From the NCBI RefSeq assembly GCF_963855985.1, contig NC_087097.1, forward strand, positions 7,721,001 through 7,785,000: 64,000 bases of DNA, in the 5' to 3' direction. The notes below the pieces were generated by a model, which ran no database searches, was not told the origin of the DNA, and worked only from the letters and a program-made list of their open reading frames with translations. The number at the start of each line of letters is the position of its first letter. Within the stretch, counting starts at the first letter, position 1. This DNA comes from Ostrinia nubilalis. Taxonomy: Eukaryota > Arthropoda > Insecta > Lepidoptera > Crambidae. This document shows positions 1 to 64,000 of this stretch, one piece after another. The position numbers and the translations under genes were made by a program.

Positions 1-1562
1 TAAGCGGTATATCCTGATAAAATAAAAACAGTAATAATGCTAAATAACAGGCAATACTAAAAAAATACATAAAATACCCAGAAAATGCCAATAAATAATA
101 AAAAATGAGACTTTTTGAAAAAAATCTGCTTAAAAATTCGTATTTTTTTGGTTATTTGATAAAGGACATCATCCACGTTTCATATATTTTTGGTCCAAAA
201 TCAAAAGTGCCGGCCAACAAAAAAAAGTGCTGTATTCTGACAGAATACGTCTGCCTTAGCATTTGTTACTATGGCACCAAAGCCGTAGCTCCACTGTGCG
301 TCGAGTATTTGAGATCTAAAAGTCATCGATTATTCATACATTTTTTGTTCAAAATCAAAAGTGTCGGCCAATAAAAAAAAAGTGCTGTGTTCAGACAGAA
401 TACGCCCGCCTTAGCATTTGTTACTATGGCACCAAAGCTGTAGCACCACTATGCGTCGAGTATTTGAGATCTAAAATTCATCGACGATTCATACATTTTT
501 TGTTCAAAATCAAAAGTGTCGGCCAATAACAAAAAGTGCTGTCTTCTGACAGAATACGTCCGCCTTAGCATTTGTTACTATGGCACCAAAGCTGTAGCAC
601 CACTGTGTGTCGAGTATTTGAGATCTAAAATTCATCGACGATTCATACATTTTTTGTTCAAAATCAAAAATGTCGGCCAATAAAAAAAAAAGTGCTGTAT
701 TCTGACAGAATACGTCCGCCTAAGTATTTGTTACTATGACACCAAAGCTGTAGCACCACTGTGCATCGTAGTATTTGAGATCAAAGTCAGTCGTTTCATA
801 TATTTTTAGAGCTCAAATACTACGATGCACAGTGGTGCTACAGCTTTGGTGCCATAGTAATAAATGCTAAGGCGGACGTATTCTATCAGAATACAGCACT
901 TTTGTTTTTTGGCCGGCACTTTTGATTTTGGACCAAAATGGATGATGTCCTTTCTTAAAAAAATGCCCCTATAACAGGTGGTTTTTATTACTTTGTATTA
1001 TTCTCTATCGTATTATCTTTGTAAAACCAAAAATCGCATGTCTCTATGCCTATCACAACATTTGCTATGATCGTTTGAACAAAGGCCTGCCACAACATTA
1101 TTCTCCGCTACAGGTAGAGAAAATTTTAATTTTAACTAAAATGCTTATTTTACTTCGAAATCTTTTGTTTTTATTTGAAATCTAACTTGTCTTTATCAAA
1201 ATTACAAATCTAGAGCCATTTTCAGTTTCGTTGTTAACGAAGCGTTGAATGGCGCGCCCGGAGAGGCTTAGTTCAAACAATCATTGCAAACGTTGTGATA
1301 GGGATAGAGACATGCTATTTTTGGTTTTACGAAGGTATTACGATAGAGAATAATACAAAGTAATAAAAACCACCGGTTATAGGGGCATTTTTTGGAGAAA
1401 TTTATCAAATAACCAAAAAATCACGAATTTTTAAGCAGATTTTTTTCAAAAAGTATCATTTTTTATTATTTGTTGGCCTTTTTTGTGTATTTTATGTATT
1501 TTTTTAGTATCGCCTGTTATTTAACATTATTACTGCTTTTAATTTATTAGGATATACCGCTT
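1..1562. mobile_element. Inverted-repeat (foldback-like) DNA element
   Basis: The first ~170 bases reappear inverted at about 1391-1562; both ends read TAAGCGGTATATCCT inward, with only scattered differences. A second inverted pair lies inside (about 971-1085 against 1263-1382). No protein coding is visible, so this is a non-autonomous element. The left end is at or just before the window edge, so a target duplication cannot be checked. A tandem array sits in the left arm and accounts for most of its extra length. Confidence 0.75.
197..945. repeat. 154-155-bp tandem array, four direct copies plus an inverted copy
   Basis: The block beginning AAAATCAAAAGTG starts at about 197, 351, 506 and 660, giving a period of 154-155 bp. 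A further partial copy runs in reverse at about 812-945. Each copy carries the short palindrome GTATTCTGACAGAATAC or a close variant, so single strands could form hairpins. Short ORFs crossing the array are incidental. Confidence 0.85.
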
Positions 1563-1727
1563 AGTTTAAAAGTTATTACGTTTTCTTTACAATAAGTAAT
1601 TGGAAGAAAAAAAAATCGATAAAAAATTTAAAAAAAATCTCAAAAAAATTTTGACCTCTTTTTTGTCGATAAGAATAGGTCTAATTTCATCTATTTTCAT
1701 ATGTACACTTTAACGTGACTCACACTG

Positions 1728-2747
1728 TATTTGCATTATATGACAATGCTTTATGCCAAATTTCAAGATTCTGAGTTTACGGGAAGTATCCTGTAGGTTT
1801 TGATTCCTTTGCGAGTGTCGAAAATTTGTTGAAAATATCGACATAATCGGCTGTATCTTTTGATTGGCTTGGCTTAGAAGTTTGATATTTTCACAGCTTA
1901 AAGGGACAATAGACTTGAGTATTTCATGTGAATTTCAGCTTGATACGTTCACGCGTTCTTGAGATAAAGGGTCTTGACAGACGGACGGACGGACAACAAA
2001 GTGATCCTATAAGGGTTCCGTTTTTTCCTTTTGAGGTACGGAACCCTAAAAGTACTGAAATCTAGACAAAGTCGTGCCAAGTCTATGGTTCCTTACTGCG
2101 ATTTCTTTATTATTATAGTTAATGTTGTGTGACTTGGCCGTTGAACAATCATTATTAAGATAATCATACATAAGTATTATTGAAATACCTACGCAGCTTT
2201 ATTAAACCTACAATTGACTGGTTATTGTTGAATCAAAGTTTTCCAAGTGGCAATTTTCCATCGTCAATGGGTAGCGGTTCTAGCGACAGATTTGTGCAAT
2301 GGTGTCATGGAGCACCTCGTTTTGTACCCTTCAACGGCCAAGTCACACAACATTAACTATAATAATAAAGAAATCGCAGTAAGGAACCATAGACTTGGCA
2401 CGACTTTGTCTAGATTTCAGTACTTTTAGGGTTCCGTACCTCAAAAGGAAAAAACGGAACCCTTATAGGATCACTTTGTTGTCCGTCCGTCCGTCTGTCA
2501 AGACCCTTTATCTCAAGAACGCGTGAACGTATCAAGCTGAAATTCACATGAAATACTCAAGTCTATTGTCCCTTTAAGCTGTGAAAATATCAAACTTCTA
2601 AGCCAAGCCAATCAAAAGATACAGCCGATTATGTCGATATTTTCAACAAATTTTCGACACTCGCAAAGGAATCAAAACCTACAGGATACTTCCCGTAAAC
2701 TCAGAATCTTGAAATTTGGCATAAAGCATTGTCATATAATGCAAATA
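1728..2747. repeat. Giant near-perfect palindrome, 418-bp arms
   Basis: Bases 1728-2145 and 2330-2747 are near-perfect reverse complements, separated by a 184-bp loop. The arms belong to a repeat family that occurs again, diverged, just downstream (about 2755-3100). The arms contain a CCGTCCGTCCGTCTGTC stretch and no convincing ORF. It is most simply an inverted duplication of an interspersed repeat. Confidence 0.9.
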
Positions 2748-3104
2748 TAGGAAAAATTGCGAAAATTACATTTTTTTAGTTATATAATATAATAAAAATA
2801 TTTTAATAAAATGAAACTTACTACCTTATTTCTCACTAACGAATAAAGGTATCAAATTGAAATTTATACCAAATACCTAGATCTATTGTCCCTTTAAGAA
2901 GTAAAAAAATCAAACTTCTAAGTTAACGCGATCAAAAGATACAGCAGTTTATACCGACACCTTAGACGAATTTCCGTCACACGCTAGGGAATCAAAACCT
3001 ACAAGGTACTTCCTGTGAACTCAGAATCTTGAAATTTGGCACGAAGCAACCTTATATAGTACAGATAAAGGAAAAATTGCGAAAATGATAAATTTGAAGT
3101 TATA

Positions 3105-4566
3105 CAGGGTGACTGGAACTGAACCCGCCATAGCTAATGCGCGTATAGAGGAGGTCATTTGCTAATTATTGAACCTTACTTTCTATGTCTAAAGTTTTAT
3201 AGTTTAGGAGATATGTCAATTTTTATACTTTTTTCAGATTTTTCCGAAATTAGACCTAAAAACTGCTTCAATTTTTTTTCTCGCGTGATTTCAACAGTTT
3301 TTTTTATTTGATATGAATATCGAATATGTCTTTATTGAAATAAAATAAATTTCTGATCCAGATAATGATTGAATAGCTAGTTACGAGCCGTTAAAGTCTA
3401 ACAAAAGTACAAACCACGATAAAAAATTCTACTTCGAATTCGATTGCAACAAAAATTAATGGTGATAATGGATTGCCAATAATCTTAAAAATATCTCTAG
3501 CTTCTCTTCTTTCCAATGATATATCACACGTTGTAATTAGATATTGAAATTTGTCAAAAAATCAAATTTTATAGAAGAAAATGGAGTGATAATACAAAAA
3601 TTATCCATACAAAGTTGATTTTGATTTTTTTTAAACTCTTTTCTTCGTTTCGTTCGTTTCAGCCAAATGACGTCCACTGCTGGACAAAGGAATCCCCCAA
3701 GGTTTTCCACAATGAACGGTCCTGCGCTGCCCGCATCCAGGCTCTTCCCGCGACCTTTACCAGATCGTCGGTCCACCTAGTAGGAGGCCTACCCACGCTA
3801 CGTCTTCCAGCCCGTGGTCGCCACTCGAGAACTTTCCTGCCCCAACGGCCATAGTCTCTACGAGCTATGTGCCCCGCCCACTGCCACTTGATTTTAGAAA
3901 TTCTGCGAGCTATGTCGGTTACTTTGGTTCTCCTGCGGATCTCCTCATAAAACTCTTTTCTTCATAATGTGATTATTATTTTTAAATTAATTTTTCAAAA
4001 AACACACAAAAATAGTTATGAAAAGGAGTATAGCAGAAAATATGAGATGTTTGAAGAAATGTATGGATAATTTTCGTATTATTACTCCATTTTCTTCCAT
4101 AAACTTTGAATTTTTAATAAATTTCAATATCTAATTACTACGTGTGATATATCATTGGAAAGAAGAGAAGCTAGAGATATTTTTAAGATCATTGGCAATC
4201 CATTATTACCATTAGTTTTTTTTTAAATCGAATTCGAACTTGAATTTTTTATCGTGGTTTGTACTTTTGTTGAACTTTGGCGGCTCGTAACTAATTATTG
4301 AATCATTATCTAGATCTGAAATTTATTTTATTTGACTAAAGGTTTATTCGATATTAGTATCAAATAAAAAAATCGGTTAAAATCATGCGAGAAAAAAAAA
4401 TTAAGCAGTCTTTAGGTAAAATTTCGGAAAAATCTGAAAAAAGTATAAAAATTGACATATCTTCTAAACTATAAAACTTTAGCCATAGAAAGTAAGGTTC
4501 AATAATTAGCAAATGACCTCCTCTATACGCGTATTAGCTATGGCGGGTTCAGTTCCAGTCACCCTG
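3105..4566. mobile_element. Long-TIR DNA transposon with TATA target duplication
   Basis: The ends read CAGGGTGACTGGAACTGAAC and its reverse complement. They extend into diverged inverted arms of roughly 500 bp each (to about 3616 and from about 4057). TATA flanks both ends (3101-3104 and 4567-4570). No transposase is present. The centre is occupied by a LINE fragment. The ends resemble those of the small MITE at 47020-47251. Confidence 0.8.
3647..3949 (-). pseudogene. 5'-truncated RTE-type LINE, C-terminal end of reverse transcriptase ORF
   Basis: Read on the minus strand, this 303-bp piece encodes, with frame breaks, the end of an RTE-type ORF (W-Q-W-A-G-H-like stretch, then G-R-R-S-V-G-R-P-P and R-W-T-D-D-L). 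It ends in a short AACG-rich tail. A 14-bp target duplication (AAACTCTTTTCTTC, 3633-3646 and 3950-3963) frames it, so it is a genuine, heavily 5'-truncated retrotransposition into the surrounding TIR element. Sister scraps lie at 18670-18782 and about 59930-60050. Confidence 0.8.
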
Positions 4567-4955
4567 TATAAAATTTAAAATATTATTTTTGCTTACATGA
4601 CAAAATATTTTTTTAATAATTATAAACTTACTACCTACCCTTTTTCACATGAACGCGTAGAGATATTAAAGTTGAAATTCATATCAAACAATTCTTAAAT
4701 CTAATTGCCTCTAAACTGTGAGAAATTCTAAATCAACGCAAAAATTCAAAACGCTGAGGTAGGTACCTACCTATAATGCAAATATAGGAAAAATAAATAA
4801 ATAAAAAATAATCGTACCGCATATTATGAAATTCGCCACTACTCGCAACGGAATCAAGTAAGTAATTTGATTTAATACGTCATAAATTGTAAACCGCTAC
4901 GTTTGTACGGCGGAACCCTCGGTGGCCGAGCCCGACTCGCACTTGGCCGGTTTTT

Positions 4956-5672
4956 TTAGAGATAAACAAGCAGCTCCATCGAGACTTGGCTAGTTTTTTA
5001 CAGAATGTTTTTGGTGGGATTATACTGTACATATTTACACACAAGACCAGATTAAATGTAATATTATGTTTCAGTGTTTGAATATACTTCAGTGAATCAG
5101 TTTTGAATTTATTTATTTATTTATTTATTAGGTACACCAAAAAAGTCACATACATAATACAGTTCATACATTTTAACATGGTTTAACACATGATACGTAT
5201 ATGACCTCAATTACAATTGAATGACATTCATAATGCAAAACTAAAATCTTTATTAGGTAGGTACTCTTATTATCTGCACCACTTTATAAGCAAAGCATAA
5301 TACATACCGACTTTGGAATGGAAAAAACATGAATGATATTAATGCGTCAACATTTATACGCAATTTCATTCAATAATACTCCATAAATACGAAACTCGAT
5401 TGTTCCGAGCGGAACACAGACTGATTACGATCGTATTAAATACATCCAATAAACTACATCAATTTCGTTAGTAAACAGTACATGACATTAATCTACGTTC
5501 CATATGAAATCACACACACCTACACGTAATATTTGCCCAGTAATTGCCTTCGGGTAGGTTTAATTAAACAGGACGAGTGTTTGTTTGTATTAACAGAGCA
5601 ATCGATACGATTGGTTCATAATTATCGAGTATTTTTAGAGATCCGCTGCGAGATATCGAGAGAGATACGAGT
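4956..5672. other. Non-coding interval
   Basis: Holds a short TTTA microsatellite near 5108-5133, possibly the tail of an old LINE 3' end running leftward. Nothing else is recognised. The small ORFs have no family signature. Confidence 0.5.
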
Positions 5673-6360
5673 TAGGGGTCGCAAACCGGGATACCGAATT
5701 TCGAAAATACCGGAATACCGGGCCAAATTTAGGTCTAATTAATACCGGTATTCATTTCACAAAAACCGGGATATTCGGTATTTTCGGTTTTAGTAAAATA
5801 AATAAAGAACAAATACAAATAGAAAAATTTACGCGCCATTTAATTCAAAATACGCGCGCGCGAGTTAATTAAAGTATTTGAACTAGTTAACCCAAGTTAT
5901 TTTAATAAAGGATTATGATTATGGCAAATCCGCTCCAGTCCAGAAACTTGAAGACATCTTCCAGGGCGGTGGTAAACAGTTTTGGAGATATGACGTCTCC
6001 CTGTCTTACCCCTCGCTGCAACTGGATAGGTTTCGAGTCCCGATCCTGGAGGCGGACCGACATTGTGGCGTTTTTGTATAAACTTTTCAACACTTCGATA
6101 TATCGATAGTCAATTTAACACCTTTGGAGAGACTGCACCACTGCCCAGGTCTCGACCGAATCGAAGGCTTTCTCATAATCCACAAACGCCAGGCAAAGTG
6201 GTTGATTATACTCCTCGGTCTTCTGTATAATCTGCCTTAGCGTATGTATGTGGTCTATGGTACTAAAGCCTTTTCGGAAACCGGCTTGTTCGGGAAGCTG
6301 GAAGTCGTCGAGCCTGATAGCGAGACGATTCGTAATGACTCTTGAAAACAGCTTGTAGAC

Positions 6361-8866
6361 ATAGCTGGGCACCGTTAATCAAATAGTTAACTTCGTTAAT
6401 CGTTAAACCGTTAATAAAAAAATTAACTTCGTTAAACGTTAAAACGTTACATTTAGCAAGATTTAACGCAAGTTAACGTTAATCGTTAATCCGTTAACAC
6501 ATTATAATAAAACGAAAAAAATAATTGTATGCAAGGTTCAAATAATTTCGAAAGCTTGTATCGCGCATGGAATTTATTCCTCTTTTTAGCTAGACAGTTT
6601 TGACAGTTCCAACTCCTTGTCCGGTTCCGTAGTCTTGACCAGGAATCCTTATAGTTTCGATATGTCTGTCTGTCCGAGGTTTTGCTTGGAAACTATTGGC
6701 ACTAGAGAGCTGTAAGATTGTAGAGGTATGTAGGTATATTGATCACGCCGGCAAAACGGTAGAATAAAATTTTGAAAAAACATTTTTTTAGGGTAGCTCC
6801 CGTACATGTAAAGTGGGGATGAATTATTTTTTCATACTCTACCCCATCGTGTGTGGGGTATCATTGGATAGATCTTTTAAAATAGTTTAGGGGTTTCTAA
6901 GACCATTTTTCGATTTTAAGGGATCCGTTTGCAAAGTGTTAAAGTTTAAAGTGCCAATTTGTCTGAGTAGGGCGTCTAAACTGTTGACTTAAAAAATCTG
7001 GAAAAATTCATCATAATAGTGCTTTTTAAACGCCGACCTTATGGAAGAATTACTTCTCAAAATGGAGCGCGTTAGCCTTACGTTTGGGTTGAAGACTAAC
7101 CGATCGAAGACCAATGTGATCGTGATCGCGGAATGATCGTGGATCGCCCTAATGAAAATTCGCCCGAAGTGACACACATTGCGAACTGTGACGTAGTTCA
7201 GACCTACGTATATCTTGGAGCTCTCATCTCAAATAATGGCGGCTGCGTAGATGAAGTAAAACGTCGTATGGCCATGAACTGCTATGGAGAAGTTAAGGAA
7301 GTTATGGAGGAATCGCAACATTACCAAAGCCACCAAAGTTAGACTTGTGCGAGCGCTTGTATTCCCCATCTTTCTTTACGCAGCAGAGACATGGACAGTA
7401 CGCGACTTGGAAAAGAGGAAGATAGATGCCCTAGAGATGTGGTGCTGGAGAAAGATGCTCGGGATATCATGGACAGAGTTCCGTACCAATGAGTACATAC
7501 TCCAGGATCTCGGTGTCACTCAACGTTTATCAACCGTAGTACAGTCGCGCATACTGCAATATTTCGGACATGTCTCGAGGCGGGATGACAACTCCATAGA
7601 ACGACTGGTCGTCCAGGGAATAGTCGAAGGAACCCGATCGCGTGGCAGGTCACCATTGCGCTGGACCGACCAAGTGAAAGCAGCAGTGGGAGACGGCTTA
7701 TGTGACTGCACCAGACAGTCTGCCAATAGAGAGAGATGGAGGGAGATCGTGCGGAGAGTTGTATCCGCCTCTACAACCGATGTGAACAACGCCTCAACGT
7801 GACCACGACCGCTCTGCCAAGAGCGTAACGAATAAGAAGAAGAAGTGCTTTTTATGAACTTTCAATTAAAACTATAGCGGTTAAAATAAACTAGTTAGTT
7901 CATGAGTAATAGTCGTTTTACTCATGTATTATAAAATTTCATACCTAATAAAAATTCCTTAGAAGAAAATATTAAAAGTGACTTTAGATTAAGTAATTGC
8001 TTACTTCTGAAATACATATATATTGTGATAACGATAACGACGGACAACTACGGAACCCTACACTGCGCGTGGCACGACACGCACTTGGCCATTTTTTTAG
8101 GATAGCTGCCAAAGCCACGATGACTCAAACTTCATAATCCACCAACATTCTAACCTATATTGGGAGCATACGCTGACAAACTTTCAGCTTTTATAAAATG
8201 ACGTTGGTCTGGCGTTCACCAGCTCTTAGTCTATAGTATCTCAATCTCAGAGCCTTGGTTCAATTACAAAACAATTTAGCACCAATGTGCTCGAAAAGAC
8301 AAACCCAAACTCGATAAGTTTCCACCGTTTCATTTAGGAGTTCCTATGGCCGCCTCCTGACTCCATCATTAGACCAGCCCAATGGTACCTACCACAACAT
8401 TACATTTTCATCGTACTTACATAAGTATACAAAATTGCAGCTCAATCGGTTGAGGAGAACTGGTCTTAAATTCAGTTGCAAGATTTGTCCCATACATACA
8501 TATACATAATATAAGAGTACTTAATTATTATTGTTCTGTGATATAAGCTTGTAAATAAATAAAAAAAAATAGCATTTTTATATCGTTTCTTTCTGGTTAC
8601 AAAAACTGTTGTTTTGGGTTCTGGAAGTTCTGGAAGCGCGAACGTACTTGTCAGAACGCTTTTTTCTAGTGTTTTTCAGCATGCCTCTCTTATCTTTTTG
8701 GTAAATAGTAGGTACTCGATTAACGATTAACGGACTTAGGATAATTTAACGGAAGTTAACGAGTCCGTTAACATTTTTTAAAGTTAACTTAAAAGTTAAT
8801 CCGTTAATAGAAATGTTAACTTCGTTAATTAACGATTAACGGATTAACGAGTTAATGCCCAGCTAT
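6361..8866. mobile_element. TIR element with 10-bp target duplication (Mutator-like size)
   Basis: The element begins ATAGCTGGGCA and ends in the reverse complement. The 10 bases GCTTGTAGAC occur on both sides (6351-6360 and 8867-8876), and the split LINE reading continues across the empty site. Subterminal zones (6373-6500 and 8716-8855) are packed with GTTAAC/TTAACG motifs in both orientations, the kind of array that transposases often bind. No transposase gene is seen. A 9-10-bp duplication suggests a Mutator-like family, but the assignment is tentative. Confidence 0.65.
7029..7843 (+). pseudogene. 5'-truncated RTE-type LINE, C-terminal reverse transcriptase region
   Basis: Two adjacent frames (7133-7342 and 7284-7802) encode the end of an RTE-type ORF: V-Y-L-G-A-L-I-S-N-N-G-G, then VRLVRALVFPIFLYAAETW and WCWRKMLGISWTEFRTN. 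A frame break separates them near 7285-7340. The copy ends with an AAG-rich tail. It is flanked by an 11-bp duplication AGTGCTTTTTA (7018-7028 and 7844-7854), showing target-primed insertion into the TIR element. It may belong to the same family as the LINE it ultimately sits in. Confidence 0.8.
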
Positions 8867-9671
8867 GCTTGTAGACATAGCTCAGAAGTGAGATGGGTCT
8901 ATAATTCTTCAACAAGGTTTTGTCGCCTTTTTTGAAGAAGAGTACACCACACTTCTGTGCCATGTCGTAGGCGTTTTTCCTTCGAGGATGACGGAATTGA
9001 ACTGTTTTATATGAATAAAAAGAGTATTCGTTGTACTTTAAGTTTATTTCTAAAGCACACGTATTACATGCCGACATTGGCCAAGAGGAAGAGAGTGATG
9101 AATCCACAGACAATATAAACTTATGTCAAATACCAAAGATATTATAAAGCATGTATCGAGTATACAACATGAACAGCTTCTTAAGAGCCCTTAGTACCGG
9201 CGTTCCGCCTGCCTTCAAAAGTTCAGCCGTAATTCCATCATCACCCGGTGCCTTGTTGTTCTTCAGCTGTTTGAGAGCCATTCTAATCTCGTACAGACTG
9301 ACGTCCGGGATATCTTCGGTATAGTGTCGGGTCAATCTAGCTCTTGGGTCTTCGGCTAGATTTGTGACAGGTGTGCGTACACTCGTGTATAATTGTCCGT
9401 AGAACTTCTCAACCTCTTCCAATATCTCCGGCTCCGACTCTCTGAAATGGCTCTGCCATCCTCTGTCTTCAGCTTGCTCAGTTGACTTTGGTCAACAGAC
9501 AGATCTCTTGCGAACACTTTAGAGCCCTTGTTTCACTCAATCGCCTCTTTAATACGGTCTGTATTAAATTGGCGTAGGTCGCGAGTCAACAAAGACTTGG
9601 AGATCTGTCTGTTAAGACGCCGATACTGAGCAGCATCTTCAGAGGACTGCAGAACCAAGTTCCGTCTCTCT

Positions 9672-10550
9672 TCAACTACTTTTGGAGTCGGTGCAGGCAA
9701 ACTTTACATGTTTCATAATCTTGGCACCGACTCCAGAAGTATCAATCATGGTATACCTACATAAATATTAATTCGTCCTAATAAATAAGTAGGTAATTAG
9801 TAATTATTTTTCTACTTTTTAGTGTAGGTTTTTTGGAGTCGGTTTTATTTTTTTTAATAAAATTTTACTTATTTCTTGCTTTTTAGTTAACTAATTATTA
9901 CCTTGATGTCACCACTGAAGATAGGCAGTACATTGAGACCATATTCTTCATGTCTAGTGTAAAATAATATTCCCTACAAAATACAGGTTACCATATAGGA
10001 AACCTAAAAAGACCTTAAACCGTCAGCCCACCTTAAAAACATGAAAGAATACAACTGTTGGTCTATTTGTACTTATAATATTTAAAGAATTATCCTCCGA
10101 CTCCTAAGCATTAAGGAGTTGTACCTACCATGACCAGTTCATCATGATGAGATGATGAATATCTGATGTAAACACTTGAATAACTTTAGAAACTATACTT
10201 ATCTATAAAATTAAAAGAATTATCCTCCAACTCCTAAGCATTAAGGAGTTTTACCTTCTATCATCAGCTCATCAATATGAGATGATGATTTCCAGGAGCA
10301 AATACTTGAATAACTTAAGAAAAAGTTTGAAAAACGATATACATGCCTATAAAATTTGAGGGTTGCCCTCGATTTCCCTAGGATCGAATCATCAGATCCT
10401 GACTTGGTGACAATGGGACCACCTCAGAAGTATACCCTATCGAACAAAAAAATAATTTTGAAAATCGGTCCACAATTGACGGAGTAATCGGTGAACATAC
10501 ATAGAAAAAAAAATACATACAGTCGAACATATAACCTCCTCCTTTTTTGA
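9672..10550. repeat. Interspersed repeat inside the LINE, with a ~130-bp tandem duplication
   Basis: The LINE reading stops at about 10560 and resumes near 9665. The intervening sequence has GGAGTCGGT-like text at one end and CCTCCTCCTTTTTTGAAGTC at the other. A copy of the latter end occurs at about 14780-14805. Inside, two tandem copies of a block containing CTCCTAAGCATTAAGGAGTT lie at about 10090-10200 and 10220-10330. Confidence 0.5.
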
Positions 10551-11156
10551 AGTCGGTTAATGAATTGATTGGTGAGGTCAGAGATCTTTTTGGTTCCTTT
10601 TGAACGACGGGTTTTAAAGAACTTAGACCCAGTCGTTTGGGCAATTTCCACGAACCTGTCATTGTATTCGTCCACATTTCCGCAGTCTCCTAGGCATTCG
10701 AAACGATTTTGCAATTCGAGCTGAAAGCTTTCAGGGTTTTTGACTTGGATAGGATAGGCGCTGGGCGGAGCGTAGACTTCATCAGTCGACATCTTTTGAG
10801 CTTGGGTCTGATATTCAATGTGCCTCACCATTCGGTGATCGCTTCCTGTTTTGACCGAGTTGATCACAGAGACATCGTTGAATTAGTAAATTATTGCAAA
10901 GAACTAACTGATTGATTACCAACATATCAAACAATTAACCTTGTGTCAATGAGTATTTTGTTTTATTTAGAGCTGATTTTGGCATATTGACAGTTTCAGT
11001 ATGGGAAATAATATGTCAAAATGACAAATTTATTCGTCAGTTAAAAATTATTTGATTATTGAAAAATCAGCCCTTAGAAGATAAATTCATTTAGAGCCAA
11101 TACCGAAAATACCGGTTTTGCTGAAATGATTCGGTATTGCGACCCCTAATACGAGT

Positions 11157-11527
11157 ATCATGTGTTTGCAAATCGTAAAGTTTAATGAGCATTAATTTAA
11201 TATACCTGCTATATATATATATAGAAGTAAAATTAGTTTCAAATCTTGAAATTATATTTCTTATAACTACTTAAAGGTTTCTATGCTTCAAGCTGGGTCT
11301 GCACTACAACTATGTAGTTCTATAGATCTAGCGCTTAATCAGTCAGTGTCTGAGGTATAGGAGCGGCACGGGACACTACATTACACTACATATTACATTT
11401 ATTATGACGTAATAGACCATACAAATCTGAAGCTTAACTGAAGCCTCGCAGAAGTTTGACGTCCCAAAAACACCCTCAAGTGCCGCTCCTATTCTTCACT
11501 GCAGAGTTTAAGGCTAGACCTATACCC
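11157..11527. other. Non-coding interval
   Basis: AT-rich sequence with a short TATATA run near 11210-11222. No gene or repeat structure is recognised. Confidence 0.4.
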
Positions 11528-12233
11528 ACTATAGTCCTTTTCACCTAAGATGATTCGTATGACGTTTCGAGTTTGAAAGTTATAGAGATGTCACATAACT
11601 AAACCATAGCGATTTATCTATCGATTTTTTTCTAAGAGTTAGTAAAACCTACTTTTAGAGAAATATTTTGTACAGGTGTTATTTAACAAAAAACTTTTTT
11701 TTTAATTACAAATATTATTTTAACAATTTTTTATTGATAATATTCAAATTCCATGGACTTCGTGTTAAAAAAACGATTCCTAAAAAGTACTGGTTCTGTT
11801 TCTTTAAATTAAAATCTATTAATTTATTTTCAATGCGTTTATTAAAGTCAACAATCGAAAAATACAGTTGATTTTTGTGATGTTTTTAATAACTAAGTAT
11901 TCACTTTAATCGATTAATGAACCGCGGAAATAATCGATTTTGTTATACAACAAATACCCCAGCACTAAATCTATTCCGTTTCACACATTGCGCACAGTAA
12001 ATAAAAAATATTTTTACATCGTATTTAATTAAAATATAATCAATAAACTCAGATTTTACTATATTATTTCAAGACAAGTAGTTATTATTTTTTTATTATA
12101 TTGGTAATACAATACAAATTTTTTTTGAAAAATATTCTGCATATGTAGTATGCGTAATATGGATAACCTTGAAGTGTCATACGGATCATCTTACGTGAAA
12201 AAGATTACATACCGCTACTAAAAGAGTATAGTG
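11528..12233. mobile_element. MITE-like inverted-repeat element
   Basis: The block TTTTCACCTAAGATGATTCG near 11539 returns inverted near 12180-12203, and CACTATAGTC/CACTATACTC mark the outer ends. The right arm has about 20 extra bases. No clear target duplication was found, so the outer limits are approximate. No coding capacity. Confidence 0.5.
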
Positions 12234-13667
12234 ACGTTGAGAATTTAGAAGTTTCAAGTTTGAATTAAGAACGCGCAAAGTTTTACTTATAAAAAACAAA
12301 TGACTCTAGGCGCTTTATCATCTTATAGCTGGCCAGAATTCGCGCAGTGAAAAGATCTGGACATAAACCATTTCTGCCGACGACTCGGGCTAAAACAAAG
12401 GTGCGTTATCTACGCACAAAAGCCGAAAGGGGCCGGCTCTCTAATGGCCCAGATTTTTAGATTAATTTTTTCGTGTGACCGTGAGATAAAAAGACGTTGC
12501 TATGGCGATAACAATAGCACACCTCGGAGGGAAAACTTTTATTTTATTCTAAAGGCCCATTTACGGCAGCGATTAGGCGCGTTGATATTTAGCGCTGGTT
12601 TAATGCAGGATTTTGTCTTATGAAAATTATTATTAATTAGCTTGTCCTGCTTTTATTACGTGAGGTATAATTTTAATTAACAAGGTATGGAAGAACTTTA
12701 GATACTATTTAACATTACCATCTTTTTTTAACAAACCATTGTATTTTGGTAGTATAAAAATTGACAGAAAATTTTTTCGGCCAACACTTTCTAATTTGCT
12801 TTACCTTTTTAAAACTAATTTATAGAAATCCCTACATAACAATCAAAATTTTCATATTTATGTGCGCTACTTAGAGTTATTACTCATATAAAAACCGTCG
12901 AGTCGGTAAATTTTTCATATAATGCGACATTCCAAAAAGTTTCGGTCAAGGTTTTATAGCTTTACGACTCGTAGAAAGGGATGGGACAGTAAAAGTAAAT
13001 GTCAAATATCAATAAAATTAGTTTTACTCCCACAAATCCAACAGCGGAAAGTTTTCGAGCGCCTTTGTTGGGCGTGTATGGGAATATCGTACAAACATGT
13101 ATTTGAATCTTTATATTTTACGATAATAGACTTGAACAGTATTGTACATAAGATATAGGGAACATCGACTCTTGTATCAATAATCTCAACATTATTACAA
13201 CGAAATAGTCGTATGGGTTTACTTTTAAATTATATTATTGGTCAGTGAAAGTTCGGATTTCGGAGTGAACATTAGTTACAAGGTTGCCAAAGTTTATTGA
13301 TGCTAATTAAACTTAGAGCCATGAAATTATTGATATTAAATCAGAAGACAACTGCTGTCTTAAACTTTGAAAGTACCTCAATTGTACTAATGTACACGTA
13401 CACTGCATTGCATTCTACCAAAACTTCTATGTGGCTTCTACGCTATAAAGGAAGTATTTCATAAACTTTTGCTCACCGAAACCAAATTCGCAAACATAAC
13501 ACTTTATTTAGCCGCGCAACTCGGTCAAAGTGCATCCGAAGTGAAATTTATACGGCCAAACAATAGAACACAATGTACGAATCTGAAGTGCACTTAGCAA
13601 AACCTAATTCCCGACACAATCCAATATCCTGTAATCGTTCTGGGATCTGGTGGCCCCTAGAAATGAA
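12234..13667. other. Non-coding interval
   Basis: Nothing is recognised here apart from short ORFs without family features. No tRNA or repeat array is seen. Confidence 0.4.
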
Positions 13668-14243
13668 TACGGGGTGTAAAAAGTAGAAACTAAAAATGGG
13701 GGCCAGAGGACAGTCTAGAACACATGATAAATAATATCAACAACTGTGCGAGCGCGACCGTGCACGCACATTGCGAACGGTACGGCTAGCACGAAAAACT
13801 TTCGAGTTCGAATCGTTTGCGTATTCGAATCGCCATCAAAAGATTTAGTACGAAAACTACAACAGCGCTCTTGTGAACGTGTCGTAAAATGAACTTAGTA
13901 CCTATCATAAATTGTTGCACGAAACTTATTTTGAGAATCAAAGTTGTCACGTTATCGTTTAATTCGAAGGTTGAGTATCGAATTTTGTCGAATACGCAAA
14001 CGATTCGAAGACGAAAGTTTTTCATGCTAGAGGTACCGTACCTACGAGCGCAGATGAATAATTATTTATATTTTCTTCTACTACTATTTATTACCCCTAG
14101 ATACTTATAAACAAAATTTATTTACGTAACTACGTTAATTTATACTCTATTTAACTCGAAGGGGGCTCAGCCTATGTTAATTTTTTATACTTAACTCGAA
14201 GGGGGCTAAGCTTAAATTGGGCTTGTACTTTTTCACACCCTGT
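13668..14243. mobile_element. TIR element with inner palindrome
   Basis: Outer ends CGGGGTGTAAAAAGTA and the reverse complement of CAGGGTGTGAAAAAGTA match, with TATA on the right. Inside, 13788-14029 forms a second inverted pair (ACGAAAAACTTTCG and TCGAATCGTTTGCGTATTCG against their complements). ORFs here are mirror images of one another across the palindrome and are not genes. Confidence 0.55.
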
Positions 14244-15950
14244 ATAAAGTGGGTCACTGTTAACCACGTAGTCTCCTGAGATTAATAGCATCATAGTCTC
14301 TAAATTCCTCTACCAGATAGCACTTGTGGTGGAGACGGGCCTTCCGTCTTTGTATTGGGGTAAACAGGAAGTAATGGAATAGTGCCCGTAATGAACCCGG
14401 GTCGTCGTGAGGAGACACCTGATAATTTTAAAGTTACCCCATTTTAACCTGGTAATGAAAGCATTTAAAGTGTTAACGCGGATTAGAGGGTAATGCGGGT
14501 TTCGGATAGCGTTTAGTTAATTCAGTAAAATGCAGCGTTTTACGTAGATTACAGCTTAAAAAATATAGTGCGAGCTGGTAAAGATAAAGTGTTAAAAGAT
14601 TTTATTTTCCTAGAACTCTAAATGAAGCTAAAAAATATGATACTTACCTAGTACTTTTCAAGTTCTGCAACTTTTCAGTCGTAACTAACTTTTGAACACT
14701 TATAAATACACAAATATACTTTAATTTATTAATCAACATATCTTCTGAGATTAAAAAAACATACGGGTCGAATTGAGAACCTCCTCCTTTTTTGAAGTCG
14801 GTTGAAAATTTATCCAGCAAGCCACTAAGACACTATCTATAGTTTCATTCAGCACTGGACTTAATATAGGTGCCTTTATCTTAAAGCTACCAACAGCCAA
14901 TTTGAATCCTGCAAACATCCCTAGTAGATAACAGATCGGGCGTGAATGCAAGTGGCGAAGCCCTTTCAGATATTGAAACTAGGTATTGGAAAATCGACAT
15001 TATTGGGAAACTTATTACATAAAGGTTTAATGGTTAATTAGTGAGGTCCAAGAATCGATAACATTTATAAGATAATCTTTATAACTACGTTTATTAGCAA
15101 TGTGGTCCAAAATCTGATCAATCTGATTGACGATCCACAACAACTAGTTAAATAAACAAAGAACTACGACTTAACCTAGACTGCATTTCCTAACAAAGCA
15201 AAAATATGATTTTGACAAATATCAATATTATTTTAGTGATGCGTACAACACTCTATATAACAAATTGGAACAGTATTCCAGACATAATACATTTCCAAGA
15301 TCTGGATTTTCCAAACGGCAGTTTCTCACCAACGTAGTGAATGACAGCTGCCACCGTAATAATAGCAGCCATTTACTTCTAACTCACTTAAAGTAACGCG
15401 AGAAAAAGATTTATTATGCTGAGAAAACTACAGGTTACACAACGAGGGAATAAAATAAAAATACCTACTCTAAGTGCACGGTAAAGATGTAATAAATAAC
15501 GAATGTTAAATTGACTGCGAAGAGCTTATGGCCCTGAAACTGGAAACAAAACTAAAAGAGAATTTCGCTGCTTATTTTCTTAGCGAGTTAACATATTAAA
15601 GTATCGGTTTTTTCTGGTCGCTTTTTTACCACCGATTTACTTTTTTTGTTTTGTTTAAACATATCAATTTTAAAGTATTTTTATAACAAATGTTGACTTA
15701 TTAACGGAAGGTTAATCGATAAAGGTTTTGGATATTAATTTCGGTTTTTAATTAATTTCGTTGCGAAGTAATCAGTAGGAACTCACACACAAATCCCTAA
15801 TTTTCATCAGTTAATCCTTGCTTGCTAGGTAGGTCATTGTTTCATAAGCAACGCACGTTTCTGTTTTATTGTAGGTCAGTCAGGGTAGAATAATTTTTGT
15901 TTGCCAATGGATCAGTTATTAAGCTAAACGTAAGTAAGGCCAACGAAGTT
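14244..15950. other. Non-coding interval
   Basis: Contains a fragment of the CCTCCTCCTTTTTTGAAGTC repeat near 14780-14805. A short duplicated phrase (AACTCGAAGGGGGCT) lies just to the left, at 14153-14200. Otherwise nothing is recognised. Confidence 0.4.
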
Positions 15951-16030
15951 CGTATCACATCGTAGCATATCGTAGCACACTGTAGCACACCGCAGCGCAT
16001 CGTAGCACATCGTAGCACATCGTAGCACGC
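15951..16030. repeat. Decamer tandem array, eight units
   Basis: Eight consecutive 10-bp units follow the consensus CGTAGCACAT, with point variants in the outer and middle units. It is a short minisatellite with no coding context. Confidence 0.9.
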
Positions 16031-17120
16031 GGTAACCGCTGGTATTGTTACTCGTAGTATGGTTTGCTAAGATGCCACGGTTTTTAAGAAACGTTCAACA
16101 TAACGTATTGACTGCAATATTCTAAACGCTTCTTTGAGCATTAATGAAGATCCTAACAAATGATTTATTTCAGAAATAAGACAAAGTAAACGATGAACTC
16201 CAGTTCCCAAGAGACAGGATTACCTAGTTTGGGAACTACTAGTAATCTAAAGTTGTAAATCTTTAAATAAATCATTTATTATTATTAAAAAAAAAAGAAA
16301 TCAGTTATAGTTTTAATAATATATTACCTACATAACTGAAAAAGATGTGATATTTGCCTTCGGATGTTCGAAGAGCAAAACACTTAAGTTCAGATTTCAA
16401 CTTTTCAAAAATGATTGCATTATGAAACTCTCAGTGTCCCATTCGAACGAACAAACATTTTTGAAAGTCTATTACTATTAGTATTCGCATAGGCGATAAA
16501 TTTCCGTTAGGCGGTACGAATGCAGGGAACTATTCAGTACACTTTTTCATGATTTATAGCAGTTTTGAATCACTTTAGTTTGCGCACACGATCGCAGCAA
16601 CAGATTGGCTTTTGTTATAGAGCTGAAATCATATTGATTAATATGCCAGACTTTCGAGAGCTAACGGTAAATGCATTTTTCTGTGCTTTGTGATTTTAGT
16701 TTGCGCCTTTGAGTGTATAATCGAATAGTGATTAAATAAACTGTGGGACCAATCCTGGTGGATTTTATTTGATAGAAGTGTATTAATGGGAATAAAATCT
16801 AAATCTAAAATGCCGCGCGCGCTGCATAGAACAGTCAACGGCAAATCACACAACATTTTTGTTGCAAGCTAGGACCTATTATAACGTCATAAGGATGTCG
16901 TGTTTAGTTTGATGTGTTGTAGTATGTACTATGGGACCACAATACCTTCACTGCGCTTTACTGCAATTGTTTTGCTGATTTACGCGCACGCGGTGATTTA
17001 TAGAATTTAATCAGCACAATGTAACACAAATGTACTGTATAATCGCACGCGTCATATTCGGAATCAAATCTTTCTGATAATCCTTGGATTGGTTTCATTT
17101 GAATAAATGTTTATTTACTA
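16031..17120. other. Non-coding interval
   Basis: No recognised gene, RNA or repeat. Confidence 0.4.
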
Positions 17121-17299
17121 CTAGCTGACCCGGCGAACTTCGTACCGCCTTAGCGTAGAGATTTTCTTTATATTTTTTTCCGTAAAAACCTTGTACAGAG
17201 TATTAGAAAACTACAAAAAAAAAATCAGCCAAATCGGTCAAGCCGTTTTCATGTTATCTGGTGACAACGGAAAACGGGTTTCATTTTTATATATATAGA
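17121..17299 (-). mobile_element. Short non-autonomous Helitron-like repeat
   Basis: On the minus strand it starts A|TCTATATATATAAAAATG and ends GGGTCAGCTAG|T. TC start, CTAG end and A/T insertion site are the Helitron hallmarks. Text such as GGCGAACTTCGTACCGCC is widespread in lepidopteran repeats of this type. No coding capacity. Confidence 0.7.
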
Positions 17300-17982
17300 T
17301 GAGCTATTCTTCTGTACACTACACACGCTGTAATCTGTATGTGAGCCAATAGGCTAAGCGACCGGTATGTATCAGAATAAGAATATTATATGTATAAAAT
17401 GTATGTATATAGAATCACTTCAAAACTTTGCATCTGATGAAATAAATTAAAGAGAAAATCAATAGAAAACATCAAAACTTTGATGAACAAAACTGTTTAA
17501 ACTGTAATTACCGTTGTTCTCTTCCGGTACAGTTTCCTGCAAGAATTGCGATACAATACAAATCGAGGGGCGAAGTATAAATATTTATTGTACAGGTGGT
17601 ATAAACCGCTGGAGGATATTGTAGGATAAATTGATTGTTCGGGGTCGGTTTTCCATTTAGATATGGAAATTTCCGGGATTGTGTACGAAAATCTTCGATT
17701 TTACCTTTTTTTCCCCTACAAATCACGCCGAGAGAGGCCAAGGCTTTTAGACTATGTAATGATTGTAATTTATTCTGTTTCTTTCATAGTAATTGAACTG
17801 AAAAAATCTAAATTTTAATACTTTTCTGTATTAACTTTGAAGATGGTTCTCACACGTTCAAAATGTTATCTAGTAAATAAGTTTTTATTCGCCCAAGTTT
17901 TGTGGATCATATAAAGTTTTGGAGTGTTCTCATAAAGTTTTTGAAGCTTAAAAATTTCAGGGTTTTCCAAAAGAGCTTTTAA
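17300..17982. other. Non-coding interval
   Basis: A 77-codon minus-strand ORF (17508-17741) is present but has no recognisable domain, no clear neighbours and no splice support. It is left uncalled. Confidence 0.4.
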
Positions 17983-18596
17983 CCTCTTACCTACGGGAGG
18001 CACCTATAGTTGCCAAGTCAAAAGTCAGTTCTCAATACGGGTGGCATCTATAATAATAATAATAATAAATAATAAAATTTATTTGCTTAAAATGTGGTTG
18101 ACATAGGTGTTACAATTATTACAAAATATAATTTATAGTACTCACATTTTACCAATATTATGGCATGCAAAACTATGTACGAGTAATAACAGCACTTTTC
18201 AAAACAACAATCCAATTAAACATGTCATAGCCAAATTAATACAGTCAATATCAAATGTCAGTTAAATTAAGTAATAATATTAGAATTTTGTACAATAATA
18301 AATGTCAATAGTGTAACAATCACAAATCTAGAATCACAAATCTATTGTTATTTTGGCAAAGCCAATACTAAATCACGGTTTACGACAAAAAAACAATAAA
18401 ATTGCAAATTAAGTGTAAAATGCGCTTGTAATTATGAAACTACATTAGGTGCAAAATATAATATTCCAAATTTAAATACCGTAAGTCTCATACTTTTAAA
18501 AATATCTTGATGTAAAGTGTAGCAAACAATTTTATAGGTTAAAATACCCCGTATTGAGAGGCGACTTTGGTTTCCAAGGGCCCCGTAGGTTAAGGG
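17983..18596. mobile_element. TTAA-flanked MITE (piggyBac/Kolobok type)
   Basis: Inverted ends of about 55 bp (TTACCTACGGG near the outside, CTCAATACGGG at the inner limit) are flanked by TTAA on both sides (17979-17982 and 18597-18600). TTAA duplications are typical of piggyBac and Kolobok. An AAT microsatellite (about 18049-18076) and AT-rich filler lie inside. No transposase. Confidence 0.65.
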
Positions 18597-18669
18597 TTAA
18601 ATATTATTCTATCTTCTCGGCATACTATTTACCTACTTGTATAATTTTATTATTACTAATTTTATTTTG

Positions 18670-18782
18670 CGTCGCGGGAGGTACCTGGATGCAAGCGGCG
18701 CAGGACCGGTCTTTGTGGAAATCTTTGGGGGAGGCCTTTGTCCAGCAGTGGACGTCTTTCGGCTGAAACGAACGAACGAACG
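18670..18782 (+). pseudogene. Very short RTE-type LINE 3' end
   Basis: Only 113 bp long. It encodes the last ~29 codons of the RTE-type ORF (W-M-Q-A-A-Q-D-R-S-L-W-K to the stop) and a tail of AACG repeats. A 12-bp duplication AATTTTATTTTG (18658-18669 and 18783-18794) proves a separate insertion of an extremely truncated copy. Confidence 0.85.
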
Positions 18783-19054
18783 AATTTTATTTTGGAAACA
18801 ATTCAGCGAATAAAGGACGTAATCATAATGTAGAAATTTAAGTTGATTTAACAAATAAGCTTAAAATAAATTAAACTTTACATAACTAGTTGCCTAATCA
18901 AACATCTAAAATTACATGCGACTCTATGCGAGGCTCTTGCGACTATTTTTTACTTTTTATAAACTCTATTCTAAAGTATAAAATTGGCCTAAAACTTTCT
19001 TTACCACTTTTGTAATTTATTTGTGACTACGATAAAATTAAACTTGTAACTTAA

Positions 19055-19060
19055 TATCTT
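19055..19060. repeat. Target site duplication TATCTT (left)
   Basis: The same six bases follow the right end at 58336-58341. Six-base duplications are the rule for Polintons, so the element inserted as a unit with both ends found here. Confidence 0.9.
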
Positions 19061-19176
19061 AGTAGTGTATTATTGGGCATTCTGTCCCCCAGTCGTCCGC
19101 TTCGCTTCCGACCGTTCGCTGCGCTCACTCTGGTTTGACAGAATGCCCAATAATACACTACGAACGGAGTGTTGAA
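19061..19176. repeat. Left terminal inverted repeat of the Polinton
   Basis: It matches 58220-58335 in reverse complement over 116 bases. It contains its own hairpin: a perfect 25-bp stem (19062-19086 with 19137-19161) around a 50-base GC-rich loop. At 116 bp it is short for a Polinton. Confidence 0.95.
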
Positions 19177-19285
19177 AGTAGTTTTATCTTCCAAAATTCC
19201 TATAAAAATTATAAACTCAACAAAGTTTTTATCATTCCATTAAAACCTATCAATCAGAACGGTTGAGTTTAAACCAAAAACTGTA

Positions 19286-19972
19286 ATGAGATTTCTGAAA
19301 CAAAAAGAATCTCTTAAATTACAATGTATTTGTCCAGTATCCTCGAAAGAGTTTAAACGTCATGGTAATTTATTACCAAATACTATTCGCAGCATTGTTT
19401 GTGGCCCATCAAATTGTGGAAAGACCAATTTTGTAATTAGTCTGTTGCTACACCGTGATGGACCACGTTTTCGCAACTTATATGTTTATTCAAAGTCCTT
19501 GTATCAACCTAAGTACCAGTTTTTGGAAAAAGTATTGGAAAAAGTTGCAGACATATCTTACTTCAAATATAGTGATAATAAAGACATTTTAAGTCCACAT
19601 GACGCTTTGTCTGAATCCATTTTCGTATTTGATGATGTTGCATGTGAAAATCAAAACAATATACGTGATTATTTTGCTATGGGACGACATAAAAACATTG
19701 ACTGTTTTTATATTAATCAAACCTACTCAAGAATACCTAAGCAATTAGTAAGAGATAATGCTAACCTTATCATATTATTTAAACAAGACAACATTAATCT
19801 AAGGCATATTTACGATGAGCATGTAGGGTCTGACATGACCTGGACTCAGTTCCGTGAAATGTGTTCAACTGTGTGGGGTAAGCCATACAGTTATGTGGTC
19901 ATAAATAAGGATTGTGAACGAAACAACGGTTGTTATAGAATGAAGTTTGATACATTCATTAAAGTAGATTAA
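19286..19972 (+). CDS. ATP: Packaging ATPase (FtsK/HerA type, A32-like)
   Basis: A 228-residue P-loop ATPase of the kind that pumps DNA into virions of related double-jelly-roll viruses. Seen: Walker A G-P-S-N-C-G-K-T at residues 40-47 and a Walker B segment F-V-F-D-D-V near residue 112, followed by the region that in this family carries the sensor residue. Length fits Polinton ATPases. ATG at 19286 is the first plausible start, 110 bp inside the left terminal repeat. It is the first gene of the plus-strand block; the next gene starts 88 bp after its stop. No frame damage. The role in packaging is inferred from the family. Confidence 0.9.
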   Translation: MRFLKQKESLKLQCICPVSSKEFKRHGNLLPNTIRSIVCGPSNCGKTNFVISLLLHRDGPRFRNLYVYSKSLYQPKYQFLEKVLEKVADISYFKYSDNKDILSPHDALSESIFVFDDVACENQNNIRDYFAMGRHKNIDCFYINQTYSRIPKQLVRDNANLIILFKQDNINLRHIYDEHVGSDMTWTQFREMCSTVWGKPYSYVVINKDCERNNGCYRMKFDTFIKVD

Positions 19973-20060
19973 ACTATTTATTTCTTATATAAGTAACTGT
20001 TACTTACGTTCCAACAAACTAGTTTGAATTGAGAAGTCAAACAGAGTGGAACTCGTAACA

Positions 20061-21131
20061 ATGGAGCGGAACCTTAAGGAACAAATTTTAAAGTCAGCGT
20101 CAGCTGTGAAAAGAAAAGTAGAAATGTTAAAAGATTCAAAAATGAAAAATGATATGACACTGGAAACAATATTTAAACCTATTGTGAACCCTCTTAAACT
20201 ATTAAGTAGTAGACCTGATGGCAAACGCTACAACGAAGAAGAAACAGAACCAATCCAGTCAGTTAAAAGAACTAAACATATCGAAAGCCAGTCATCCAAT
20301 AATTCAGATGAAGACTTTGATTACTACAAAACGGATGTTGACAACGAGGAAAATTTAAATGATTATGAAGATATTTTAGAAAATGATGATTGTAAAACAC
20401 CTAACAAAACCCTCACCACATCACCCACTCATGAACACGATGTCCATGACAACTCATTTAAATCTATTCAGTCATCACCAAGTATTGCTAATGATTCTTT
20501 ATCATGGTCTGTGTCATCTGAAGTAATGCAAAATATTCCTTTTGGTGTTAGAAATGTTAATGGAAAATTGATGCTCGGTAATACACGTGTTTATGACGAT
20601 GGAAGCATTTTGAAAATTGGAAGCCGTAGCCTAAAAAAAACTCCAGGCTTGAAAGAATTATTATACCAAAAGGCACCAAATTTAAAAATAATTACAAACG
20701 AGGATTTACAAAATTATAAATTAGTACTTATAGATACCAATGCACACAAACGTAACTTCGATCCATTTAAACCAATAAACAGTAATAAAGGATTTAAATA
20801 TATGAACGTGATTAAACCTTTATTTAAGTTCTCTAGAAGTCACGCAAGTAGTGTAGAAAGTCTCCCGCGAGGTGAAGGCATCGATATATTGAAAGAAGTT
20901 AAGAAGGATACTGATTTAGTTTATTGGGATGATCCGAATGAATTAGTAGAAAGGCTAAAATTACTACTCGGGTCATGGGCAGCTGGTAACACTGGAGTTA
21001 ATAATGAAATTTATGCAATAATAGAAGAACTGCATGAAGCTGGTATTATAAAAGACATAAAATATATAAAGCTACCATCTGGAGGATTCAACAGTACCAT
21101 TAAACTACAGAAGCCGAGCAGACGGCAATGA
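20061..21131 (+). CDS. Conserved Polinton protein of unknown function (DUF8207-like C-terminal region)
   Basis: 356 residues from the ATG at 20061; an upstream in-frame GTG adds only five residues and is not needed. The N-terminal half is charged and low in complexity (runs of Asp, Glu, Ser and Asn), suggesting disorder. The C-terminal part has a recognisable conserved block, Y-W-D-D-P-N-E-L-V-E-R-L then AAGNTGVNNEIYAIIEELHE near residues 290-330, seen in many Polinton-associated proteins and, as I recall, filed as DUF8207. Function unknown. Its stop overlaps the next start as ATGA, so the two are probably translated as a pair. A structural or scaffolding role is only a guess from its place beside capsid genes. 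Confidence 0.7.
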   Translation: MERNLKEQILKSASAVKRKVEMLKDSKMKNDMTLETIFKPIVNPLKLLSSRPDGKRYNEEETEPIQSVKRTKHIESQSSNNSDEDFDYYKTDVDNEENLNDYEDILENDDCKTPNKTLTTSPTHEHDVHDNSFKSIQSSPSIANDSLSWSVSSEVMQNIPFGVRNVNGKLMLGNTRVYDDGSILKIGSRSLKKTPGLKELLYQKAPNLKIITNEDLQNYKLVLIDTNAHKRNFDPFKPINSNKGFKYMNVIKPLFKFSRSHASSVESLPRGEGIDILKEVKKDTDLVYWDDPNELVERLKLLLGSWAAGNTGVNNEIYAIIEELHEAGIIKDIKYIKLPSGGFNSTIKLQKPSRRQ

Positions 21132-21478
21132 ATATAGATAAATTTGGTCATCACGTTCATAAGCGTTTACGACTATCTGAATTTTCTAATAACATTCCTA
21201 CCAACACATTAGTAAAGTCAGATGCAGGCGACTTTGATTTAAAATCATCGAGATTAAAAGGACTACCAACTCCTGAAAAGGATGACGAGGCTGTAAATAA
21301 AGAGTATGTCGATAAATATGTTCAAGATCTAAAAAATGAAATGAAATCAATTCAAACCAACATTAAAAAATATTTAAATAATTTAGAAAAATTAACTAGT
21401 GTCAATTTCAGTAAATTGTATTACACAAAAAAAGAAATCGATCTTATGTTACCTTCAAAACTTGATAAGAATGAGTAA
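21128..21478 (+). CDS. Small coiled-coil-like protein
   Basis: 116 residues. The middle contains L-P-T-P-E-K-D-D-E-A-V-N-K-E-Y-V-D-K, a phrase like the 'AVNKKYVD' segments of phage tail and fibre proteins. It is followed by a helical stretch rich in Lys, Glu, Ile and Leu that could form a coiled coil. It starts inside the stop of the upstream gene (ATGA at 21128) and its end overlaps the integrase start by 8 bases. An accessory virion or fibre-like role is possible but unproven. Confidence 0.65.
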   Translation: MNIDKFGHHVHKRLRLSEFSNNIPTNTLVKSDAGDFDLKSSRLKGLPTPEKDDEAVNKEYVDKYVQDLKNEMKSIQTNIKKYLNNLEKLTSVNFSKLYYTKKEIDLMLPSKLDKNE

Positions 21479-22406
21479 ACAAGACATAGTTAACGAGCTC
21501 CACAAGCCAGCAAGAAGAAATTTCTGTCGCCGTCATACTAACATTAAAGGAATAGATGATTTATGGCAAGCGGATCTTATGGATTTTCAAAAATATTCAT
21601 CGTATAATAAAGGATATAAATATGTACTAGTAGTAATTGATACTTTATCAAAATTTGTATGGGTAAGACCGTTGAAAGCAAAATCTAAACAATATGTTAC
21701 AAATGCAATGCAAAGTATATTATCTGAATCAACACGGAAGCCAAACAATTTACAAACAGATCTGGGTACAGAGTTTTATAATAATTCTTTTGAAAAGTTA
21801 ATGAAAAATTACAACATAAACCATTATTCCACATATTCTGTTAAAAAAGCCTCTATAGTAGAACGAGTTATAAGAACTATAAAATCACATCTTTACAAAA
21901 CATTCAGTCTGTGCGGACGATATCAATGGTTTCAATGTAATTTAGATTCCGTGGTGCATCGCTATAACAACACTTTGCACCGCATTACAAAGTTCAAACC
22001 GATTGATGTTAATCATGCGAATCAGGCTTTAGTTAAATCTAATATCATTAAAACCCGAAAGCCAAAGACAGTACGTCAAGGATCCACTTTTAAAGTTAAC
22101 GATTTTGTTCGTATAAGTAAATACAAAGGAGATTTCTATAAAGGTTATACCCCTAATTGGTCTACGGAAATATTTCAAATCGTAAAAATTAATGATACCT
22201 ATCCTCAAACGTATCAAATAAAAGACAAATACAACCAAAATATTCTAGGCTCTTTTTATGGATACGAGTTACAAAAAACTAAATTTCCAGACATCTACCT
22301 TATTGAAAAAGTTATAAAGAAAAAAGAAAACAAACTTTTTGTAAAATGGTTAGGACTAAGTGATAAAGAGAACAGTTGGGTAGACAAACGTGAATTAGTG
22401 ATTTAG
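21471..22406 (+). CDS. INT: Retroviral-type integrase with C-terminal chromodomain
   Basis: 311 residues from the ATG at 21471. The frame is open further upstream, but conserved sequence begins here (H-K-P-A-R-R-N-F). RNase H-fold DDE core: D35 (W-Q-A-D-L-M), D97 (L-Q-T-D-L-G-T-E-F) and E131 (S-I-V-E-R-V). An SH3-like region around residues 205-260 is followed by a chromodomain near 270-311 (Y-L-I-E-K-V-I, F-V-K-W-L-G-L, S-W-V-D). In Polintons this enzyme joins element ends to target DNA, giving the 6-bp duplication seen here; the chromodomain may steer insertion to marked chromatin. The usual N-terminal zinc-binding part is reduced. It overlaps the preceding gene by 8 bases. Confidence 0.92.
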   Translation: MSKQDIVNELHKPARRNFCRRHTNIKGIDDLWQADLMDFQKYSSYNKGYKYVLVVIDTLSKFVWVRPLKAKSKQYVTNAMQSILSESTRKPNNLQTDLGTEFYNNSFEKLMKNYNINHYSTYSVKKASIVERVIRTIKSHLYKTFSLCGRYQWFQCNLDSVVHRYNNTLHRITKFKPIDVNHANQALVKSNIIKTRKPKTVRQGSTFKVNDFVRISKYKGDFYKGYTPNWSTEIFQIVKINDTYPQTYQIKDKYNQNILGSFYGYELQKTKFPDIYLIEKVIKKKENKLFVKWLGLSDKENSWVDKRELVI

Positions 22407-22458
22407 ATAAGTATATAAATAACACAGGATCTCTCTTTGGGACACTAGATGATTACCG

Positions 22459-23187
22459 ATGAAGGAAGGCAGTGGTGTAATCAATAGCTTGGTAGATCAT
22501 TTGCCGTTCGAGTTACATATACCTGGGTATCAATTTTGTGGTCCCGGTACGAAACTTCAAAAACGGATTCTAAAAGGCGATCGAGGGGTTAACAAATTAG
22601 ATAACGCTTGCATGCACCACGATATTTCTTACAATAATAAAGATCCTGGAGCTCGACGCAAAGCCGACTTGGAACTTTTGAATATGGCTCAAAGGAGATT
22701 GAAATCGAAAGATGCTGGAAAAGGAGAAAAAATTGCATCATGGATAGTAAAAAATGCTATGAAGGCAAAAATCAGAACAGGCAGTGGCATGAAATCATTT
22801 AAGAAAGGTGTGAAAAAAATACAGTCCCTATTGAAAAAAATGAAATCCAAGGATCAAAACTCTGTTATAAAATATGCTTATGCAGTTGCAAAGAAACTGT
22901 TTAGTAAAAAGAAAGGAATACGTTTGCCACGTATCATTCCTCTTCCAAAGTGTGGAGGACTTTTACCACTTATTCCCATATTTGCGGGATTGTCAGCTTT
23001 AGGTTCACTAGCTGGAGGAGCAGCAGGTATAGCAAAAGCTGTGAATGATTCTAAAGCTGCACAGAAGAGTCTTCAGGAATCTGAAAGACATAACAGAATG
23101 ATGGAAGCGGTGGCTCTTGGAAAAGGATTATATATTAAACCTCATAAAAAAGGAGCAGGGTTATATCTTAACCCATCAAAAAACTGA
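22459..23187 (+). CDS. Minor capsid protein with phospholipase A2-like domain
   Basis: 242 residues. The N-terminal part carries the PLA2 signature of parvovirus-type VP1 domains: Y24 and C-G-P-G-T-K-L (27-33) as calcium loop, D48-N-A-C, and the catalytic pair H54-D55 followed by Y58. The middle is very basic (Lys-rich, about 75-155). The C-terminal third has a glycine- and alanine-rich hydrophobic stretch (L-L-P-L-I-P-I-F-A-G, about 171-200), the kind of membrane-active segment seen in some virion core proteins. In viruses such domains help the particle breach a membrane, so an entry role is likely but inferred. The last codons form the heptamer A AAA AAC directly before the stop, in the right frame for a -1 shift into the protease. 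Confidence 0.85.
   Translation: MKEGSGVINSLVDHLPFELHIPGYQFCGPGTKLQKRILKGDRGVNKLDNACMHHDISYNNKDPGARRKADLELLNMAQRRLKSKDAGKGEKIASWIVKNAMKAKIRTGSGMKSFKKGVKKIQSLLKKMKSKDQNSVIKYAYAVAKKLFSKKKGIRLPRIIPLPKCGGLLPLIPIFAGLSALGSLAGGAAGIAKAVNDSKAAQKSLQESERHNRMMEAVALGKGLYIKPHKKGAGLYLNPSKN
23178..23184 (+). promoter_or_regulatory. Candidate -1 ribosomal frameshift site A AAA AAC
   Basis: The heptamer lies in the frame X XXY YYZ (last bases of codon 240, then AAA, AAC), immediately before the TGA of the PLA2 gene. A slip of one base backwards enters the protease frame, which is open from before this point and has no ATG ahead of its conserved N-terminal region. This is a canonical retroviral-type slippery sequence. 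No strong stem-loop was obvious by eye in the next 30 bases. Confidence 0.6.
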
Positions 23188-23573
23188 TTAAGCGGCTACC
23201 TAGACGTGCGCTCACTAACCTCGATATTTTGGAACATGCTAACGACATTCCTTACTTTCGCGGTGTTTACATGAGAGATACGTTACCTTTGAAACCTAGA
23301 AAAATAGAATGTGGAATATTAAATTTGGATAGCAACATAAATCCAGGTACGCATTGGGTGGCCTTTGTAAAGCAAAACAATTACGTAGAATATTATGATA
23401 GTTTTGGTAATTTAAAACCACCGTTAGAATTAATGAAATATATGTATGCCTTGCCTATAAACTACAATTATGTAAGACATCAAGCTTACGGCACTACTAA
23501 TTGTGGTCATTTGTGTCTAAAATTTTTAAGAAATTATTGGAAAAAGCATTTAAATAGCAAACGAAATAAATAA
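23184..23573 (+). CDS. PRO: Adenain-like cysteine protease
   Basis: Maturation protease of the Ulp1/adenain family. Catalytic residues visible: His in G-T-H-W-V-A-F, Asp in Y-Y-D-S-F-G, Gln in R-H-Q-A-Y-G and Cys in N-C-G-H-L-C. Conserved sequence begins upstream of any ATG (N-D-I-P-Y-F-R-G-V-Y lies before the first in-frame ATG at 23271; a TTG sits at 23229). The entry given here assumes production by -1 frameshift from the PLA2 gene, adding about 129 residues. Starting at 23271 would remove the family's N-terminal strand. Alternatives are non-AUG initiation or loss of a start in this copy. It is likely to cleave capsid precursors during assembly. Penton gene follows after 16 bp. Confidence 0.8.
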   Translation: MIKRLPRRALTNLDILEHANDIPYFRGVYMRDTLPLKPRKIECGILNLDSNINPGTHWVAFVKQNNYVEYYDSFGNLKPPLELMKYMYALPINYNYVRHQAYGTTNCGHLCLKFLRNYWKKHLNSKRNK

Positions 23574-23589
23574 ATGTGTTAGTATAAAA

Positions 23590-24261
23590 ATGTCTTTCAC
23601 TGTATCTTTAACTGGAAGTGGAGCCTCTTTAACAACAAATTATTCACCAAGTTTGGAACTTCGAGGAGAATATGAATGCGGTCTTTTGTATTTCTCAACT
23701 TTTAACTCTATTCCTAATATCGATAAACGAAACAATAAGTTTCATTATGGTGAAAATGAAATCATCGAGATTCCTGAAGGATCTTATGAGCTTCAGGATA
23801 TTTGTGATTATTTAAAAGACAATATGAAGAACACTGTATTAAAACTAACTTGCAATAACAATACATTGAAGACAAACCTTTTTTGCTCCAAAGATGTTCA
23901 TTTTAATAAAAGTGAATCAATTGGTAAAATACTAGGTTTTGGAATGGAGACAATACATGCTAATATAAGTACTGATTCACAGTACCCTGTTAGCATTCTA
24001 TCAACAACCATTGTGAGAATCGAATGCGACGTAGTTAGTGGTTCCTTTGTAAACGGGAAAGCCAGTCACATTATTTATGAATTTGTGCCTAATGTTCCAC
24101 CTGGTTATCGAATAATTGAGATACCTAAAAACTTAATTTATTTTCCTGTTAATCAAAATTCTATAAGTGCTATCAATATACGGTTGTTGGACGCTGACAA
24201 TAAAGAGATAAATTTACGAGGTGAAGAAGTCCAGCTGTATTTACATTTCAGAAAAAAATGA
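23590..24261 (+). CDS. Penton-like minor capsid protein (single jelly-roll)
   Basis: 223 residues of beta-rich sequence with the opening S-F-T-V-S-L-T-G-S-G-A and the E-C-G-L-L-Y-F-S-T-F-N-S-I-P-N-I stretch typical of Polinton minor capsid proteins, which fold as a single jelly-roll and form the pentameric vertices. Near the C-terminus, V-P-P-G-Y-R-I-I-E-I-P and N-L-I-Y-F-P-V are also characteristic. ATG at 23590 gives full length. The stop overlaps the next start as ATGA. No frame damage. Confidence 0.85.
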   Translation: MSFTVSLTGSGASLTTNYSPSLELRGEYECGLLYFSTFNSIPNIDKRNNKFHYGENEIIEIPEGSYELQDICDYLKDNMKNTVLKLTCNNNTLKTNLFCSKDVHFNKSESIGKILGFGMETIHANISTDSQYPVSILSTTIVRIECDVVSGSFVNGKASHIIYEFVPNVPPGYRIIEIPKNLIYFPVNQNSISAINIRLLDADNKEINLRGEEVQLYLHFRKK

Positions 24262-24404
24262 TAAATTTCAATAAAAACCCCCCTCAGTCGTATACCCAAG
24301 CCATTCCTCGAAGATCATCTCGCAAAAGCACACCGTTTCAACTAAAAAAGAAGCTTACCAAGACCAATAAAGAATTTCTAAGGCTAATCGGGTTGATAAA
24401 ATGA
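24258..24404 (+). CDS. Small basic ORF (48 codons) between the two capsid genes
   Basis: The ORF starts within the stop of the penton gene (ATGA at 24258) and stops within the start of the major capsid gene (ATGA at 24401), filling the gap exactly. The product begins M-I-N-F-N-K-N-P-P-Q and is rich in Arg, Lys, Ser and Thr (R-R-S-S-R-K-S), with a hydrophobic end F-L-R-L-I-G-L-I-K. It could be a DNA-binding core peptide or a capsid cement peptide; neither is shown. The double overlap makes it very likely to be translated, by reinitiation after the penton gene. Confidence 0.65.
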   Translation: MINFNKNPPQSYTQAIPRRSSRKSTPFQLKKKLTKTNKEFLRLIGLIK

Positions 24405-25609
24405 ATATTCTAAATATATCTCAACAAACATCATACGACAACAGCATTGAAAGTTTCGAATATCATTCATACAAACCGTACGTGACAAGTTTCAACAAGA
24501 ATGATGAAATAAGAATTCCTATTAATCAACAAGATCTATACGTATTGCCTTCACTTAGTAGTTTGTATATCGAGGGGAAAGTGAATGTTTATAACACCAC
24601 AACTAAAGCAAAAATATCTGAGGTACATTTCATTAATAATCCGGCATTGTTCCTATTTCAAGATATTCGGTATGAATTGAATGGAGTAGAAATAGATAAA
24701 ATAAAAAATGCAGGTATAACTACAACAATAAAATCTTATCTATCGCTAAATGAAAATGAATCAAAATATGCACGAGTTTGGGGTTGGTCAACTATGGGAA
24801 CCAATAATACTGGAGGTGGGGCGTTTTCCTTATCCATTCCGCTAAACAAGATATTAGGATTCGCAGAAGACTATGAAAAAATAATCATGAACTGTAAACA
24901 CGAGTTAGTGTTACTTAGAAGCAATACGAATCTTAATTCTATCAAATTAAATACAGGAGAAGTTGTAGATGACATTATAATTAGTAAAATTATTTGGAGA
25001 GTGCCACATATCAAAGTGTCAGATCGAGAAAGAATAAATTTATTAAAGCATTTAGAGAAAGATCGTGCTATTCCTCTAGCATTTCGTAATTGGGATCTGT
25101 ATGAATACCCATTACTTCCTCAAACACGTAAGCATACTTGGTCTATCAAAACTGCATCCCAAACAGAGAAACCGCGATTTGTTGTAATAGCCTTACAAAC
25201 CAACCGCAAACACAACAGTCAATTGTCAATGGCAGAGTTTGATCATTGTCATGTACGTGATGTAAGAGTCTTTTTAAATTCGTCGTATTATCCCTATGAA
25301 GGGTTGAACATCAGTTTCTCAGATGACAAGTTCACTTTATTATACGAACAATATACAAGATTTCAGCAGTCGTATCACGGACGTCGTTCAGAGCCGTTGC
25401 TGAGTTTAAAAGAATTTAGAGACGTTGCCCCTTTATTCGTTATTGACTGTTCACGACAACACGAAACACTGAAAGGATCTATTGATGTGAGAGTCGAAAT
25501 TGAGACAGACCAAGAAATTCCAGATAAGACAGCTGCATACTGCCTGATTTTAAACGATTGTTTATACGAATATAAGCCTTTGAGTAACATTGTAAAGAAA
25601 CAATCATGA
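24401..25609 (+). CDS. MCP: Major capsid protein (double jelly-roll)
   Basis: 402 residues. The start (Q-Q-T-S-Y-D-N-S-I-E) and blocks such as Y-V-L-P-S-L-S-S-L-Y-I-E-G-K, L-F-Q-D-I-R-Y-E-L-N-G-V-E-I-D and W-R-V-P-H-I-K-V-S are typical of Polinton major capsid proteins, related to the trimeric hexon-type shells of large DNA viruses. Reading frame intact. The ATG overlaps the stop of the small ORF before it and the stop overlaps the next ATG (25606), both as ATGA. Together with the penton, protease and ATPase this gives the element a full virion-forming gene set. Confidence 0.9.
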   Translation: MNILNISQQTSYDNSIESFEYHSYKPYVTSFNKNDEIRIPINQQDLYVLPSLSSLYIEGKVNVYNTTTKAKISEVHFINNPALFLFQDIRYELNGVEIDKIKNAGITTTIKSYLSLNENESKYARVWGWSTMGTNNTGGGAFSLSIPLNKILGFAEDYEKIIMNCKHELVLLRSNTNLNSIKLNTGEVVDDIIISKIIWRVPHIKVSDRERINLLKHLEKDRAIPLAFRNWDLYEYPLLPQTRKHTWSIKTASQTEKPRFVVIALQTNRKHNSQLSMAEFDHCHVRDVRVFLNSSYYPYEGLNISFSDDKFTLLYEQYTRFQQSYHGRRSEPLLSLKEFRDVAPLFVIDCSRQHETLKGSIDVRVEIETDQEIPDKTAAYCLILNDCLYEYKPLSNIVKKQS

Positions 25610-25935
25610 ATAATTATAATACAGTAATCGTTGATTTGCAAGGGTTTAAGGACAGCAATAATAAATTCTTGGTTAAAGAAATGGCAGTAGCTAATGTAGA
25701 GTATACCTATGTGTTTTTAATAAAGCCCCCGTATCCGTTTTCTGCACTGAGTGATGAAGAAAAGAAATGTGTTCGTTGGATCGAAAGAAATAGAGGCTAT
25801 TTATGGAGTGAGGGCTACATAGACTACAGAGAATTTCATAGAATGATGACTGGTTTTTTGAAAAATAAAAAAATTATAGTCAAAGGGGAAGAAAAAGTAA
25901 AATGGATGCAAGAGTTGTGTAATAATAATAATAGT

Positions 25936-26429
25936 TGTAGCAAACGCACCACGATTAAAAGGCGATTGGTGGCTTCCTGCTACACCTGGATCAAACCGTA
26001 GAAGGCTTGCCGGTAAAAAGGGATCGATGTTCTGTACGAGCAGTACGCAATGACAAAATACTATGCACTCACGTACCTTGAGCAGATCGTTGACAGTTCC
26101 ACCTCGAGTATGGGCAGCAGCAGTTGGGAATTCCTTCGGTTTCTAGCACATTTGGGCGTGTAGATGATGAGGTAAGTTGAGATCACATGGGAGGGTGACT
26201 AGCACACGCGTCGACGGGCCCGTTCGATACGAATAGAAGATGGCGATGTGACCGGTGCGGCCTCCAAAGCGTGACTGCCCTCAAGTTGTCAATAAAAATC
26301 CAACTCGAAGGACGGAGCGCATAAGCAGCCTAGTTTGACTGCGTTTTGTCACTACATCGATACTTATGCAGAGACATCGATACCCGCGATTATTATGAAA
26401 ATTAAACGAAAAGTTACGATGACGGAACA
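25936..26429 (-). repeat. BEL 3' LTR (left copy)
   Basis: Base-for-base the same as the other LTR as far as can be read. Identity between LTRs means the insertion is very young on an evolutionary scale. Confidence 0.95.
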
Positions 26430-26440
26430 TCCCGCCCACC
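26430..26440 (-). other. BEL polypurine tract
   Basis: On the minus strand GGTGGGCGGGA directly precedes the 3' LTR, the position from which plus-strand DNA synthesis is primed. Confidence 0.7.
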
Positions 26441-26578
26441 AAAATATCTATGGTATTTTCTGGTTAATAACTAACGCTAAGACTGATAAACGATATATAC
26501 GATAAACTATTGATAAAACTAAAACTAAGTTTACGAAAAAACGATATGATACGAATACGATACGAGATTGAAATTAAG

Positions 26579-29500
26579 TTAGTCCTCGATTGGCAGAGGG
26601 CATAACTTAACCAATGGACGCTGAATCAAGTTATTGGTTGCAGTTTTAACCATGGCGATTCTAACGATTCCGTCAGCTCCAGCAATGAGCTGCTGTACCC
26701 TACCGAGGGTCCAGTGTAACGGCGCTCGATTTTCATCCTTAATGATGACCATCGATCCCACAGCTAATGGTTTTGCATCTTTGGTCCATTTAGCGCGTTG
26801 CGTTAAAGAGTTAAGGTATTCGTGTTTCCATCTGGACCAGAAATTCTGATGGAAAGATTGCAACAACTGCCACCGATGAAGCCGATTAATGTTAATGGAA
26901 GAAAGATCTTCATCGGGGACCGCTGTTAACGGTTCTAACGTTAAGAAATGACCTGGTGTCAATGCTGACAGATCGCTGGGATCAGCACTTACGGGACACA
27001 ACGGTCTCGAATTTAAAATGGCTTCGATTTGTACGAAAAGTGTCGTCAGCTCTTCACAAGTTAAGACTTGATCGCCAACGACCCGATATAAATGACTTTT
27101 AGCCGCTTTTATTTGTATCTCCCAAACACCTCCGAAGTGGGGAGCCGAGGGAGGATTGAATTTGAATTCAATCTTCTCCGCTTGTGAAGCATCTTGCATT
27201 AAAGATGCAAGTTGGTTTCGATTAACATGCGATAGAACGTTTAAAAGTTTTTGTAAAGATGAAAATCTGTTCGTCAAATCGGTTAAAACGTTAAAATTTT
27301 TGCTTTCATTTACATTGCCCGTCACTAATGCCACTGACTTGCGAGATTCAGCCTGTACAAAATCCTCGTCCTGCTTTGATAAAGCAAGAGAGTGAGAAGG
27401 CCACGACTCTTTCTCCTGTGACAGCCAACACGGTCCCGCCCACCATAAGGAATTATTTAACATTTCATTAGGAAGAAGTCCGCGAGAACAGATGTCAGCT
27501 GGATTGTCTCCAGAAGAAACGTGGTGCCAACATTCAGAAGGTGCGATTTCTTGTATGTGACTTACACGATTTGCTACAAAAGTGGTCCATCGAGAAGAAT
27601 GGGAACGAAGCCAGGACAAAACGATCGTAGCATCTGACCACAAGAAAACTGAATTGATGGGAATGTCAGAAAGGTAAGTGTCACGAACATATTTGTATAG
27701 GTCAGCTAATAAAACTGCAGCGCAAAACTCCAATCGAGGCAATGGAATACGTTTCAAAGGAACTACTCGAGCTTTAGAGCAAACAAAAAAAACTTTTACG
27801 TTACCAGTCTCATCAACTGTGCGTAAGTAAATGACAGCGCCATAAGCAATCTCGGAACTGTCACAGAAGCCATGCAGTTCATACGATTTTGAATTCGAAC
27901 AGGTAAGTTTGCGTGGTATACGAAGACGAGTAAGATTCGGAAGTTGATCGGAATAAGAAGTCCATGAACGGACGACTTCGATAGGTGGCGTTTCGTCCCA
28001 ATCTACACCGAGAATCCAAAGTTTTTGGATCAAGCATTTAGCTTGGATTGTGATTGGTGAAAGAAAGCCGAGGGGATCAAAAATCCGAGCGAGTTCGCTT
28101 AGAATAGAACGTTTTGTGCACGGTTTAATTTCAGGTTTTACTGAGAAAAGAAAAGAATCGGATGAAGGGTCCCATTTAAGGCCGAGAACCTTCAACGGCG
28201 AGGGTTCCGCTTGGTCAAGAGATACTGAACCTTGTAGGTGTAGTTCAATAGGCAAATCAGACAAGAGCTGCGGTTCGTTGCTAACCCACTTCCGCAATTC
28301 AAAACGACCCAAGTTAAAAAGTTTGATAAGTTGCGTCTTTGCTTCTTGAGCAACGTCAAAGCTGTCAAATCCGCAAACCACATCGTCGACATACACGTGC
28401 GATTTAACGATTTGTTTCGCCAGAGGATATGCATCTCCTTCATCATCAGCAAGCTGTCGCAAAGTACGGCAAGCGAGATAAGGAGATGAAGCGACACCGT
28501 AAGTAACCGTATTCAAACGATACTCTCGAAGCACGTCGCTGGGCGACGGTCTCCAGAGAATACGTTGATACTCTCGGTGATCAGGCGAAACTAAAATCTG
28601 CCGATACATTTGGCGAACATCAGCCATGACGACGATTTGATGTTGTCGAAAGTTTAAAAGAATTTTAAAAATGTCGGGTTGTAACTTTGGACCGATTAAT
28701 TGCGTGTCATTAAAAGAACGAGCGTTTAAGTCTTTTGCAGACGCATCGAACACAACGCGAAGACGTGTCGTTGTGGAGTCAGGACGTAAGACACAGTGAT
28801 GTGGGATGTAATATTTACCCCTGCCCATTTGATCGAGTGGCACTAGTGACATGTGATTGGACTCGATATAGTCTGACATGAATTCGCGATATTGAGTGTA
28901 TAATTCATTGTCACGAGATAGTCTTTTTTCAATCGCATGAAACCGTCGTAACGCCACCTCGCGAGAACCTTGAAACATAGGATCAGAATCATCCTTGAAC
29001 GGATATTTAACGATATATCTACCGGAAGTGTCACGCTCGTGCTCGGTGACAAACTTATTTTCGCATAACTGTTCTTCCGGTGTCAATGAAGTTGCTTTAG
29101 GTACGTTATCTAGTTCCCAAAACCGTTTCACTAACGAGTTTAACTCGTGATCGATACTGAATGATAATGTATGTGTGAGTAATGCCGTGCTATGATTCAA
29201 ATACGTTTTACCAAGGAGAAGCCAACCGAAAATCGAATTAAAAGCCGTAGGTTGATTTTGACTTCCCTTGATTTGCTGTCCTAACAGCGATTCGGCAAAA
29301 ACATCAGCAGCAAACAATATATCAATCGGTCCGGGAATATCGAAACTAGGATCCGCTAAAGTAATCGATTTAATGTGCGACCATCGAGATGTATTTAATT
29401 GAGCTATAGGTTGATCGCTACATATTTTAGAAATTACATGCATGTTCAATGTGTAAACAATTTTATTGTTTGTGCCTACGCAACAAGTGACGTCACCGTT

Positions 29501-31021
29501 AATAGGTGCACAAGCATCTCCGAGTCCGCTAACACTAACTGAAGTTTGAGTAGGTACCAATTGCAAACGCTTAACAGCCGATTCCGTTATAAAGTTACTT
29601 TGGCTTCCCGTGTCAAAAAGTGCACGAAAAGATTGCAAGTCGCCGTGAGCGTCCTTCACCTGCACAATAGCGGTGGCTAGTAGAACAGTAGGCTTCGACT
29701 GCGATCTTGTAAATAAAGATGATGACACACTGGGCGCATCGGACTTATCGCGGTGAAGCAATGTGTGATGTTTGCGTTTACAAAACCGGCAAGTAAAGAA
29801 AGAATTACAATTTTTAATTTGATGAGATGACTTTAAGCAATTATAGCACCACTTCTTTTCTTCAGCTATTTTTATACGTTCATCGATAGATTTTTTACGA
29901 AACTCAGAACACGATGAGATTGAATGTGTATCATTGCAATATGAACACTTCTGAATGGGTTTTACGTTATCACTCGAAGTTGCAGGCCGCCTATCGTTCG
30001 CAGCCACTAAGGTGTGCGACACACTAGGGCGTTTTATAGAATTTTGAATAGGCTTCGATTTTGATGTATCCAAAAAATGTGAATCACGTATTAAAGCTTC
30101 ACATTTAGATTGCAAGAATAGTTTCAATTGGTCATACGTTGGAAACTCGATATCACAATACTTTTCTTCAAAGCTACGACGCATGGTTGTATCTAATTTC
30201 GATAATAAATGATAGACCAAAACAAAGTTCCAATTTTGAACCGGTAAGTTAATAGTTTTCAAAATACTTAAGTTTTCGTCTACTATGTCAAGCGATTTAC
30301 GAAATTCCCTTGCATCTTTAGATTTAAACTCAATATTAAGGATTTCGCGCCAACAAGTAAAAGCAAGATCGCGTTTATTTTTATACCTGCCGCATAAGGC
30401 TTGGTACGCATCATTATAATGCTCGTGAGTTAATGGGAATGCTTTAACTATGGACAATGCGTCGCCGCTAAGAGATGATACCAAATAGTGAAACCTTTCC
30501 GTGTCGGTGAGTGAGGATGAATTGTGAATTAAAGCGTTAAATGTATCAAAGTACTCCGGCCATTGTTTGATGTTACCAGAAAAAGTAGGAAGCGTTATTT
30601 TTGGCAACCGAATATTAAACGATGACGAGACGTTTTTCGATTGCTTTAATTCAGCATCCTCACTCCGAGTTAAAGTACGATAAATAGATTCGATTTTGTA
30701 ATAAGTGTCATCAAATTGCTCCTGCATACAAGAATCCAGGTCGTCCGTATCATCCAAAAGTTCTAATATGTTGAAGTGTGCGTCTTCAAATGTTTCTGCT
30801 ATTTGTTTAATGTCTTGGTGATAAGAAAAGAACAAATCGCTCTGAGAAGGGTCACTTGTCGCTAATTGACCAATTTCCAAAGCTTTGTTCAATCGTTTAA
30901 TAGAAATTGTTCGCTTTCGGCGCAAAGACGGTAAATCTTGCATAGAATATTCATGTTCGATTGATTTAGATTTAGATTTTCTTAACGTTTTTCGCGTCGA
31001 ACGTTTGCTTAAAAGTGACAT
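26579..31021 (-). CDS. BEL/Pao Gag-Pol polyprotein with deleted integrase core
   Basis: 1480 residues in one frame. In order: basic N-terminus; Gag region with L-P-T-F-S-G-N-I-K-Q-W-P-E-Y-F (about 145-230); three Cys/His knuckle-like motifs (C-S-Y-C, C-Y-N-C, C-R-F-C, about 350-420); aspartic protease F-D-T-G-S-Q-S-N-F (about 469); reverse transcriptase with Y-V-D-D (about 878); RNase H-like region from G-F-C-D-S-S-E. After N-V-L-S-H-V-N-R-N the sequence jumps to the late integrase text E-F-K-F-N-P-P-S-A-P-H-F-G-G, so the zinc-binding part and first catalytic Asp residues are absent while the frame is kept. Full BEL polyproteins are usually some 1700-1800 residues. The element can make Gag and reverse transcriptase but not a working integrase. 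Confidence 0.9.
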   Translation of the reverse strand: MSLLSKRSTRKTLRKSKSKSIEHEYSMQDLPSLRRKRTISIKRLNKALEIGQLATSDPSQSDLFFSYHQDIKQIAETFEDAHFNILELLDDTDDLDSCMQEQFDDTYYKIESIYRTLTRSEDAELKQSKNVSSSFNIRLPKITLPTFSGNIKQWPEYFDTFNALIHNSSSLTDTERFHYLVSSLSGDALSIVKAFPLTHEHYNDAYQALCGRYKNKRDLAFTCWREILNIEFKSKDAREFRKSLDIVDENLSILKTINLPVQNWNFVLVYHLLSKLDTTMRRSFEEKYCDIEFPTYDQLKLFLQSKCEALIRDSHFLDTSKSKPIQNSIKRPSVSHTLVAANDRRPATSSDNVKPIQKCSYCNDTHSISSCSEFRKKSIDERIKIAEEKKWCYNCLKSSHQIKNCNSFFTCRFCKRKHHTLLHRDKSDAPSVSSSLFTRSQSKPTVLLATAIVQVKDAHGDLQSFRALFDTGSQSNFITESAVKRLQLVPTQTSVSVSGLGDACAPINGDVTCCVGTNNKIVYTLNMHVISKICSDQPIAQLNTSRWSHIKSITLADPSFDIPGPIDILFAADVFAESLLGQQIKGSQNQPTAFNSIFGWLLLGKTYLNHSTALLTHTLSFSIDHELNSLVKRFWELDNVPKATSLTPEEQLCENKFVTEHERDTSGRYIVKYPFKDDSDPMFQGSREVALRRFHAIEKRLSRDNELYTQYREFMSDYIESNHMSLVPLDQMGRGKYYIPHHCVLRPDSTTTRLRVVFDASAKDLNARSFNDTQLIGPKLQPDIFKILLNFRQHQIVVMADVRQMYRQILVSPDHREYQRILWRPSPSDVLREYRLNTVTYGVASSPYLACRTLRQLADDEGDAYPLAKQIVKSHVYVDDVVCGFDSFDVAQEAKTQLIKLFNLGRFELRKWVSNEPQLLSDLPIELHLQGSVSLDQAEPSPLKVLGLKWDPSSDSFLFSVKPEIKPCTKRSILSELARIFDPLGFLSPITIQAKCLIQKLWILGVDWDETPPIEVVRSWTSYSDQLPNLTRLRIPRKLTCSNSKSYELHGFCDSSEIAYGAVIYLRTVDETGNVKVFFVCSKARVVPLKRIPLPRLEFCAAVLLADLYKYVRDTYLSDIPINSVFLWSDATIVLSWLRSHSSRWTTFVANRVSHIQEIAPSECWHHVSSGDNPADICSRGLLPNEMLNNSLWWAGPCWLSQEKESWPSHSLALSKQDEDFVQAESRKSVALVTGNVNESKNFNVLTDLTNRFSSLQKLLNVLSHVNRNQLASLMQDASQAEKIEFKFNPPSAPHFGGVWEIQIKAAKSHLYRVVGDQVLTCEELTTLFVQIEAILNSRPLCPVSADPSDLSALTPGHFLTLEPLTAVPDEDLSSININRLHRWQLLQSFHQNFWSRWKHEYLNSLTQRAKWTKDAKPLAVGSMVIIKDENRAPLHWTLGRVQQLIAGADGIVRIAMVKTATNNLIQRPLVKLCPLPIED

Positions 31022-31925
31022 TTTAGTTTATAAATACTAAATGTAAAAGTGTAAAATGAAATATGAAGTTAATAAAAAATATTAATTTTACTCAGTGTGT
31101 TACCACCCTAACGCTCGACTAGACAAAAAACGTGCGGCCGCTGTGGAATGCAGCTGCGAGTTGAATTGATGATGCACACACGCATACAGGTTACGCACAA
31201 TAATGATAACAAGTGGCCGATATTTAAATGATACGTTACGCTAAACGTTACAGGTACGATTACAAGATACAAATTGACGACTGTAAATATTACAAGTTAG
31301 CGTATTCAAAATACGAAATATAAAAATTGTTTACGTTAATTTGAACTGAACTACGATAAAATATTTTACTTTTAAAATGTTGTTCGTAGTTGCTTGGCGC
31401 TGGATCGGTGCGATAAGTACGAGAGATCACCGGTGGGCGCGGAACAATGCAACTACCCGAAAGTAAAAATAAAAATGTAGGAATGTAGTTTCGATATTTA
31501 AACGATATTACAATATGTTTTAGATATTGCACGATAAATAAAACGATTACAACAAATGTACTAGATGAATGTGGATAAATGTAGTGTCTATAAATAGAAT
31601 TAATGTAAGCCGATGAATAAATTAAGCACCGATTAATGATGAAAGATTGCTTAATTTGATCCTACAATAATTCAAGACAATACTTAACGATGTTTAACGA
31701 TAAGAATTCGGATAAATACGATATTACTGATGTGACCCGTAAGCACTGATACCGCACGATGTTGGATTAAGTAAATACTGATTAAATAGATTAACTCTGC
31801 AACCAATAACCGATGAATGAAATGAATAGATTTTACTAATTGCCGAGTATTTTAACCAGAAATACCACGATATTCGGAACGCGATACAGTACAATTTACA
31901 GGTGCTAGGTGGAAACTGTCCCGGG
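31022..31925 (-). other. BEL 5' untranslated leader
   Basis: About 900 bp between the primer site and the polyprotein start, with no ORF of note. Such leaders usually hold packaging signals; none could be identified by eye. Confidence 0.6.
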
Positions 31926-31940
31926 TTTCGGCACCAAAAA
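31926..31940 (-). other. BEL primer-binding site
   Basis: Minus-strand TGGTGCCGAAACCCGG, three bases after the 5' LTR, starts with TGG as expected for pairing with a tRNA 3' CCA end. The tRNA was not identified. Confidence 0.7.
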
Positions 31941-31943
31941 GGA

Positions 31944-32437
31944 TGTAGCAAACGCACCACGATTAAAAGGCGATTGGTGGCTTCCTGCTACACCTGGATC
32001 AAACCGTAGAAGGCTTGCCGGTAAAAAGGGATCGATGTTCTGTACGAGCAGTACGCAATGACAAAATACTATGCACTCACGTACCTTGAGCAGATCGTTG
32101 ACAGTTCCACCTCGAGTATGGGCAGCAGCAGTTGGGAATTCCTTCGGTTTCTAGCACATTTGGGCGTGTAGATGATGAGGTAAGTTGAGATCACATGGGA
32201 GGGTGACTAGCACACGCGTCGACGGGCCCGTTCGATACGAATAGAAGATGGCGATGTGACCGGTGCGGCCTCCAAAGCGTGACTGCCCTCAAGTTGTCAA
32301 TAAAAATCCAACTCGAAGGACGGAGCGCATAAGCAGCCTAGTTTGACTGCGTTTTGTCACTACATCGATACTTATGCAGAGACATCGATACCCGCGATTA
32401 TTATGAAAATTAAACGAAAAGTTACGATGACGGAACA
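31944..32437 (-). repeat. BEL 5' LTR (right copy)
   Basis: 494 bp, identical by eye to the left copy; contains the promoter for the leftward transcript. ATAGT follows at 32438. Confidence 0.95.
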
Positions 32438-32768
32438 ATAGTGTTATTGATATAACTCGTAAGGGTACTCCTAATTTGAATAGTCTTAATGAACTATATT
32501 GTAAAGATAAAATTTTATTTAATTGTTTTTATCATGACAAGTATTGTGCGTTACGAAATGTTTTAAGTTTAAAGAAATGGTGTGTAGATAACAATGTGTT
32601 TAATTAATAAATATTCACTTTACTGTAATAAATAATTGAAATATGGAATTAAACTTTGTGTTTATTTTTATACCTAAATATGTATTCCTAGGGAACTGAG
32701 TAAAAACATCGTTTTTGCATAATAATTTATTTCATTACATTTACAACTATATTAAAAAACATAATCAA

Positions 32769-33167
32769 TTAAAAGTTAGAACCAGTTAACTTTTTTGATA
32801 TCTTCTTAATTACACATTCTGTCATATCCATTATTTCGTCCACTGCGTCATGGACTACGTATTGGGCACTAAGTAACACGCACTCGCTGTCAGCATCTGA
32901 CGTAGATGATGATGAGTTCGAATTTGCTCGGTCACGCTCGCAGACCAGGTCCACCACCTTTATCTGGATCATTTTGAAGCCTTTCTGTTCGTTACACACC
33001 ACAAAAGATTTTGGAGTTATCCGCTTATTATTTTTTGGAGAAACTCGTTTTTTACGTTTTTGATCAATTTGCGTCGATTCCACCCCAAATAAATCTTTGT
33101 ATTGCTGAGTGAACTGTTGTAACGGGTCTTGAGCGTATTGAGGAAAATCATCATATACGTCAGTCAT
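32769..33167 (-). CDS. Small Polinton protein, unknown
   Basis: 132 residues. The N-terminus is acidic with aromatic residues, then a Lys/Arg cluster (about 36-50), a beta-like stretch S-F-V-V-C-N-E, a Ser-rich acidic patch, and a C-terminal segment A-Q-Y-V-V-H-D followed by a helix ending I-K-K-I-S-K-K-L. The last part resembles the neighbouring small ORF (T-Q-Y-I-V-Y-E ... H-I-S-S-K-L), so the two are probably tandem paralogues. An intron-like sequence ends four bases before the ATG. Function unknown. Confidence 0.6.
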   Translation of the reverse strand: MTDVYDDFPQYAQDPLQQFTQQYKDLFGVESTQIDQKRKKRVSPKNNKRITPKSFVVCNEQKGFKMIQIKVVDLVCERDRANSNSSSSTSDADSECVLLSAQYVVHDAVDEIMDMTECVIKKISKKLTGSNF

Positions 33168-33170
33168 TTT

Positions 33171-33277
33171 CTGTAAAGAATAAAGAGAATAAATTGTAAT
33201 AAAGTTGCTTTAACTAATAATTAGGTAAATAGTTAACCACACAATAAAACACTTAAAAATACTAAAATACTACATAC
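33171..33277 (-). other. Candidate 107-bp intron between the two small ORFs
   Basis: On the minus strand the donor CAG|GTATGT and the acceptor TTTATTCTTTACAG are close to consensus, with pyrimidines before the AG. If real, the transcript carrying the 132-residue ORF begins upstream and is either bicistronic with the 88-residue ORF or has that region as leader. Confidence 0.5.
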
Positions 33278-33303
33278 CTGATTGATAATTAATTATTTCC
33301 CAC

Positions 33304-33567
33304 TCACAAGGTAGGTCTTTCGTTGCGGTCTCGCAGTTTGGAACTGATGTGCGACATCAGTTGCAGCGCGCTAAAATATACATCATCACAATTTTCGTAC
33401 ACAATGTATTGAGTTTTTGCACGACTTTGAATGTCCACTTCATCGTTTGACACTTCCACTGCTTCCATAATTTCAATTTTAATTACGTGCTTGGGGACTC
33501 TACTATCGATTGAAAGAACGTAGCTGGCTTGTGGTGAGGTAAGATGACTGTGACTACGTTGAGCCAT
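33304..33567 (-). CDS. Small Polinton protein, paralogue of its neighbour
   Basis: 87 residues from the ATG at 33567; the frame extends upstream only with a TTG. It contains A-S-Y-V-L-S-I-D and H-V-I-K-I-E-I-M-E-A-V, then T-Q-Y-I-V-Y-E-N-C-D-D-V-Y-F-S followed by a helix. The second motif is close to A-Y-V-I-F-E-E-C-E-P-T-Y-Y-S in the spliced gene at 53435-54898, and its Q-Y-I-V start matches the 132-residue ORF. Function unknown; the shared motif suggests a small element-encoded family. Confidence 0.55.
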   Translation of the reverse strand: MAQRSHSHLTSPQASYVLSIDSRVPKHVIKIEIMEAVEVSNDEVDIQSRAKTQYIVYENCDDVYFSALQLMSHISSKLRDRNERPTL

Positions 33568-33603
33568 TTTAACTTTTAACCCAAACAAGTTTGAACGCAA
33601 CAA

Positions 33604-34075
33604 AGTCGAATTGATAACTAAATAAAATCTATTGGTTGCTTATATCAAATAGGTAACATGAGACGCACCGGCTATGCCACGTGCTATTAATTAACTTCAT
33701 GTCCAAACCTGTAAAAGTTTCCTCAGCGTTGCAAAATAAATGTAGTAAATTGATTCCTAACGTGTGATCGATGTCATATTACGATCTCACCGTTTCTATG
33801 CGATGATTAATATCACACTTTAAAACATGTCTGAACATGATCTTATTGAGTTAACGTGAACCAATGTCTTTACGTATAAGAAATAAAACCCAAGTAAATA
33901 ATTTGTCATCATTTATTTATAGGTAGGTACCTTATTAATTAATTACATTTATTTGAAACTTAATATTATCTTAATTAGCTTAGGTTATCTATTATAATAA
34001 AGAAAATCGTACAACTAAGGAAAGTATTATAATTTAATTTTAATTACCTAATTCTTGGTTCAATGTTATGCTTAG
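33604..34075. other. Intergenic region between small ORFs and DNA polymerase
   Basis: AT-rich, no coding features. It may hold the polymerase 3' end and the small-gene promoter; nothing specific is visible. Confidence 0.4.
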
Positions 34076-37000
34076 TTAAATGTTTAGAATGGGTGTATGC
34101 CCCCAAGCTCTTGTTGACACCTTGTCAGCCGAAACAAAACGTTTATCATCATTACTGGATAGCGCTACTTTGTTGAGACTGCGAGTAAAAATGTTGTGTT
34201 TGATTGACTTAAATAAAATATTTGTTTTCCGCACTATATTGCCGTGATACAAAGTTTTTTTATAGTCTGATATTTGTATATCGCGAACAACACTCTTCTT
34301 TACTCCCTTTGCTTTTTTAATTGTAGTATTAATGGTCTTTACACAATACAACTTTGAACGTAATCCAACAAACTCTGTTATAATGTTTCCTCCCATTTCG
34401 TCTTTGAAAAGTCCAGGAATCTTTTTATTTAGAAGCGGTAAGCCATATACATTTTCTTTGAAAAAATTGCTTGTGTCGAAATAATGTAAGAAGGTTTCTT
34501 TTAAATCTTTGTAAAAGTTTTCGGTTTCAATTTGGTAAACGAAACTATCCGTATCCGTGTAACACATTTGTAATTTGTTTTTATACGATGGTTCAAAAAC
34601 TGAATAATGAAAGTCATACATGTGGCTTTTAGATAACTCTAACACCGTAAACCCTATGTATATTGGCTTATCCAAAATCACCCGTTCAGGTTTTGTTTGT
34701 ATTGCGACTAAATTTTCAGTGAAAATTGAAACACTGTGAAAACTAGAGCTTGCAATTAATTTATTGGCAGTTATTTTCTTTTTTGTTACATTATTGTGGT
34801 CACTCCATTCGTTAACTAAATGTACATTAACTCTTTTTTCGCTGTTTTCTAAGGTTTTACCAAAAATGCTGTTATTGAGCAACTTAAAAAAGTCTTGTTC
34901 AAATGTAGATTGAGCCTGTTGTCTTAAACTCGTATTTAGATCGATATATTGTTTTAAGTAAGGACTTTGTTGAAACGTTATGACTCGATGTATTTTTTTT
35001 AATATCAGCCCATGTTTCAAACATGTTTTCAAGTGAACATAGTGGATGACGTAGAAGTACTTGTCGTAAAGATTAGGCACGAGCTTAAAAGTCTTACCCC
35101 CCGGTGGAATGCATTTCTCAGGACAAAATGGTAAATCATTGTGCCTGTCATGTAACTCTTTCGGATAGCTTAAGTCAACCTCAAGAATGAAACCATACTC
35201 TGCATCAGCAGGAACATTAACAATATCGAGACATTCAATTTCTGTCTGGTTTAAAAATCTAAAATTCGACAGCGGTAGAGATTGACACATACTGAATCCG
35301 TATAAGTTATTGCAATCTATGTAAACTACAAAGGTATCTGGTTTTAAGGGATCGTATTCGTTCATGTATTTGTTATTGGCGTTGGCATGCCTGTGCGAAC
35401 ACATGCATACTCCTCCTCTGATGCCTGATTGAATCATACGCACTATGGCAAGGTCATCTATGAGCTCCAACTCGACTCCAGTTTTGTAAAGCATTGCATC
35501 GAATGATAAACTAGGAGCGGTTACATAGAAAGCAGGATCTAATTGATAATGAAATTTGCAAGTTTTTCTAAACTTTTCAAAAATATCAGTTAACAAGAGA
35601 ACGTCTGTTTTCAAATACAATTTAGTGTATTGACCCAGATTTTTGATGTTAAATTGTGACCAAACTGATTGAGCATGTTCATAATCTTCATCAGTAATAT
35701 GCTCATTTGTAAGGGAGCTGTAAAACTCTTTTTTTTCTGGTAAACATCGCTCTTTAAACCGATCCCAGTTATCCATGTATTCGTAGGGATATATACCTTT
35801 GCGAGTAAGTAAATTAAATTGGGTAGGTATTGGAAAATGCGTGCGTAAATGATCAAACTCTTCTTTTTTAATAGTTTTTGCTAATTTATCTAAGCTAGTG
35901 CCAAGAAATTTAAATGAATCTACGAAGCGCAATTGCATAAATTCTTGATCAGAAATCGGAACAAATTTCGTAAATGACACATAATTTTCTTTAGTTTTAG
36001 GTATAATCTTAATATTTCCAGGCATTTCACCTAATTGTTTTATGAACAAATGACAGTCATAACCTGCCAAGTTGTGGAAAAATACAGGAATAAACTTAGG
36101 TATTTTGTATTGTAAATTACAATATCTGTGGGCTGCACCACGATATAATCCTGTTATGTGGCAGTGATCGCGCACTTTGTCTGAAAATAAAAAGTTATCA
36201 CATATATGACAGCGAGTGGCTTGCAAAAATTCGGATGCATCTTTTTCGGTAAAAATCATAGGCAAATTTTTAGATAAGATTGCATGAATTTCACGAACAT
36301 CACGGTAAAGAGATTCTATAAATTTTGAAACACAGTCAGAACCGAGATATGATACATACCGATTATAGCTACTGTTTACAGTACAGACTATATTGTACGC
36401 AAACGCTGAGGGTATATGGTGCTGCAGCGTTTTTGTATTTTGCGTATCAGATTTGTCTTTGTGCACTTCTAAAATTGTCTCAAAATCTGCATAAATGACG
36501 AATGGAACATTTTGTTTACGGTCATAATTATTAAATTTTATGACGGTCCCCTTTTCAGGTAATACAGTGACGATCCCGCTACATAAATGATTTTCTAGTT
36601 CATCAAAAGTAGTAAAAAACACTAAGCATGTATCACAGAAATAAATTTTACCATGATGAGCTGTTATTTGATTTCTGACAAGCCGCGACAAGTCCTTGAT
36701 AAGACAATAATGTGACGTCGCGTCATTTTCTAACATTAGCAAATGAATAGTTTTTTTGTTTTTGGTATTTTCAGATTTATATACGGGGCCAATAATGGTT
36801 TTAGAATTTTTTAGACCATAAATGATAAAACTTAACTTAGGATTGTTTTTCTCAAAAATCCTAATATCTGAGAATGTGACGGGATAAGATATCCCATTGA
36901 TATTTAGAACATCTTTAAAATTGGGATAAGACGAGACTCGTTCAGGATGATTTCGAGCAGGGTAAAGAGCTGCTGTTACGCTCCATAAAAAGCAACACTG

Positions 37001-37579
37001 GTCTTTATTTTGAATATTTATACATGCTTTCTTATTTTGAATAAATTTAGGTAATTTTAAATAAGATGACCCACCTAATGGTTGGTACTTATTGACATTT
37101 ATTTCTAAATGTGAATTACTTAAAAAAGCCCAACCACTATCGCTTTCCTCAAACTCTTCCATTTTCTTTTTCAATATACTCACTAGTTTAGAAAATAAAC
37201 TATCAAAATCATAGTTGTGGTAAAGTATAAAATTCTTTGTAACAAAAGATTTCATTTCCTGCATATTATTTTTGAATAACAGGAAAATGCTAAATAATTC
37301 AAAATTCACTTTGATGCAAGTATGTACTCTTAAAGCATCATCTAAAAGTGATTTTATTTTGTTATGAATAGAATTAAAGAAAATATCTATAGAAGTTTGG
37401 TCAAGTTCACTTGCAACTAATCGGTAAGAAATGATTCGAGAGCGAAATGCAGAACCTACGATTTCCACACCATCACTGTGTGGTTGGGTGGAGTTCTTTT
37501 GTTTGTGCAAGCGACTCCGCAAGTGTCCTACCCAAGAGGTTGAACCTATGGACACGTTACAAATAGTACAGAAAGGCAT
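34076..37579 (-). CDS. POLB: Protein-primed family B DNA polymerase
   Basis: 1167 residues. N-terminal C2H2-type zinc motif (C-T-I-C ... H-L-R-S-R-L-H). A region with N-I-Q-N-K-D-Q-C-C-F-L-W-S-V at about 190. 3'-5' exonuclease starting Y-A-D-F-E (about 365), F-F-H-N-L-A-G-Y-D (exo II) and Y-L-K-T-D-V-L-L-L (exo III). A Cys/His cluster C-H-I-C ... D-H-C-H just before exo II. Polymerase motifs D-C-N-N-L-Y-G (about 756), L-L-N-N-S-I-F-G-K-T (about 903) and Y-T-D-T-D-S (about 1006). All catalytic residues are present and the frame is intact, so self-replication is plausible. It faces the capsid block, as in other Polintons. The N-terminal protein primer is not separately recognisable. Confidence 0.95.
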   Translation of the reverse strand: MPFCTICNVSIGSTSWVGHLRSRLHKQKNSTQPHSDGVEIVGSAFRSRIISYRLVASELDQTSIDIFFNSIHNKIKSLLDDALRVHTCIKVNFELFSIFLLFKNNMQEMKSFVTKNFILYHNYDFDSLFSKLVSILKKKMEEFEESDSGWAFLSNSHLEINVNKYQPLGGSSYLKLPKFIQNKKACINIQNKDQCCFLWSVTAALYPARNHPERVSSYPNFKDVLNINGISYPVTFSDIRIFEKNNPKLSFIIYGLKNSKTIIGPVYKSENTKNKKTIHLLMLENDATSHYCLIKDLSRLVRNQITAHHGKIYFCDTCLVFFTTFDELENHLCSGIVTVLPEKGTVIKFNNYDRKQNVPFVIYADFETILEVHKDKSDTQNTKTLQHHIPSAFAYNIVCTVNSSYNRYVSYLGSDCVSKFIESLYRDVREIHAILSKNLPMIFTEKDASEFLQATRCHICDNFLFSDKVRDHCHITGLYRGAAHRYCNLQYKIPKFIPVFFHNLAGYDCHLFIKQLGEMPGNIKIIPKTKENYVSFTKFVPISDQEFMQLRFVDSFKFLGTSLDKLAKTIKKEEFDHLRTHFPIPTQFNLLTRKGIYPYEYMDNWDRFKERCLPEKKEFYSSLTNEHITDEDYEHAQSVWSQFNIKNLGQYTKLYLKTDVLLLTDIFEKFRKTCKFHYQLDPAFYVTAPSLSFDAMLYKTGVELELIDDLAIVRMIQSGIRGGVCMCSHRHANANNKYMNEYDPLKPDTFVVYIDCNNLYGFSMCQSLPLSNFRFLNQTEIECLDIVNVPADAEYGFILEVDLSYPKELHDRHNDLPFCPEKCIPPGGKTFKLVPNLYDKYFYVIHYVHLKTCLKHGLILKKIHRVITFQQSPYLKQYIDLNTSLRQQAQSTFEQDFFKLLNNSIFGKTLENSEKRVNVHLVNEWSDHNNVTKKKITANKLIASSSFHSVSIFTENLVAIQTKPERVILDKPIYIGFTVLELSKSHMYDFHYSVFEPSYKNKLQMCYTDTDSFVYQIETENFYKDLKETFLHYFDTSNFFKENVYGLPLLNKKIPGLFKDEMGGNIITEFVGLRSKLYCVKTINTTIKKAKGVKKSVVRDIQISDYKKTLYHGNIVRKTNILFKSIKHNIFTRSLNKVALSSNDDKRFVSADKVSTRAWGHTPILNI

Positions 37580-38935
37580 TTTAGAACCAAGAATTAGTTA
37601 ATAAACAATAAAGTCTCTATACCTACCTACTAGAAATAATGTTGAATAATTCGAATGTAAAAAATAATATTAAAACTGTGTAATAAGTAGGGTAATTCAA
37701 GTGCAATCTGTCATTTCAATCTATTCTATTTGTCATTTAGCTTGTTTAATCTGTGCTGAATAAAGTGCACAATATTTAAGCAGGATATGGTTGCACGCGG
37801 ATTTTTAGAGAGTTAAATCTTTTGGCCAATAGAAAACGTCATAATAGTTATTATAAGAACTGGGATTGGTCAATGACTTTTGAAATTAAAATCCGATGGC
37901 CTGAAAAAATCGGTTTTCCAACAAACGTCAGTTACGCGCAAGGAGGTTTAGCTATTTATCCATCGAAGTTAATAAGGGAGAAGACATAAGACTAATTTTA
38001 TTATTTGCCTGCCGCGACCCGGTTTTTACGAACAATGACGATGACGAACGATGAACCAGTAACGAGGAGCACACTTAGCAATGCTTCCAGGTTGCGCCTC
38101 GGTATCAATTAAGTAACATTTTCCGTTAAGTTTACTTTATGGCCAACTAAAGGACTTTTGCCGTCTCCATGGACAAACTCGAAGTATGATAACTACAGTC
38201 ATTGTCAAAATTTTGCACTGCCATTGCCGCTGGATACCATATATCGCTACTATATTCATAGATAATAGACTTTCAGTTAATCGTCAAAATTGACATTGTT
38301 TTTTAAATAACAACAAATGGTATGAATTTTTAAATGTGATATTTTTATAAAGGTAAGTCCCCAAAACAACATTTGATAGCCTATTTTCTTTCGTTGGCAT
38401 CTAAGTTCCTGTTTTCTACATATATGTTACTACTACCTATTGGATAAGTAACTAAGAACTTTGTCGTTTATTCCATGTGAACAAAATCCCTAAAAGCCCA
38501 TTTGTAATAATATTCTTACTAAACACTGCTGAAAAAGGACTAAACTTCTGAGCTATGAACGTATAATCCAGTAGCATTAAGTAGGTAGGTACGTATAGCG
38601 ACGTTGGAACTTGATAATTATAGAAGTTAGCTGTTTTATTTTTTTTTTCACAGCAGAAATCTTTATCTTTGATCTTAATATCTGATCGTACGTATTGTCT
38701 TTTAAAATATTACATTTGCCTAAATAAAAATAACCGACCTGCTGCTTATGTAAATTATAATTATTTATAACCCTACTTACAATGCATAACAATCATAATT
38801 AGGTATTATAACCCTACTTAACAATGCATAACAATCATAAGATAGTTTGGCGTATAAGTAGGTAGGTAGGTACTATCTAGGCCGAAGGTGGAAGCGATCG
38901 ACCCGGAAATATTCTCAACCATCTCAACTATCATA
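37580..38935. other. Non-coding Polinton interval
   Basis: No recognised gene. A ~37-bp block containing CAATGCATAACAATCATAA is tandemly duplicated at about 38768-38839. Confidence 0.5.
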
Positions 38936-39194
38936 ATATCGCACACCTAGATCTAAACTGAGACAACTCAAAAAAGGGCATTTTTCAGGAGGCGAAAAAA
39001 ACGTATTACTACATTTTTTGTTAGGGAAGTTATGAAACTCAGTTTTATTTTGGATTATTGATAGGCTGTGAAATGACCCTGTGTATAAACTGGGTCAAAA
39101 AATCTATCCTTTTTACCTTTAATCGCAGTTTTTTTAGTTGTTACATTTTAGGGGAATGACTTTATATAAATAATAAAATACATTTAGACTTGAA

Positions 39195-39386
39195 TCAGTT
39201 TTGTTTGGACATTTTGAGATTTGAGTTCTCCTTTTCCACTCTTAAAATTTTTATATCGTGCCATTTAACTTGATTCCGATTTTCGTCTACAACCAAATTA
39301 GTTGCCCACATTTTTTGCAAGATTTTAGTGTCATAAAACTTTTCAAATGTCATCTCTTCCACGTTCTTTGGTCCTCTGTATTTCAA
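39195..39386 (-). pseudogene. Protein fragment, possibly transposon-derived
   Basis: 63 codons with plausible protein character (V-E-E-M-T-F-E-K-F-Y, N-L-V-V-D-E-N-R-N-Q-V-K-W). It resembles fragments of uncharacterised proteins repeated in insect genomes, but no family can be named. It lies inside the TIR element and has no flanking exons. Confidence 0.35.
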
Positions 39387-40104
39387 AATTTCAAGATGTG
39401 GCTGAGTCCTCTTTTTGCACTATTAAAGTGTTTAAATTGAATGTTTCGATATCCTTAATCATCAATTTAGGAATTGTTTGAGAAAACAGTTCTTTTTTAA
39501 CACGATTTGGATCAGCATAAGAGATATAAATGAAGATTTCATGACATGGTGAACATGATAGGTGTTTGAGTTTCTTCAGCCACTTTTTCTTAGCATCAGC
39601 TGATTGACATGTTTATTTATAATTTATTTACTTATTATAGACCTTTTTTCTAGATTATTTTTTATTTCTACATTATAAAGAAGGTTTTATCTCTTGTGCA
39701 GACAACAGCATATCAGACTATATACTTGTATTACAACTACATTAGTTACTACAGTGTTTAACTTGAAGTGCCGTCGTCTGTACATTGCCATTTTAACTAT
39801 CTTTACACTGTTCTCTCAAAATAATAATAATAATAATAATAATAAAGTTTATTTATTTCTCTTTCACAATATAGTCACTATAAAATATTGTTGTGAATAC
39901 ATCAAAATGCTTAATAACTATATTGTGAGAGACTGGTGTCCGTACTAGGTAAGACCTGTGTTACAGATTACCAGGCTCCCACCACCTCACCGCTAGTAGA
40001 TAAAGAATAAATTAAGGAAGATTCAGACATATTATGTAAATCCAATTTTAGAGAAATTAGAAGAATCTAATAATTGAGCCTCTAGGTACTGCATGTCAGG
40101 TGCA

Positions 40105-40111
40105 TTGTGTG

Positions 40112-40166
<55 letters not shown>

Positions 40167-40170
40167 GTAT
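40105..40170. repeat. TG microsatellite in the LINE 3' region
   Basis: About 30 TG/GT dinucleotides with two TTT interruptions. Confidence 0.9.
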
Positions 40171-40257
40171 GCAAGTGTATGTGTGTGTAAGTGATTGTGA
40201 GTATAAGTGTTTTCGAGTGTGTTGTTTTAAATAATAGTACGTACGAAACGATGTATT

Positions 40258-42939
40258 TTAGTTTAAGGTATGTAGTAACTGTTCTGTATCAGTATATGTT
40301 AGGTCTAGTAGCCACGAATTTATTTTTCTTTTACATTCTATCGTATTCAGTGGGTAAATATTTAAAAATCGGTTAGCTGTATTGTATAAGTGGGGGCCAA
40401 GAAAGTGAAAAAATCTTTGGGTAAGCTTTAATTTAAATTTTGGTTTCGAGAAAATTTTATGCTTCCGGCGTTTGTTTTTGTTCAGAGTGGGGTCATATAC
40501 TGATTGCGAGTGTTGTTTCAGTAGGGTTTGTTGGATAAAGATTTGACGGACTGTTAGGACTTTGGTTTTTTGATACAGTTCAGTGGTCGGGAAGAAGAAT
40601 GGGAGGGAACAGCAGACCTTTAGAACAGCTCTTTGAGCACGTTCGAGCTGTATGAGGTGGGATTTTGATGCACCACCCCATGATGTGATGCAATATGATA
40701 AAATAGATTGACACAGTGCGAAGTAAATCATTTTTATAACCTTTTCATCCGCCACATGTCTTAGGTTTTTAAAAATATAAATAAGTTTACGAGTCCTCTT
40801 GGTTAATTGCTCAATGTGGGACTGATAATTCAGATTTTTGTCTATTATTACTCCAAGATATTTTATAGTGTCTACATTTTGTAGTTTCTGGCAGGAACAC
40901 AAAGTGGTGTATGGATCAATGCAAGAATGTGCTATAATAAAATGTTGTGTAAGGGTGTAGGGATGGTTAGCATTGTTTGGAGAAAAAGCGATATATTTTG
41001 TTTTGTCAACATTCAGGGTGAGTAGGTTATCATCCAGCCAGCGCGTTACCTTGTTGAGTCCAATCTGAGCAAGTCGATAAGTTTCTTCCCAAGTATCACC
41101 AGAGAAGAGTAAAGCCGTGTCATCCGCGAATGTAACTATTTTTCCATTTTTAAGTGATAGGTTGCAAAGGTCATTTATGAAGGCAAGGAACAGTGTTGGG
41201 CCTAGTATACTGCCCTGTGGAACTCCGTAAGAAATAGGAAGGTCATCACTATGAATACCGTCGATCGTAACACACTGTGTCCGCCCTTTTAAGTAACTAT
41301 CCATAAGTTCCAGCTGTATTCCACGTACACCAAGGTTGTTCAGTTTATGAAGAAGTAATGGGATAGAGACCGTGTCAAACGCCTTCGCGAGGTCCAGGAA
41401 TACGGCAATAACCTTCTTTTTATCGTCCAGCTTAGTGACTAAGAAATTAGTAAGTTCATGGACAGCATCGCTTGTTGATCTTTTTGCACGGAATCCGTAC
41501 TGGGAGCTTGATAGTAGGTTTTTTGTCTCTAAATAATTAGTCAGTCTTTTGTTTATGATTTTTTCTAAAATTTTTGAAAGTGCCGGAAGTATAGAAATTG
41601 GCCGATAATTACTGACACGGTCTCTATCGCCATTCTTATGGATGGGATGAACTAAAGCGCGCTTAAATGACGAAGGAAATATACCAGTCATCAAGGATAG
41701 GTTACTAATGTGGACCATAATAGGAGCAATAATGTCTTTGTATCTTTTGATGACAGCATTCGGGATATTATCTATACCAATTGCACAAATTTGCTTTAGA
41801 TTATTTATTATATTTTTAACCTCGTCCACATCAGTGGGAAGCAAGCAAAGGGAGTCTGCGTTAGTTAAGATGGGAGTCAGCGCTAATGTGGTGGGTTTAT
41901 GGCTTTTGTTGAGTATGTTTTCAGCTAGGTTTTTTCCGACATTCACAAAATATTGATTGACTAAGTTTGCCGAATTAACAGGATTACTATTAGTTATTAG
42001 TTCTGTACATGAAAGTTTTGGGTTTTTTAGGTAGGTTATGTTTTTAATAACTTCCCATAATCTTTTGCTGTTATGTTGTGCGTTTTTAAGTTCAGTTTTT
42101 TCATGTTCTTGTTTCAGCTTTTTAATAATATTGTTACAGTGATTACGGTAGCGTGAATAGGTCAATTTGAAAACTTCATTGTTAGGATGTTTTTTGCATT
42201 TAATATGTAGTTTGTCTCGATTTTTCATGCATCTTAATAAGCCTGGCGTGATCCACGGTTTGATTATTTTTTTGCGAAGAGGGACTATAGAGATCTTGGT
42301 AAATTTGTGGAGTGTACTTTCTAGTGAGGTAATTAAAAAGTCAGCTGCATTATTAGCATCAGTCATGGCAAAGATTTGGTTTAAGTCTAGTTCGGAAAAG
42401 GCTGAGTCTAGGGCTATGTAATCAATTTTCTTAGTGGTTTTAGTGAATGATCCAGTACTATGAGCGGAAGATGCAATACTAAGTAACACAGTATAGTGGT
42501 CTGTTACCGTAGTGTGAGCAATATAGCATCGTGCAGGAAGTTTTGTCTTCATGATTATATGGTCAAGACAGGTGTGTGTGTGAGTGGGGAGTGTGTGTGC
42601 AGGAAGCATACTGTGAGAAGCCAGTAAGTTAAGATAGGTATGTGCCCTAGCATCAGTTGAGGAGTTAGAGATATCAATATTTATATCACCCGCTAAAATT
42701 ATTGTTTTGAATGACTTTAAGCTGGATAGCTCTGTGTTCAGTGATTCGAAGAACTTTGTAGTGTTCTTTTCACCTGGTGGCCGGTATATTGCAAGGATCA
42801 CTGTAGTGTTACTAACTTTTATAATTAAACTATTTGCATCAAGTATTTTGGCTTCATAGATTTTGTACTTTAAGGTTGATTTATAGTACACTACTACACC
42901 TTCATTTTGCGTTTTATTGAAAAGAAAACGACCTAGCAT
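40258..42939 (-). CDS. LINE ORF: partial endonuclease plus reverse transcriptase
   Basis: 893 residues, uninterrupted. Residues 1-155 are the second half of an AP-type endonuclease (A-I-Y-R-P-P-G, L-A-G-D-I-N-I-D, C-L-D-H-I, T-D-H-Y). The reverse transcriptase follows: Y-R-P-I-S-I-L-P, Q-Y-G-F-R-A-K-R-S-T, F-L-D-L-A-K-A-F-D, V-P-Q-G-S-I-L-G-P and the catalytic F-A-D-D-T near 604. The C-terminus contains the usual Y-L-G-V and C-I-T-S-W-G-G-like region. Clade is Jockey/CR1-like by motif style. The open frame suggests a fairly recent copy, but the missing N-terminus makes it dead on arrival. Confidence 0.9.
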   Translation of the reverse strand: MLGRFLFNKTQNEGVVVYYKSTLKYKIYEAKILDANSLIIKVSNTTVILAIYRPPGEKNTTKFFESLNTELSSLKSFKTIILAGDINIDISNSSTDARAHTYLNLLASHSMLPAHTLPTHTHTCLDHIIMKTKLPARCYIAHTTVTDHYTVLLSIASSAHSTGSFTKTTKKIDYIALDSAFSELDLNQIFAMTDANNAADFLITSLESTLHKFTKISIVPLRKKIIKPWITPGLLRCMKNRDKLHIKCKKHPNNEVFKLTYSRYRNHCNNIIKKLKQEHEKTELKNAQHNSKRLWEVIKNITYLKNPKLSCTELITNSNPVNSANLVNQYFVNVGKNLAENILNKSHKPTTLALTPILTNADSLCLLPTDVDEVKNIINNLKQICAIGIDNIPNAVIKRYKDIIAPIMVHISNLSLMTGIFPSSFKRALVHPIHKNGDRDRVSNYRPISILPALSKILEKIINKRLTNYLETKNLLSSSQYGFRAKRSTSDAVHELTNFLVTKLDDKKKVIAVFLDLAKAFDTVSIPLLLHKLNNLGVRGIQLELMDSYLKGRTQCVTIDGIHSDDLPISYGVPQGSILGPTLFLAFINDLCNLSLKNGKIVTFADDTALLFSGDTWEETYRLAQIGLNKVTRWLDDNLLTLNVDKTKYIAFSPNNANHPYTLTQHFIIAHSCIDPYTTLCSCQKLQNVDTIKYLGVIIDKNLNYQSHIEQLTKRTRKLIYIFKNLRHVADEKVIKMIYFALCQSILSYCITSWGGASKSHLIQLERAQRAVLKVCCSLPFFFPTTELYQKTKVLTVRQIFIQQTLLKQHSQSVYDPTLNKNKRRKHKIFSKPKFKLKLTQRFFHFLGPHLYNTANRFLNIYPLNTIECKRKINSWLLDLTYTDTEQLLHTLN

Positions 42940-43608
42940 ATTATTTTTTTCGGAAAATAAAAAAAATATCCACTGTAATTTTTACTTATCCAACAATAGT
43001 AAGTTAACTCAAAACACTCTTCTCAAACACAACAGTTGAACAGTTTGAATAAAACTAACTTTATTTAGAAACAGGGATTATCATACTGTACCTGATTTTA
43101 GGTGAAACATGCAAAACTACGCGTTCTGTATAGAAAAACATTGAATTGAAATTTGTTCCAACAAAACTACGCCAACTAGAAAATCACAAGTTGATTCATC
43201 AAAACAAACTCAACTCAAAATAGTAACAAAATATAAGTTACTTTATCAAACAAAACTGGAACAAGTCAAAATGATCTGGTTGACTATTGCAGAACAATTC
43301 ATCAATACTGTTACTACTCAAATTAACTCATTATATATTTTCTGCTTAACTGTAACAAATCTAAATATCCGCGTTTTCGTTTATTTTAATACGTGCATTC
43401 TCTGACAAAACGCTTGTTTAGGTGGAAGGGGTTGACAAGCGTTGATTCAACAAAAGTAAGTTATCGCCATCTAGCGGCAAATGGATCAAGGCTTTATTAA
43501 ACCTGTTATGTTGGAAAGATGCGTATGATAACCGAGTATTTGAATACAAGCATAAGTCAAAATTGGCAATTTTTGAGTTGTCTCAGTTTAGATCTAGGTG
43601 TGCGATAT

Positions 43609-44072
43609 GTATTTAGAACAGTCCCTCCTTACCAATGATATTATAGATAATACCATTGCTCCTTACCATCAATGCAATCGAGCAGACAAAGGACATTGAT
43701 AAAAATCGCCCTAAGATTTTCAAAGACTTAGTATGTACCATAATTTTATGTATATTTTATTTATTTACTTGCAAGTGTCCAAACCTATCGGACAAGTTGC
43801 AGTTCGAAAAAATATTTTAAAAGTATTTAAACGAAATCAAAGTCACCGACATATTGACAGAGCAGAGACAGAGATGCGCTTTTTTAATTCGATTTAAGTA
43901 AATAATGGTATGATCGATTAGACTAGAGTCTAATCATTAGACCTTTAGACGGGCGCAGATCCGCCGCGCCCGCAGCGCTTCAGTGGATTATTGCATTTTA
44001 TGTATATTTAATCACATTTATTTACCTACATTTACATATTTACTCTTTTCTTTAAGTGTAGACACTGTTTAT
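43609..44072. other. Non-coding interval
   Basis: Nothing recognised. Confidence 0.4.
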
Positions 44073-45160
44073 GGGTCATTCCATAAAAATCTGTATATTT
44101 TCGACGTCATTTTGTCCGTAACTTTTTTAAGATGCTTTTGAATACTTTATTAGTGTAAATTATAGTTTATTAATTAATTATGTTATGTCTAAAAGGGCCA
44201 GTCACTTTATGCTTTATTTTAGGAGAAATTATAATTTTAAATTTTTTCATACTACATTACTCCTATATGACTTCTAATAAAGTATAAAATATATAACCTT
44301 AACATTTATAGATAAGTTAATATACATAATGTAGTTGTTTTGTTATTATCACTATATAAAAAACATCATTCCCTAACTAGTAATTTAGTCCCAAGTGCCG
44401 TTTAAAGCTAGGGCCTGACGCTCTAGGGACTGACGATTTGGAGTAAAACTTAACACAAATGCAGATTAACTTTATATTATAAGATGCTTAATACGATGTG
44501 CCGAAAATAGCCAAAAAGCCACACGTAAATACTATTAAATTATATACAATTTCCTATTGTAATCAATAAAGCTACTCAACTAGGGACTGACGAAGTGACT
44601 GGATTAACACATGTTTCCGCAACAACTGGCACGTTTGCACTAATTCAAAAAACGGCTACCGCAAAGCCAGTATGGTCTGAGGATAACTTCGTATCGTACT
44701 TTAAACTCAACTAAATGTCATTCACTCTAAATACATATTAAAGCGCAAAATTATAAAATCAGTGCGTGGCGAGGGAATGACGCTAAAAGCTGTAGACTCT
44801 TTTTCAACTGAAGAAAATCAAATTATTGTTTATTGAAACCGTAAAATATTATTAGAATTTGGTGTAATATACATTTAAATAGATTATTCGTTAATTGAAA
44901 CAAAGGATAAAGTTGATGTTTTTATAAATGTGGGTCCCAAAACACAAACTTTTGGAGTACGGACATGCCTAGGGAATGACGTTTTGGGTCATTCAAAAGT
45001 AATTTAAGATGTTTTAAAAATAGTTTCAAAAAATATAAATGGGTGATGAATAAAGCACATTGCGAGCTGTTATTTAACAATATTGGAATAAAATATTAAC
45101 AAATATTTCATGTGAAATGTGGCGCGGACTAAGAGTTGACATATTTTTGTGGAATGACCC
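44073..45160. mobile_element. 1.1-kb MITE with repeated internal motif
   Basis: Ends GGGTCATTCCATAAAAAT and GGGTCATTCCACAAAAAT (inverted) are flanked by TTAT on both sides (44069-44072 and 45161-45164). Inside, AGGGA(A/C)TGACG recurs at 44425, 44582, 44772 and 44971, all on the same strand. No ORF. Confidence 0.75.
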
Positions 45161-45631
45161 TTATGTATAAGTCCACTATTGCATGCCGTGGCAACCTATA
45201 ATTAAGGCAGCACTTAGATTAAGTTAAATACGTTGTAAATATTGATTGTCTTCCAGTGTATGTCTTGACAACCAGTCCTATTAAATAAATAAAATAAATA
45301 TTTATAGCAACACAATGTTTAAAAATAAAATTTTTAAAAAACGATCAATTGAATCGATTATGTCTATTCTAAATGGACATCCCTATTTGTTAGTCAAATT
45401 GTCATTCACTCGCATCACCTTTTCTCTCTCACTCACAGACTCACTCTTGCTGTGTTGCTGTCTTGCTTGATCCTTCTTTGTGATTCGTTTGTGTTTTAGC
45501 TTTTATTTTCGGAACTTTATTAACTACAAACTTGGCTATTCAAACGGACTCTGATTGATTGCAATAACGACATACTCAGCCTGGGATTTACTGTTTTTGT
45601 GTGGCTCGGCCAAGGCTCGGCTGGTGGTTCT

Positions 45632-48124
45632 ATGGTGTTAGAAAATGAGCAACTTAATTATACACAACAATGGGCAGCACCTCGATCGGTAAGTACCTAC
45701 ATTTTGCTCTGCAATCTTATGAATAAGTACTAGCCTTGCCAAACTTCTGAATTGCCATTCTCATGGCGGGTTGTCTTGAAATGAATGTTCCGCTATTATC
45801 TGTGGTTCAACCCTGGACAGTGTGGACAGCCAGGCCCGATTCGATTGTAAGAAACTAGTCGATGGTACAGCGCAATGGAGGCATGAGCGAAACAACAATT
45901 ATGTTGACAATCCAGCTGGTTTTGGTGTAAATCTAAGGAATTATTTACTTTGACACTATCTCCCTGCTCTCAATGAAAGCTTGTTTTGTTTTGTTTTTTG
46001 GAACTAAGACTACTAGATTATTATTTTTTGTAACTAAGTTTGTAACACGTCATAATTAATTATTATAACAACAATGCTTATTTACTAAAGCTGTTTAACC
46101 CTACCCTCTGACCCAAAATTCTACTAACAGCACATAATATTGAATTATCATTTTTTTTATGGTTTGCGGCTCAATTTATTCAACGCACAGGAGTATGTGT
46201 GGCATGGCATGCAATGAATCTATTTATTTTTACAGGTTACAGCTCATGATCTTATATGAACAACATGTTGGACCCAAGCCCAAGATACAACACAAATGCA
46301 TCTACTTCAAATCTTAGCAGAAAATGTGTGCTTTGCTACTGCACTGTGTTCTACTGAACACTAGAGCCTAGAACACGTTCACATCAGCTCATGTCCCTGA
46401 GAACTAACACTCAACATCATATTAACATCAGGAACATAATTGTGGAACGACTAACTCCATTAGAGGTAATGCACGCTAAAGTCCTTATTTAATAAAATGT
46501 TATTGGCTATACAATCAGTCTAATTCTTGTAAAGTTATTGGTTTCTGTAAATTAATACTAAAATAAAATAATTTAAGTGCGGGACATTAAAAAACTGATA
46601 ATTTTTTTAAACTTATTTCTAATTATTATTATTTTTAAACAGGTTACTGCAAATGACTACATCTGTGGGGCTTGTCACTCATTATTGCAAAGAGATACCA
46701 CACCTACTTCACAAGACTCTCCAGATATGCCAACCGGTGCCCCGGTAGGTCACCAACAAGTTTGTGTTGGATGTGGTTGTTCATTATTGCGAACTTGAAG
46801 TCATTGTTTGGATACAGAGAATAATCAAGATATATTAAACATTGTTCGAAATTGGATTCAACCCAGAGAGGTAAGAGCCCTGCCAGTTTTATAATACATA
46901 AAAATAATTATGCCGGTTTATTATAATAATAAAAAAGGTTTTTTCCGAATCAGCCTTCCCATCCTTCAACTCCTTCCATTGCTTTCAATCTGCCACTACT
47001 CTCATCCATACAGATTATACAGGGTGGAAACGATAAGTGATCTCACTCGATTATTTCTAAACTACACAAGATATCGAAAAACTGGTTACTCATCCTGAAA
47101 GTGCTTCACAAGCTCTTTCTAACGGTATCAGTAAATAGTTACAGAATTAACTGGATCTATCCGAAAATTCAATGTTTTCAGCCTCCATACTAAATGTATG
47201 CCAGCCACACAATATTAAAAGTGTTATAGATCACTTATCGTTTCCACCCTGTATAATACAAATAGACTTATATTATTAAAATATTGCAATATTATTACTT
47301 ACATAATATTAAACATAATTTTTACTATTATAAAGCCAGTTAAAAATTCCCTGAGCCAAATAAACTCAGTAAAGTTTTATTTATACTTCCTGCATAACAA
47401 CAGACTACTCTTTTAAACTACCACTATTCTCACTCTCAATCCTCGTTCCTCATTCATCCCTTTCGTTTCCTCCATAGACCAATCATTCCTCATCATTCAG
47501 CGTTCAAATCATAAATTATTATCTTTCATCACTCATCTTACTATTCCGTTACACACAAAAGTCGTTAATCCTATATAAATATTGCTCTTCTTATTGTTGA
47601 ACTGTGAATCTGATGTTTTATTTTATTTTCAGATTCGTCCTTCAGATCTTCTTTGCCATAGATACTATCAGAGAGCACGAATTACTACAGTTGGTGCTTA
47701 TTTAATGAAGCTGAGGACCGGTGATTCAGATGACAGAATAGCTACATTACTTGGCATTTCAAGGAGTACTCTTACAAAATATGTAATGAAAGCACGCAGT
47801 ATGATGGAGGAACATTTCGTACCAGCACATTTAGGGTTACAACATATTAGTAGAGAGGAAGTAGCCCAAAGAAACCTTTATGTTCCAGTCTCTTTTCGGG
47901 AAGCCAGGAAACGATTTACCACAAAGAAAGGCTATTGTCATCATGGATGGTACATACATACATTTATGTGCAAAAAAGTAGCAATTATGCATACCAAAAA
48001 AAAAACTTATTCCCTATACAAATATCGGAATCTCGTTAAACCATTTATGGTACTTTGTTGTGATGGCGACATCATTGATGTATTGGGCCCATATTTAATA
48101 GAAAATGTAGAACATGACCATTAA
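45632..48124 (+). pseudogene. Multi-exon DDE transposase gene with repeated zinc modules, broken
   Basis: Four exons are supported by splice sites: 45632-45688 (donor GTAAGT), 46236-46465, 46643-46870 (donor GTAAGA) and 47633-48124. Exon ends read P-R-S, P-L-E and P-R-E; the following exons begin V-T-A-H-D, V-T-A-N-D and I-R-P-S-D, each leading into Cys pairs (C-G-A-C, C-V-G-C). The last exon has a helix-turn-helix (D-S-D-D-R-I-A-T-L-L-G-I-S-R-S-T-L) and the start of a DDE nuclease (K-Y-R-N-L-V-K-P-F, I-D-V-L-G-P-Y), best matched by PIF/Harbinger- or IS4EU-like transposases. Stops interrupt exons 2 and 3 (a TGA in place of a Cys codon; a frame break near 46797) and the catalytic domain ends early, so it is dead. 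Confidence 0.7.
47020..47251. mobile_element. 232-bp MITE in the third intron
   Basis: Perfect 23-bp inverted ends starting CAGGGTGGAAACGATAAGTG are flanked by TATA (47016-47019 and 47252-47255). The end sequence and duplication match those of the larger element at 3105-4566, suggesting one superfamily. Confidence 0.85.
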
Positions 48125-48385
48125 TAAATAATAAGTACCTACATACGTATTTTCATTTATACCTACATAACTGCCTACTTACCCTTGGGTCGGAATAAAG
48201 ATATTTTTGGATTTAAATGTAAGTAAAATATATTAACTTCTTTTTAAAAAATGTTTGGCTTTTCCGTAGGCATTCCTATTTTTCCAATACGCAAAGTTCT
48301 ATTTGCTGCTATTCATACGGTTTGACAAAGGGGTTCTTTATCGATCTACGATTTAAAGTGTAATTAAGACGTCTCTCCTACATAT
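48125..48385. other. Non-coding interval
   Basis: No recognised feature. Confidence 0.4.
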
Positions 48386-49296
48386 TCTATACCTACTTAT
48401 AATAAATCTGTAGAGAGGTCAATTCTGTACATGAAATATAATTTTCAAAATAACTATCAGGGGGTGATACTGATGCCAAAAATGCAATCAGTAAAATTTT
48501 TGTCTGTCTGTCTGTCCGTCTGTATGTTCCTTATAGAAACAAAAACTACTCGACGGATTTTAACGAAACTTGGTACAATTATTCTTCATACTCCTGGGCA
48601 GGTTATAGTATACTTAGGAATTCTCACGGGAACAGGAATTAGCGGGAAAATCCTTTTGTATGAAAAATCTAAACCGCTTAAGTTAGACGCTTTAAATTTC
48701 GCACGTAGGTACTTTAGTAAACTAATTCCCACGGGAACGGGAATTCGCATTATTATACATATAATTCTTGACAATAAATAGTTTTATTAGCAACTAGCGG
48801 CCGCCCGCGACTTCGTACGCGTGGATCCCGTTTTACCCCCTTCATCTATCTTACGCGGTTTAGATTTTTTCGTTCAAATGTTTTTTCCCGTTCACGTGGG
48901 AATTTTGCAATATCCTGTTGTAACTAAGCTTTAAGTTTATTAAGATACCTACAAGTCAAATTTCAAGCGTCTAACTAAAGCGGTTTAGATTTTTCATATT
49001 TATTTATTTATTTATTTATTTTAATTACAAGGTTAGGCTTATAATCTAACATTTCTTATATCACTAAACATAAAAATGTTTGTTGTGACATTGCACATTC
49101 ATCGCAATAGCTTATAAGTATAAAAATTAATATTATAGGAAGGCGGTAGGTATCAATAAATTTGCCAGCTGGAGGTGAGTCGCACGACGCGATACTACGT
49201 CGACTCGGGTCGAGCGTTCCGCTAGTTATTTTTTTGCAACGTACCTACAGGGTGTCTTCATGTTTATGTAATACAAGTTATACTTGTTCCAAAGAA

Positions 49297-51731
49297 ATAT
49301 TTTATTTTATTTTATTTTAGTTAGTAAACTAGTATGACTGTGTAAGATGTGTAATAAGTGCATAGTTTGGTCAGAGGAAAGTTTTGTTATAGTTTTAGTA
49401 ATTTATATTAATGTAGTTAAGGGTAAGTTTCATCATTGTGTTATGTTATTTGTAGTTCAATTAATATTTATAGATTAGGTAGATTAATGGGTATTTAGCA
49501 ACACGACGGTATGTTGATTATAAATTATTATTAAAAAAGAACTTCCTAAGTATAATTTTTATATTTTTAGTGTTTATTTTTTCTTTTATTTCAGTTGGTA
49601 GGAGATTAACCAGTCTCGGAACGATATACTGAGTGGTTCTTGCACCGTAGGTATTTTTAGCAGATATAGTTGAGACCTTTTTATCTTTTACTTTTCTGGT
49701 TAGTTTATTATGTTTTATTGGCACGCGTAGTTCTTCTCGATGATATTGTTCTGTTAGCAAGCTATAGTATACTTTTTGGTGTACTGGTATTATTCTACAG
49801 TGTTTAAAGAGTTCGTGATAATTATCTGCAAATTGGCGTTTAATGTTTTTAGGAACTATTAACTTTAGAAATCTGAGTTGTATGGAGTATATTTTGTCTA
49901 GGTATGTTTTATATGTACGTCCATAGCTTGTGATGCCATACGAGATAATTGATTCCACAAGACATAGGTACAGGTTTCTTAGAATTGTATACGGTATTTT
50001 ATTCTTGATGTAATAGAATTTTGATAGGATAACTCTTAGTTTGTTTATTAAGGTTTCTATATGGCAGGCCCAGTTGAACCGATCGTCAATGATTAGGCCA
50101 AGGTATGTCTGCTGGCTAACCCGTTCCACGGCTTTGCAGGAGCATCCCGGTTGTTCAACGTGCAGGCAATTATGATTATGAACCAGTAGGCGTGCGTACT
50201 TGCTTGGTTTGTTGTGACTGGAGTGTATATGTATCATTTTGGTTTTGCTAGCGTTTAGAACCAGACCCATGTCGTGTGACCATTTACATAAGTTTGTAAA
50301 ATCATACTGTAATTTCCTTTCTGCAGTTGCTATATCTCGATCCGCCGATATAATGCAAGTATCATCCGCAAATTGGTACAAGGAGCACTCAGTCACGATT
50401 CCCGGAACGTCGTTTACATATGTCAGATAATTTAAGGGGCCTAGTACGGAACCCTGTGCCGTGCCTTCCGTGATGCTAATTGGCCGGCTGTACGTTTCAC
50501 CAACCTTTACCACATATTTCCTATCTTCAATGTAGTTCTTGCACCATTTCAGTAGGGGACCTCTGACTCCGGAGTCGTCCAGCTTGTCTATCAATGTGTG
50601 GTGTCGCAACGTGTCAAAAGCTTTGCTATAGTCGATAAAGACAACTAAGACATGTTTCTTATGACCTAGATTTTCGTTGATTTCATCAGTAAATTTTGAT
50701 AGTAGCATAGTTGTACTTTTGTTATTACGGAATCCATACTGCTGATCATTAAGTACGTCATTGGTTTCATAAAACGATGTAATTAGTCGACATATGTATT
50801 TTTCAACTATTTTATTAATTGATGGTAATATAGTTATTGGCCGATAGTTGTCATAGCAATTGTGAGGTCCTTTTTTATATATAGGTCTAACTATACCTTT
50901 CTTTAGGCTATCTGGATAAATACCTGTTTTTATAGAAGTGTTAATAAGATTTGTTATAACTCCTACAATGTTTTCTAATATGTGATTGATGTCTATCATA
51001 CGTATTTGGTCATGACCTGGTGCTTTGTGTATGTTTATGTTTTTTATTATTTTACTGACATCTTGCCGGGTTGCCTTTTTAGGGTATATAGATCGGTCTA
51101 TCCTACGAGAGTATTGTGCTTTGTCTAGTAAGGGTCTGTTACATGTTGGCAAAATGGACTTTACGTTTCGGTCAAACGATTGAGCAAAATTGTCAGATAA
51201 AATAACTTCACTTATACCGTCAAAAGCCCTACTGATGACGTCATCCACCGATTTAGTTATTCTTCCAGCTATTTTATTTAATATTTTCCACATTTGCTTA
51301 AGATTATTCTTATTTTTGGTTATTAGTTTGTTATAATATTTATTTCTAGCATCGTTAACGATTTTATTAGTTTTATTGCGTAATTTATTGTACTCTAATC
51401 TTAATACCATATTGTTCACGTCTTTTTTACACTCCTTAAAAAGATTGTCCCTGGCGAGACATGACGAAATTACTTTATTATTTATCCACTCTTCTCTTGT
51501 TTTTTTAATGTTACCAACCCTAGTTATTTTTGATTTTTCATAACATTCCTGAAGGCTAACTTCTATATAGTTATAAATTTCGTTAGGTGACGTCATGATT
51601 TCCGCGTCCTTCCAGTCTATTTTATTTAACTCTTGTGACAATACCCTATGGTCAAATGTAGTAAATTTGGGCACACTCTGTATTCGCTGCATTCCAAGGC
51701 AGGATAGTACGATCATGCGATGGTCCGCCAT
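49297..51731 (-). mobile_element. Second 5'-truncated LINE (Jockey/CR1 superfamily)
   Basis: It starts in the last bases of the endonuclease domain (A-D-H-R-M) at about 51731 and ends leftward in a TAAAA-repeat tail (plus-strand ATTTT repeats, 49297-49320). It interrupts the Helitron-like repeat. Confidence 0.8.
49518..51731 (-). CDS. LINE ORF: reverse transcriptase
   Basis: About 737 codons, uninterrupted, with no own start codon because of 5' truncation (the frame runs back into the flanking repeat). Reverse transcriptase motifs: Y-R-P-I-T-I-L-P, Q-Y-G-F-R-N-N-K-S-T, F-I-D-Y-S-K-A-F-D, T-A-Q-G-S-V-L-G-P and F-A-D-D-T near residue 466 of the extended frame. It differs clearly from the LINE at 40258 and so is a separate family. 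Not able to move by itself. Confidence 0.85.
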   Translation of the reverse strand: MADHRMIVLSCLGMQRIQSVPKFTTFDHRVLSQELNKIDWKDAEIMTSPNEIYNYIEVSLQECYEKSKITRVGNIKKTREEWINNKVISSCLARDNLFKECKKDVNNMVLRLEYNKLRNKTNKIVNDARNKYYNKLITKNKNNLKQMWKILNKIAGRITKSVDDVISRAFDGISEVILSDNFAQSFDRNVKSILPTCNRPLLDKAQYSRRIDRSIYPKKATRQDVSKIIKNINIHKAPGHDQIRMIDINHILENIVGVITNLINTSIKTGIYPDSLKKGIVRPIYKKGPHNCYDNYRPITILPSINKIVEKYICRLITSFYETNDVLNDQQYGFRNNKSTTMLLSKFTDEINENLGHKKHVLVVFIDYSKAFDTLRHHTLIDKLDDSGVRGPLLKWCKNYIEDRKYVVKVGETYSRPISITEGTAQGSVLGPLNYLTYVNDVPGIVTECSLYQFADDTCIISADRDIATAERKLQYDFTNLCKWSHDMGLVLNASKTKMIHIHSSHNKPSKYARLLVHNHNCLHVEQPGCSCKAVERVSQQTYLGLIIDDRFNWACHIETLINKLRVILSKFYYIKNKIPYTILRNLYLCLVESIISYGITSYGRTYKTYLDKIYSIQLRFLKLIVPKNIKRQFADNYHELFKHCRIIPVHQKVYYSLLTEQYHREELRVPIKHNKLTRKVKDKKVSTISAKNTYGARTTQYIVPRLVNLLPTEIKEKINTKNIKIILRKFFFNNNL

Positions 51732-52210
51732 ACAAAGGGATTTTCCCACGAATTCCAGTTCCCGTGGGAATTAGTTTACTAAAGTACCTACGTGCGAAAT
51801 TTAAAGCGTCTAACTCAAGCGGTTTAGATTTTTCATACAAAAGGATTTTCCCGCTAATTCCTGTTCCCGTGGGAATTCCTAAGTATACTATAACCTGCCC
51901 AGGAGTATGAAGAATAATTGTACCAAGTTTCGTTAAAATCCGTCGTGTAGTTTTTGTTTCTATAAGGAACATACAGACAGACAGACAGACAAAAATTTTA
52001 CTGATTGCATTTTTGGCATCAGTATCACCCCCTGATAGTTATTTTGAAAATATATTTCATGTACAGAGTTGACCTCTCTACAGATTTATTATAAGTACCT
52101 CTATAGAAGATAGAAAATGGAAATGTACTTCTGTTATGCTAATAACCTCAAAATCTGAAGCATTTTTCCTATTGTAACGAATCTCCCGCTTATCCGTGCT
52201 TTAAGTATCT

Positions 52211-52695
52211 ATGTTACGGTCAAAGTGATAAATGTGAAAATTATGAATAATCGCCGGTTATTATGAATAATTACCGCATGATTTGGTAAATGTGATTAAT
52301 ATGAGGTCATTTATGTGTGTATAAAACTAAATAGGCGGCTTAGGGGTGGCCCAAGGGCCACCCCCGCCGCACCTTAACCTATTTTTCACTTTAAATCAAA
52401 ACATTATGTTATAGACATCATGGAAAAGTAATATTATGCAAGAAACATTCCAAACTCATTAAGCCAAATTATATTAATTTAAGATATCAAAACGTTCAAA
52501 AGTTTGGCTGTACCTACACGAGCACGTACACAAGATGTTGTTCTCTTTTATGAAATTTGTTAGTACTAAGGTTGAATTATTAAATAATCACTGTTAAATG
52601 TGATTAATTTATCACTTTTACCGCGACTGTCGGTAATTATTCATAATAACCGGTTATTATTAATAATTTTCAATTTATCACATTAACCGTAACAT
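52211..52695. mobile_element. MITE with GTTACGG ends
   Basis: ATGTTACGGT and its complement mark the ends. Inverted arms of about 70 bp share GTGATAAAT and CCGGTTATTATGAATAATTA. The possible target duplication ATCTAT/ATCTAC is imperfect. The interior includes a short GC-rich run (about 52345-52375). No ORF. Confidence 0.65.
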
Positions 52696-52912
52696 CTACA
52701 CTAATATTATAAAGAGGAAAACTTTGTTTGTTTGGTTGTAATGAATAGACTCAAAAACTATTGGACCGTTTTTATTAAATTCTTTCACCATTCGAAAGCT
52801 ACATTATCCACGAGTAACAGGCTAAATTTTATTTTGGAAAATAATAGGGTTCCGTAAAATATGTAGGTACCTAATGTAGGCCACGCGCGCGAAGCCGCGA
52901 GCGAAAAGCTAG
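52695..52912 (+). mobile_element. Non-autonomous Helitron-like repeat
   Basis: Starts A|TCTACACTAATATTATAAAG and ends AAAAGCTAG|T, with a GC-rich hairpin (CGCG...CGCG) ahead of the CTAG. These are textbook Helitron ends, and the start matches the well-known lepidopteran Lep1-type repeats. Confidence 0.75.
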
Positions 52913-53434
52913 TGGAGTATAAGGTGACAATCGTTAAGTAATTTCACATATAAAAATCATTATTTCATTGCTTGGGGGTCTTGGGGCGAACGATGTATGG
53001 ACGCAGAACAATATCCTTTATTTTCAAATTTAAGCAAAAAGCATTCTGTGGTTATAAAATACCTATGCTTATTTGCACCTAGTTTATCAATCACCATGTT
53101 AATTCCATGCTTTCTATCCAGTCGACTGCTCTAACGACAAGGGTGGGCAGTCGTTGAGATGACAGCGCGAAAATCGTCGGCATCCACTAATTATGACCCT
53201 TATGTACCACTATATTGACAAAGTTCTCCGTCTTCGTACGCGATATTGGAAATTTGGCATCTACCATCGGCTGATCTGACATTAGGCGTAGTCTGGCTTT
53301 GATATTCAATTTTCAACTGTATTACCTTGACAATCAGTTCAAAATTGATTACTAGAAAATTATTTGACAGACGATTTCTACTCTCGACAAATGCATTTGA
53401 ATTAGCCCAAAGTATGTTTATTTACAAGTAAAAA
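52913..53434. other. Non-coding interval, likely 3' flank of the spliced gene
   Basis: No feature recognised. Confidence 0.4.
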
Positions 53435-54898
53435 TTATTTAATGTTTATTTTATTACTGTAATAAGTCGGTTCGCACTCTTCAAAAATTACGTAAGCGCT
53501 ACTTATAAACCTTTGTAGAGCCTCCCACTCCTGGGATTGTTCACCGCATTGGAGTTTTACCGCTGCAAGCGCTTTCTTGTAACGCTCCTCGGGTGGAACG
53601 TTCTTAACATCGTCGGTGTTGTAGACTTTCAAATCTATGTAGAACTCGCCGCTGGTGACTGCAGTCCGACGACACTGGCCCGAAGACACCCGCGATGTAA
53701 AGCTCGATGCGATGCTACGAGTTGTCTCCTTCGCACTTGCCCGCTCGTCCTTATTAATGATTGAAAACAAACTCTTCGTTTTCTTTGGTCTGTGAACAAT
53801 AGACATTTATTTAAGTAATGATTATTTTATTCAATAGAATATATTTTTTGTTAGTTTTATTTATTTAAAGGTTTTATTGCACACACACAAACACATAAGA
53901 ATGCTCTGTACAAAAAAGTTGTCAAAAGATCAGCTGTTGTACTTTAAACAATTAGGTACTATTTTACTTTAATTCGCTTAGATTTTTATGTAAGTACTTG
54001 TAAAAACTCATTGTAAATTAAAAATTTACCTTTTAGGGAATATTAAAATTAAGTGCTTGTAGAATAATTATGAGGGAGTTTGGTAATATTATTACTAAAA
54101 TCTTACTATTATATTATTAATGCAAAGTTTGTGTGGATGTCTGGCTGTGAGGATGTTTGTTACTCTTTCATGCAAAACCACTGAACAGATTTTGATGAAA
54201 CTTTACAGTATTATTGTTTATAACCCAGAATAACATATAGGCTATAATTTATGGCGATCTGTGATATACTAAATTTTACGCGGGTGAAGCCGCAGCCAAA
54301 AGCTAGTTAGATTATAAAGGTGGAAATTTACCTAGTTAGGGCTTCAACGTTCGCAACGGAATGGGCGGCAGGCTTTCGCTTCCTCGGCTTAGGCGCAGGC
54401 GTAGAAGCGGTTGAGGTCGACGCGCTGGTTTTGGACTTGCTCTTGCTCGAGCGCGGTGGTGGCACCACCTCTAATGGGGCCACGTCTTCAATGCTGGATG
54501 CGTACTCAGAATCCGACCTATAAAATATTAATCATCATTAGTCTATCTTCCTAATAATCATGACCACTGTCTAATTACGGTAATGACACATTTAAGTACA
54601 CTACCAAATACAAAGATACATACTATGCTAGCTAGATATATTGATGGTTGCGGGATTCGAACCCGCGACCAATTAGCTTAACAAAACACATCGCGGTTCT
54701 CTACACAAATACTAAAGTAAAGAAAACATGTAAAGAAATACTCAGTAAAGAAAACATTACTTGAAAATTATTTGTCAGAACAAACTAAGTATAAAATAAA
54801 TGTATAACAGTACTTACTCACATTTTGCACAATCGGGAGCTTGTTTCTTGCTATTCACAAAGAATCTCGCAAAGTAATTAATTTTATGCGGTGAAATT
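53435..54898 (-). CDS. Three-exon gene of unknown function, likely Polinton cargo
   Basis: Exons by splice sites and phase: 54818-54898 (acceptor ATACAG, donor GTAAGT), 54332-54517 (acceptor TTATAG, donor GTAAAT) and 53435-53789 (acceptor TTCACAG, stop at 53435-53437). Both introns are phase 2 and the reading stays open through all joins (about 205 codons). The first exon given has P-D-C-A-K-C-E and aromatic residues; the second is Ser/Pro/Lys-rich with a basic run (P-K-P-R-K-R-K, a possible nuclear signal). The third ends A-Y-V-I-F-E-E-C-E-P-T-Y-Y-S. A 5' exon with the start was not found. Exons are richer in GC than the surroundings. The C-terminal motif resembles the small ORF at 33304, hinting it belongs to the element. 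Confidence 0.6.
54101..54306 (+). mobile_element. Helitron-like repeat in an intron
   Basis: A|TCTTACTATTATATTATTAA start, GCGG...CCGC hairpin and AAAAGCTAG|T end. It lies wholly within the second intron of the minus-strand gene. Confidence 0.75.
54650..54677 (-). other. tRNA T-arm-like / pol III B-box sequence
   Basis: On the minus strand GCGGGTTCGAATCCCGC is a perfect T-arm with the B-box GGTTCGAATCC. No acceptor or anticodon arms could be matched around it, so it is not a tRNA gene. It could be a SINE remnant. It lies in the first intron of the spliced gene. Confidence 0.4.
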
Positions 54899-56884
54899 CT
54901 GTATTTATGTGATCAATAATAAATTGTCAGCAAAAATTAAGCTAATTAGTTAAAACTAAAGTAACAATAAAATGATATACAAATTTGGACCGTATTTTTA
55001 TGTTCGATAAGCACAGAAAAAAAATCACTAGCAAGTAGGTATTACCTTTTGAATTAAAATATTACCCATACTTTGATGTTACGTTTAAAGGAAATATGAT
55101 TGTGTTACACTATGTTGCAGTAAAAGTGAAATCAGAATCTAAAGTATGTAGGTTAATTTCTTAAATGGCTAGTCAAATACTAATTATGTAGTATTCCAAG
55201 TACCGAATTTCCATCATTCTATTTGTAAAGAGTTAAATTGTAATAAGCTACATTGATTTGAGTCTGCTTCCAACAGAAAACTAATAAACCAACTAATTTT
55301 ACTCACGATTTTATTCGATTTTATTTTTCCTCACAATGTTTACATCTTTTTTACAATGCATTGTCATTTAGAAAAAAATTGACTTACTTTATAAAGGTAG
55401 ATTTAACGGTAGAAGCATTATGTATCAGTCACCATTGAGTCACATAGAAAGATAAAAAGAATTATTAGTTTCAACTTGCAATGCAACACGAAGTAAACAA
55501 TAAAAATCTAAAGTTACATGTCGTGCACACACATTCAAAGCATTTAATGCTGAATCTGCAAGTAAGCTGTGTGAGACCAGGAGCTGAGATGTTTAAATCG
55601 ATGTTTTATTGAACATTTGAATAAAATGTATTTTATTTTCAGATTGGTTAAATATTGATATACATTTTCATTAAATATGAAATAAATGATTTAAAAGATT
55701 ATTTTATTTTTGCAATATTAGAAAGAGTAAGTACTTATAGTAGTATAGTAGTAAATGTACAATAAATAAATGTCTAATAGTCATAAATGTACAATAATGC
55801 AAAATGTCAAAAATTCGAAACAAAACTTTAAAACCATTTTAAAATGAACAGGTTTACAGATAAATATATAAAACTCTTACTCTTGGACTATAAATTGCAG
55901 CTCGTACATTCCCACGATCCACGCGATGCAACGTACAGTGTGACATTAGATTTCATCGAGTGCAAGTTCGTCATGTACGTAATAATTAAAAAGTATAAGT
56001 GCACATTTTAAAAACTCTGTGAAACCAGTGCAGTATTTCCTAAAATGTAAGTGTAATTATATATTTCATATACTTTTAAGTTTATAGGATAACTTTCGGA
56101 TCATGATTTTCGTTTAACTTGCGAGAGAGATTACCATTTTTTTGATACCTCTTTAAGATCATCACTCGCTTGCTGTTCCCAAGCTATCTGGGGTCAGTGC
56201 AGTATTTTTTCTTTTCTATACGTGGTTAAATTATGAATAAATAAACCATTTTTTCATTGATTTATAAAGAAAACTTTCTTCGCTTTGATTATAGTGTTAT
56301 TCAAAATATTTAATATATATCACAAATAAAAATCTTTAAATACTAAAATCAATAGATAATTGTTTGCTAATATTTATTACAGATTTTATTGACGATTAAA
56401 AAAAGTTCTCTTTATTTCAGGAGTACCTACTGCTCAGCAAGACAATTAAATATCTACAATAATAAGCAGAAAACGTCGTTATAGATCTTGGTTAAAACAG
56501 GTAACCTTTTTATTTATTAATAACGTTGCAATATTGTTAGAAGTTTCGGTTCTGTATTTAAACTGTTCACAATTTATTTAAAGCATTATTTATTTTTTCA
56601 GATCCCCAGTGACATGATTTAATTAATAAACTAATTAAATCGTGGATAAGAAACTTCGACGAGAAGAATTGATTTATATCATCAATAATCGTAGTAAAAA
56701 AGGTCTTAATTTATTTCAATTTATAATAAATTATGGTTGTGGTTGTTTTATTTGAATAAAAAATCTCAAGGTATGGTGTTACATAAAGGTGATGGTATGG
56801 TTGTGCTAAAAACGGTAAAGGTAAAAGGGTAAGTAATGGTAAACGGTAATAAAAGGTAATAGTAATCAGGTACCTAAGAAAGAA
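54899..56884. other. Interval without recognised genes
   Basis: AT-rich. It should contain the missing 5' exon and promoter of the minus-strand gene, but no exon with a compatible phase-2 donor could be identified. Confidence 0.4.
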
Positions 56885-58195
56885 CATTCAGAGATAGAAT
56901 CTTGACATAGCTCTTCAGCTGTGTATGTTAGGTAGGAGGACATTCAGTGAGAGAATCTTACCATGGGTCTTGAGCTGAATGTGTTAGGCAGAACAAACGG
57001 TAAGAGAATCTTACCATGGGTCTCTGAAGATACTTACCTCGGGTCTTCAACCGTTTGTGTTAGGAAGGACATTCAGTAAGATAATCTTACCATGGGTATT
57101 AAGCTGAATGTGTTAGGCGATACATTCAACAAAGGAATCTTACCATGGGTCCTGAGTTGTCTGTGTCATATTAGGCAGGACGTTCGGTGAGAGAATCTTA
57201 CCACGGGTCTCTCTGAAGATACTTACCTCGGGTCTTCAGCCGTTTGTGTTAGGAAGGACATTCAGTAAGATAATCTTACCATGGGTATTAAGCTGAATGT
57301 GTTAGGCGATACATTCAACAAAGGAATCTTACCATGGGTCCTGAGTTGTCTGTGTCATATTAGGCAGAACGTTCGGTGAGAGAATCTTACCACGGGTCTC
57401 TCTGAAGATACTTACCTCGGGTCTTCAGCCGTTTGTGTTAGGAAGGACATTCAGTAAGATAATCTTACCATGGGTATTAAGCTGAATGTGTTAGGCGATA
57501 CATTCAACAAAGGAATCTTACCATGGGTCCTGAGTTGTCTGTGTCATATTAGGCAGAACGTTCGGTGAGAGAATCTTACCACGGGTCTCTCTGAAGATAC
57601 TTACCTCGGGTCTTCAGCCGTTTGTGTTAGGAAGGACTTTCAGTAAGATAATCTTACCATGGGTATTAAGCTGAATGTGTTAGGCGATACATTCAACAAA
57701 GGAATCTTACCATGGGTCCTGAGTTGTCTGTGTCATATTAGGCAGAACGTTCGGTGAGAGAATCTTACCACGGGTCTCTCTGAAGATACTTACCTCGGGT
57801 CTTCAGCCGTTTGTGTTAGGAAGGACATTCAGTAAGATAATCTTACCATGGGTATTAAGCTGAATGTGTTAGGCGATACATTCAGCAAAGGAATCTTACC
57901 ATGGGTCCTGAGTTGTCTGTATCATATTAGGCAGAACGTTCGGTGAGAGAATCTTACCACGGGTCTCTCTGAAGATACTTACCTCGGGTCTTCAGCCGTT
58001 TGTGTTAGGAAGGACATTCAGTAAGATAATCTTACCATGGGTATTAAGCTGAATGTGTTAGGCGATACATTCAGCAAAGGAATCTTACCATGGGTCCTGA
58101 GTTGTCTGTATCATATTAGGCAGAACGTTCGGTGAGAGAATCTTACCACGGGTCTCTCTGAAGTTACTTACCACGGGGCTTCAACCGAATGTTTT
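56885..58195. repeat. Tandem array of hairpin units, 189-bp higher-order period
   Basis: The block beginning AGGAAGGACATTCAGTAAG starts at 57062, 57251, 57440, 57629, 57818 and 58007, exactly 189 bp apart. Each holds four ~47-bp subunits built around AATCTTACCATGGGT or a variant (ATACTTACCTCGGGT). Several subunits are hairpins whose arms differ but still pair: ACATTCAG with CTGAATGT, and ACAAACGGT with ACCGTTTGT. Looser subunits lie at 56885-57061. The array ends about 25 bp before the right terminal repeat. Confidence 0.9.
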
Positions 58196-58219
58196 GATCA
58201 AGATACTTATTTAAATGTA

Positions 58220-58335
58220 TTCAACACTCCGTTCGTAGTGTATTATTGGGCATTCTGTCAAACCAGAGTGAGCGCAGCGAACGGTCGGAAGCGAAGCGGA
58301 CGACTGGGGGACAGAATGCCCAATAATACACTACT
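58220..58335. repeat. Right terminal inverted repeat of the Polinton
   Basis: Exact reverse complement of 19061-19176, including the internal 25-bp hairpin stem. TATCTT follows at 58336-58341. Confidence 0.95.
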
Positions 58336-58341
58336 TATCTT
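58336..58341. repeat. Target site duplication TATCTT (right)
   Basis: Same six bases as 19055-19060. Confidence 0.9.
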
Positions 58342-59667
58342 TTCATTGATTTGCTGTAGACTATTTCGGAATCCCATAAAAAAGTCTAACAATAACAATT
58401 TTTCTTTACTTTTTGTATTGTGAAATAAAATAGATATCACAAGATTTATTTATTTCTGGTTATTGTATAACATGTCCCAGTGATCGTCATAAAACACGCA
58501 TTTGTATCAACGAAAGGCGCGTATTTAGGCTATTCTTAGATGAAATATGATCTCTATAATCAGCCAATAAGGTTCAAGTTATAACGGTGTAGTCTTCAGG
58601 GTTTGGACGGGACCTTTTCACCCGTTCTATTATTAGATTGAAAATGAATGTAACGGATAAACTGGGACAAACGATTGACTTCTATGACAAAGGGATCAGC
58701 CATCTGAAATTAATTCAATAAGAAAGGTCACAAAGTTGTATTTTATTTAGCACGAAATGTGTCCAACCGTGGAATAGGCACGGAAATGTGTTTGATGAAT
58801 AGATTTTCAATTTGTTCAATATAATATTATTAATTATTGAAAACAAAAGAATCCATTCTTTTCACATAATTATTTTATAGGTAGCGCATCATATCTCCGT
58901 CGTCTGATAAAATTATTTATATTATTTTCTTACTATTATATTGTTGTTAAAAAACATAACACAGGTACCTACTATTTAGATAATTATTAATTAAGTATTA
59001 TATTTTTAAAAAACTTTACATATTCATTAAAAAAGCTATCATGACTTTTTTTCTAACAATCAATTCAGTTTCGTTTTGTTATTCAAATGTTTTTCCAAGA
59101 TATGTTTTATTATTTATTCATATTTATGTGGAGAGTTGACACTTTTAATGACCTTTGTCATTCACTGTACCATGGTCGTGAAGTGTGTGACCGTGTCATC
59201 CTATACTCGTAATGTTTCAACAATCCACTACATGTATTGCCAAAGCTTAATCATTAACCCGTGGGGTGACAGTCCATCCTAATCTACCTTTATCTCGAAA
59301 CTCGGGAACTGTCCCAAAACTAAATTGAAATGAATGGCCCCAAGTTATATCCTAATTAGACGGAAGAAGTTTATATGTACGTCTCCTTAGAGTGTCGAAA
59401 TTAGAGTTTAACCACAGAGAAGAATGGGCACAGTAGACTCAGAATACGCCACACCAAGAAACCGCTGTTCGATTTTTCTCGATGTTCGTAATTTTCTAGA
59501 ATGAATCGGTTTTAAGAATATCGAAGTACCTATGTATTTATAGGCTGTATTGCAAAAATACTCATGGCTTGTAATAATGTAAGATAGTCGAAACATTTTT
59601 ATTTTCAAATCTCGTTTACAGTTACTCAGCTCACACTCTGTTACTATTATTAGTATAACAGTAATGA
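58342..59667. other. Right flank, non-coding
   Basis: No recognised gene or repeat; small ORFs only. Confidence 0.4.
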
Positions 59668-59873
59668 GGGCTATCGTTTTAGCGCTCACCAGTTGGCGCC
59701 ACTGTAGAGTAAGGTCCTGTCACTTGCTAGTAGCGAAGACAGTGGCGCCGACTGGTGAGCGCTAAAGTGGTAGGAGGAGTATCGCATTTGCACTCATCAA
59801 GATGGCGCCACTGTAGAGTAAGGTCCTGTCAATCGCCAGGGGTGCCAACTGTTAAGTATAAAAACGATAGCCC
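59668..59873. mobile_element. Palindromic MITE
   Basis: Ends GGGCTATCGTTTT and its complement. Inside, TTTTAGCGCTCACCAGTTGG pairs with sequence at about 59747-59771, and GGCGCCACTGTAGAGTAAGG occurs twice in direct order (about 59696 and 59805). No clear target duplication. Confidence 0.6.
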
Positions 59874-59929
59874 ATTGGATGTAAAAAAGACGACAAATTA
59901 AATTCCAACCATTCATCATCACAAAAAAA

Positions 59930-60050
59930 AGGCTTCCCACAATGATTTCCACATCACCCGGGTGGTAGTGGCCTGCATCCAGCGCGTGCCTGCTACCTTT
60001 ATGAGGTCGTCGGACCACCTTGTGGGTGAACGTCTCACGCTGCGTTTTTC
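59930..60050 (-). pseudogene. RTE-type LINE scrap
   Basis: Minus-strand frame reads R-W-S-D-D-L-I-K-V-A-G-T-R-W-M-Q-A, the same C-terminal region as the pieces at 3647 and 18670 but more diverged. Boundaries are approximate. Confidence 0.6.
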
Positions 60051-63000
60051 GGTAAGATTATGCGATTTTTTTAAAAGGTTGTTTTACCATTTTCATTCAC
60101 TATTTTCGCTCGGATTGAAACAACTGTTACTATCTGCAGTATGCAAAACTAAACTTGTTTACCTTTCTACAGAGCGGCATAAGGAAGTTTCCCAACGCCG
60201 CGGGTAGTAAGATTTCGCTAAAAGTGCCACAGTGGAAGTTTTTGCCCCGTGTTCCCCGTTATTATAGCTCGAATAACTCCCCTTGCCTATTCCAAGATTA
60301 TTTCTTCAAGCTTTGCAAGAATTATAAAGTTTTATTCTTGATTTCAAACTTATTTTAGAAGAGGTTTCTGTTGGTGAGCTAGTTTTAAAACTAGGGAGAA
60401 ATGTGCAGGATTGAGGTAAATATTCCGTGAAGTGGGTGAATTAAATACGAAAGTTTATTTTAAATTACTTTTTTCTGTATTTTCTAGTGTGTAACTAAAT
60501 ATGGTTGAACTTAATTTTAGTTTGTTTAGCCATCTCAAAGAATTCAATAAATAATAATTAACACTAAATAGCCCGGAAAGATAAACACTGCCTTGCTCTC
60601 GGAGTAACCCACTAGCTCCGATAGTAAGTGCAAACCGATAGCACTTCAACAAAAAAAAAAAACTTTTTGCGCATGGTATTGTGTCAAATTTCACCAATTT
60701 ATTCCTATACCTACCGATCATCATTCGGTCTCTAACAGTAGACTGAATAGTTATACTCTAGAGATCCATATCCCTTAAATGGAGTATTATTTTCTGGGAA
60801 CACACCTGCCTATTTGCGCCATCCAATCTTAGCAAAGCTACCAAATGTAGGTCGTCGCTCTATAAAATTATTAATAGTCTCCTATTCTATTTATATCAAT
60901 AAACGGCTCCAAAACTCTTATATTATGTATTAAGCTAGAAAACGCTGGCTTACATTTTACTTCTTATCCAGTCCCATCTTATCACGTGCCAATTTAACCT
61001 TTCGAAGACTAGTGCGCCCGTTTGCTAGAACGGTCGAACTTTTTATAGATTCTGACGTCTTTCAAACTGAGAAATTGTAGTTTCATATTTCAATAACTTA
61101 ACGAATAAATAGTGCCGTTTTATTTGTACTGTGTTTGATGTTGGGCTTGTAGTGTTGTAGTTTTTTGTAGGAAGGCAATAAAAACGTTGTGTGTTTTAAG
61201 CTAAGTTATAGTTTATAAAGTAGTGCTTGTAAATTGAGTTCGTTGTCGAGATGAAAATAATATTTTTAACGTAGAACAAACATTCACTTACACAGATAGT
61301 AATTTTTATAATACTTAGGTATTAAAAAAAATACCATCTGCATTAGCAAAGTTTAAAGAATCATTAGCTAATGCGCTTTATGTGACATGATAATAAAAAG
61401 GAATTCCTAAATAGTTATTGTTTAAAATGATTACCGAAATTTGCTGCGCGTGAGTTTATACAATATGTTACAAAAAGTACCTACTACTACACATGCCATA
61501 ATGTTCATTTGAATGTCTGTGTCTTCGCGTCATAATGTAGATCTGAGAACTCATATTATCAACGGGGCATATTAAGTTCAAAGTTTTCGCAACTTAAACC
61601 ATAAAGACTTCGGTTTGTAACGAGAAGCTGTAGAGCAAAGAAATATATAAGCGGAAGTTACTGCGGTCATTATATGAAATAACTTCACTTTATTTAACTT
61701 AGGTACTAGCTAATTTACAATTTTCGTTGAGACATTTTCTGGTTACATCTCATCGCAGGTATACATACATAGAGTCGCATAGTCTCTCTATGTGACTCTA
61801 AGAGAGAGACACAGAGTCACATAGATAGTATCATTTTTGGTGGCGATTGTGTGACAATAAAAAATTTGATGTATAATTTTACACCTCTAATTACTTATCC
61901 CAACTTTGGTATTATTAACGGTACTGTATTTGGTTTGGTTTTAGTCACGGTCTCGTAATACCATCAAACGCCAGATAATAATCGTGAATAACTTAAGACA
62001 CTACAATTTCGACGTCGCCCACACAGAAATTGATGTAAGCCCTTTAAGAACTTGAAATTCATATGTTCAGTAAGTAATAAACAATCGGATTAACACACTA
62101 AACACGTGTTCAATATACAGGAAAAGCTTGTAATTAATTTATTTACACCTAAGAGTAGTCAAAGTCGAGTAGGAAAGCTTTTGTTATATGAGAAGTTATT
62201 ACTTTGATCAAAGAAATGGAAAAAAAAACTGGATAATTGGATTCTTGTGAGATAACCTTCCCAGCAATAATATCGGTACCAGCAAGTTTTCGAAATATGA
62301 AATCGCCAAAATACCTATTAATTTTTTCAATTTAATGAAGGTATATTTATAAATGTCAAATTTTTAGATGCAGTGTATACGAGTATGATGAATAATAGAG
62401 AAGTTAATGTTTAATAATAGTTATATTTTTACTAAGAGAGAATACCTAAGTTTAAAGTCATTAGGATCATTAGGACTGTTGCCATAAAAATATAGATAGA
62501 GTTCCATCAGTAACTAAGCTGATGCAACAATAGGCTAGTTTCCTAAAAAAAAATATTAGACACACGTGTATTTTTATTCGACAGTTAAATAGTCAGTAAT
62601 TACGAAGATTTATGATGAGTTCCGCGTGACGTCACAAAGTGCTACACTTTTAAGCACGCCTTGACGTCACGGGAGTCACTGTATTTGGCACGCTGTAGGT
62701 ATCTCTTTAAATTTTCATTTGTTTAAAAAAGTGAAAAATACATGACAACTATTTTTTGATAAGTTAACCGACGGACTAATTCACTCTTGCTTTTTTACCC
62801 AGGAAATATCCCTATTGCCATGAATTATCAAAGACATCAAGGCAACATAAGCGATCAAATGTCAACCGAAACAAACAGAGTGGTATGCAAAACCGTAATG
62901 TTTTCACGTGAGGTACCTATAACATTTACATATCTGTCGGGTAATGAAATCTGAGCCGGGATATGGCACATACGGAACCCGGATTATTGAGGCGACGCGT

Positions 63001-63215
63001 CAAACTCCCTCAGAGAGGAGTATTATTTACTTTGAGATGTATCTACACTCGGTGTAACTTTTGTGCTCGGATAAGTACTCGGCAAATTGACAGCGGATGG
63101 AAAGCGAAGAGAAGACCGGGCGAGGTATTTTTGCTAGTGCTATTATGGATTCTATGTTCACAGTACGAGGTAAGTGAAACATTATCTTCTTCTTTTACTT
63201 ACTGACCTAGTGTCA
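60051..63215. other. Right flank, non-coding
   Basis: Only a small hairpin near 61771-61799 (AGAGTCGCATA with TATGTGACTCT) stands out. No gene is recognised. Confidence 0.4.
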
Positions 63216-63421
63216 TCTTTATAAAAGTGGAAGGTTGTCACTGACTGACTGACTTACTCACTCATCACGAAATCTCAGAAACTACAAGTGCTAGGAGTTT
63301 CAAATTTTGCATGGGGGTTCCTTTTAGAACGTAGGTGCTCACTAAGACGGAATTTTGCAAAATTCAACTCCTAAGGGGATAAAACGGGATTCACGCGTAC
63401 GAAGTGGCGGGCGGTCGCTAG
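63216..63421 (+). mobile_element. Non-autonomous Helitron-like repeat
   Basis: A|TCTTTATAAAAGTGGAAGG start and GGCGGGCGGTCGCTAG|T end, with a GACTGACTGACTTACTCACT stretch, typical of lepidopteran microsatellite-bearing Helitrons. Confidence 0.7.
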
Positions 63422-63614
63422 TTTTTCATAAAATGGCATAGCTAGATGACCAACAGATTACGTGACTGCCAACGATAAATTAAACATTCTTCGGACATTC
63501 AGTTCGCACAGATTGAGTTACAAGAGCCTTATCTAATTGAAAATCAAATGTCTGACGTCGAGTGTGTGAGTGCAGATTTCACAACCCTGCTCAAAAATTA
63601 AGTCAAGTGAGATA

Positions 63615-63813
63615 TAGATGGTTTCGTCCACGAAGACGCGCCCCACCATTCTTCCGCTAATGTTTGAGTGTTCCGGTACACACTAAATCATCCATGAGTG
63701 CCACACGCACACTACTATAATGACGCTCGGATTGCTCGGATCAAACTCCCCGCACACCGCGTTTCCCTCGACCAAAAATTGGTGGGGCACGTCTTCGTGG
63801 ATGAAACTATCTA
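63615..63813. mobile_element. 199-bp mariner-type MITE
   Basis: Inverted ends of about 37 bp (TAGATGGTTTCGTCCACGAA and complement, a few differences) are flanked by TA on both sides (63613-63614 and 63814-63815). Confidence 0.7.
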
Positions 63814-64000
63814 TACTGTCTAGGATGCCCTGTAAGTACAATAAATGTATTTTATTACCAAAGTTTTAGTTCCAAACGGAATTTAATAAACAAAGTATAC
63901 TGATAAATTATAGTCGTATCAAAGCGAACAGGAGGTAGAGCATTCTTGCACTTATAGATTTCCGTGCACAAGTTGTAATAAAAGGCGAATATTTAATACG

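Follow-up and report, generated by a model that had tools for sequence, protein, structure and literature searches.

An apparently conserved slippery heptamer at the PLA2–protease junction of an Ostrinia nubilalis Polinton points to probable −1 ribosomal frameshifting

The window analysed here, a stretch of 64,000 nucleotides from Ostrinia nubilalis, carries on its + strand a Polinton/Maverick gene cluster, recognised from the list of open reading frames (ORFs) and from Pfam searches. The cluster runs from a packaging ATPase through two ORFs, an integrase, a PLA2-domain protein, a protease, a 223-aa ORF and a 48-aa ORF to a double jelly-roll capsid protein and a further ORF. Pfam identified the integrase (rve, 2.6e−12), the packaging ATPase (Pox_A32, 2.3e−5) and the capsid protein (DJR-like, 7.2e−108), and the Polinton/Maverick set is complete for integrase, packaging ATPase, double jelly-roll capsid protein and protease. 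The 223-aa ORF stands where the minor capsid gene would be expected and had no Pfam match. All ten reading frames of the cluster, that of the protease among them, are free of internal stops. On the − strand, a 1173-aa ORF (34076–37597) lies where the protein-primed DNA polymerase B of a Polinton would be expected, and its sole match, Endonuclease_7, fell just under the Pfam cut-off; a similarity to endonuclease VII is listed for the POLB of a Spodoptera Maverick in the consulted part of PMC5803895. Between the capsid cluster and this polymerase-like ORF lies a retrotransposon-like ORF of 1482 aa (26579–31027, −), by our reading a putative BEL/Pao-like element. A search for terminal inverted repeats found no fitting pair of at least 40 bases, and exact matches between the flanks tried did not exceed 14 bases. 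Three scans of viral contigs confirmed no relative of this DNA, and PHROGs gave no match for the three proteins searched.

At five junctions of the cluster the stop of a gene overlaps the start of the collinear gene behind it, as ATGA four times and as ATGAGTAA once (Table 1), which suggests a polycistronic mRNA whose genes would be translated by coupling. The 48-aa ORF, which encodes a basic protein and is flanked by the genes for the minor and the major capsid protein, belongs to this series. Among the overlapping junctions, the one between the PLA2 gene and the protease alone lacks an ATG and alone carries a slippery heptamer, an exception also compatible with a dedicated device at the point where two products should be fused.

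Table 1 Features of the PLA2–protease junction and of the neighbouring gene overlaps (positions in the window)
Feature	Position	Strand	Basis
Stop-start overlaps, ATGA (four)	21128–21131, 24258–24261, 24401–24404, 25606–25609	+	sequence
Stop-start overlap, ATGAGTAA	21471–21478	+	sequence
PLA2-domain gene, 242 aa, first ATG to TGA	22459–23187	+	Pfam PF08398, E 1.2e−11; ORF
GxGL-type motif, PLA2 C-terminus	23149–23165	+	sequence comparison
Protease frame, stop to stop, 133 aa, adenovirus-protease-like	23172–23573	+	ORF, model, PDB matches
Slippery heptamer A AAA AAC, PLA2 frame	23178–23184	+	sequence
CTG in protease frame: first codon after the slip; near-cognate start if reinitiation is assumed	23184–23186	+	sequence
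PLA2 stop TGA, directly 3′ of heptamer	23185–23187	+	sequence
Protease domain part 5′ of first ATG: helix 16–22, most of strand 29–34	23205–23270	+	model
First protease-frame ATG, within the conserved FRGVYMRD stretch	23271–23273	+	sequence, alignment

Read in the 0 frame, the PLA2 gene ends CCA TCA AAA AAC TGA. The A that ends TCA and the two final codons together give A AAA AAC, a match to the X XXY YYZ pattern in the register that tandem slippage requires, followed directly by the stop, exactly as the original prediction had placed it. A scan of nine ORFs of the window (2,230 codons) returned 23 in-phase heptamers of the general type, among which A AAA AAC stood in phase once. Judged by the window alone the heptamer is only mildly unusual, and it is the comparison with relatives that takes it beyond chance. 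A structure model of the PLA2 protein was set aside for its mean pLDDT of 49.4. A possible likeness between the hydrophobic segment of this protein and adenovirus core proteins found no support in the Pfam search.

The protease frame lies at −1 relative to the PLA2 frame, which agrees with the prediction, and holds no ATG before 23271. The statement that this frame is open before the heptamer was right for two codons only, because its upstream stop, TAA, occupies 23169–23171. Modelling of the protease gave a mean pLDDT of 93.6, and adenain was among the best PDB matches, indicating the adenain fold of a peptidase C5 cysteine protease. By the model and by adenovirus protease structures the domain begins near residue 12, about 66 bases (about 22 residues) 5′ of the first ATG, and in the alignment the sequence shared with relatives likewise begins 5′ of 23271, so that the predicted conserved protease sequence upstream of the first ATG is borne out. 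In an alignment of 71 proteases H61 and C111 were invariant and D76 was kept in at least 90% of sequences; we take H61, C111 and the acidic D76 to be the catalytic residues by homology. A slip at the heptamer would give a fusion of 242 + 129 = 371 residues, the size expected for the capsid–protease fusion.

Homologs of the PLA2 protein were compared at the protein level, and all counts given for them refer to the best 120 of 2070. Lys-Asn was the exact end of the protein, with the stop directly after it, in 118 of these 120, and the other two ended in KNC and KNM. Among the 118, entropy was 1.9–3.0 bits at positions −4 to −7, 1.5 bits at the residue before KN and 0 for both K and N. The residue before KN was in every case (118/118) S, P, T, Q, L, K, A or E, all of which have a codon ending in A. 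One position earlier, 93 of the 118 residues have an NNA codon and 25 do not; at that background rate the chance of finding none without such a codon among 118 would be 6e−13 under independence, a figure that serves as a guide only since the sequences are related. As S, P, T and A can be encoded in other ways too, an A before AAA is probable rather than read directly in the relatives. The site thus appears conserved, and most relatives probably carry the exact heptamer, including AAC rather than AAT and the wobble A.

The same comparison bears on two other readings of the junction. The heptamer begins with six A in a row, on which an RNA polymerase could slip and produce a mixed pool of mRNAs that join the frames. 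Polymerase slippage would favour longer runs, whereas in the 118 homologs the run is not lengthened and the last residue is Asn every time, which leaves this explanation with very little probability. Decay or a sequencing error is disfavoured too, because relatives keep the PLA2 end and the ten frames of the cluster are without internal stops.

A GxGL-type motif stands nine residues before KN in 107 of the best 120 (of 2070) PLA2 homologs and is repeated in two distant homologs (P0324 and P0327). It is possibly a candidate protease cleavage site for self-release, or else a cofactor tail; the former reading draws on cleavage preferences that we assume for adenain.

More distant members were reached through a scan of genome contigs, in which a single distant relative was found (L001, 43% identity, with a broken PLA2 gene). 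This locus, at 1082–3797 of WRFS01000058.1, is filed under a metagenome-assembled genome of Oscillospiraceae and holds Polinton-like PLA2 and integrase-like fragments; it is probably eukaryotic contamination of the bin. Inspection by eye of its ORFs of at least 60 aa recognised no protease. A search with L001 as query gave 96 proteins, from which 12 with a comparable long tail were chosen by eye (P0318, P0320, P0322, P0324–P0330, P0333 and P0336). KN lay at most 4 residues from the end in 10 of the 12, P0325 and P0333 being without it. The KN end is not universal in the wider family, because many other proteins from this search are short or GMGLKY-like at the end and lack KN.

The PLA2 ends also constrain where the protease could start. 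Any NTG read in the −1 frame means that the 0 frame encodes Cys or Trp at that place, unless the overlap is with the stop TGA, so that where Cys and Trp are absent there is no NTG. Just 15 of the best 120 (of 2070) PLA2 homologs have Cys or Trp within their last 25 residues; in the remaining 105, the −1 frame cannot contain ATG, GTG, TTG or CTG across the 25 codons that precede the stop, the codon running into the stop (here the CTG at 23184) being exempt. The reading that an ATG was lost here and kept by sister copies is therefore disfavoured, because most of these homologs cannot have an ATG there either.

Protease homologs were counted among the best 120 of 452, with M standing for ATG, GTG or TTG and with starts as chosen by the gene caller, so that a further start is possible. 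In this sample, 21 proteases started at an internal MRD, MRN or MKD, 19 started 5′ of KKL (the heptamer as read in the protease frame), 58 started 20–25 residues before the FRGV-type motif and 22 elsewhere, the last two counts being summed by hand. The starts of the 58 lie around or just before LPxRAL, and many of these are distant members with a seemingly ordinary start. Sister copies with a start ahead of the conserved protease sequence, which would speak against the original prediction, thus occur in part.

These starts could mean that the protease has a start or an exon of its own, by independent initiation or splicing, and that the A-rich junction is a by-product of overlapping reading of KKL. 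The 19 proteases beginning 5′ of KKL (best 120 of 452) read through it, and the window may represent a copy that lost its upstream start. We consider this explanation improbable, as 105 of the best 120 (of 2070) PLA2 homologs cannot have an NTG in their last 25 codons and the KN-stop is kept nonetheless. As to splicing, intact copies of vertebrate Mavericks are reported to be without introns in the part of PMC8097293 that we consulted.

To relate the two sets of ends, we picked by eye 20 PLA2/protease pairs as probably coming from the same contig, judged by equal length of their longest contigs and not taken from records. For P0143/P0002, P0157/P0017, P0202/P0014 and P0220/P0032, the PLA2 end and the predicted protease start can be encoded by a single DNA sequence with the two frames at −1, where K-K-L can be read only from A AAA AA(C/T). 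Such fits are not always unique: when 134 PLA2 ends were compared, P0002 fitted 1, P0017 fitted 3, and P0014 and P0032 fitted 5 each; for 9 of the 19 proteases that start 5′ of KKL, no matching end was found among the 134. In nine further pairs the predicted protease starts at an internal MRD and in two at MEHA inside the domain. P0187/P0010 and P0330/P0033, in which the predicted protease starts just 3′ of the heptamer, gave no fit because the script covers only starts that overlap PLA2. Three pairs were rejected as coincidences: P0131/P0007, for which the script found no fit, and P0146/P0093 and P0163/P0116, in which the PLA2 protein is a near homolog and the protease a distant one. Checking the junction in relatives through their proteins thus upheld the KN-stop and, in four pairs, the −1 relation, but some relatives have a start near the site.

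Starts just after the heptamer, as in P0001, P0010 and P0011, bring in reinitiation, in which ribosomes terminate at the TGA and restart nearby in the protease frame. The start would here be near-cognate, such as the CTG at 23184 or the ATT at 23187, and in some relatives an ATG after the heptamer. The ATGA and ATGAGTAA overlaps at the five other junctions of the cluster are in keeping with this, as is the stop position, which is fixed in 118 of the best 120 (of 2070) PLA2 homologs. Reinitiation, however, leaves the invariant Lys-Asn and the preceding A-ending codon unexplained, and no ATG is at hand in the window or in those relatives predicted to start at MRD; we regard it as unlikely, though less so than the other alternatives.

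RNA structure gave no help to the frameshift reading. Six folds of the sequence 3′ of the heptamer showed no excess of nested structure (z −0.05 to 2.14, one sequence), a crude score for simple pseudoknots was equalled or exceeded by 51 of 100 shuffles (one sequence), and the single Rfam match was far under its gathering score; the downstream structure that might have been predicted was not found. Other points also weigh against frameshifting: frameshifting alone would not require the stop directly 3′ of the heptamer to be so fixed, proteases of relatives start near the site (19/120 and 58/120, best 120 of 452), and the stop-start overlaps at five other junctions suggest reinitiation as the habit of the element. 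On balance, the proposal that the protease is expressed by −1 frameshifting was strengthened by the KN-stop (118/120) and by the exclusion of NTG (105/120) among the best PLA2 homologs and weakened by some sister starts and by the lack of RNA structure signal in the one sequence folded. Conserved −1 frameshifting that yields a PLA2–protease fusion is, on the evidence of these sequences, the probable explanation.

For this frameshift we infer the following course. The majority of ribosomes would terminate PLA2 translation at the TGA, while a minority would slip by −1 with the AAA and AAC tRNAs on A AAA AAC and continue with CTG ATT AAG in the protease frame to make the fusion of about 371 residues. 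The fusion could carry a small, fixed dose of protease into the particle alongside the PLA2 protein, where the protease would mature virion proteins and might cut itself free. We lean, with less assurance, towards a broader reading, in which the maturation protease of a whole lineage of animal Polintons enters the particle fused to the PLA2 virion protein, through a −1 frameshift that is ancient and conserved; this would be a retrovirus-like Gag-Pro strategy in a dsDNA element, set in a polycistronic late mRNA whose other junctions are stop-start overlaps.

Programmed frameshifting, familiar from RNA viruses and retroelements, is, to our knowledge, hardly established in eukaryotic dsDNA elements. 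If the proposal is true, it explains how the protease is expressed in these Polintons and perhaps how it reaches particles, and gene models that truncate the protease need correction, as for P0009, the 97-residue record from Parnassius mnemosyne. The junction would then also lend itself to a simple reporter assay that asks whether the genes still serve their viral purpose.

Our search of the open-access literature on frameshifting in Polintons, Mavericks and adintoviruses found no report of a PLA2–protease frameshift among the papers listed, and to that extent the prediction that the arrangement is undescribed held; its novelty is narrower, however, given one sentence in a 2024 preprint on adintoviruses (PMC11071296). 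That sentence, the nearest prior statement found, names potential Hexon–Adenain (“Hexain”) fusions like the possible Penton frameshifts of the same preprint. The elements are related and virus-like, the protease is of the same type and a −1 capsid–protease fusion is possible in both, but there the partner is Hexon, the statement comes from a prediction program and “PLA2” occurs 0 times in the text. Spodoptera frugiperda Mavericks 1 and 2 likewise have a PLA2-domain CAP and an adenain-like PRO, which are given as separate ORFs, with frameshifting unmentioned, in the consulted part of PMC5803895; P0152, an S. frugiperda homolog that bears the name CAP and is probably this protein, ends in PKN. 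AAAAAAC itself is tabulated as the slippery sequence of several retroviruses and astroviruses, IAP, BLV and HTLV among them, according to the part of PMC3835772 consulted. The Polinton junction differs from gag-pro of beta- and deltaretroviruses in belonging to a DNA element, in its adenain-type cysteine protease, in the stop directly after the heptamer and in that no pseudoknot was found, and it resembles gag-pro in the heptamer, shared with several of these viruses, and in a protease reached by a −1 shift at the end of a structural gene.
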